From the NCBI GenBank assembly GCA_009781225.1, contig WQYN01000005.1, positions 1 to 34,447 of the forward strand: a DNA stretch of 34,447 bases, given 5' to 3'. The notes under the pieces are model-generated. The model was not told the DNA's origin, searched no databases, and worked only from the letters and a program-made list of their open reading frames with translations. Positions 1 through 34,447 of this stretch are shown here, piece after piece. Made by a program: the position numbers and the translations under genes. This DNA comes from Micrococcales bacterium. Lineage in GTDB: Bacteria > Actinomycetota > Actinomycetes > Actinomycetales > WQXJ01. Within the stretch, counting starts at the first letter, position 1. Each line of letters opens with the position of its first letter.

Positions 1-108
1 GGCTTTGGTGTCAGAGCCGTCCTTGGTGGAGTCAGGCTTGTCGCTCGAGCATGCGCCGAGGAGAAGGGCAAGGATCAGGGGCGCAAAGGCAATGTAGTTC
101 TTCTTCAC
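1..108 (-). CDS. Lipoprotein, N-terminal part only (runs off the window start)
   Basis: The reverse strand reads GTG at 108, then a signal peptide with the charged start VKKNY, the hydrophobic run IAFAPLILALLL and the lipobox L-G-A-C, followed by SSDKPDSTKDGSDTKA. This is a typical type II (Lsp-processed) lipoprotein leader followed by a polar linker, so the product should be a lipid-anchored extracellular protein. Its function lies outside the window: a solute-binding protein or peptidyl-prolyl isomerase would both be usual, but nothing here decides. GTG at 108 is preferred over GTG at 114 because a -10-like box sits seven bases upstream of 108 and no Shine-Dalgarno sequence is visible. It is divergent from serC. 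Confidence 0.75.
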   Translation of the reverse strand, partial: MKKNYIAFAPLILALLLGACSSDKPDSTKDGSDTKA

Positions 109-115
109 GCCCACG

Positions 116-121
116 AGTCTA
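116..121 (-). promoter_or_regulatory. -10 box of the lipoprotein gene, leaderless type
   Basis: The reverse strand reads TAGACT, then seven bases, then the GTG start codon. This matches TANNNT placed where transcription would begin at the start codon. No clear -35 element is seen. Confidence 0.35.
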
Positions 122-225
122 AGGGGAGGCCGGCGCTGTCTGTCCCGACACGCCTGCAAGGTCCGTGTGAGAGACAGGCCCTTTGGCTCCCTTCGTTTGG
201 CGCGCGGCGTGGGAGAGTAATCCCC

Positions 226-1308
226 GTGCGTGTCTTGAACTTCTCCGCCGGTCCTGCCCAGCTGCCGCTCCCTGTCCTTGCCCGCGCCCGCGATGAGCTG
301 CTGGACTGGCAAGACTCCGGCATGTCGGTCATGGAGGACTCCCACCGGTCCAAGCGCTTTGTCGCCTGCGCTGCGGGCACCGAGGCGGGGCTGCGGTCGG
401 TGCTGGGGATCCCAGAGGACTACCTCGTGCTCTTCCTCCAGGGCGGCGCCTCCGCTCAGTTCGCCGCCGTCCCGATGAACCTCACCCAGCCCGGCGATCC
501 GGTCGGCTTCCTCAAGACCGGATCCTGGTCCGCCAAAGCCATCGCGGAGGCCAAGAACCAAGGTCTCGATGTTCGAGTGCTGGCGGACGAGGCGGAGACC
601 CGCTACACCACCGTCCCAGCTCAGGGGAGTTACGCCATCGTGCGCGAGCTTGCCTACCTGCACTACACGCCCAACGAAACGATTGGGGGAGTGGAGTTTG
701 ACTACGTCCCTCAGGCGGGGGACGTGCCGCTCGTGGCGGATGCGTCGTCGACGATCCTGTCGCGGCCGCTGGACGTGAGCCAGTTTGGCGTGCTCTTTGC
801 CGGAGCGCAGAAGAACATGGGTCCCGCGGGGCTCGCGGTCGCCATCGTGCGCCCGGATTTGGCGGGGAAAGCGCGGCCGGGCACGCCCGCGATTTGGAAC
901 TACGGGACGATGGCGGCCGCTGACTCCATGGTCAACACCCCGCCCACGTTCTCGATCTACCTCCTGGGCCTGGTTTGCGATTGGATCGCCGAGCTCGGAG
1001 GCCTGGAGACGATGGCGGCGCGGAACCAGGAGAAGGCGCGCGCCTTGTACGCGGCGATCGACGCCTCCGACTTCTACTCCAATCCGGTCGCCCCTAACGC
1101 TCGCTCGCGGATGAATGTCCCGTTCACGCTCGCGGTTCCGGAGCTCGACGCGGCATTCCTGGAGGGTGCGGCGCAGGCGGGCATGGTGAACCTCAAGGGG
1201 CACCGTTCGGTTGGAGGAATGCGGGCGTCGATCTACAATGCAATGCCACTCGAGGGTGTCATGACCCTCATTGACTACATGGCGGAGTTTGAGCGCAACC
1301 GCGCCTAG
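226..1308 (+). CDS. serC: Phosphoserine aminotransferase
   Basis: SerC is a PLP enzyme of cytosolic serine biosynthesis, converting 3-phosphohydroxypyruvate and glutamate to phosphoserine and 2-oxoglutarate. The 360 residues match the family's full length. The N-terminus has NFSAGPAQLP and SVMEDSHRSKRF, the substrate and phosphate region; the PLP lysine is K196 in GAQKNMGPAG; the C-terminus has GHRSVGGMRASIYNAMPLEG. All are strong SerC signatures, typical of the short bacterial form rather than the mycobacterial one. The start is GTG, with a GGGAG ten bases upstream. The next gene, serA, follows after 15 bases, giving a two-gene serine operon; SerA makes the substrate of SerC. Confidence 0.96.
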   Translation: MRVLNFSAGPAQLPLPVLARARDELLDWQDSGMSVMEDSHRSKRFVACAAGTEAGLRSVLGIPEDYLVLFLQGGASAQFAAVPMNLTQPGDPVGFLKTGSWSAKAIAEAKNQGLDVRVLADEAETRYTTVPAQGSYAIVRELAYLHYTPNETIGGVEFDYVPQAGDVPLVADASSTILSRPLDVSQFGVLFAGAQKNMGPAGLAVAIVRPDLAGKARPGTPAIWNYGTMAAADSMVNTPPTFSIYLLGLVCDWIAELGGLETMAARNQEKARALYAAIDASDFYSNPVAPNARSRMNVPFTLAVPELDAAFLEGAAQAGMVNLKGHRSVGGMRASIYNAMPLEGVMTLIDYMAEFERNRA

Positions 1309-1323
1309 GAAGGAAGCAATTCC

Positions 1324-2499
1324 ATGACGACGTATCGGATCAAGACGCTGAACGCGATCAGCAAGGTCGGGCTGGGGAGACTGCCTGAGCAGGGGTATGA
1401 GATCGGGCCCGAAGTGGCGGACCCGCATGCGTTGCTGCTGCGTTCAGCCAACCTGCACGACGTGCCGGTGCCCTCGTCGCTGTTGGCTGTGGCGCGGGCG
1501 GGGGCCGGGGTGAACAACATCCCCGTCGAGGAGTATTCGGCGCTTGGGATTCCGGTGTTCAACACGCCAGGGGCGAACGCGAATGCGGTCAAGGAACTGG
1601 TCGTCGCGGCGATCTTCCTCGCGGCGCGCAACATTGTGCCGGCGGCCGCTTTTGCGCACCGACTGGATGGCGATGCGGCGTCCATGAACAAGGCGGTCGA
1701 GGCCGGGAAGAAGGAGTTTGTCGGGTTCGAGCTGCCGGGACGCACGCTCGCGGTCATTGGGCTCGGGGCGATCGGGGTCGAGGTGGCGAATGCGGCCTCA
1801 TCGCTGGGGATGCGCGTTGTCGGATATGACCCGGCCGTGACCGTGGAGCATGCGTGGAAGCTGTCCTCGCGGGTGGAGCGGGTGACGGTGCTCGAAGCGT
1901 TGCTGGGGCAGGCGGACATTGTGACGGTCCATGTGCCGTTGTTGGATGCGACTCGGGGGCTCATCGGAGCGTCGGAAGTGGCGGCGATGCGGGACGACGC
2001 GGTGCTGGTGAACTTCTCCCGGGCGCCGATCGTCGAGGAGGAAGCGGTCATCGACGCGCTGACCTCGGGGCATCTGCGCGGGTACGTCTGCGACTTCCCG
2101 TCGCCGTCCTTGAACAAGCGCCCCAAGGTCGTGACCCTGCCCCATCTGGGAGCGTCCACGGCTGAGGCGGAGGAGAACTGCGCGGCGATGGCAGTGGACG
2201 AGCTGCACGCCTACCTCCAGGATGGGGTGATCCGGAACTCGGTGAACTTCCCGGAGGCGGATCTGCCGAGGTCTCGCGCGGAGATCTCACGGCTGGCGAT
2301 CGCGAACTCCAATGTGCCGAACATGGTTGGGCAGATCTCGACGCTGCTGGCGGAGGCGGGGCTCAACATCGCGGACCTGCTCAACAAGTCGCGGGGGGAG
2401 CTTGCCTACACGCTGATTGATGTCGAAGGAGTGGTGGGGGAGGAGTTGGTGGACTCGGTGCGCGGGATCGAGGGGGTTCTGGCCTGCCGGGTTGTGTGA
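1324..2499 (+). CDS. serA: D-3-phosphoglycerate dehydrogenase (short form with ACT domain)
   Basis: SerA oxidises 3-phosphoglycerate to 3-phosphohydroxypyruvate with NAD, the first step of serine synthesis. The 391-residue chain has a split substrate-binding domain, a Rossmann nucleotide-binding segment GLGAIG at about residues 146-151, catalytic R233 (NFSRAP) and H274 (LPHLGAST), and a C-terminal ACT domain from about residue 320 (NVPNMVGQIS, GLNIADLLNKSRG), the usual site of serine feedback. The glutamate found near DVFPTEP in E. coli SerA is not seen; the text there is CDFPSPS. I recall a similar DFP segment in short SerA proteins of other phyla, so this is probably a subfamily feature. 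AGGAAGG lies just upstream of ATG. The stop codon directly abuts that of the convergent DUF7455 gene. Confidence 0.95.
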   Translation: MTTYRIKTLNAISKVGLGRLPEQGYEIGPEVADPHALLLRSANLHDVPVPSSLLAVARAGAGVNNIPVEEYSALGIPVFNTPGANANAVKELVVAAIFLAARNIVPAAAFAHRLDGDAASMNKAVEAGKKEFVGFELPGRTLAVIGLGAIGVEVANAASSLGMRVVGYDPAVTVEHAWKLSSRVERVTVLEALLGQADIVTVHVPLLDATRGLIGASEVAAMRDDAVLVNFSRAPIVEEEAVIDALTSGHLRGYVCDFPSPSLNKRPKVVTLPHLGASTAEAEENCAAMAVDELHAYLQDGVIRNSVNFPEADLPRSRAEISRLAIANSNVPNMVGQISTLLAEAGLNIADLLNKSRGELAYTLIDVEGVVGEELVDSVRGIEGVLACRVV

Positions 2500-2700
2500 T
2501 CAGGCGTGAGATTCCAGGTTGTCGGTTCGGTCCTCGACTGTGAGGGCTACCTTCTTGAGCTTGGGAAGGACCTTGCGACCATGGTGTCCGCAGAAGAAGA
2601 GCTCACCGTTGACGAGCGTCGCCCGGTAGTAAGCGCGAGCACCGCACCGATCACACCGGTCGTCAGCCCCCAAGGGGGTCTGGAGCATCGTCGTAGTCAC
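2500..2700 (-). CDS. DUF7455 small zinc-ribbon-like protein
   Basis: A 66-residue protein beginning MTTTMLQTPLGADDRCDRCGARAYYRA if GTG at 2700 is the start. The pattern C-x2-C, then FFC-x-HH, should bind one zinc ion. Small proteins of this pattern are conserved across Actinobacteria, often beside gyrB/parE-like genes, and their function is unknown. The frame stays open to an upstream ATG at 2739, but those residues do not resemble the family. No Shine-Dalgarno sequence is obvious before GTG 2700, so ATG at 2688 is a second option. It is divergent from parE and tail to tail with serA, with no bases between the two stop codons. Confidence 0.8.
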   Translation of the reverse strand: MTTTMLQTPLGADDRCDRCGARAYYRATLVNGELFFCGHHGRKVLPKLKKVALTVEDRTDNLESHA

Positions 2701-2893
2701 CAGGACATCGAACCATGTTTTCCTGGGAACGCCTACCAACGGACCGATTGTTTCGCAATATGCATAAAAACACCGGTGTCACCTGCGGGAATACGCTTTC
2801 CTGGGTGGCTGCCTCGTTTCGATTCGGAATCGTTCGCTGTCACGCCCGCGCGCCCCTCAGGGCGTGTCCCCCCTGCGGGTTACACTTCCGAGC
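2701..2893. other. Divergent promoter region between the DUF7455 gene and parE
   Basis: This 193-base gap is the shared upstream region of two divergent genes. It holds an AT-rich patch near 2745-2770 unlike its surroundings, a perfect 10-bp palindrome ACACCGGTGT at 2770-2779 (possible operator), and a small CGCCC/GGGCG hairpin close to parE. No open frame here looks real. Confidence 0.5.
2881..2886 (+). promoter_or_regulatory. -10 box of parE, leaderless type
   Basis: TACACT is followed by seven bases and then GTG at 2894. No Shine-Dalgarno sequence precedes either candidate GTG (2864 or 2894), so transcription probably starts at or next to the start codon. This spacing decided the start chosen for parE. 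Confidence 0.45.
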
Positions 2894-5002
2894 GTGTCCT
2901 CGCCCGCCGACTACCTCGCCCGACATCTCTCCGTCCTGGAGGGGTTGGAGGCCGTCCGCAAGCGCCCGGGCATGTACGTCGGCTCCACCGACTCGCGGGG
3001 CATCATGCACTGCGCCTGGGAGATTCTCGACAACTCGGTGGATGAGGCGCTGGCCGGGTTTGGGGCGCAGATCACGGTTTGTTTGCGCTCCGATGGGTCC
3101 GTTGAGGTTGTCGATGAGGGCCGTGGTGTTCCCGTGGACATCGAGCCCAAGACGGGGCTGTCGGGGGTAGAGGTCGTCTACACCAAGCTCCACGCCGGCG
3201 GGAAGTTCGGTGGCGCCTCCTACCAAACGGCCGGTGGGCTCCACGGCGTCGGAGCCTCCGTGGTCAACGCCCTCTCCGAGCGCATGGACGTCGAGGTCGA
3301 CCGGAACGGCAAGACTTGGGCCCTGTCCTTCCATCGCGGCGAGCCAGGCGTTTTCACTGACGCCGACCCCGCGAACCCCCGTCCCGACGCGCCCTTCCAG
3401 CCTTTCACCGACCACTCTGAGCTGCGGGTCCTGCGCCGCGTCCCCAAGGCGCGCACCGGCACCCGCGTCCGCTACTGGCCCGATCCGCAGATCTTCCCCG
3501 CCTCAGCCGTCTTCAAGACCGCCGAGCTCCACGACCGCGCCCGCCAGACCTCCTTCCTTGTCCCGGGCCTGGCCATCACCATCGACGATCAACGTGAGGA
3601 CGATGACGGCCCTCGCCAGGACACCTACTGCCACAGCGGGGGAGTCCTCGACTTTGTCGACTTCCTGGCTCCCGACCGCGCGATCCACGACACGTGGCAC
3701 ATCACTGGCTCGGCCACCTTCACCGAGGTAGTCCAAGCATTGGACGATGACGGCCATCTCGCCGCCACGGAGGTCGAGCGCAACTGCGAGATCGACGCTG
3801 CCCTGCGCTGGGGCACGGGATACGAGACGAACGTCCGCTCCTTTGTCAACATCATTGCCACACCCAAGGGAGGCACCCATCTCCAAGGCTTTGAGGCCGG
3901 GCTACTCAAGGCGCTGCGCGAACAGATCGCCGCAAACGGGCGTCGTTTCAAGCTCACGGGGAAAAACGGCAGCGAGAAGATCGAGAAGGATGATGTTCTG
4001 GCGGGCCTGACCGCCGTGCTCACCGTGCGCCTGGCGGAGCCGCAGTTCGAAGGGCAGACCAAGGAGGTGCTCGGGACGGGGCCGGTTCGCGCCATCGTCT
4101 CCAAGATCACCTCGAAGCAGACGACGAAGAAGCTCACGGCGACGAAGAGAGACGCAAAGGCGCAGGCCGCCATCGTCCTCGAAAAAGTGGTGACGGAGAT
4201 GCGGGCGCGCGTCGCGGCGCGAACGCACAAGGAGATCACACGGCGCAAGAGCGCGCTGGAGACGTCCTCGCTGCCAGCCAAGCTCGCGGATTGCCGCAGC
4301 GATGAGGTGGATCGGTCGGAACTGTTCATTGTCGAGGGGGATTCCGCGCTGGGGACGGCCAAGCTCGCGCGGCATTCGGATTTCCAGGCGCTGCTGCCGA
4401 TCCGCGGGAAGATTCTTAACGTGCAAAAGGCGTCGATTACCGACATGCTGAAGAACGCCGAGTGCGCGTCGATCATTCAGGTGATTGGGGCGGGGTCTGG
4501 GCGGACGTTTGACCTAGAGCAGGCGCGATACGGCAAGGTGATTCTCATGACCGACGCCGACGTGGATGGTGCCCATATTCGGACGTTGCTGCTGACGTTG
4601 TTCTATCGGTATATGCGGCCGCTGCTCGCGGCGGGGAGGGTGTATGCGGCGGTGCCGCCGCTTCATCGTGTCGCGATTGGGGGGTCGGCGAACAAGCCGA
4701 GCGAGGTGGTCTACACCTATTCAGAGGGCGAGCTCGGGACGCTGTTGCGGCGTTTGGAGCGGTCCAAGAAGCGCTACACCCAGCCGGTCCAGCGCTACAA
4801 GGGCCTGGGCGAGATGGACGCGGACCAGCTGGCGACGACGACGATGGACCCAGCGCATCGGACGCTCCGCAGAGTTCGCATGCGCGATGCGGCGGCGGCC
4901 GAGCATGTGTTCGAGCTGCTCATGGGCTCGGAGGTCGCGCCGCGCAAGGAGTTCCTGGTCGCGGGAGCTGCTAGTTTGGACCGGGAGAGGATCGACGCAT
5001 AA
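2894..5002 (+). CDS. parE: DNA topoisomerase IV subunit B (GyrB/ParE family)
   Basis: This is the ATPase subunit of a type IIA topoisomerase, expected to pair with the parC product to relax and decatenate DNA. From GTG 2894 it is 702 residues. The GHKL ATPase has E43 and N47 in [19 protein letters not shown] and [15 protein letters not shown]. The TOPRIM metal site has E481 in [11 protein letters not shown] and D554, D556, D558 in TDADVDGAH. The C-terminal RYKGLGEMD motif is present. [10 protein letters not shown], rather than the GyrB form EGDSAGGSAK, plus the nearby parC favours ParE over GyrB. The last 45 bp are repeated exactly at 7122-7166 (see repeats). Starting at GTG 2864 would add ten residues unlike the family. 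Confidence 0.9.
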
Positions 5003-5011
5003 GGGGGTTCT
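4961..5011 (+). repeat. Left copy of a 51-bp direct repeat (parE 3' end)
   Basis: Bases 4967-5011 are identical to 7122-7166 (45 bp), and 4961-4965 also match, with one mismatch at 4966. The repeat contains the last codons and stop codon of parE plus GGGGGTTCT. The two copies are 2155 bp apart and bracket the RCC1-like gene. Confidence 0.9.
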
Positions 5012-5051
5012 ACGGGCCTACGCAGGAGTGCTGCTGTGGCCTGCTGGGGGA
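5003..5051 (+). pseudogene. Fragment of the GNAT gene fused to the end of parE
   Basis: This stretch matches 7436-7484, an internal part of the GNAT gene, at about 45 of 48 positions. The match begins at the shared 9-mer GGGGGTTCT, which occurs both just after parE and inside the GNAT gene. It therefore looks like a deletion product in which the parE tail was joined to the middle of the acetyltransferase gene. The rest of the fragment is lost. Three substitutions suggest the event is not very recent, or that the donor was a related strain. Confidence 0.7.
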
Positions 5052-5085
5052 CAGGCCGTCCGCGGTTGGATGGCTTACCACGGGC

Positions 5086-5205
5086 GCAAAAGTCACAAAC
5101 CCAGGTCTGGGCTCCTGCTGATGACTCCTGCCACTTCTGTGACCTGGGCAAACGCTCGACGTCGCGGTGGGCGCCTGCGTCGAAACCTGGGTTTGTGACT
5201 TTTGC
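5086..5205. repeat. Perfect 21-bp inverted repeat with a 78-base spacer, at the 3' end of the RCC1-like gene
   Basis: Arms 5086-5106 and 5185-5205 are exact reverse complements; the left arm begins GCAAAAGTCACAAACC. The right arm ends directly at the stop codon of the minus-strand RCC1-like gene. A further partial copy (TGTGACCTGGG near 5138-5148) allows alternative pairing with the left arm. It could act as a bidirectional terminator for parE and the RCC1-like gene, or be the terminal repeats of a small element. No T-tract of terminator type is seen. Confidence 0.7.
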
Positions 5206-6909
5206 TCAGTTGGGGGTGAGGGTGAGATCCACTCTTGCTGTGCCTGACTTGGCGGTTTGGCTGTTGCCGAGGTACTGGACGGAAAGGGTGTGCGGGATCG
5301 GACCGGGCTTGAGGGACGAGGTCTTGACCTTGACTGTGACCTTGCCGTTTGCAGAAGCAACGACGGCTCTCCCCAGTGTCTTTCCGTTGGGTCCGGTCAC
5401 GACGACCTTGCCGCCCTTGAGGTTGGCCTGAGAGACCACTCGTACTTCTAGGCGCGCCACACCGCCTCGGTGGACCGTCTTCGACGGCTGGATGGCCCTG
5501 ATACCCGAGGCGACACGGTCACCTGGACGGATCTTCTCAATCACTCCCATCGCGTAGACAGTGTGCATGCCGCTGTTTCTGCCGGGATGGTGGTTCTTGT
5601 ACTTTGCGTACTCGATCGATCCATAAAAGTCCTTCAGGCTCGGGAACCTCCAACCCTTGGGGGCCCTGGGTCCTGGCGGCTTGTCTGCTGCGCGCAGCTT
5701 GCCGGAGGGGACCGCCTGCCAGCCAGGATCAACGATGACGAGTCTGCCGTCCGAACGCAACAGAGCAAGCTTCCCCAGGCCCACCCACCAGCCCACGTCA
5801 ACGTATCTCAGCCCCGCAGCTGGCTTGGGTGGCTGTGCCATCCTGCGGATTTGACGCAGATTCCCTCGATAACCAAGCAGGGAATCGGAACGCAAGACAA
5901 CCAGCACTTCTGTCGCAAACTCGGACAAAGAGACCCATCGCTTGCCCTTAGCTGTCTTGGGAACACCCCACTCAAGATCCCGCGAGTCGTTCGGACCGGA
6001 TCGCGGCTCGTCCCAGGCGCCGACCTCCTCCTTGCCCGAGTGTGACCCATCCCATCCGTAAGGCATCTTCATACGTGAGACCCGGCCATCGCCGCGCACC
6101 ATGTAGGCGAACTCGACGACATCGTTCTGATCGTAGATACCCTTCGGGTCCCAGTCGTCTTGGTTCCTCCACGAGTCCGGGCACTTGGAAAGGCATCTGC
6201 TCCACGTCACCGCCGCCGCCGCGACAAAACCACGATGGGTCGAAATGGAAAACGCCCCTATCGAGTCTTTCCCTACCGAGTAGACGGGGCACTTGAAGTC
6301 TGCGCCCACAACGAGACCGTTGTCCAGCAACAAGACATCGTATTGAAGGAATCTCGCAGCCTGACCAGGAAGGCGACGGTACGATGCTTCTCGGAAACAC
6401 TGATCGTACTCCGGGTCAATCGATCCCAGCAGCCCGTCAGAGAACACCACATCAGTGAAGAGAGGGTCGCCACTACTCATGTCGACCACCTTCTTCCCGG
6501 GGTTGCGCGCCTCGAAGGCGTCGACCAGCCACAGCCCTTCCTCACCCACTCCGACCAAGCGTCCGTCGCTGCGGAGCAGCACCCCGAAGACACCCACTTC
6601 ATTTCCCGTCGCGAACGACCCGCGAGTATAGGACATGCCCGGCGGCACAGGCGGTAGCTTGAGAGCTTTCTGCTTGTTGCCGGGTCTTCGCGTGTCCAGG
6701 TACACCAACTTGTACTCCCGAGCTGGTCGAACCGCCTTCGCGTCACGTGTCTCAGCCTGCAGGCTCCCCGCCGCCAGCCCAGTCTCCTCGGCCAACGCGG
6801 CCGGGACAGTGGGGCTCGCAACGAAACCAGCGAAGAGAGACAATCCAACAAGAATCGACTCGACACACATGCGTCTGCGCCCCGGCCTCTTCACCAAAGA
6901 GAACCCCAT
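5206..6909 (-). CDS. Secreted RCC1-like beta-propeller protein with C-terminal Ig-like domain
   Basis: About 567 residues from ATG 6909; the frame is open to TTG 6972, and ATG 6870 is also possible. A signal peptide is clear: basic KRPGRRR, hydrophobic ILVGLSLFAGFVA, then a likely cut after PAALA. The body has propeller-like units, LLRSDGRLVGVGEEGLW, LLLDNGLVVGADF, VRGDGRVSRMK, VLRSDSLLGYRG and LLRSDGRLVIVDPGW, resembling RCC1 repeats in which a displayed value alternates with a loop. The last 100 or so residues (GGVARLEVRVVS, KVVVTGPNGKTLG, SVQYLGNSQTAKSGT) look like a bacterial Ig-like domain. There is no sortase motif, so it is probably released or loosely bound. Base composition is visibly less GC-rich than its neighbours and it sits between direct repeats, both suggesting acquisition. 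The function is unknown. Confidence 0.75.
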   Translation of the reverse strand: MGFSLVKRPGRRRMCVESILVGLSLFAGFVASPTVPAALAEETGLAAGSLQAETRDAKAVRPAREYKLVYLDTRRPGNKQKALKLPPVPPGMSYTRGSFATGNEVGVFGVLLRSDGRLVGVGEEGLWLVDAFEARNPGKKVVDMSSGDPLFTDVVFSDGLLGSIDPEYDQCFREASYRRLPGQAARFLQYDVLLLDNGLVVGADFKCPVYSVGKDSIGAFSISTHRGFVAAAAVTWSRCLSKCPDSWRNQDDWDPKGIYDQNDVVEFAYMVRGDGRVSRMKMPYGWDGSHSGKEEVGAWDEPRSGPNDSRDLEWGVPKTAKGKRWVSLSEFATEVLVVLRSDSLLGYRGNLRQIRRMAQPPKPAAGLRYVDVGWWVGLGKLALLRSDGRLVIVDPGWQAVPSGKLRAADKPPGPRAPKGWRFPSLKDFYGSIEYAKYKNHHPGRNSGMHTVYAMGVIEKIRPGDRVASGIRAIQPSKTVHRGGVARLEVRVVSQANLKGGKVVVTGPNGKTLGRAVVASANGKVTVKVKTSSLKPGPIPHTLSVQYLGNSQTAKSGTARVDLTLTPN

Positions 6910-7172
6910 TCCCTGTTCACGCCCCTCGCGAACTCGACGACCATGCAACCACACCTCCAACCGAGAAGTCAACGAATGACGGGGATCGCGCCTCCAGCCC
7001 GAGTTGGGTCACCGCCACCGCTGGCGGCTGACACGTACCGCTGTGATCTGCGCAGATACCTGGCCATCGCCGCCTTCAAGGGCACTGGTCACCGCAAGAT
7101 GGCCCGATCGCGGTGGCGGGGGCTGCTAGTTTGGACCGGGAGAGGATCGACGCATAAGGGGGTTCTTCCTCG
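6910..7172. other. Right end of the inserted segment: upstream region of the RCC1-like gene
   Basis: This stretch holds the upstream region of the RCC1-like gene, a perfect 12-bp palindrome ATCTGCGCAGAT at 7046-7057, and the right copy of the parE-end repeat. On the plus strand near 7029-7070 it encodes ADTYRCDLRRYLAIA, faintly like the N-terminal core-binding segment of tyrosine recombinases (TxxxYxxDLRRFL). The likeness is too short to call a gene. GNAT expression probably relies on AAGGGGG at 7157-7163. Confidence 0.4.
7116..7166 (+). repeat. Right copy of the 51-bp direct repeat (parE 3' end)
   Basis: This copy matches 4961-5011 with a single mismatch. It runs straight into the GNAT start and so probably preserves the original parE-GNAT junction, including the Shine-Dalgarno-like AAGGGGG used by the GNAT gene. 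Confidence 0.9.
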
Positions 7173-8216
7173 ATGGTGACCACGCGGTCAGTCCACCACC
7201 TGCGGTCCATTGGCGAGCGCGTGCGTGCGCCACTTCGGGCTGAGCTGCCCTCCCCGCACCTGGAGCTCGAGTGGCGCCGCCTTGGGACTGTGGATGCCGG
7301 TCACCTAGCGGCTTTGGTCAAGGAGGCCGATGAGGCGGAGGGTGCTGTGCTTGAAGCCCCCGCCAGCGTTCTCATAGATCTCGTGGAGAGGGACGATGAC
7401 GGCCCCTTTGACACGCTCGGAGGGTTCGACCGGGCGGGGGTTCTGCGGGCCTACGCCGGAGTGTTGCTGTGGCCTGCTGGGGATGTGCCAACCGTTGTCT
7501 TCTATGGGGCGGTTGATCCCGCGTGGAACGGACGCGGGCTGGGACGCGCGCTGCTTGCCTGGCAGGAGGGGCGGGCGCGGCAGCTGTTGTCGGGGGTGCC
7601 GGGGTCGGGACCGGCGCGACTGTCAGCCTTCGTTGAGGAAGCGGCTGCCGAGCGTCGGCGGCTCTACGTGGCGGGCGGGTTCAGCCCCAAGACAACCTTT
7701 GTCCGGATGCGTCGGGATCTCAACGCGCCGATTCCTGCTCCGGAGTTCCCTGCTGACCTCGAGATTCTGCCAGCGTTGAGCCTGCCCGAGGCGGCGGTGC
7801 GCGAGGCCCACGTGGCTGCTGCCCACCACACCTGGGGCGTCGGGCCATTGACGCCTGATCTGTGGCATCGGGTTTGGGAACGCTATCGACCGGAGTGGTC
7901 TTTTGCCGTGGTGGACCCCTCGGAAGGGGCCCAGGTGGTGGTCGGCTACGCCCTGTGCATGCCCCACACCGAGACCATGGCGCCCACGGTCCGCACGGAG
8001 GGCTCGATTAGTCGGCTTGGGGTTGTCCCTGATCACCGGGCCCGAGGGATTGGGCGGGCCCTGGCCTGCCACGTGTTGCGTGCCTTCGCTGACTCCGGGG
8101 TGCGATTCGCCACCATCCTTGCCGAACCCGACGTAGAACACTCGGGTTTCGCCCTCTGGGACGACCTAGGCTTCGCGTCGACCACCCGAGCCATGGTCTA
8201 CGGCCTGAACCTGTAG
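7173..8216 (+). CDS. Tandem GNAT-family N-acetyltransferase
   Basis: A 347-residue protein with two GNAT folds. The first, about residues 30-180, has GRGLGRALLAWQEGRARQLL, the acetyl-CoA pyrophosphate loop. The second, about 195-347, has LGVVPDHRARGIGRALACHVLRAF, a full R/Q-x-x-G-x-G/A motif, and ends FALWDDLGFASTTRAMVYGL, typical of the family. Double-GNAT proteins include mycothiol synthase MshD, but I see nothing that proves that substrate; treat it as an acetyltransferase of unknown target. ATG 7173 is supported by AAGGGGG ten bases upstream; GTG 7176 is possible. It lies between parE and parC, convergent with parC. A stray copy of its codons for VLRAYAGVLLWPAG sits at 5003-5051. Confidence 0.85.
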   Translation: MVTTRSVHHLRSIGERVRAPLRAELPSPHLELEWRRLGTVDAGHLAALVKEADEAEGAVLEAPASVLIDLVERDDDGPFDTLGGFDRAGVLRAYAGVLLWPAGDVPTVVFYGAVDPAWNGRGLGRALLAWQEGRARQLLSGVPGSGPARLSAFVEEAAAERRRLYVAGGFSPKTTFVRMRRDLNAPIPAPEFPADLEILPALSLPEAAVREAHVAAAHHTWGVGPLTPDLWHRVWERYRPEWSFAVVDPSEGAQVVVGYALCMPHTETMAPTVRTEGSISRLGVVPDHRARGIGRALACHVLRAFADSGVRFATILAEPDVEHSGFALWDDLGFASTTRAMVYGLNL

Positions 8217-8314
8217 TGCGCCCCCCGAAAGTGTTCGTTTCTTTAGATTGGGCGCACCTATGACACTTTTCGATTGCCGCAACCGCGGCCCAGCCACTGG
8301 GGGGTGGCCCGAGG
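8217..8314. terminator. Convergent intergenic region with two interleaved inverted repeats
   Basis: GTGCGCCC (8216-8223) pairs with GGGCGCAC (8250-8257), and CGAAAGTGT (8226-8234) pairs with ACACTTTTCG (8263-8272) with one bulged base. The order A-B-A'-B' allows either hairpin or a pseudoknot-like fold. Lying between the converging GNAT and parC genes, it most simply serves as a two-way terminator. Confidence 0.4.
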
Positions 8315-10819
8315 CTACCCGAGGGAGGCGATGGGGGAGGGGAGGGGGGTGCCGGAGCCGTCTCGGCGGGGGTCGGAGGTGGGTAGGGAGATGGGTTGGC
8401 CTGCGGCGCCGCTGGCACGGGCGGGGGCGGGGCCTACCCAGGCGTGGGTGAGTGTGTCTTGGCCTCGCAGGAAGCGTTGGCAGCGGACTCCGCCGGTGGC
8501 CCTGCCCTTTGCGGGATACAGGGGGAAGGGGGTTACTTTGGCGGAGCCTAGGTCGGTTCCGGGGAGGGCGCCTGCTGAACCAGCGATCGTGGTGACGACG
8601 CAGGCGTCGGGAGGGGCCGCCATCGTCCACGGGGTGGGGGTGTTGCTGGGAGCGTCGGGGCTGGTGGCGTCGGGCGGAGCGGGGGTCGCGGGGGAGTCGG
8701 AGCCTAGGACGCCGAAGAAGATCGCGGAGGCGCGGGGGCTGAGGCGGATGCCGGCCATGCCGCCGGCGGGGCGGCCTTGGGGGCGGACTTGGGCGGCGTC
8801 GAAGTGGAGAAGCTGGGCGTCAGAGGCGACGAAGACCAGGGTCGCGGAGTCGGGAGCGTGGGCCGCGCCGATCACGCGATCACCGGGCTTGAGCCCGATG
8901 ACCTCCCATTCAGCGCGGCCGGGCGCCTCGGGTACCACGCGCTTGACGACGCCGGTCGCTGTGCCCAGGGCGAGGGGCGGAGCGGAGGGGTCCAGGGAGA
9001 GGAGGCCCACCACGGTCTCGTCGCGGCCTAGGTCCAGGCATTCGACGGCGAGGACGCCTCCGGCAAGGCTGGGTGGGTCATCGGTGGCGGGAAGCGCGGG
9101 GAGGTCCAGGGCGGAGAGCCTGAGTGCGCGTCCCAGGGACGTGACGGCGGCGAGGTCGGAGCGCGCGGTCGTGGGGATCGCGGCCAGAAGCGTGTCGTGC
9201 GCGCTGCGCAGGCCTTCCCGGGCGGGGCAGTCGGGGCCGACGGTGCGAGCTAGCAGTCCAGAGGAGGAGAGCAAGGCCCAACAGGAGGTGTCAGCGATTT
9301 CCAGCGGCGCGGCGGCGCTGACCCCGGCGCCGGTGGACTCCAGGAGGATGGTGCGGCGGGGGGTGCCGTGTTCCTCGGCGACCTCCGCGAGCTGGGTCGA
9401 GAGCAGCGCGCGCAGGGCGTCGGGGGATTCGAGCAGGCGGAGCAGCTCGGAGATCTCGGCGACCAAAACCTTCTGCTCAGTTTCCAGCTCCAGGCTCGAC
9501 AGCTTGGTGAGGCGGCGAAGGCGCAGCTCAAGGATGTGCTCCGCCTGGGCCTCTGAGAGGTCGAAGACCTTCATAAGCCGAGTCCGAGCCGTGGCCGCAT
9601 CATCGGAGGATCGGATGACGGCGATGACCTCGTCGATGTGCAGGACCGCGAGCAGGAGCCCCTCGACCAAGTGGAGGCGCTCCCGGCGCCGAGCCAAGCG
9701 GTACTCGCAGCGGCGGCGCAAAACCTCGAGCCGATGATCTAGGTAGACCTGGAGCAGATCCCGCAATCCCAGGGTGCGAGGTTCCCCATCAACCAGTGCG
9801 ACATTGTTGATGGCAAAGGAATCCTCCATGGGCGTGAGCTGGAAGAGCTTGTCGAGGACAGCCTCGGGGTTGAACCCGTTCTTGACCTCGATGACAATCC
9901 GCAGGCCATTGATCCGATCCGTGAGGTCCGTGACGGCGGAGATCCCCGTCAGGCGCCCCGACTGGACGGCGTCTTTCACCTTGTCAATTACCTTTTCGGG
10001 TCCGACCAGGTAGGGGAGTTCGGTGACGATGATTCCCTGGCGGCGCGCGGAGACCTTCTCCACGCGGGTCTTGGCGCGCGTGCGGAAGGAGCCACGCCCG
10101 CTCTCATAGGCCTCCCGGATGCCGTCAAGCCCGACGATCTTGCCACCGCCGGGCAGGTCCGGCCCCGGCAGGAATCGCATGAGCGCGTCGAGGGTGGCGC
10201 TGGGGTGGTCCAGGAGGTGTCGCGCCGCTGCAACCACCTCGATGAGATTGTGCGGCGGCATATTCGTTGCCATCCCGACCGCGATACCCGCCGCCCCGTT
10301 GACCAGCAGGTTTGGGAAGGCCGCGGGGAGGACCGAGGGCTGGGAGAGCTGAGAGTCATAGTTGGGCGTGAAGTCGACGACGTCCTCAGACAGGTCGGCG
10401 GTCATCGACATCGCGGCGGCCGCGAGACGGGCCTCGGTGTAGCGATGGGCGGCAGGCCCGTCATCGAGCGACCCGAAATTCCCATGGCCGTCCACGAGCG
10501 GAAGCCTCAGTGAGAAAGGCTGGGCCATGCGTACCATCGCGTCATAGATCGCCGTGTCGCCGTGGGGATGCCAACGCCCCATGACATCGCCGACCACGCG
10601 CGCTGACTTCACATGGGGGCGGTCGGGGCGCAGTCCCATTTCCGCCATCTGGAACAGGATCCGCCGCTGGACAGGCTTCAGCCCGTCGCGCGCATCCGGC
10701 AGCGCCCGAGCGTAGATCACCGAGTAGGCGTACTCCAGGAACGACGAGCGCATCTCCTCATCGACATCGATGTCGACAACGCGTCCCTTGGGTGGGTCCT
10801 GGGTTGCAGTCCGTGCCAT
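8315..10819 (-). CDS. parC: DNA topoisomerase IV subunit A (GyrA/ParC family)
   Basis: This is the DNA-cleaving subunit that pairs with ParE. The start is ATG 10819 ([12 protein letters not shown], 834 residues), with GGAGGAAGG eleven bases upstream; the longer frame adds 20 residues unlike the family. The breakage-reunion domain has the catalytic Tyr127 in [11 protein letters not shown]. The fluoroquinolone-site segment is [17 protein letters not shown], with Thr89 at the GyrA Ser83 position and Asp93 at the Asp87 position. The C-terminal pinwheel lacks a GyrA box (QRRGGxG), supporting ParC. A proline- and alanine-rich insert ([18 protein letters not shown]) interrupts the C-terminal domain. 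It is divergent from the phosphodiesterase gene. Confidence 0.9.
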
Positions 10820-10998
10820 ACGCTGGTCATCCTTCCTCCGGCAGCCCGAACGCGACAGTCGCGCGCACCGCGCGCCCACGGCGTTCGCGAGCGGCCATCG
10901 CCAGGCCTGCCGCGCGCCGCCGTCGGCGTGTTGCTGGGCGGTGCCATGATATGTGGCGTGTTGGACACTGTCACTGACCTCGGGGCGACAACGCGCTG
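10820..10998. other. Divergent promoter region, parC / phosphodiesterase
   Basis: This 179-base gap contains the strong Shine-Dalgarno sequence of parC (reverse complement of 10831-10840). I see no convincing -10 box for either gene, only ATGATATG near 10945-10952, and no open frame that looks real. Confidence 0.4.
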
Positions 10999-12174
10999 AT
11001 GTCTTTCTCGCCCCCGTGGATCTGCCGTCCCGCGTACAAGGGATTGGCGCTCGCCTCCGTCGTTCCCGGCGCTGCGCTCACCCTCGGCATGACGGCGGAC
11101 GATGGCGACCCTGACGTCGGCGTTGAACTCGCCTCCGTGGCCGCTGAGCTGCGCGGAGGTGGAAGGGAGCCGCATGGCATCTGCCTTGTCCTCGCTGACG
11201 GTTTGGGCTCACGGCAGCTGGCTGCCCGCGTGGGACACGCCCCTTTCCTGCGCACCCTTGCGGAGTCGACGCTTCGAGTCGGGTGCCCCTCCACGACCTC
11301 TGCCAGCCTCGGATCCTTTGGCACGGGAGCCTGGCCCGGGGAGACGGGACTCGTTGGCTACTCCGTTAGGGATCCGGCCACGGGCCAGAAGACCTCGCTC
11401 ATCGGCTGGGAGACGGCCACGCCGGCGGGGGAGTGGCAGAGGGTGCCCACGCTCTTTTCTCGGCTGTCTGCCGTGGGCGAGCAGGTCTCCTATGTGGGCC
11501 AACGGTCCTTTGAGGGGTCGGCGTTGACTCTCGCAGCCTTCCGGGGGACCCGGTTCATTGTGGCCGACGGGCCGGTTCGGATGGTGGCGGCGGCTCGGAG
11601 CGCGACCCAAGACTCCCGCATCACCTACGTCTACTGGGGGAACCTCGACAAGGTTGGCCACCGCGAAGGGTGGGGGTCGCGGCGCTGGTGCACCGCGCTG
11701 GAACTCTTCGACCGGACAATGCTCGATCTGCGCCGGGCGCTGCCTCCCGGGGTGGAGATGTGGATCACCGCAGACCACGGAATGGTCGATACCGCGGAGG
11801 GACCCCAATGGGACGTCGCGGAGATCCCGGCGCTCGCTGAAGGTATCTCGATGGTGGCCGGCGAACCCCGGGCGCTTCACCTCTACTGCGACGACCCTTT
11901 CGCAGTTGCCGACCGATGGCGGAGCGTTCTGGCAGAGCACGCCTGGGTCCTCACCAAAGAGGAAGCGATCGCCGAGGGCTTGTTTGGCCCCACGGTGGCC
12001 CCCCACGTCCGCCCCATCCTCGGTGACGTCTTTGTGCTCTGCTCAGGCACCGCCCTCGTAGTCGACTCCCGAACCGCCACCCCAGCCTCGCTGAGAATGA
12101 TGGCCCACCACGGCTCCCTAACAGCAGACGAGGTAGAGGTCCCCCTCCTAGTGGCCCCCAGCGACACCCCCTGA
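10999..12174 (+). CDS. Type I phosphodiesterase / nucleotide pyrophosphatase (alkaline phosphatase superfamily)
   Basis: A 391-residue cytosolic metalloenzyme-like protein. It has the first metal aspartate D67 in [10 protein letters not shown], the nucleophile threonine in GCPSTTSAS (residue 99 or 100), the second set [12 protein letters not shown] and [10 protein letters not shown], and a late AHHGS histidine. These are the expected metal ligands of the PF01663-type fold. The natural substrate cannot be read from sequence; activated nucleotides or phosphodiesters are usual. ATG 10999 fits because [21 protein letters not shown] aligns with the usual N-terminus. Genes of this family often neighbour topoisomerase genes in Actinobacteria. 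Confidence 0.85.
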
Positions 12175-12185
12175 GAACCCACCCG

Positions 12186-12229
12186 CTCAAAGGTTCGACC
12201 GAAGCTCCTCAAACGTTCGACTGAAGCTC
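12186..12229 (+). repeat. Two tandem 22-bp repeats downstream of the phosphodiesterase gene
   Basis: 12186-12207 and 12208-12229 differ at two positions; both begin CTCAAA and contain GTTCGA and GAAGCTC. They are followed by two copies of TCAACCTCCGCGAGA (12231-12245 and 12257-12271), the second of which is part of the hairpin arm next door. Confidence 0.8.
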
Positions 12230-12258
12230 CTCAACCTCCGCGAGATCGCTGACTCTTC

Positions 12259-12331
12259 AACCTCCGCGAGAAGGGCGTTTCGCTGAATTCTCGAGGCGAC
12301 ATTTCAGCCAAACGCCCTTCTCGCGGAGGTT
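12259..12331. repeat. Perfect 22-bp inverted repeat (long hairpin)
   Basis: Arms 12259-12280 and 12310-12331 are exact reverse complements; the left arm starts AACCTCCGCGAGAAGGGC. The stem continues after one C/C mismatch with GCTGAA/TTCAGC, leaving a loop of about 15 bases. It lies after the phosphodiesterase gene and before the DUF4921 promoter, so it could terminate upstream transcription. A U-tract is absent. Confidence 0.75.
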
Positions 12332-12395
12332 GGCGGGCGGTCGGGGGGCGGTTGGGGGGTGAGGGGGGCTGTGGGGTTGGGAGGATGGGGGGTGC

Positions 12396-12401
12396 TAGCG
12401 T
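12396..12401 (+). promoter_or_regulatory. Extended -10 box of the DUF4921 gene, leaderless type
   Basis: TGC followed by TAGCGT, then six bases, then the GTG start codon. The TGN extension and TANNNT box match an extended -10 promoter, and no Shine-Dalgarno sequence is present. Confidence 0.45.
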
Positions 12402-12407
12402 TGTCGT

Positions 12408-13760
12408 GTGGCGACGATGCATCCAAGTGAGCACGAATTCCTTGTTGAACTGCCGGATGGGACCCTCAAGCAGCTCAATCCGTTCACTGGGACCCAGGTG
12501 TGGACGGTCCCGAGTCGCGGGAATCGTCCGCTGCCCAAGGCGTCCGAGGCGGCGAGCCCAGATCCGAACAAGAGTGAGGGTGAGTACTGCCACTTCTGTG
12601 AGCGCAAGTACGCCGCAACACCTCCGGAGAAGGCCCGCGTCATCCGTGACGAAGACGGCCAGTGGCGCACGGAGTACCTCATCTCGGCAGAGGACCGAGA
12701 CACAAGCCATGCCGAGTTCCGCCGCATCCCCAACCTGTTCGAGATCCTGGCCTACGACTACTGGCAGGCGAACTACGGCTACACGATGCCCAAGGCGGCT
12801 CAGGAGCACGCCGAGGCCTACCTCGCATCGCCGGCCGGGCAGACGCACCTCCTCGGTGTCGCCAGGGAGAAACTGAAGCGTTCGGGCTGGTCAGAGTCTC
12901 GGCTCAATGCACTCTCCGTCGACGACCCAGACTTCCAAAGGACCGTGCAGGGGTTCTTCGGCAGTGGCCACGACCTAATCGTCGCCCGGAAGCACTTCAC
13001 GACGGATGCGAAGGGTGCCACTGTTCTCGCGGCATCGGGAACGATGACACCTCAGGAGCACGGGGAGTACATCGACTTCACAGTGAAGTCAGCCAAGGAC
13101 CTCCTGGACGTCAATCCGGACGTGCAGTACGTCGTTGTCTTTCAGAACTGGCTCGCGGACGCCGGGGCCTCCCTCGACCACCTCCACAAACAACTCGTCG
13201 CGATCGACGAACACGGTACCCAGCACGAACGGGAGTGTCGGCGGCTGCAGGACAACCCCAACGTCTTCAACGCCTGGGCAGCGAACTACGCGATTGAGCA
13301 CAACCTCGTCATCGCAGAGAACGATCACGCTCTCGCCTTCGCGGGATTCGGCCACCGGTTCCCCACGATCGAGGTCTTCTCTAAGTCCGAGGCCTGCGAG
13401 CCCTGGGATCACAGCGAGGCTGAGCTGAGGGGAATGTCGGATCTTCTGCACGCGATGCACGCCGCCACCGAGCCCAACACCGCATGCAACGAAGAGTGGC
13501 ACTATCGCCCGAGGGATTGCACACGTCCCATGCCCTGGCGGATCATGCTGAAATGGCGGCTGTCGAAACTGGCCGGGTTCGAGGGTGCGACCAAGATCTA
13601 CACCACGACCATCAGCCCATTTGCACTCCGAGATCAGGTTGTTCGATCGCTCCAGGCGCTCCGCGAGGCCGACAGGATCGCTGACCTCCACATCGGAGAC
13701 AGCTGCGTCACGGACCCGAACCCCCTTCGGTACTACGCACCCAAAGCGATGCGCCCCTAA
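12408..13760 (+). CDS. DUF4921 family, GalT-like nucleotidyltransferase homologue
   Basis: A 450-residue protein typical of the actinobacterial DUF4921 family, related to galactose-1-phosphate uridylyltransferase and HIT proteins. It has a zinc-binding-type C61-H-F-C64 near the N-terminus and a HIT/GalT active-site motif H258-L-H260-K-Q262 in GASLDHLHKQ. The motif suggests a covalent nucleotidyl-histidine intermediate, but the substrate is unknown. The N-terminus MATMHPSEHEFLVELPDGTLKQ and the C-terminal LRYYAPKAM look complete. GTG 12408 is chosen from the leaderless promoter spacing; ATG 12417 is also possible. It is a single gene flanked by palindromes on both sides. Confidence 0.8.
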   Translation: MATMHPSEHEFLVELPDGTLKQLNPFTGTQVWTVPSRGNRPLPKASEAASPDPNKSEGEYCHFCERKYAATPPEKARVIRDEDGQWRTEYLISAEDRDTSHAEFRRIPNLFEILAYDYWQANYGYTMPKAAQEHAEAYLASPAGQTHLLGVAREKLKRSGWSESRLNALSVDDPDFQRTVQGFFGSGHDLIVARKHFTTDAKGATVLAASGTMTPQEHGEYIDFTVKSAKDLLDVNPDVQYVVVFQNWLADAGASLDHLHKQLVAIDEHGTQHERECRRLQDNPNVFNAWAANYAIEHNLVIAENDHALAFAGFGHRFPTIEVFSKSEACEPWDHSEAELRGMSDLLHAMHAATEPNTACNEEWHYRPRDCTRPMPWRIMLKWRLSKLAGFEGATKIYTTTISPFALRDQVVRSLQALREADRIADLHIGDSCVTDPNPLRYYAPKAMRP

Positions 13761-13773
13761 GGACCCGCAGCAG

Positions 13774-13842
13774 CGAGCATGTGGAAACCTGAGCATTAGC
13801 AGCGGTGACAGCGGTCTTAATGCTCAGGTTTTCACATGCTCG
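13774..13842. repeat. Dispersed palindromic element, copy 1
   Basis: Arms of 25 bp (13774-13798 and 13818-13842) pair with one mismatch around a 19-base loop; the left arm begins CGAGCATGTGGAAACCTGAG. Over 67 bp it matches the reverse complement of 33055-33121 at 63 positions, loop included, so the two are copies of one element in opposite orientation. It lies between the DUF4921 gene and pafBC. Confidence 0.85.
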
Positions 13843-13881
13843 ACGCGGGGGCGCCGTGGAACCCGATACCGTACTCTCACG

Positions 13882-15903
13882 ATGACCACGCGCCCGGATC
13901 CTGCAGAGCGACTGCTCAACCTTGTGATTGCGCTGATGAACACGCGCATCGCGATGACCAAGGAGGAGATCCAGCGCGGCGTCGCCGGCTACGACCCAGA
14001 CGCCTCGCAGGAGAACTTCGACCGGATGTTCTCCCGCGACAAGGAGCTTTTGCGACGCGAACTCGGCATCCCCATCGAAACCCTCACCGACCACGTCCAC
14101 GGCGACCTCACGCGGTACCGCATCCGGATCGAAGCAGCTCAGATGCCCCCGCTCGAGCTCACGCCGGCAGAAGTCGCGGTCCTCGGTGTCGCCGCGCAGT
14201 TGTGGACCGACGCTGCGCTTGAGGCCGAGGCTCGCCGGGCCCTCATCAAGCTCCGCGCCCTGGGCTACCCCATCCAGGCCCACGAACTCGCGGGCTTGGC
14301 CGCCCGTGTCCCCGGCGGGCAGGCCCCCCAGTTCGACACGATCCTCGACGCCATAGGCGAGCGTCGTGAGCTGCGCTTCCACTACCGTGCCGCGACCACC
14401 GGCCACGTGACTCCCCGCCGCGTCCAGCCTTGGCGCCTGCGATCGCGCGGCCAGGCGTGGTACCTCGTGGGCTTCGACACGGACCGCGCCGCCCCTCGCC
14501 TCTTCCGCCTGAGTCGCATCGAAGGCAAGGTCCGTCCCGCCACCGACTCCGGCGCCTTTGCCCCGCCGACCCGCGAGCAGATCGCCGACGCCATGGCGGG
14601 AATCGACCTGCCTCGCGAGACCCGGACCGCCCAACTCGCCCTCGCCCCCGGCCGCGCCTCCCTCCTGCGCGCCCGAGGCACGCCCGCCGACCCGCCACAC
14701 CCCCACCCGGGCATCCGAGACCTCGTGAACGTCGCCTTCGACGACCCCGAAGCCTTCGCGGTCGAGCTCGCCGGGCTCGCGGATGCCGTCATCGTCCTTG
14801 CTCCTGAGGACCTGCGCGACTCGGTGACCACTCGCCTCAAAGCTGCCGCCCACCTGCACACACGTCCCTTCGCCCCGCCAGCGCCCGCCCAACCCATGGC
14901 GCACGATGACGAACCGGCCTCAGCTTCGGATCCGCGCCTGCGTCCCACCGCCGAGCGGGTCGCGCGCCTGCTCGCCATCGTGGGCTACCTTGCGGATCCT
15001 GCGGCGGAGACGGCGACGATCACGAGCTTGGCCCACCACTTCGAGGTCTCGCCCCAGCAGATCCTTCAGGACGTCTATCTCCTGTGGGTCACGGGACTTC
15101 CGGGGTATCTGCCTGATGACCTCCTGGACTTCTACCTCGATGAGGAGACGGACGAGGTGGCCCTCGTCAACGACCAGCAGGTCGGCCGCCCGTTGCGGCT
15201 CGCGCCTACCGAGGGCGTCGCCCTCCTCGCCGCGCTGCGAGCGCTGACGGCGCAGCCGGGCGTCGGCGCCTCGGGGCCCGCGGAGAGCGCCACGGCCAAG
15301 CTCGCTGACGCCCTTGGCGACCTCGCGACCTGGGCCGAGACCGTGGACGCCGACGTCGCGGCGACCCCCGCCCCGCCGCAGGCCGCCCAGCTCATCGCGG
15401 CCGTCACCTCGGCACGAGTCGTCGAGTTCGACTACGTCTCCGCGGCCGACCGCCCCTCCCACCGGCGCGTCGATCCCCTCCAAGTCCTCTCGGACGCCGA
15501 GCATTGGCACCTCCACGCCTGGGATCGGGACGCCAAGGCGCGGCGGACCTTCCGCCTCGACCGCATGCTCAACCTCGAGACCACGAGCGCCCCAGCTGAC
15601 CCGCACGACCTCCCTCCCGCCGACGTTCGCCCTGGTGAAGGGGCACAGATCGCGACTCTCCGCGTCGCCCCTCGCGCCCGCTGGCTCGCCGAATCCCTCC
15701 CCAACGCCACCCCGCCCACCCCCACGGACGATGGCGGATCTCGCCACCGCGTCGCCGTCGCCTCCCAGGCCTGGTTGCGGGCTCTCCTCCTGGGCAGGGC
15801 ACCTCAAGTCTGGGCAGAAGACCCTCCCGAAGTGCGCGAAGACGTCGCCCAAGCCGCTCTCGACGCCCTAGCCGCCTACGGTTGCCCCGGGCCGACACCG
15901 TGA
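13882..15903 (+). CDS. pafBC: PafB-PafC fusion, WYL-domain DNA-damage transcription activator
   Basis: A 673-residue fusion of two homologous halves, each with a winged helix, a WYL domain and a WCX-like C-terminal domain. PafB and PafC are normally separate and act as a heterodimer that switches on a LexA-independent DNA-damage regulon in mycobacteria; fused versions are known. In the first half the WYL core reads RFHYRAATTGHVTPRRV, then AWYLVGFD; in the second, EFDYVSAADRPSHRRVD, then HWHLHAWD, so the WYL tyrosine is replaced by histidine there. The N-terminal helix-turn-helix starts at RLLNLVIALMNTRIAMTKEEI. ATG 13882 is preferred; TACTCT and TACCGT upstream are possible -10 boxes. No pafA or proteasome gene is visible. 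Its stop overlaps the MFS start by four bases. Confidence 0.9.
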   Translation: MTTRPDPAERLLNLVIALMNTRIAMTKEEIQRGVAGYDPDASQENFDRMFSRDKELLRRELGIPIETLTDHVHGDLTRYRIRIEAAQMPPLELTPAEVAVLGVAAQLWTDAALEAEARRALIKLRALGYPIQAHELAGLAARVPGGQAPQFDTILDAIGERRELRFHYRAATTGHVTPRRVQPWRLRSRGQAWYLVGFDTDRAAPRLFRLSRIEGKVRPATDSGAFAPPTREQIADAMAGIDLPRETRTAQLALAPGRASLLRARGTPADPPHPHPGIRDLVNVAFDDPEAFAVELAGLADAVIVLAPEDLRDSVTTRLKAAAHLHTRPFAPPAPAQPMAHDDEPASASDPRLRPTAERVARLLAIVGYLADPAAETATITSLAHHFEVSPQQILQDVYLLWVTGLPGYLPDDLLDFYLDEETDEVALVNDQQVGRPLRLAPTEGVALLAALRALTAQPGVGASGPAESATAKLADALGDLATWAETVDADVAATPAPPQAAQLIAAVTSARVVEFDYVSAADRPSHRRVDPLQVLSDAEHWHLHAWDRDAKARRTFRLDRMLNLETTSAPADPHDLPPADVRPGEGAQIATLRVAPRARWLAESLPNATPPTPTDDGGSRHRVAVASQAWLRALLLGRAPQVWAEDPPEVREDVAQAALDALAAYGCPGPTP

Positions 15904-17156
15904 CCCCCAAACCTCGCGCCCCCTCGATGCCCGTTTCGGTGTGGATTCTGGCGGGAATCTCCCTCTCCGTCGCCCTGGGGTTCGGGATCGTCGCCCCCGT
16001 CCTTCCCACCTTCGCCCGAGAGTTCGGGGTCGGCAACTTCGCGGCCAGCGCTGTGATCTCAGTGTTCGCCGCGATGAGGCTCATCTTCTCGCCTGTGGTG
16101 GGCCGCCTCGGCGACCGCCTGGGCGAGCGCACCGTGCTCATCGTCGGCATCATCATCGTGGCCGTCTCCAGCGCCCTCGCCGGACTCTCGCACAGCTACG
16201 TCCAGCTGCTCACCCTGCGCGGCGCCGGCGGCATCGGCTCGGCCATGTTCTCGGTCTCAGGCATGTCGATCCTCCTCGGCTCGGTCTCCTCCGAGCTGCG
16301 CGGCCGGGCAAGCGCCCTCTACCAGGGCGGATTCCTCCTCGGCGCGATCGCCGGCCCCGGGCTCGGCGGCCTGGTCTCCGGCATCTCCCTGCGCGCGCCC
16401 TTCTTTGTCTACGCCGGCACCTTGGTGATCGCCGCCATCGTCGGTCTTTTCCTCCCCAGCCCACGTCGGCGCACGATGGCGTCACCCACCCAAGAGACCG
16501 ACGTCGCCGAGACTCCGCTCACCTGGGGCGAGCTCCTGCGCAACGCTGACTACCAGGCGGCCTGCGTCACGAGCTTCTGCGTGGGCTGGGTGAACCACGG
16601 GGTTCGCGCCTCCCTTGTCCCGCTGCTCGTCGCCGCGACCATGTACGACGTTCCGGAACAGGCCGCGCGCTGGACCTCGATTGCGATGGCGGTCGGGGCC
16701 GGGGTGCAGGCGGTCGCGGTCATGCCCGCCGGGAGCGTCGTGGACCGCGTCGGGAGGCGACCACCCATGATCGTCGCGACCCTCGCCGGGGCAGTGGGGA
16801 TCGCTGCGATCCCGCTCTGCCACTCAATCATCCCGTTGACCTGCGTGTTGGCCTTCTACGCCCTCTCCTCCGCGGCGCTGGGGAGCGCTCCGGCCGCGGT
16901 CGTGGGTGACGTGGCTGGGGGCCGTTCAACCCGCGCGGTCGCGGTCTTTTCGATGTGCTCGGATTTCGGCTCGATTGTTGGCCCACTGGCGGCCGGCAAG
17001 ATTGCGGACTCCTTCGGATTCACCCCGGCTTTCACCCTCGCGGCGATTATGTGGCTCGCCGCCACCGCAATGTGCTTCCGCATGCCCGACGCTTACCGCC
17101 GCCCTGGTGGGACAGGTCGGGGGGAGTGGAGCGGCAGGGGAGAATCAGCGCAATAA
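15900..17156 (+). CDS. Major facilitator superfamily transporter, probable drug or metabolite efflux
   Basis: A 418-residue membrane protein with about 12 helices in two halves around a cytoplasmic loop (SPRRRTMASPTQETDVAET). Motif A appears as GRLGDRLGERTVL after helix 2, with a second version VVDRVGRRPPM in the other half. It resembles proton-linked multidrug exporters; the substrate cannot be predicted. The GTG start overlaps the pafBC stop in GTGA, which implies translational coupling and possibly damage- or stress-linked expression. An upstream TTG at 15882 in the same frame is less likely. The secreted protein gene follows after 37 bases. Confidence 0.85.
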   Translation: MTPKPRAPSMPVSVWILAGISLSVALGFGIVAPVLPTFAREFGVGNFAASAVISVFAAMRLIFSPVVGRLGDRLGERTVLIVGIIIVAVSSALAGLSHSYVQLLTLRGAGGIGSAMFSVSGMSILLGSVSSELRGRASALYQGGFLLGAIAGPGLGGLVSGISLRAPFFVYAGTLVIAAIVGLFLPSPRRRTMASPTQETDVAETPLTWGELLRNADYQAACVTSFCVGWVNHGVRASLVPLLVAATMYDVPEQAARWTSIAMAVGAGVQAVAVMPAGSVVDRVGRRPPMIVATLAGAVGIAAIPLCHSIIPLTCVLAFYALSSAALGSAPAAVVGDVAGGRSTRAVAVFSMCSDFGSIVGPLAAGKIADSFGFTPAFTLAAIMWLAATAMCFRMPDAYRRPGGTGRGEWSGRGESAQ

Positions 17157-17193
17157 TTCCCGATGCGCCCCCCACCATGCAGGGGAGAATGAC

Positions 17194-18747
17194 ATGCCGC
17201 ATCAAACCCAACGTCGTAGCGCGCTAGTATTCACCGCCACGCTTGCGTTGTCCCTGGGAGTTGCCGTTCCCGCCGTCGGGGTGCAACCACCGGGCGTAAC
17301 GACCGACTCCTACCCAGCCCTCAGCTCAGCCAACCACATGCTCACGCCACGGACAGGGGTGGCGTTAGTGACGCCATCGTCCGTCGGAGCTGTGAAGGCG
17401 ATCACACCCAAGGTGGCGTGGGGGGGAAGCCGGGGCACGATCCTCAAGGCAGGGCGCACGAAGGACATCACGCTTCACCGGCCCAAGGGGGTCGCCGCGG
17501 ACGTGCGCACCTTCACGCTCTTCATCCACATCTCGGAGGCGAAGAAGGCCGGGACGTTGAGGTTGGGGCCGGTGGGAGAGGTCTCAGCTCCGGTCATCGC
17601 CTTTGACCGCAACGAGTCGGAGACGACGACAATCAGCGCTGTCTCCGAGGGGATGAGACTGCGAATCCGCTCCTCAACGACCATTCGGATCCAGATCGCA
17701 ATCCTCGGGTACGCATCGGGCTCGGGGGAAGCGAAGCTCGGCCCGGGGGGCTATCGAGCGGTCAAGCCCGCGGTGCTCGTGGACTCAGCCAAGGGCGTCG
17801 GGGGACCGCTGCCCACGAAGGGCGTGTACCTCCAGGGCAAGGGAACCGGCCGGTTCGGAGTGCCGGCGGAGGGCGTGCGCGCTGTCTGGCTCTCGGTGCA
17901 GACGCTCGGCGCTACGGACGGAGTGGCGGGCGGTCGGCGCACAGACGGACAGACCGAGACCGCCGCCGACGTGAGCGTCAAGAAGGGAAAGTGGACAACG
18001 TCGCTGGTCCTGGCGCCGGTGGACGAGAGCGGTGGGTTCGAGTGGACCATGAGGGAGGGGCGGCTCAAGGCCGCAAGAATCTCGCTTGTCGGCTGGATCG
18101 CGGACACCGGGCCCATGGATTCCGTAGCGACAACGCCAGGCGGAATCGTCGCGCTCAAGGCGAAGAGGTTGACCCCCCAGCGCAACAGCGTCGCCTCCGC
18201 CCCGGCCCAACTCATGACGGCGCAGGTCGTTGGAGGATCCGTCCCGACCCACATCTCGACGGTGTTCCTGTTCGCGTGGGTGGAGACGCCGAAGCGGGGG
18301 CAGGACGTGAAGATCTCCACGGTGGTCCTGCCTGCAGCGATCTCCCCGGACGGAAAGGTGACGTTCTCGGTCAAGAAGGGCGCGAAGGTGAAGTTCATCG
18401 GGGTTATCGGGTATCTCGCGGCTGATCCCATCGCAGCGGCCGACCCGGTGGAGCCGGAAGTCACGATCAACGCCGTGAACAATGGCCTTCCCGTCACCTT
18501 GTCCTCGAATGGAAAGGTGAGGCTGAGCGGGACGTTCATGTCACAGGGCTCGGGCACCCGGTCGGTGGTCGTGAGCATTGGGGACGAGGTCCTCGGATCG
18601 GCTCGACTGGACACGACCTGCACCCCGCGGCGATGGTCTTTGACAACGACTCTGCCGCCCGGCAATCCGATGCTTACCGTCACTTTGACATCGCACGCAG
18701 GGACCGTCGTCAAGGCTCAGGTTCCCGCAACTGTACTCATCGTGTGA
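17194..18747 (+). CDS. Secreted three-repeat protein with C-terminal Ig-like domain
   Basis: A 517-residue exported protein. ATG 17194 follows AGGGGAGA, and the signal peptide is MPHQTQRRSALVFTATLALS plus LGVAVPAVG, with no lipobox. The mature part has three related blocks of about 100-120 residues. Each starts with a short strand leading into a GG or VP-containing segment (FGVPAEGVRAVWLSVQTLG; GSVPTHISTVFLFAWVET) and ends in ILGYAS, LVGWIAD or VIGYLAAD. This pattern resembles, in degenerate form, the RxLDTR/VPxGAxAVxLNVT repeats of actinobacterial surface proteins. The last 85 or so residues look Ig-like (GTFMSQGSGTRSVVVSIGD). There is no sortase signal. The function is unknown, possibly cell-surface binding or adhesion. 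Confidence 0.8.
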   Translation: MPHQTQRRSALVFTATLALSLGVAVPAVGVQPPGVTTDSYPALSSANHMLTPRTGVALVTPSSVGAVKAITPKVAWGGSRGTILKAGRTKDITLHRPKGVAADVRTFTLFIHISEAKKAGTLRLGPVGEVSAPVIAFDRNESETTTISAVSEGMRLRIRSSTTIRIQIAILGYASGSGEAKLGPGGYRAVKPAVLVDSAKGVGGPLPTKGVYLQGKGTGRFGVPAEGVRAVWLSVQTLGATDGVAGGRRTDGQTETAADVSVKKGKWTTSLVLAPVDESGGFEWTMREGRLKAARISLVGWIADTGPMDSVATTPGGIVALKAKRLTPQRNSVASAPAQLMTAQVVGGSVPTHISTVFLFAWVETPKRGQDVKISTVVLPAAISPDGKVTFSVKKGAKVKFIGVIGYLAADPIAAADPVEPEVTINAVNNGLPVTLSSNGKVRLSGTFMSQGSGTRSVVVSIGDEVLGSARLDTTCTPRRWSLTTTLPPGNPMLTVTLTSHAGTVVKAQVPATVLIV

Positions 18748-18816
18748 GGCGCGCCTCGTCGGCAGGGTACCCTTGTCCGGTACGCCGGCGAGACCATGCC
18801 TAAGGAGGCTTTCCCC

Positions 18817-18915
18817 ATGACCGCCACTCGCGCACACGAGGCCATCCTCATGGCGATCGCCGTGATCGTCGCGGTCGGCTGGCGTCGCCTCTTGGACCTG
18901 GTCAGAGCTCGATGA
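18817..18915 (+). CDS. 32-residue single-helix membrane peptide, possible TatA relic
   Basis: ATG 18817 follows a strong AAGGAGG at 18802-18808, and the reading frame ends in ATGA overlapping the dgk start, so the peptide is translationally coupled to dgk. The sequence contains a membrane segment AILMAIAVIVAV followed by GWRRLLDLVRAR. That arrangement resembles the TatA hinge and start of the amphipathic helix (FGPKKLPELAR). In several Actinobacteria the order is pafBC-tatA-tatC-helY, so this could be what remains of tatA here; tatC is absent from the window. Alternatively it is a leader peptide controlling dgk. The ribosome binding site makes real translation likely. Confidence 0.6.
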   Translation: MTATRAHEAILMAIAVIVAVGWRRLLDLVRAR

Positions 18916-19841
18916 CCGGTGCCCTTGGCGTCGTGGTGAACCCCACCGCCGGGGCAGGAAGAGCCAAGCAATCGGGGGCGCGCGCCATTGCCGCCCTCGC
19001 CGCCCAGGGACACGACGTCGTGGACCTCTCCGCCTCGGGACTCAATGCGGCGATGGCTTCTGTGCGCCAGGGAATCGTCTCGGGGATTTCCGCCCTGATT
19101 GTCGTGGGCGGGGACGGAATGGTGAACCTCGGTGTGAACGCTGTCGCCTCCACCTCGCTGCCTCTGGGAATCATCGCCGAGGGGACCGGCAACGACATTG
19201 CCCGAGGCCTGGGCCTCCCCATCCGCGACGTGCGCGCCTCCGTCCGGCTCATCGACGAGGCCCTGTCTTTAGGAAGCACCCGCGCCATCGACGCTCTGCG
19301 CATCACTGACGCTGTCCATTCCCGCATGGTTTTCTGGTGCGCCGGCGCCCTGTCCGTCGGCTTCGACGCCGCCGTCAACGCCCGCACCAACGCCATGACC
19401 TGGCCCTCTGGTCGCCTGCGCTACGTCCGCGCTCTGTTCGGCGAGCTTGCGCGCTTTCGCCCCTACGGCTACCGCGTCATCATCGACGGGGTTGCCTCCG
19501 AGCTCGCCGCGACCCTGATTTGCGTCGCCAACTCCAAAGACTTTGGCGGCGGCATGCGGATCGCCCCCGAAGCAGAGCCGGACGATGGCGTCGCTGACGT
19601 CGTGATCGGCGGCCCCCTGTCACGCTCCGCTCTCCTCAGGCTCTTCCCCAAGGTCTACCGCGGCGCCCACATGTCCCACCCCCAAGTGTCGATGACCCGC
19701 GGCCGAGTCGTGGTGATCGAGCCCGAGCCGGGCCTAGGCCAGCTCCCACCCCCCGCAATGGCCGATGGCGAAGCGGTAGGACCCCTGCCCTTACGCTGCG
19801 AAGTAGTGGACTCAGCAGTAAGGGTGCTGGTTCCGGGCTGA
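18912..19841 (+). CDS. Diacylglycerol kinase family lipid kinase
   Basis: A 309-residue soluble lipid kinase of the DAGK catalytic superfamily (DgkB/YegS-like), which would phosphorylate diacylglycerol or a related lipid for phospholipid recycling. The nucleotide-binding motifs are GGDG at residues 66-69 and EGTGNDIARGLG at 90-101, with NPTAGAGRA near the N-terminus. The C-terminal part has SKDFGGGMRIAPEAEPDDGVADVVI, typical of the family's second domain, and PAMADGEA. The start lies inside ATGA, overlapping the small upstream peptide. Its stop is eight bases from that of the convergent TIR-ATPase gene, leaving no room for a conventional terminator. Confidence 0.9.
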   Translation: MTGALGVVVNPTAGAGRAKQSGARAIAALAAQGHDVVDLSASGLNAAMASVRQGIVSGISALIVVGGDGMVNLGVNAVASTSLPLGIIAEGTGNDIARGLGLPIRDVRASVRLIDEALSLGSTRAIDALRITDAVHSRMVFWCAGALSVGFDAAVNARTNAMTWPSGRLRYVRALFGELARFRPYGYRVIIDGVASELAATLICVANSKDFGGGMRIAPEAEPDDGVADVVIGGPLSRSALLRLFPKVYRGAHMSHPQVSMTRGRVVVIEPEPGLGQLPPPAMADGEAVGPLPLRCEVVDSAVRVLVPG

Positions 19842-19849
19842 GGGGCTGG

Positions 19850-22309
19850 TCAGCTGGCGGATTGGTCGAGGCGATCAGCCCAGGCTTGGGCAGAGATTCT
19901 GATGGCGTCAATCTCTCTCAGGGCGTTGAGGGCAGCGTCTGCTGCAGGGCGAAGCATGCGTGAGGTGCGTGAGACAAGCGGGAGGAACGCGACGACCTGA
20001 GATCTCTCCGGAAAGTCGAGGTTCTCAGCGATCTTAGTGACCAATCCGTGCCACTCCCTCGGATCGACATCAAGGAAATCGCGGAGGTCCGGACTGGTCG
20101 TGACCCCTTCCAGAGGCTTTGTCAGCTCGCTCCAGGTCCGGCCTACAGCCTGCGCACTCTCTTCCAGCCTCTGTACCTTCGGATCGAGCTTGCGACGAAG
20201 GGCTGCCAGCTCCCCGGTGTGGGTCCCCGAACTCATGCCCTCTCCCAGGGTCTCGACTACTGCCGTGAACGCCTGGAAGAAGGCATTGATCTGGGTTGGG
20301 AGCTCCTTGGCGAGTCTCTTCGGGTCGTCAAGAATCGGTGGAAGCTCGTACAAGTCCCCGTCCTCGGTCGGGAGCTTGCCTTGAGATGCAGGCGTGGCGG
20401 GTGGTGCGGGCTCCGCAATCTCCCTCACGCGGTCGTGGAGCCGACTTGCCATAGCTCTCACAGCCTCGTTGTACTCCGAGGAGTCACGGCCGGGCGGGGA
20501 TAGGAGTTGGCTTGCGTCATACCAGTGGGTGACCATGATCGCCTGTCTCACCGGATCGGTCTCCGGGACGACTGTGACGCCCTGGATTGGCTGGACGATC
20601 ACCGGCAAGAGGGCGCGAGGTTCTGACCCGCTTTCTGCAACCGACTGGAAGCGGGTGAACTCCGTCCGACAGGCTTCGCTCACTAGGTAGGAGGGGGTGA
20701 CAGCAGCGACAAAGAAGGCGGACCCTTCGATCGCCTCGCGAATGCGGCGCTGCCAGTCCTGGCCCCACAGGATGCTCGCCGTGTCGGTGAACACCTCGAT
20801 GTCGGACCCGAACTGGAATCGGTAGGCGCGTGCCAAGTCCTCAGCGAGCTTGACGATCGCGCCTCCTAGGTAGTCGTCGTCTTCGCGGACGTAGCTGAGG
20901 AAGAGCTTGGCGTCGACTGGACGCTGCGGTAAGGAGGCGAGCGGGCGGGCAACAGGAGCAGGGTGGGGGAGTGGTGCTCCTCCGGTCGGGGAGGCAGTGC
21001 CCTGCTCGTCCATGCTTGCGGTGTACCCATCCTGACCCGCCATAAGCAGCCCCACCGGCACCGCCCAGATGCGCTCTCCGAGCTGGGTGACGCCATCCCC
21101 CGCGTGGACCACATACCCAGCGTGCAGCGGGACAGCATCAGCAAGTGCGCGAAGCCCCCTCGCATCCTGTGGCGAGGCCCCGACAGAAGACTTCACCTCG
21201 ATGCCCACATGGCGCCCGTCTCCTGAGGCGAGGACGAGGTCCACCTCGTGGCGACCCTTCTCGGTTCGCCAGGTGAAGGGATCAACCGTGAACGGCGAGA
21301 ACTGAAGGGCGGCGAGCACCTGGTTGACGACCCAGGTCTCAAAGAGCTGCCCGAGCCACTCGGGAGTGCTAGCCCGCAGAGGGTCTCTCGCCTTGAGCGC
21401 CTCGAAGACGAGGCTGGCATCTGTGACGTGGAGCCGAGCTCTCTGCCGGATGCTCTTGTGGGATCCGAGCGCCAGGTTGGGAAGGAGCCGTACAAGGAAT
21501 CGCCGCTCGAACAGGTCCAGGTGCCGCTTGACCGACCGCTCATCAGCCTCGGCTGTTCGCGCGAGGGCTGCGTAGTTGAGGGTGGTCGAGGTCTTGGCGA
21601 ACGCAGCCTCTAGGATCCGACGGGCCACCGAAGGGTCGGCCGGATCGCTTTCGCCCTCCAAACCCCGTCCGATCACGCCGTCGACCCAGTCGTTGATCCT
21701 TGCCCGGCGAACGGTCTGGGCGCCGCCTCCCAAGGACCACTCGGGGAGGCCCGCCCAGGTAATCCACTCGGCAGGAGTCTTCTTCTGCGCAATCGGCCGC
21801 TGTTCTGCCTTGAGAGGCGCACCAAAGAGCACATCACACATATCTCGGAGCACCTGGGGTCTCCCCATCAACTCCGGGGTGGAAAGCGGATGGAGGACCC
21901 ACCGTTCTACCCGTCCCGTGAGAGGATCGCTTCCCCCCAGCCCATCTGTTCGGATGCGAGCCGACCCGGTGAGAAGGATCCTGCGAGAAGTCCCTGGCTC
22001 ATCCACGAGTTCCTTGACGGCCAATGGGAGTCGGGGGAGCAGCTGAGCCTCGTCAATGATCGCCCGCTCGGCCAGGCCTCGGAGAAAGGACCGGGGATCA
22101 TAGTCGGCAGAGGCGAGGGTGTCGGAGTCCGCCAAGGAAACGAGCCCTCCGTACACTCCCTGCTCGACAAGCCGCCGCGCAACGGTGGTCTTCCCCACCG
22201 CACGGGCCCCCTGAAGGACCTTTACCTTGATTCCGTCCTCAGGGTGCAGGTATGACTCGACCGTGCGAGGCAGGATGGTGCCGATGATTGGCCTTTCGGG
22301 GCTGTCCAT
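19850..22309 (-). CDS. AAA_14/DUF4143 ATPase with nuclease-like fold fused to a TIR domain (putative defence protein)
   Basis: An 819-residue multidomain protein. Residues 1-180 form a P-loop ATPase of AAA_14 type: Walker A GARAVGKT at 34-41, Walker B IIDEAQLLP (D86, E87), and a sensor-like ILLTGSAR at 111-118. Residues 180-420 match DUF4143, with a PD-(D/E)xK nuclease-like core: E355 and D357 in RHEVDLVL, E371 and K373 in GIEVKSS. After a proline-rich linker (430-465), residues 466-575 form a TIR domain: FLSYVREDDDY, EVFTDTASILWGQDW, and SEACRTEF, with E550 at the position of the catalytic NADase glutamate (C-x-x-E). Residues 650-819 are predicted mostly helical and have no family I recognise. 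TIR domains in Thoeris, CBASS and other systems deplete or convert NAD, so an abortive-infection role is inferred. The gene stands alone, divergent from helY. Confidence 0.8.
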   Translation of the reverse strand: MDSPERPIIGTILPRTVESYLHPEDGIKVKVLQGARAVGKTTVARRLVEQGVYGGLVSLADSDTLASADYDPRSFLRGLAERAIIDEAQLLPRLPLAVKELVDEPGTSRRILLTGSARIRTDGLGGSDPLTGRVERWVLHPLSTPELMGRPQVLRDMCDVLFGAPLKAEQRPIAQKKTPAEWITWAGLPEWSLGGGAQTVRRARINDWVDGVIGRGLEGESDPADPSVARRILEAAFAKTSTTLNYAALARTAEADERSVKRHLDLFERRFLVRLLPNLALGSHKSIRQRARLHVTDASLVFEALKARDPLRASTPEWLGQLFETWVVNQVLAALQFSPFTVDPFTWRTEKGRHEVDLVLASGDGRHVGIEVKSSVGASPQDARGLRALADAVPLHAGYVVHAGDGVTQLGERIWAVPVGLLMAGQDGYTASMDEQGTASPTGGAPLPHPAPVARPLASLPQRPVDAKLFLSYVREDDDYLGGAIVKLAEDLARAYRFQFGSDIEVFTDTASILWGQDWQRRIREAIEGSAFFVAAVTPSYLVSEACRTEFTRFQSVAESGSEPRALLPVIVQPIQGVTVVPETDPVRQAIMVTHWYDASQLLSPPGRDSSEYNEAVRAMASRLHDRVREIAEPAPPATPASQGKLPTEDGDLYELPPILDDPKRLAKELPTQINAFFQAFTAVVETLGEGMSSGTHTGELAALRRKLDPKVQRLEESAQAVGRTWSELTKPLEGVTTSPDLRDFLDVDPREWHGLVTKIAENLDFPERSQVVAFLPLVSRTSRMLRPAADAALNALREIDAIRISAQAWADRLDQSAS

Positions 22310-22315
22310 CTGCTA

Positions 22316-22321
22316 AGCGTA
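22316..22321 (-). promoter_or_regulatory. -10 box of the TIR-ATPase gene, leaderless type
   Basis: The reverse strand reads TACGCT, six bases (TAGCAG), then ATG at 22309. There is no Shine-Dalgarno sequence and no recognisable -35 element. Just upstream (22331-22375) are two interleaved inverted repeats, GCTGGAA/TTCCAGC and TGCATCG/CGATGCA, shared with the helY promoter region, which could be operators. Confidence 0.45.
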
Positions 22322-22391
22322 GCGCACTGTGCTGGAATATCCATGCATCGATGTCGGAAAGTTCCAGCCGATGCAGGAAACCTCCACTTGC

Positions 22392-22397
22392 TAAGCT
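22392..22397 (+). promoter_or_regulatory. Extended -10 box of helY, near-leaderless
   Basis: TTGC precedes TAAGCT, which is followed by eight bases and the GTG start at 22406. TGC before the box fits an extended -10. No Shine-Dalgarno sequence is visible. Confidence 0.4.
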
Positions 22398-22405
22398 CGT
22401 CACCT

Positions 22406-25198
22406 GTGACTACCCCGGCAGAGTCCTACGCTGCCTTCCGCAGGCGACGGAACCTCGTTCCACTCGAGGAGTTCGCCGCTACCCTCGGGTTCGACCTGGA
22501 CCCGTACCAGATCCAGGCCTGCGAAGCTCTGCTCGACGGCAAGGGTGTCCTCGTGGCCGCCCCGACGGGAGCCGGAAAGACCGTGGTCGGCTCCTTCGCC
22601 CTGACCCTGGCGCTCTCCCGCGGCGAGAAGGCCTTCTACACGACCCCCATCAAGGCCCTGTCCAACCAGAAGTACCGCGACTTCTGCGCCACCTTCGGAT
22701 CGGAGAACGTCGGCCTCCTCACGGGCGACGTCGCTATCAACGGAAGGGCCGCCATCGTCGTTATGACGACGGAAGTGCTGCGGAACATGATGTACACGAA
22801 CTCCCCGGATCTGACGGGGCTGGGAGTCGTTGTTCTCGACGAGGTTCACTACCTCGCTGATCGCTTCCGCGGGCCCGTCTGGGAAGAGGTGCTGATCCAG
22901 CTGCCGGACCGAATTCAGATGGTCTGCCTCTCAGCGACCGTGTCCAACGCTGAGGAGTTCGGAGCCTGGCTGGCCGAAGTGCGCGGTGAGATCGCCGTCA
23001 TCGTCTCCGAACACCGGCCGGTGCCGCTTTGGCAACACGTCCTGACCAGCAAAGCCATGCTTGATCTCTACCTTCCGGGAGCCGAGGGCGACGAGACGCG
23101 GCTCAACCCCGAACTCGAGGCCTACCGCCCTGGGCGCCACGGCCACGGCCCGCCTGGGCACGGCCACAGCCGGGGGAAGGGAGCGCGCCGCAACGACCCC
23201 CGCCGCTCGCCCCCGCGATTCGCGGTCGTGGAAGCCCTTGACCGCGACGGCTTGCTCCCCGCGATCTTCTTTGTCTTCTCCCGCGCCGGCTGCGAGAAGG
23301 CCGTTGACGAGTGCCTCACCGCTGGCTTACGTCTGACCAGCCGCACCGAAGCCCGCGACATTGCGAACCTCATCGACGCCGCTGCGGCCGACATTTCGCC
23401 CGCTGACCTCGAAGTTCTCGGCTTCTCTAGCTTCCGCGCTGCCGCCGAGGCTGGCTTTGCCGCCCACCACGCGGGGTTGCTGCCCGCCTTCAAACAAGCG
23501 ATCGAGCTGGCCTTCCAACAGGGCCTGGTCAAGTGCGTTTTCGCCACCGAGACACTCTCGCTCGGCATCAACATGCCAGCCCGAACCGTCGCGATGGACC
23601 GCCTGGACAAGTGGAACGGATCCGAGCACGCGGCGCTGACTCCCGGGGAATACACCCAGCTCACGGGCCGTGCCGGGCGCCGCGGCATCGACGTTGAGGG
23701 CCACGCGGTAGTGGTCATCCACCGCGACTTCGACCCGCAAGGCCTCGGCTCGCTCGCCTCGAAACGCACCTACCCCCTGCGCTCGGCCTTCCGCCCGACC
23801 TACAACATGGCGGTCAACCTCATCGAACGCGTGGGCCGGGCCAACGCCCGCGCGATACTCGAGCTGTCCTTCGCCCAGTTCCAGGCCGACCGCGCGATCG
23901 TCGGCCTCGCCCGGCAGGTTCGCCAATACGACGAGGCTCTCGCCGGGTACCGCGCCGCGATGACCTGCGACGCCGGCGACGCCCTGGAGTACATGGAGCT
24001 GCGCGCGGCCATCTCCCAGGCCGAGAAGGACGCCTCCCGCGCCCAAGCCGCCGCCCGAGCCGACGCCAACGCTCGTCTCCTTTCCCACTTAAGTCGTGGC
24101 GACATCGTGCACATTCGACATGGCAAACACGCAGGCCAAGCCTTGATTCTCGACCCGGGTCTCAAGACTGCGCACGATGGCGTCCCTCCCCTTCCCCCGC
24201 CACATCCGCTGGCATTGACTCAAGCGGGCAAGGTGCGGCGGGTCCCTCCGGGCGACATTGCGTCGGGGCTGAAGCTGCTGGGACATGTGAAGGTGCCGCA
24301 GGGGTTTTCCGGACGCAGCCCCAAGGAGCGGTCGGATATGAAGGCGCGGATGCGCCAGGCGCTGGAGGGGAAGTCGAAGCATGGGGGAGCGGTCGCCGAG
24401 GAGGTGCGGGCGTCGGCGCGCGTGGCGCGCGAGGGGATTGAGGAGGCGCGGGCCCGGCTGAAACGCCATCCGGTTCATGGGTGTCCTGATAGGGAGGCTC
24501 ATGCGCGGTGGGCGCATCGGATCGCGCGGGCGGAAAAGGAGCGTGCGGGGGTCGTCGAGCGCATGGAGTCGCGGACGGCGTCAATCGCGCGGGACTTTGA
24601 TCGAGTGTGCGAGGTGTTGGCCCGGCTGGGGTATTTGACTCAGGTGGCGGGGGAGGCGTCGGGGGAGGTGTCGGGGGAGGTGTCGGGGGAGTGGAAGGCG
24701 ACGGATGCGGGGCGGATGCTGGGGCGGATCTACGCGGAGAAGGACATAGTGGTCGCTCAGGCGCTGCGTTCTGGGCTGTGGGAGGGGGCGTCGGGGGCTG
24801 AGCTGGCAGCGGTGGTAGCAGCGTTGGTGTACGACCCTCGGCGTGACGCGGAAGGGCTGCACCTTCGGGCGCCTCACTCCATCGCAGCAGCGCTCGAGGC
24901 GACAGCGCGGGAAGCACGCCGCGTGGGGGAGTTGGAAGCTGCGGTGGGACTGGGGCCGACGGGCGACCTCGACGCCGCGGCCTGCGGACCAATGCTTGCC
25001 TGGGGGAGGGGCGGGGGATTAGGGGATGTGCTGGGGGATGCACTGCTGACGGCTGGAGACTTTGTGCGGCTGGCCAGCCAGGTTGTGGATTTGCTGGGGC
25101 AGGTGGAAGGAGTGGCGCCCACGCCGGAACTGCGGGCCGCGGCCCGAGACGGGTTGGAGGCTGTTCACCGCGGCGTGGTCCGGGCTTCGCCGGGGTGA
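22406..25198 (+). CDS. helY: Ski2/Mtr4-like DEAD/DEAH-box helicase HelY
   Basis: A 930-residue superfamily 2 helicase. Motif I is APTGAGKT at residues 52-59; Ia is TTPIKALSNQKY; II is LDEVHYLADRFRG; III is CLSATVSN; V/VI are ATETLSLGINMPARTV and YTQLTGRAGRRGID. The C-terminal half matches the DSHCT/rRNA-processing arch region of Mtr4-like proteins. It probably acts on structured RNA; its mycobacterial homologue lies beside tat and paf genes, which fits the pafBC gene upstream here. GTG 22406 (MTTPAESYAAFRRR) is chosen because residues before it do not fit the family. A G-rich 12-bp tandem repeat adds a GEVS-type run in the C-terminal part. Confidence 0.92.
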   Translation: MTTPAESYAAFRRRRNLVPLEEFAATLGFDLDPYQIQACEALLDGKGVLVAAPTGAGKTVVGSFALTLALSRGEKAFYTTPIKALSNQKYRDFCATFGSENVGLLTGDVAINGRAAIVVMTTEVLRNMMYTNSPDLTGLGVVVLDEVHYLADRFRGPVWEEVLIQLPDRIQMVCLSATVSNAEEFGAWLAEVRGEIAVIVSEHRPVPLWQHVLTSKAMLDLYLPGAEGDETRLNPELEAYRPGRHGHGPPGHGHSRGKGARRNDPRRSPPRFAVVEALDRDGLLPAIFFVFSRAGCEKAVDECLTAGLRLTSRTEARDIANLIDAAAADISPADLEVLGFSSFRAAAEAGFAAHHAGLLPAFKQAIELAFQQGLVKCVFATETLSLGINMPARTVAMDRLDKWNGSEHAALTPGEYTQLTGRAGRRGIDVEGHAVVVIHRDFDPQGLGSLASKRTYPLRSAFRPTYNMAVNLIERVGRANARAILELSFAQFQADRAIVGLARQVRQYDEALAGYRAAMTCDAGDALEYMELRAAISQAEKDASRAQAAARADANARLLSHLSRGDIVHIRHGKHAGQALILDPGLKTAHDGVPPLPPPHPLALTQAGKVRRVPPGDIASGLKLLGHVKVPQGFSGRSPKERSDMKARMRQALEGKSKHGGAVAEEVRASARVAREGIEEARARLKRHPVHGCPDREAHARWAHRIARAEKERAGVVERMESRTASIARDFDRVCEVLARLGYLTQVAGEASGEVSGEVSGEWKATDAGRMLGRIYAEKDIVVAQALRSGLWEGASGAELAAVVAALVYDPRRDAEGLHLRAPHSIAAALEATAREARRVGELEAAVGLGPTGDLDAAACGPMLAWGRGGGLGDVLGDALLTAGDFVRLASQVVDLLGQVEGVAPTPELRAAARDGLEAVHRGVVRASPG
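24646..24693 (+). repeat. Four 12-bp tandem repeats inside helY
   Basis: Four units begin at 24646, 24658, 24670 and 24682; the type unit is GTCGGGGGAGGT. They encode AGEA-SGEV-SGEV-SGEW. Unit length is a multiple of three, so copy-number change keeps the frame. Each unit carries one GGGGGAG. Confidence 0.85.
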
Positions 25199-25319
25199 GG
25201 GGATCTGTCACGGGGTAATCTCCGGCATCCTGTCGGAAATTTCTGGCATGGGATGTCTTACTTTTCCGGCACGATGTCGGAAATTCCGGGGTTTGGTTGG
25301 TTGGGTTGGGGGCTTTGGA
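25199..25319. repeat. Intergenic region with imperfect 22-bp periodic repeats
   Basis: 25221-25243 and 25265-25287 match at 19 of 23 positions around TCCGGCA and TGTCGGAAATT. A weaker third unit (TCTGGCATGGGATGTC) lies between them, giving a period near 22 bp. A similar motif, CGATGTCGGAAA followed by TTCC, occurs upstream of helY at 22349-22365. No gene is seen here. Confidence 0.6.
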
Positions 25320-25751
25320 CTAGGGGAGACCCTGGGTGGGCTCCCAGTCGGGGATCACCTCTTCTACTTCCTGCTGCGGGGTCGTTTTGGGGGAGAAATC
25401 CTCCTCTATGACGTGGAGGATGCGCCAGAACAGGACCGCGCCGAAGATCTGGCCGATGATAGCAAGCCCTTTGAACGACGCGACCACCGCGAGGATCACG
25501 TTCCGGGTTTGGTGCTTGTTTGCTGCCTGCGTGGGTATGGGGGGCAGGGGCTGGGGTGGTGGGGGTTGGGTAGTGAGAGGGATCGACGGAGGAGCGACGT
25601 CGTGGCTCGGCGTGTCCTCGGCACCGTTGGCGGGGAGTGGAGATTCGTCTGACTCGGCTCCTTTGGCGGGGGAGCCGTCAACGGGCTGGCCGCAGGCCGC
25701 GCAGAGAGGTCCCCGCTCATCGGCTGACTGACAGTGTGGGCAGATCGGCAT
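25320..25751 (-). CDS. Zinc-ribbon single-pass membrane protein
   Basis: A 143-residue protein from ATG 25751, preceded by AAAGGGG; the longer open frame adds residues without family character. The N-terminus MPICPHCQSADERGPLCAACG is a four-cysteine zinc ribbon. A long proline-, serine- and acid-rich linker follows (to about residue 83), then one membrane helix (NVILAVVASFKGLAIIGQI) and a short acidic tail. Such proteins are common in Actinobacteria and their roles are unknown. A possible -10 box TATGGT lies on the reverse strand near 25782-25787. It is convergent with helY. Confidence 0.65.
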   Translation of the reverse strand: MPICPHCQSADERGPLCAACGQPVDGSPAKGAESDESPLPANGAEDTPSHDVAPPSIPLTTQPPPPQPLPPIPTQAANKHQTRNVILAVVASFKGLAIIGQIFGAVLFWRILHVIEEDFSPKTTPQQEVEEVIPDWEPTQGLP

Positions 25752-25897
25752 GAGAAGGCCCCTTTCGACTGACTTCTCCCACCATATCCGGGGGGCGACG
25801 TCCCTCCCTCCGGGGGGTCTGCGGTGCCCATTTTGTCCCGCCACCGTGTATCAAGACACCCTCGCGGCCGGGGGAGCGGGGCGTGGGGCATCATCGG

Positions 25898-25903
25898 TAG
25901 GAT
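25898..25903 (+). promoter_or_regulatory. -10 box of the 25910 gene, leaderless type
   Basis: TAGGAT is followed by six bases and the GTG start at 25910. There is no Shine-Dalgarno sequence. Confidence 0.45.
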
Positions 25904-25909
25904 CGTCTG

Positions 25910-26356
25910 GTGACATCGAACGACAACTGGACGCCTCCCGATGGTCCCTGGATTCCCCGACGTTCATGGACATCGGCCCCTTGGTTCGTTGCTGCGGCGG
26001 TTTTCGGGTGGCCGGCATCCATCATCATGATGCTTTCGACCGAGCCGGTTGATGCCTTCCTCGGAGTCTGTGTCCTGCTCGGCGGCATCTTTGCTGCAGT
26101 CGGACTGGTGCTCTTCGCAAAGAACGCCGATGTCCGGACGCGATTGGCGGTGCTTGCGTTCCACAAAGAGCACCCCGATGTCAAGCCTGCGCCGACTCCG
26201 AGCGCCCAACCCACCGCTGCGGGTGATCCTCCTCACTCCATGGCCTGGACTAGGGAGCAAATCCGAGAGCTACATCGCTCCGCCTCCGCGTTCCTGGACG
26301 ACTTCTACGACGACGACGACACTCCGCGTCCGCCGGACACTCGCGCAGAACACTGA
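25910..26356 (+). CDS. Two-helix membrane protein with NADVRT motif (paralogue A)
   Basis: A 148-residue protein of no known family. Residues near 24-42 (APWFVAAAVFGWPASIIMM) and 48-69 (AFLGVCVLLGGIFAAVGLVLFA) are membrane helices. They are followed by KNADVRTRLAVLAFHKEHPDVK, a proline-rich stretch and an acidic C-terminus (DDFYDDDDTP). The pattern xPWF...GLVxFxxNADVRTxLAV also occurs in the protein at 26991-27668, so the two are paralogues. A GTG start with leaderless promoter spacing is assumed. It ends 48 bases from the convergent 26405-26710 gene. Confidence 0.65.
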   Translation: MTSNDNWTPPDGPWIPRRSWTSAPWFVAAAVFGWPASIIMMLSTEPVDAFLGVCVLLGGIFAAVGLVLFAKNADVRTRLAVLAFHKEHPDVKPAPTPSAQPTAAGDPPHSMAWTREQIRELHRSASAFLDDFYDDDDTPRPPDTRAEH

Positions 26357-26404
26357 CCGCCGTTCTCTCGCCCCATGATGCGCTGCTGGGCCCAGGTCGG
26401 CTGG

Positions 26405-26710
26405 CTACTCGCCCATCTTTGCGCGCCTGGCCATTGAGAGGGACAGGCCGACCGCGATCAGGAGACCGCCTGCCAGGGTCGCCAAGACTCTCCCGAAGAC
26501 CTCTGCGCTCCAATGAAAGACAGACCTGCAGATGAGCACGGCAAGCAGAATGTTGGTGAACCCCCACAACGTGTTGGCCACCGAGGTTCCCCGCTTGCCG
26601 AGCTGACGGATCCTCGGCAGGAAGAAGGGCAGGCCGCTGATCCCGTGAACCAGGTGCGGCACGGCGTTGAAGGCGAGCATCCCGGAGACGAACAGCCAGA
26701 AGTAGTCCAT
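26405..26710 (-). CDS. Small integral membrane protein, 101 residues
   Basis: A compact protein with three or four helices: MDYFWLFVSGMLAFNAVPHLVHGI at the start, ANTLWGFTNILLAVLIC in the middle and VLATLAGGLLIAVGLSLSMA near the end, finishing in a basic ARRAKMGE tail. Polar residues N-x-x-P-H and the LWG..N motif recur in a conserved family of small bacterial membrane proteins I cannot name, so no function is given. ATG 26710 is chosen: a -10-like TAGACT lies eight bases upstream and there is no Shine-Dalgarno sequence. Confidence 0.65.
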   Translation of the reverse strand: MDYFWLFVSGMLAFNAVPHLVHGISGLPFFLPRIRQLGKRGTSVANTLWGFTNILLAVLICRSVFHWSAEVFGRVLATLAGGLLIAVGLSLSMARRAKMGE

Positions 26711-26718
26711 GGTGGGGG

Positions 26719-26724
26719 AGTCTA
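26719..26724 (-). promoter_or_regulatory. -10 box of the 26405-26710 gene
   Basis: The reverse strand reads TAGACT, eight bases, then ATG. The spacing fits a leaderless or very short-leader transcript. Confidence 0.35.
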
Positions 26725-26978
26725 CGGGGGCCTCATGGCCCGGTCAGGCAGGATTGCGACCACCCAAAGGCCAATTGTCCAGGTTCTCGTTCTCAACGGC
26801 CTCCGCGGTGATCGTGTTTGGCCTGGTCAGCGAGGTGAGCGGTTGTGGGGAAAGGTGGAGAGGAGCGGCAAAACCTGGATCTTTGCCCTTTGCGAGCAGA
26901 TGCGCTGCTGTGGCCTACCTTGTCGGTGCCTGCCCGTGGGTGGCTTGCAGGACGGGCGGGTCGACGCAGCGCTGTCGG

Positions 26979-26984
26979 TATACT
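26979..26984 (+). promoter_or_regulatory. -10 box TATACT of the 26991 gene, leaderless type
   Basis: TATACT, one base from the TATAAT consensus, is followed by six bases and ATG at 26991. It is the strongest box in the window and decided the start of the gene. Confidence 0.55.
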
Positions 26985-26990
26985 CCGGGC

Positions 26991-27668
26991 ATGATCATGA
27001 AGGACGATGGGGTTTCCCCACAGAAGTCTTGGCGGTCCGGACCTTGGTTCATCGTGGGAGCGGCACTCGTGGGACTGGCGGCGATTCTCACCGCATTCAC
27101 GTCGACGGCAGCCATCTCGTGGTCGAGCGAGACCTGCACCGGCGATTGGGTAGGAGACGAGTATGTGTCGTCATGCGGGGGCGGAATGGATCCTGCGTCG
27201 CTCATGAGGGCTACGTTGTGGATCGGATGCATCGGCACCATTCTGCTGCTCATCGGGCTGGTGTTTCACGGGATGAACGCCGACGTCAGGACCAAGCTCG
27301 CTGTGCGGGCAGACCGCGCGGCGCACCCGAAGGATGGTCCCGGTGATCCCAGTGAGGGCGAGACCCCACCGCTAACCTTCGAGATCCGTGAAGACGACGA
27401 GGGCGTGGAAGAGACCCCACCACTGACCTTCGAGATCCGCGACGAAGAGACCGAGTCGGCAACCCCACCGTGGACCATCGAGGTCCGGGAGGACGAGACC
27501 GAGGCGGCGACCCCACCACAGACCTTCGAGATCCGCGAAGACGACGAGGGCGAAACCCCTCCGCTCACCTTCGAGATCCGTGACGAAGAGACCGAGGCGG
27601 CGACCCCACCACTGACGTTCCAGATCCGCGAAGACGACGAAACCGGAACCTATACCCAGAGCCCGTAG
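26991..27668 (+). CDS. Two-helix membrane protein with acidic tandem-repeat tail (paralogue B)
   Basis: A 225-residue protein. Helix 1 is GPWFIVGAALVGLAAILTA; an external loop carries a cysteine pair (ETCTGDWVGDEYVSSCGGG); helix 2 is TLWIGCIGTILLLIGLVF, then HGMNADVRTKLAVRA, the motif shared with the 25910-26356 protein. From residue 124 to about 219 there are six repeats of the form (E/A)TPP-x-TF-(E/Q)-IR-(E/D)-(D/E), 15-18 residues each, strongly acidic. By the positive-inside rule the repeat tail should be cytoplasmic. I recognise no family. Repeats of this kind often bind partners or vary in number between strains. Its stop codon forms part of the lnt -10 box. Confidence 0.7.
   Translation: MIMKDDGVSPQKSWRSGPWFIVGAALVGLAAILTAFTSTAAISWSSETCTGDWVGDEYVSSCGGGMDPASLMRATLWIGCIGTILLLIGLVFHGMNADVRTKLAVRADRAAHPKDGPGDPSEGETPPLTFEIREDDEGVEETPPLTFEIRDEETESATPPWTIEVREDETEAATPPQTFEIREDDEGETPPLTFEIRDEETEAATPPLTFQIREDDETGTYTQSP
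27360..27647 (+). repeat. Six coding tandem repeats of about 45-54 bp
   Basis: Each unit contains a version of ACCCCACCGCTAACCTTCGA followed by GATCCG(C/T)GA(A/C)GA. Unit length varies with the acidic linker (EDDEGVE, DEETESA, EDETEAA and similar), always in whole codons. Neighbouring units alternate between two linker types, which suggests duplication of a two-unit block. Confidence 0.8.
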
Positions 27669-27671
27669 GGT
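27666..27671 (+). promoter_or_regulatory. -10 box of lnt, overlapping the upstream stop codon
   Basis: TAGGGT starts with the TAG stop of the previous gene, and six bases later comes the GTG start of lnt. The spacing is that of a leaderless promoter, and no Shine-Dalgarno sequence is present. Confidence 0.45.
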
Positions 27672-27677
27672 AAACGG

Positions 27678-29348
27678 GTGGCCAAACGCACAGCTCGCAA
27701 ACGCGGCCGGCAGCGGGGGAGGGGCGTCCCTCTCGCGCTGGTGGGCGCGGCCGCGGGGGGAATCCTGGGCGCGCAGGCCTTTCCGCCCGTGGGGGCGTGG
27801 GTGCTCGCGCCGGTTTCCGCGGCGCTCCTCATGGCGTCGCTCGCCGCCGCCGGCCCCTTCCTCGGCTTCGGCATCGCCACGGTCTACGGCCTGGCCTTCT
27901 TCGGACCCCTTCTCACCTGGGCTGCCGCCGCGGCCGGTCCGGTCGAATGGCTGGCCCTGGTCGTCGCGGCATCCCTCATGTGGGGTCTCCTCGGCGCCGG
28001 ATGGTCAACGGTCCAGCGCATGCCCTGGCTCGCCCGCCGCCCCGCCATCGGCGCCGCCGCCTTCGCCACCCTCTGGACGGCCTCCGATGAGCTGCGCGCC
28101 ATTGCCCCGTTCTCCGGTTTCCCCTGGGGTCGGCTCGCCTTCACCCAGGCCGACTCGCCGCTCGGCCACCTCGCCATCCTCGGAGGAACGCCGCTGGTCA
28201 CGGCCGTAACCGTCCTTGTCGGCGCCCTCCTGGTCGTCGCCGCCCGGAGCCTCCTGCGCGGCAACACGTGGGCTGCGACCGGCCTGGCAGTCACAGCCCT
28301 CGCCCTGGCTCTGGGACCGCTCGTCATCGGCCTCGATTCCCGCCCACAATCAGGGACGATGACGATCGCTGGCATCCAAGGAAACGTCCCCGAGCCCGGC
28401 TCCCTCCCCAGGAGAGAGGAGATTCGAGCGGTCTTCGACAACCACCTGAACCAGACGAACGCTCTCGCAGACCGCAGTAACGCCGCTGGGGGGGTGGGCG
28501 CAGAGGACTCCGGTGGGGGAGTGGGGGAGGGGGAGTCGAGCGGAGCAACGCCCGACGCCAACCCCAAACAGCCCATCGACCTCGTCGTTTGGCCCGAGGA
28601 CTCGGCCGACCACGACCCGCAAACCCACCCTGACGAGGCAGAAGCCCTCACCAAGGCCGCTCGCACAGTAGGCGCCCCCATCCTCGTCGGCATCCAGGAG
28701 TTCCCGGACAGCGGAGGTCGGCGAAACGTAACGCTCCTGTGGGATCCCGAGCAAGGGGCCGCCATCGGCCGCTATGTCAAGAGGCATCCGGTGCCGTTTG
28801 GCGAGTACATGCCGCTGCGCGGGCTGGCCGAACTCGTCTCCAAGGCGGCCCGCGAGGTAACGACGGACATGATCCCGGGCGAGGAGCCAGGCGTGATGAA
28901 CGTCCAGGTCAAGGCCCTAGGCAGGGGCGTCCCGGTGGGCGTCGCCATCTGCTTCGAGGTGGTCTACGACCCGCTGATGGCCGACCTTGTCAAGCATCGC
29001 GCCGAGATCCTAGTCGTCCAGACCAACAACGCCTCCTTTGGGCGCACGGGGGAGTCCGAGCAGCAGCTCGCCGCCTCGCGCCTGCGCGCCATCGAGCACG
29101 GCCGCGCCGTGGTCCACGTCTCGACCACGGGCGTCTCGGGGATGATCTCGCCATCGGGCGTCCTGCTGGACAAGACAGGCTTTTGGGAGCCCGGCGTCAT
29201 GGTCGTCTCGCTCCCGCTGCGCACGTCAATCACCCCCGCGACCCACATCGCCGGCGCGCTAAGCTGGGCATTCCTGGTCCTGGGCGCGGGGCTCGCCGTC
29301 GCAGCGTCCTACCAAGCCCTCACCCACCGCAGAAGGGATGGACGATGA
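27678..29348 (+). CDS. lnt: Apolipoprotein N-acyltransferase
   Basis: Lnt adds the third acyl chain to the N-terminal cysteine of lipoproteins at the outer face of the membrane. The 556-residue protein has a basic start, about six helices to residue 215, then a nitrilase-like domain with the expected triad: E307 in VVWPEDS, K368 in YVKRHPVPFGEYMPLR and C425 in VAICFEVVY. A last helix lies near the C-terminus. A glycine-rich insert of about 20 residues (AEDSGGGVGEGESSG) precedes the nitrilase core and is encoded by repeated GGGGGAG. In M. tuberculosis Lnt and Ppm are one fused protein; here they are separate genes overlapping by four bases (ATGA). Confidence 0.93.
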   Translation: MAKRTARKRGRQRGRGVPLALVGAAAGGILGAQAFPPVGAWVLAPVSAALLMASLAAAGPFLGFGIATVYGLAFFGPLLTWAAAAAGPVEWLALVVAASLMWGLLGAGWSTVQRMPWLARRPAIGAAAFATLWTASDELRAIAPFSGFPWGRLAFTQADSPLGHLAILGGTPLVTAVTVLVGALLVVAARSLLRGNTWAATGLAVTALALALGPLVIGLDSRPQSGTMTIAGIQGNVPEPGSLPRREEIRAVFDNHLNQTNALADRSNAAGGVGAEDSGGGVGEGESSGATPDANPKQPIDLVVWPEDSADHDPQTHPDEAEALTKAARTVGAPILVGIQEFPDSGGRRNVTLLWDPEQGAAIGRYVKRHPVPFGEYMPLRGLAELVSKAAREVTTDMIPGEEPGVMNVQVKALGRGVPVGVAICFEVVYDPLMADLVKHRAEILVVQTNNASFGRTGESEQQLAASRLRAIEHGRAVVHVSTTGVSGMISPSGVLLDKTGFWEPGVMVVSLPLRTSITPATHIAGALSWAFLVLGAGLAVAASYQALTHRRRDGR

Positions 29349-30076
29349 CGATGCGCACCCTGGTCATCATTCCCACCTACAACGAGCGTGAGTCACTTCC
29401 CTTGGTCCTGCATCGGCTTCGCTCAGCGGTGCCGGATGCGGACGTGTTGATTGCTGATGACAACTCGCCCGATGGGACGGGGAAATGGGCCGATGAGCAG
29501 GCTCTCAACGATCCTTCTATTCACGTGATGCACCGGGGAGGAAAGGCTGGACTCGGGGCGGCCTACCTTGCGGGCTTTGCCTGGGGACTCGAGCGCGGCT
29601 ATGAGGTGCTCTGCGAGATGGATGCTGATGGGTCGCATCCTCCCGAGCGGCTCCCGGCCCTGCTCGCCGCGGTTGCGGACGGTGCCGACCTGGCGATCGG
29701 ATCGCGGTGGGTTCCGGGGGGCGAGGTCGTGAACTGGCCCAAGCGTCGGGAGGTTCTCTCGCGGGGAGGCAACTTCTACATCAGGGTCATGCTGCGCCTG
29801 GGGGTCAGTGATGCGACGGCGGGGTTCCGGGCGTATCGGGCGAGCTTGCTGGAGCGCATGGATCTCGGGGGAGTTGAGGCACGAGGCTACGCCTTCCAGG
29901 TGGATATGACCCGGCGCAGCCTTGCCTACGGAGCGGTGATCAAGGAGATCCCGATCAGCTTTGTGGAGAGGGAGGTGGGGGAGTCCAAGATGAGTTCCGC
30001 CATCGTCCGTGAAGCATTGCTGCTGGTGACGAGGTGGGGACTGCGTGACCGTTTCCGGCGGGGCGGGAAGGGTTAG
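29345..30076 (+). CDS. ppm: Polyprenol monophosphomannose synthase (GT2 family, DPM1-like)
   Basis: A 243-residue cytosolic glycosyltransferase that moves mannose from GDP-mannose to polyprenyl phosphate, the lipid donor for lipoglycans and protein O-mannosylation. It has the nucleotide-binding start VIIPTYNERESLPL, ADDNSPDGTG, the metal-binding D93-A-D95 in CEMDADGSHPPERLP, and FVEREVGESKMS, all typical of DPM1. ATG 29345 overlaps the lnt stop, and AGAAGGG upstream is a weak ribosome site, so translation is probably coupled to lnt. The longer open frame upstream is antisense-like and not real. The 3' end overlaps the rbpA stop by four bases. Confidence 0.93.
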   Translation: MTMRTLVIIPTYNERESLPLVLHRLRSAVPDADVLIADDNSPDGTGKWADEQALNDPSIHVMHRGGKAGLGAAYLAGFAWGLERGYEVLCEMDADGSHPPERLPALLAAVADGADLAIGSRWVPGGEVVNWPKRREVLSRGGNFYIRVMLRLGVSDATAGFRAYRASLLERMDLGGVEARGYAFQVDMTRRSLAYGAVIKEIPISFVEREVGESKMSSAIVREALLLVTRWGLRDRFRRGGKG

Positions 30077-30426
30077 GACGCGGCTGAGGCGAGGGTGCCG
30101 CGGCGATCGCGCAGCAGGGTGAGGCGTTCTTGGAGGAGGTCTTCGAGCTCCTCGACGCTGCGACGCTCCAGGAGCATGTCCCAGTGCGTGCGCCCGCGAC
30201 CCTCGTCGCTTCCGTCGTAGCCGTCTTCTCCCAGGCCCAGCCGCGCGTTGTTGCCGCAGCGGCAGTGCCACATCGGGGGGATGTCCGCCTCGAGGGCGAA
30301 GGGGACGATGATTGTGTGCCCGACGGGGCACGTGTAGGCCGTCTCGACTCGCTCAGCGAACTCGACGCCCTCTTCAGATTCCATTGACACAGCACCGATG
30401 CCGGCACCTCGCAAGGCCCGATCCAT
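30073..30426 (-). CDS. rbpA: RNA polymerase-binding protein RbpA
   Basis: RbpA binds RNA polymerase and the group 1/2 sigma factor to promote open-complex formation, an actinobacteria-specific role. The 117-residue protein has the basic N-terminal MDRALRGAGIGAVSMES, a core with zinc-type ligands C33, H37, C55 and C57 (CPVGH, CRCGN), and the sigma-interacting C-terminal helix RTHWDMLLERRSVEELEDLL. ATG 30426 is supported by AAAGGTGGG eight bases upstream and by family length. The order ppm-rbpA, tail to tail, is conserved in mycobacteria. It is the first gene of the all-minus block on the right side of the window. Confidence 0.95.
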   Translation of the reverse strand: MDRALRGAGIGAVSMESEEGVEFAERVETAYTCPVGHTIIVPFALEADIPPMWHCRCGNNARLGLGEDGYDGSDEGRGRTHWDMLLERRSVEELEDLLQERLTLLRDRRGTLASAAS

Positions 30427-30703
30427 GGTTTGACCCACCTTTCCCCACACACAGCGATTGCGCTTGCCGGTCGCGACCTCCGCTGGGCGAGCCCCGCGGC
30501 CTCCTGGCCGTTCCCGTCGGACTGAGACATGTCCGCGCTGCCTGTTACAACGTCGTAGCCGACGCCTTTCTTTCCGGGTTGGGTGCTGGGTAGCACACAA
30601 CTTGGTCAAGCTACCAGGTACCAAGCGCTGTCGGTCCAGGTCGTGGACTGTTTTCGCTGTCAGCGAGGGGATGTGGTTGGTGGGAAGGAAGCCCGGGTGC
30701 TGG

Positions 30704-30731
30704 CGGGCCGATAATGTACATTATGTCCGGT
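30704..30731 (+). other. dif: Putative dif site for XerC/XerD chromosome dimer resolution
   Basis: The 28 bases divide into a XerC arm CGGGCCGATAA, a six-base centre TGTACA and a XerD arm TTATGTCCGGT. The core ATAATGTACATTAT is a perfect palindrome. E. coli dif has the same layout (GGTGCGCATAA, TGTATA, TTATGTTAAAT), and actinobacterial dif sites as I remember them share CCGATAATGTACATTATGTC. The outer XerD arm (CCGG in place of the usual CAAG/TAAA) deviates. It is intergenic, and gene direction and G-rich oligomer polarity both switch within about 0.7 kb of it, which strongly supports the call. Confidence 0.75.
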
Positions 30732-30809
30732 GCGGGGAATCTGGGAGGGTTGGCCGGGGGGCTTGGGGGAGGTGAAGGGTTGGCGGGGGGATTGTGGGAG
30801 GTGACTGGT

Positions 30810-30827
30810 CGTCATCGTTCGATGACG
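30810..30827. terminator. Short hairpin downstream of the MerR gene
   Basis: CGTCATCG, TT, CGATGACG: an exact 8-bp stem with a two-base centre. It lies 127 bases past the stop of the minus-strand MerR gene and could end that transcript, or be a protein-binding dyad near dif. No U-tract follows. Confidence 0.35.
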
Positions 30828-30953
30828 TGAAGCACTCCCCCGTCACTGGAGTGGGCTACGGGAGGAGCCTAGGCTGGCGAGTGTTGGTGACTGGGGTGCG
30901 ATGCGGGACTGGGTGAATCTGCGGCGCGGTGCGTCGCGCTTGACGGGTGTGTG

Positions 30954-31520
30954 TCAGCCGATTCGACGGGCGCGGCGGCGCGCGGCGAGCTCGTCCATCA
31001 CGGGCGGCTCGGCTAGGTCGCTGGCTTCGGCCCTTTCGGAGGGCAACTGTGCGAGGGATCCCTCGACTTCGCGCCACACGCGCCCGACAGCGATTCCAAA
31101 GACTCCCTGCCCTCCTGAGAGCAGGTCGTAGATCTCATCAACGGAGGTGCACTCGTAGACCGAAGCCCCGTCGCTCATTAACGTGACCTGCGCGAGCTCC
31201 TCAACCCCGCGGGCGCGCAGGTGCCCCACCGCGGTGCGGATCTGCTGGAGGGAGACGCCCGTGTCAAGAAGGCGCTTGACGACCTTCAGCACGAGGATGT
31301 CCCTGAAGGAGTAGAGGCGCTGGGTGCCTGATCCTGTGGCGGGGCGCACGGAAGGCTCGACGAGCCCGGTGCGCGCCCAATAGTCGAGCTGGCGGTAGGT
31401 GATTCCTGCGGCGCGGCAGGCCGTCGGGCCTCTGAACCCGATCGGCTCATCGGCCGTCCTGGCCCCAAAGAGCATTCCTTGCTCTAGGCCCGCGCCCCCT
31501 GAGGCGACCGTCTCGCTCAC
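30954..31520 (-). CDS. MerR family regulator (Rv1830-like)
   Basis: A 188-residue protein with a MerR winged helix: FRGPTACRAAGITYRQLDYWARTGLVEPS, then RLYSFRDILVLKVVKRLLDTGVSLQQIR. The C-terminal part, VTLMSDGASVYECTSVDEIYDLLSGGQGVFGIAVG, matches the second MerR protein of the mycobacterial garA cluster as I remember it. Targets are not known from sequence. GTG 31520 follows GGGAGG at good spacing. In mycobacteria a DUF151 nuclease-like gene lies between this gene and ftsR; here only 150 bases separate them. Confidence 0.88.
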   Translation of the reverse strand: MSETVASGGAGLEQGMLFGARTADEPIGFRGPTACRAAGITYRQLDYWARTGLVEPSVRPATGSGTQRLYSFRDILVLKVVKRLLDTGVSLQQIRTAVGHLRARGVEELAQVTLMSDGASVYECTSVDEIYDLLSGGQGVFGIAVGRVWREVEGSLAQLPSERAEASDLAEPPVMDELAARRRARRIG

Positions 31521-31640
31521 TGCTTGCCTCCCGTCCCTGGACCGGGCCCTGAACTTCCCCGGTCAACGCTCTCCACGCTAGGGACCTCAGCATCGAGGGT
31601 CAAGGACCGTCCCCGGCGTGTCGGCACGGCGCGTCTTAGT

Positions 31641-31657
31641 CTCAAGTGAAGGTTGAG
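31641..31657 (-). promoter_or_regulatory. Candidate MerR operator upstream of the MerR gene
   Basis: CTCAA, seven bases (GTGAAGG), TTGAG forms a dyad about 120 bases upstream of the MerR start and 13 bases past the ftsR stop. MerR proteins bind dyads of this size in their target promoters, and autoregulation is usual. No clear -35/-10 pair brackets it, so the call is weak. Confidence 0.3.
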
Positions 31658-31670
31658 GGTTTGCATGCCG

Positions 31671-32315
31671 TCATAGCTCTCGCTCAGCAAGGGCGAGGCG
31701 AACGAGCGCCTGGTTCAAGCGTGCCATACACTCGGCCATTTCTGCTGCATGCGCTGCGGCGCGTTCACGTCCAGCCGATCCCCTCCCCCGCTGCGCCGCC
31801 GCCGCGGCCTCGACCAGATCAGCCACCTTCCGAGACGTCGCGAACAAGGGCCGCAAGTGCCGCAGATCCAGCCCCGACTCCCCCAGCTCGACACAGGCCT
31901 CAACCGCCTGGACCAGCGCCGCGTCAATCCCCCGCGTCCCCGGCGCCAGTCCGGCCGCCCGCGCGACCTCCTCGACAAGCGAGGCAGGAGCCCCGGAGAT
32001 CACCGCCACTTCCTCGATTCCCACCGACGCCGATGCCACCGCTGTCCTGGGGCCGAGGAGCCCCTCCGGCGCCTCCTCCAGGCCCGAGTCCAGCCCCGCC
32101 AGCCTGGCGCGAATCACCGTCAACGGCCAGTAGTGGTCGCGCTGAGCCGTCAAAACGAAGCGCAGCCGCTCGACGTCCGCCTGCGAGTACTTCCGATACC
32201 CCCCCGCTGAACGGGCCGGCGCCACAAGCCCGATGTCCTCCAAGTACCGAAGCTTGGTGATCGAGACCGCCGGGAATTCCGCCACGAGCTGCTCTAACGC
32301 GTCCCCAATGCTCAT
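31671..32315 (-). CDS. ftsR: FtsR, MerR-type regulator of ftsZ (Rv1828-like)
   Basis: A 214-residue MerR-family protein beginning MSIGDALEQLVAEFPAVSI, then KLRYLEDIGLVAPARSAGGYRKYSQADVERLRFVLTAQRDHYWPL, very close to Rv1828/FtsR, which activates ftsZ transcription in corynebacteria. The C-terminal helical region (LVEEVARAAGLAP, LRHLRPLFATSRK) is also family-like and probably forms the dimer. ATG 32315 is chosen over the longer open frame because family members start with M-x-IG; GAGG lies five bases upstream. It follows garA in the same direction after 139 bases. Confidence 0.92.
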   Translation of the reverse strand: MSIGDALEQLVAEFPAVSITKLRYLEDIGLVAPARSAGGYRKYSQADVERLRFVLTAQRDHYWPLTVIRARLAGLDSGLEEAPEGLLGPRTAVASASVGIEEVAVISGAPASLVEEVARAAGLAPGTRGIDAALVQAVEACVELGESGLDLRHLRPLFATSRKVADLVEAAAAAQRGRGSAGRERAAAHAAEMAECMARLNQALVRLALAEREL

Positions 32316-32454
32316 GGTCGCCTCGTGGCTTACCCCATGCGGCCACGCACCGGTGGGATGGCTGGCGTGAGCCGGTTCGACGCGCCCCACGCTCTCGGCC
32401 GTTCTTGCGGCCGATGACGACTCCGCGGTTAGGTAGGCACCGCGCGCCTGAACG

Positions 32455-32916
32455 CTACGCGCCGCCATTGTGGGGTGGACCGAGCAGCTCGTGCCGCCTC
32501 GGGGAGGGATGGAAGGTCAAACGGTACTTGCCAATCTGGACCTCGTCGCCCGCGCGAAGCACCACCTCATCGACCCGCTCACCATTGACGTAGGTTCCGT
32601 TGAGGGACCCAGCGTCGCGCACAAGGAAGGCAGCCCCGCGGGCACAAAAGTCAGCGTGCCGCCGTGAGACTGTCACGTCATCCAAGAAGATATCGGCCGA
32701 TGTCGCCCGGCCGGCTGTCGTTTGTGCCGAATCCAGCAAGAAGCGCGCCCCAGCATTGGGCCCCCGCTGGACGACGAGAAGTGCTGATGCAGGTGGCAGG
32801 GCCTCAATCGCTGCGATGGCGTCGGGTGTCAGGCCCATGGGAGTGGCATGTTCGTCGTAGGCAAGGCCCCCAATGACGACGGTCGAGTCGGCCGCTCGGC
32901 TTGTGGATTCCGGCAT
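32455..32916 (-). CDS. garA: FHA-domain protein GarA/OdhI-like
   Basis: A 153-residue protein. Residues about 55-140 form a forkhead-associated domain with GRATSADIFLDD, VSRRHADF and DAGSLNGTYVNGERVD, the phosphothreonine-binding loop residues R, S, H, N and G all present. GarA inhibits 2-oxoglutarate dehydrogenase and tunes glutamate metabolism; phosphorylation of its N-terminal ETTS threonines by Ser/Thr kinases switches it off. Here the N-terminus reads PESTSRAADSTVVIGG, so a classic ETTS is not seen and control may differ. ATG 32916 is preceded by GGAGAG. The garA-ftsR-merR order is conserved in Actinobacteria. Confidence 0.88.
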   Translation of the reverse strand: MPESTSRAADSTVVIGGLAYDEHATPMGLTPDAIAAIEALPPASALLVVQRGPNAGARFLLDSAQTTAGRATSADIFLDDVTVSRRHADFCARGAAFLVRDAGSLNGTYVNGERVDEVVLRAGDEVQIGKYRLTFHPSPRRHELLGPPHNGGA

Positions 32917-33215
32917 CGCTCTCCGGCCCCCTCTCACTGGTGTCTTCGGCCCGTCTCAACGGTGAACCAGCCTACCGTCTCCCACGCTCCCCCGATCCCA
33001 CTTTTTCCGCCCCCACTCCCCCACCCGAGCACCCGCGCTCCACCCCTCGCGCTCAGCATGTGGAAACCTGAGCATTAAGAACGCTGTCGCCGCTGTTAAT
33101 GCTCAGGTTTCCACATGCTCGCGGCAGGAGGCGCTGGGGGGAGATACGACGCCGCCTCCCTCAAGCACCCTCTGGGAGTGTTGAGGAAGGCGGCGTACTT
33201 GTGGGAGGTGCGAGG
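32917..33215. other. 299-base intergenic region between the surface protein gene and garA
   Basis: It contains a possible garA -10 box (TAGGCT on the reverse strand, 32969-32974), two CTCCCCC oligomers (32987 and 33016) and the palindromic element at 33055-33121. No coding frame is convincing. Confidence 0.5.
33055..33121. repeat. Dispersed palindromic element, copy 2
   Basis: Perfect 24-bp arms 33055-33078 and 33096-33119 surround a 17-base loop; the left arm starts AGCATGTGGAAACCTGAGCA. As a whole it matches the reverse complement of 13774-13840 at 63 of 67 positions, including the loop. It lies downstream of the surface protein gene and could end that transcript. Confidence 0.85.
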
Positions 33216-34447
33216 CTATCCGCGCCCCTCCTCTTCTGCGCGACGGCGGCGTGCCATCACCAGGAGCATCAGTCCGGCGAGAAGCATGCCAAGGCCAGCG
33301 CCGAGCGCAGCGACCACAGTCTCAGCCCCTGTCTTCGCGAGCCATCCGGAACCGGTGGGAGGACGGCTGGTCACCACGACGGTTTGGGTCGGGGTGGGCA
33401 CAGACGTCACAGTCGGTGTCGGAGTGGGTGGCCGCGTCGAAGTCGACGTGTCAGTCGGAGTGGGCGTGTGAGTTGATGGCGGCGCCGGAGTCGAGGTGTC
33501 CACTGGACTCGGATGAGGCGTCGCGATCTGCGTCGGAGGCGGTGTTGGCGTTGCCGTCGCAGGCTCCGTGGGAGTCGGCGTTGGCGTCGAGGTGTCCTTT
33601 GGACCCGGTGTTGTGGTCTGGATCGGAGTGGGTGTTGAGGTCTCCGTGGGAGTGGGTGTTGGCTCGTCCTTCGGACCGACCGTTGTCTCGACCGGATCGG
33701 ACTCTTGGCCGTCTTCATCGGTCAGCGTCACGGTGATCGTGTCGCCTTCCTCTGCCTCGGGCTCAAGAATGACGGTCCAGGTTCCGTCATCGTCCACAAC
33801 GCCTTCGCCGATGACGTTGCCGTCGGGATCGGTGATGGTCACGATGGTTCCGGGCTCGCCTTCACCGGTCACCTCCTTGCCGTCCGTCGGATTGACGGTC
33901 GGCGGCTCAGGAGCAGGACGCCGGGGACCAAAAGGCAGAACCAGGCGAACCGGGCTGGTTCCCCCGTTGGTAACGGCTGTCGAACCCACGGTCGCGCTGA
34001 CCAGGGCGGAACCGATCTTCCGGGAGATGATCTCCACTTTGACCGTGCCCGTGATGCTGGTCATCATGACCCACGGATCAGTGGGGGTGGCCGTCTCGGC
34101 TTTCCATGTGCCCACACCGGTGTTGGTGAAGGTGACTTCAAGGTCCGAGATCGGGTTGTTGAACCGGTCGCGAACCACCACCGTGGCCTCGTGGAACTCA
34201 ATCCCCCCAATCTTCTTGGTCAGGTCATCCGTGCCGGTGAGCATGGTCTTGGTCCAGTCGGGTGTTCTTTCGGCGGTCCAGGTGATCTGGATGTTGCCGG
34301 AGTTCTTGACCGTGACGTCGCCGGTGGGGGTGACCAGTGCGGCGTGGACGGTGTGGGTGCCGGCCTTGGTGGTGGTCATCGGAACGCTGGCAATACCAGT
34401 GGTCGGATCGGAGGTGACGGTGGTTTGGGAGCCGCCGTTGATCGGAC
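33216..34447 (-). CDS. LAKTG-anchored surface protein with Ig-like domains, 3' part (5' end outside the window)
   Basis: The frame stays open to the window edge, so at least 410 residues are present and the N-terminus is missing. From the edge inward, VTSDPTTGIASVPMTTTKAG and the following 140 residues resemble invasin/Big_1 Ig-like domains. A second Ig-like domain follows (PPTVNPTDGKEVTGEGEPG, DGTWTVILEPEAEEGD). Then comes a stalk of about 110 residues rich in threonine and proline (TSTPTPTPTEPATATPTP). The C-terminus has the sortase motif LAKTG, a hydrophobic helix and ARRRRAEEEGRG. LAxTG motifs are substrates of class E sortases in Actinobacteria. It is a probable adhesin, displayed covalently on the wall. 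The stalk repeats are prone to length variation. Confidence 0.9.
   Translation of the reverse strand, partial: PINGGSQTTVTSDPTTGIASVPMTTTKAGTHTVHAALVTPTGDVTVKNSGNIQITWTAERTPDWTKTMLTGTDDLTKKIGGIEFHEATVVVRDRFNNPISDLEVTFTNTGVGTWKAETATPTDPWVMMTSITGTVKVEIISRKIGSALVSATVGSTAVTNGGTSPVRLVLPFGPRRPAPEPPTVNPTDGKEVTGEGEPGTIVTITDPDGNVIGEGVVDDDGTWTVILEPEAEEGDTITVTLTDEDGQESDPVETTVGPKDEPTPTPTETSTPTPIQTTTPGPKDTSTPTPTPTEPATATPTPPPTQIATPHPSPVDTSTPAPPSTHTPTPTDTSTSTRPPTPTPTVTSVPTPTQTVVVTSRPPTGSGWLAKTGAETVVAALGAGLGMLLAGLMLLVMARRRRAEEEGRG

Follow-up and report, generated by a model that had tools for sequence, protein, structure and literature searches.

A single-gene insertion between dgk and helY encodes a fusion of a PDC-S01-like ATPase with a TIR-helical-bundle module

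The locus and the encoded protein

The stretch of DNA analysed here (the window, 34,447 nucleotides from a Micrococcales bacterium) carries an uninterrupted, ATG-started open reading frame of 819 aa on the minus strand, flanked by a dgk-like and a helY-like gene on the plus strand. A preliminary description made from the sequence had placed it antisense between these two genes and eight bases from dgk; the stop codons of the two convergent genes, the ORF and dgk (19841), do lie 8 bases apart. The features of the locus, with the evidence for each, are:

18912..19841, plus strand: dgk-like lipid kinase gene, left flank (DAGK_cat, YegS_C)
19842..22405, no strand: segment of 2564 bp inserted where dgk and helY adjoin in relatives (relatives' loci)
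19850..22309, minus strand: fusion gene, 819 aa, in the order AAA_14, winged helix, DUF4143, TIR, helical bundle (ORF, Pfam, conservation, AlphaFold2)
21869..22228, minus strand: AAA_14 ATPase, residues 28-147 (Pfam 2e-15; Walker A K40 at 22190-22192; DEAQ 86-89)
21185..21637, minus strand: DUF4143, residues 225-375 (Pfam 3e-25; PD-(D/E)XK-like core E324, D357, E371-x-K373)
20915..21034, minus strand: low-confidence linker, residues 426-465 (pLDDT <50; solo PDC-S01 relatives terminate just ahead of it)
20414..20911, minus strand: TIR domain, residues 467-632 (TIR_2 match, Cat1 alignment, fold matches)
19856..20323, minus strand: C-terminal helical bundle, residues 663-818 (AlphaFold2 pLDDT 85.7; related tail in solo TIR proteins)
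22406..25198, plus strand: helY-like helicase gene, right flank (start revised to a probable GTG at 22406)

The union of ATPase, DUF4143 and TIR in one chain, as first proposed, is confirmed by three Pfam domains within the single frame, the TIR_2 match covering residues 470-574 (1.7e-12). The scores of DUF4143, AAA_14 and TIR_2 all exceed the curated Pfam cut-offs and, therefore, the domain calls are not due to chance; together with the intact homologues described below they rule out a chance ORF or a frameshift artefact. The protein displays the motifs GARAVGKT (K40) and IIDEAQ, followed by HEVD (D357) and EVK (K373, encoded at 21191-21193) in the DUF4143 core, and by SEACRTE in the TIR domain, which includes the putative catalytic E550 (20660-20662). 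Secondary structure prediction places a winged-helix-like stretch within the DUF4143 helices (residues 246-270). An AlphaFold2 model built on an alignment of nine proteins has a mean pLDDT of 77 for the whole protein; the surroundings of E550 are well predicted and two segments between modules (426-465 and 634-661) are of low confidence. The C-terminus, reported earlier as helical and of no recognised family, is indeed confidently predicted as a simple bundle of about 155 residues that bears no Pfam name and no Pfam repeat family of the kind found in C-terminal sensors (LRR, TPR, WD), and among solved structures it matched generic or designed helical bundles alone (best E 0.03).

Homologues and the history of the two modules

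Our searches were made in genome samples from a single phylum and in collections of plasmids, phages and viruses. The order AAA_14-DUF4143-TIR recurs as a full-length fusion in 6 of the 396 genomes sampled from the order, i.e. the host genome G000 (two copies, the second, on contig C40, being a paralogue with 44% identity), G017 and G014 from the same family, and G351, G067 and G115 from other families; a further full-length homologue is present in the Micrococcales MAG WRCL01000011.1. The fusion is thus rare and patchy in the order. Mobiluncus mulieris ATCC 35243 encodes an ATPase-DUF4143-TIR protein devoid of the helical tail, which indicates that this module is not fixed. The homologues are intact, so that the concern that relatives might exist solely as degraded genes falls away. 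In the samples of the class (395 genomes, E<=1e-55) and of the phylum (296 genomes, E<=1e-80) the window's own genome alone carried the fusion, these strict thresholds being liable to miss very diverged fusions. No full-length fusion was found in the phage or plasmid collections, the plasmid matches being confined to the ATPase half or short TIR stretches, and spread by viruses was discarded, given no relative in viral_contigs (searched with a single pattern) and no full-length phage match.

Although the other eight proteins are 27-43% identical to the window protein, the residues expected at the active sites do not vary among the nine aligned proteins, the window's included. K40, D86-E87, E324, W347-R348, E355, D357, E371 and K373 are invariant (9/9) in the ATPase/DUF4143 half, as are F470, S472, D477, C547, E550 and F554 (9/9) in the TIR domain, where the S-x-x-C-x-x-E signature is likewise invariant. 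K40, K373 and E550 had been singled out, at the correct positions, in the preliminary description. Such invariance of catalytic residues speaks for all three sites, ATPase, nuclease-like and TIR, being in use.

The ATPase half, initially characterised as widespread and poorly understood, can be placed more precisely. Residues 25-424 match the PADLOC PDC-S01 model PDLC04790 at 5.2e-79, nearly end to end (model positions 25-419 of 422), with the Walker and PD-(D/E)XK-like residues kept; judged by this match residues 1-425 amount to an entire PDC-S01 protein, and the end points of solo PDC-S01 relatives roughly coincide with residue ~425 of the fusion. Recent surveys regard PDC-S01, with its ATPase and PD-(D/E)XK domains, as one of the very common candidate families in defence (PMC12988326; PMC13356809); it reportedly ranks fourth among defence calls in prokaryotes, and most PDCs are described as awaiting validation (PMC12988326). 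PDC-S01 models comprise ~375-450 positions and end where the linker starts, whereas the fusion adds a TIR-bundle module of ~360 aa.

This second module also occurs by itself. Solo proteins of ~370-400 aa with the matching TIR-linker-bundle order, but without the ATPase-nuclease half, are encoded in other genomes of the same taxonomic order, all three with an intact S-x-x-C-x-x-E:

L051:1444-2568, solo TIR-bundle protein
L052:1480-2580, solo TIR-bundle protein
L053:215-1435, solo TIR-bundle protein

The TIR profile retrieved them with E values of 6e-28 to 2e-32. Of their tails, that of L051 matched the bundle profile at 6.8e-6, against 0.042 for the best shuffle, whereas those of L052 and L053 taken singly scored no higher than shuffles or barely so; an alignment of the solo tails matched the bundle in hhalign (P 6e-5, probability 65%). 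Since both the PDC-S01 half and the TIR-bundle exist alone, the fusion apparently brought together two modules that were each already complete. The tail, found with TIR in stand-alone proteins, belongs to the TIR module and is not an obvious dedicated sensor; given that it accompanies TIR and that the Mobiluncus homologue does without it, a role within that module, in assembly or regulation, is more likely than the dedicated infection sensing envisaged at first. A split two-gene form, with a TIR gene beside a DUF4143 gene, was sought next to the solo TIRs and solo ATPases examined and was absent.

In a tree of 15 TIRs the fused domains form one clade (support 98/97) against six solo TIRs, and the ATPase tree has a 100/100 clade in which fused and solo proteins intermingle. 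The simplest reading of both trees would be a single fusion followed by several TIR losses, the comparison of 15 TIRs including several long branches and unsettled deep branches. These data also bear on the idea that DUF4143 acts as the chief effector through its nuclease, TIR and bundle cleaving no NAD and serving as a scaffold on which the ATPase-nuclease is assembled and clustered. The nuclease-like residues are invariant, solo PDC-S01 proteins, including sisters in the same clade, manage without TIR, and many TIR domains are scaffolds. However, the S-x-x-C-x-x-E conserved throughout nine diverged proteins would be needless for a mere scaffold, and we regard this alternative as rather unlikely.

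With 2.56 Mb in 254 contigs, the host genome contains ~20 AAA_14/DUF4143 places (e.g. L003-L008), a marked expansion in so small a genome; several of these are fragments or contain stops. One host DUF4143 protein (G000:C16) was considered as another effector fusion and rejected, its long frame resembling an upstream start extension.

Insertion site and gene neighbourhood

Comparison of the dgk-helY junction among relatives, as the preliminary description had suggested, revealed that both genes abut, overlap or leave a short gap, without the fusion gene, in 14 of 19 loci (widest gap ~250 bp, in L028), dgk being outside the fetched flank in the remaining five. This adjacency identifies the fusion gene as a single-gene insertion, whose 2564-bp segment contains the gene and ~96 bp upstream of it, and nothing else. 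By comparison with the relatives, helY probably starts at GTG 22406, the call at ATG 22343 being presumably overlong. The fusion gene is less GC-rich than dgk (64.0%, GC3 73.8%, versus 68.0%, GC3 80.0%; window 66.2%), in line with the initial observation, but the claim does not extend to all its surroundings; some other window genes are equally low or lower and the dip is therefore a weak signal. A second insertion site was recognised in another genus, where the G067 fusion separates hrpA from an exo-endo-phosphatase gene, the two lying close together in three relatives. The gene adjoining the fusion in G351 has no counterpart in 20 further genomes of that genus, which places this copy in variable DNA. 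Neither a transposase nor clear terminal repeats were seen at the insertion, and a search for mobile-element ends yielded nothing beyond matches of 6-7 bp at the junctions.

Around the fused genes lie housekeeping genes, glycoside hydrolase genes, RCC1-like genes and genes of unknown function. Enrichment in defence islands, which the preliminary description had suggested testing for, was not seen; the scan of fused-gene neighbours, partial and of a small sample, included no known defence gene, and ten genes from these and one solo-TIR neighbourhood had no PADLOC match. PDC systems were typically poorly linked to other defence loci in a rumen survey (PMC13356809). Extra DUF4143 genes occur near three fused loci (G017, Mobiluncus and C40, in the last ~7 kb away), and the C40 paralogue adjoins a PIN-domain gene. 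The solo TIR-bundle gene of G123 (L066) has as neighbours a type I restriction subunit and a LuxR-type gene that is TIR-TM-like; among the neighbours scanned, no DUF4143 gene was adjacent to solo TIR-bundle genes. DUF4143 genes were also noticed beside secreted RCC1-repeat-like proteins in two genomes (L041:7143-10452 and L069:2561-6343), perhaps by coincidence.

Solitary insertions at housekeeping junctions would likewise suit a selfish or toxin-like gene whose ATPase-nuclease aids its own maintenance or transfer and whose TIR domain kills, with no specific anti-phage role. The multiplicity of DUF4143 places in one 2.56-Mb genome, the additional DUF4143 genes close to fused loci and the PIN-domain neighbour fit such a gene, but it is accompanied by neither an antitoxin partner nor a transposase nor clear terminal repeats, and the mode of spread of defence genes is identical. 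We consider this explanation improbable.

Relation to known systems and proposed function

We found no publication joining DUF4143 or AAA_14 with TIR in a literature search that covered few subscription papers, in agreement with the earlier statement that no described system of this architecture was known. The parts are of known kinds and their combination is apparently undescribed. The predicted TIR fold matches, with moderate TM-scores, NAD-binding or NAD-consuming TIRs, namely RUN1 with NAD, SPARTA, AbTir and Cat1, and its catalytic motif aligns with that of the NADase Cat1. What these effectors share with the fusion is the fold and the motif; the parts by which they sense (CARF, Argonaute-APAZ and others) are unrelated to AAA_14-DUF4143. 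The protein falls outside ThcB4 of type III Thoeris (25.2 bits, in the TIR region alone, against an NCBIfam cut-off of 220). STAND/NLR-type TIR receptors, such as plant TNLs or Avs-like proteins, also combine a P-loop switch ATPase and TIR in one chain, a functional analogy; in the fusion, however, the ATPase is AAA_14 alone by Pfam and not of STAND, NACHT or NB-ARC type, TIR is C-terminal, a nuclease-like domain is present and sensor repeats are absent.

The sole named family matched by all nine TIRs is FxsC_Nterm (best 5e-13), and many FxsC-like matches also bear S-x-x-C-x-x-E. As the nearest named TIR family, FxsC (NF040588) raises the alternative that the fusion is a regulator outside immunity, resembling the TIR-like FxsC proteins found in FxsA-type peptide (RiPP) loci of actinobacteria. 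Nonetheless, the fusion scores 45.6 bits, far under the 130-bit cut-off of the family, the ATPase-nuclease half is absent from FxsC, no FxsA-type locus was seen and the host genome has no FxsC match at E<=1e-15, which makes a role of this kind very unlikely.

On balance, we favour a solitary, horizontally moving and self-contained abortive-infection or conflict gene, most likely anti-phage, in which an AAA+ switch would drive a TIR NADase. This reading draws on the invariance of both sets of active-site residues in nine diverged proteins, the match of the ATPase half to a defence candidate, the likeness of the TIR motif and fold to NAD-binding or NAD-consuming TIRs, the single-gene insertions at two unrelated housekeeping junctions with patchy spread and one copy in a variable region, the common clade of the fused TIRs, and the related solo TIR-bundle gene next to the type I restriction subunit and the TIR-TM-like gene. 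Against it weigh the lack of defence-gene enrichment among the fused-gene neighbours scanned, FxsC as nearest named TIR family (far below its cut-off), the candidate status of PDC-S01 and the tail-less Mobiluncus homologue. We infer a course of events in which the ATPase-DUF4143 half would recognise infection-associated nucleic acid or another trigger and, upon ATP binding, change its oligomeric state; this would bring together the TIR domains, with the bundle aiding assembly, and NAD+ would then be cleaved via E550, conferring immunity by stopping the cell before phage release. A flexible linker would tie the PDC-S01 half to the pre-existing TIR-helical-bundle module.

It is tempting to extend this proposal, albeit more doubtfully, to PDC-S01/DUF4143 ATPases at large as NLR-like switches, the fusion clade being a one-chain immune protein in which nuclease-type detection of incoming nucleic acid is coupled to NAD depletion by TIR. 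If this possibility were true, the fusion could unlock what the entire PDC-S01/DUF4143 family does. As a conserved natural fusion it provides a guilt-by-fusion argument tying PDC-S01 to immunity, and its TIR domain, of a type that often degrades NAD, offers NAD as a measurable readout, hence a direct test of what PDC-S01 does.

Two other TIR proteins of a same-family genome (G007; L054:1486-2814 and L057:1411-3330) contain a tandem motif of ~40 residues, AELxECRxxVxELRQLATRFPDS, TPR-like in appearance, which may be a fast-changing sensor array.
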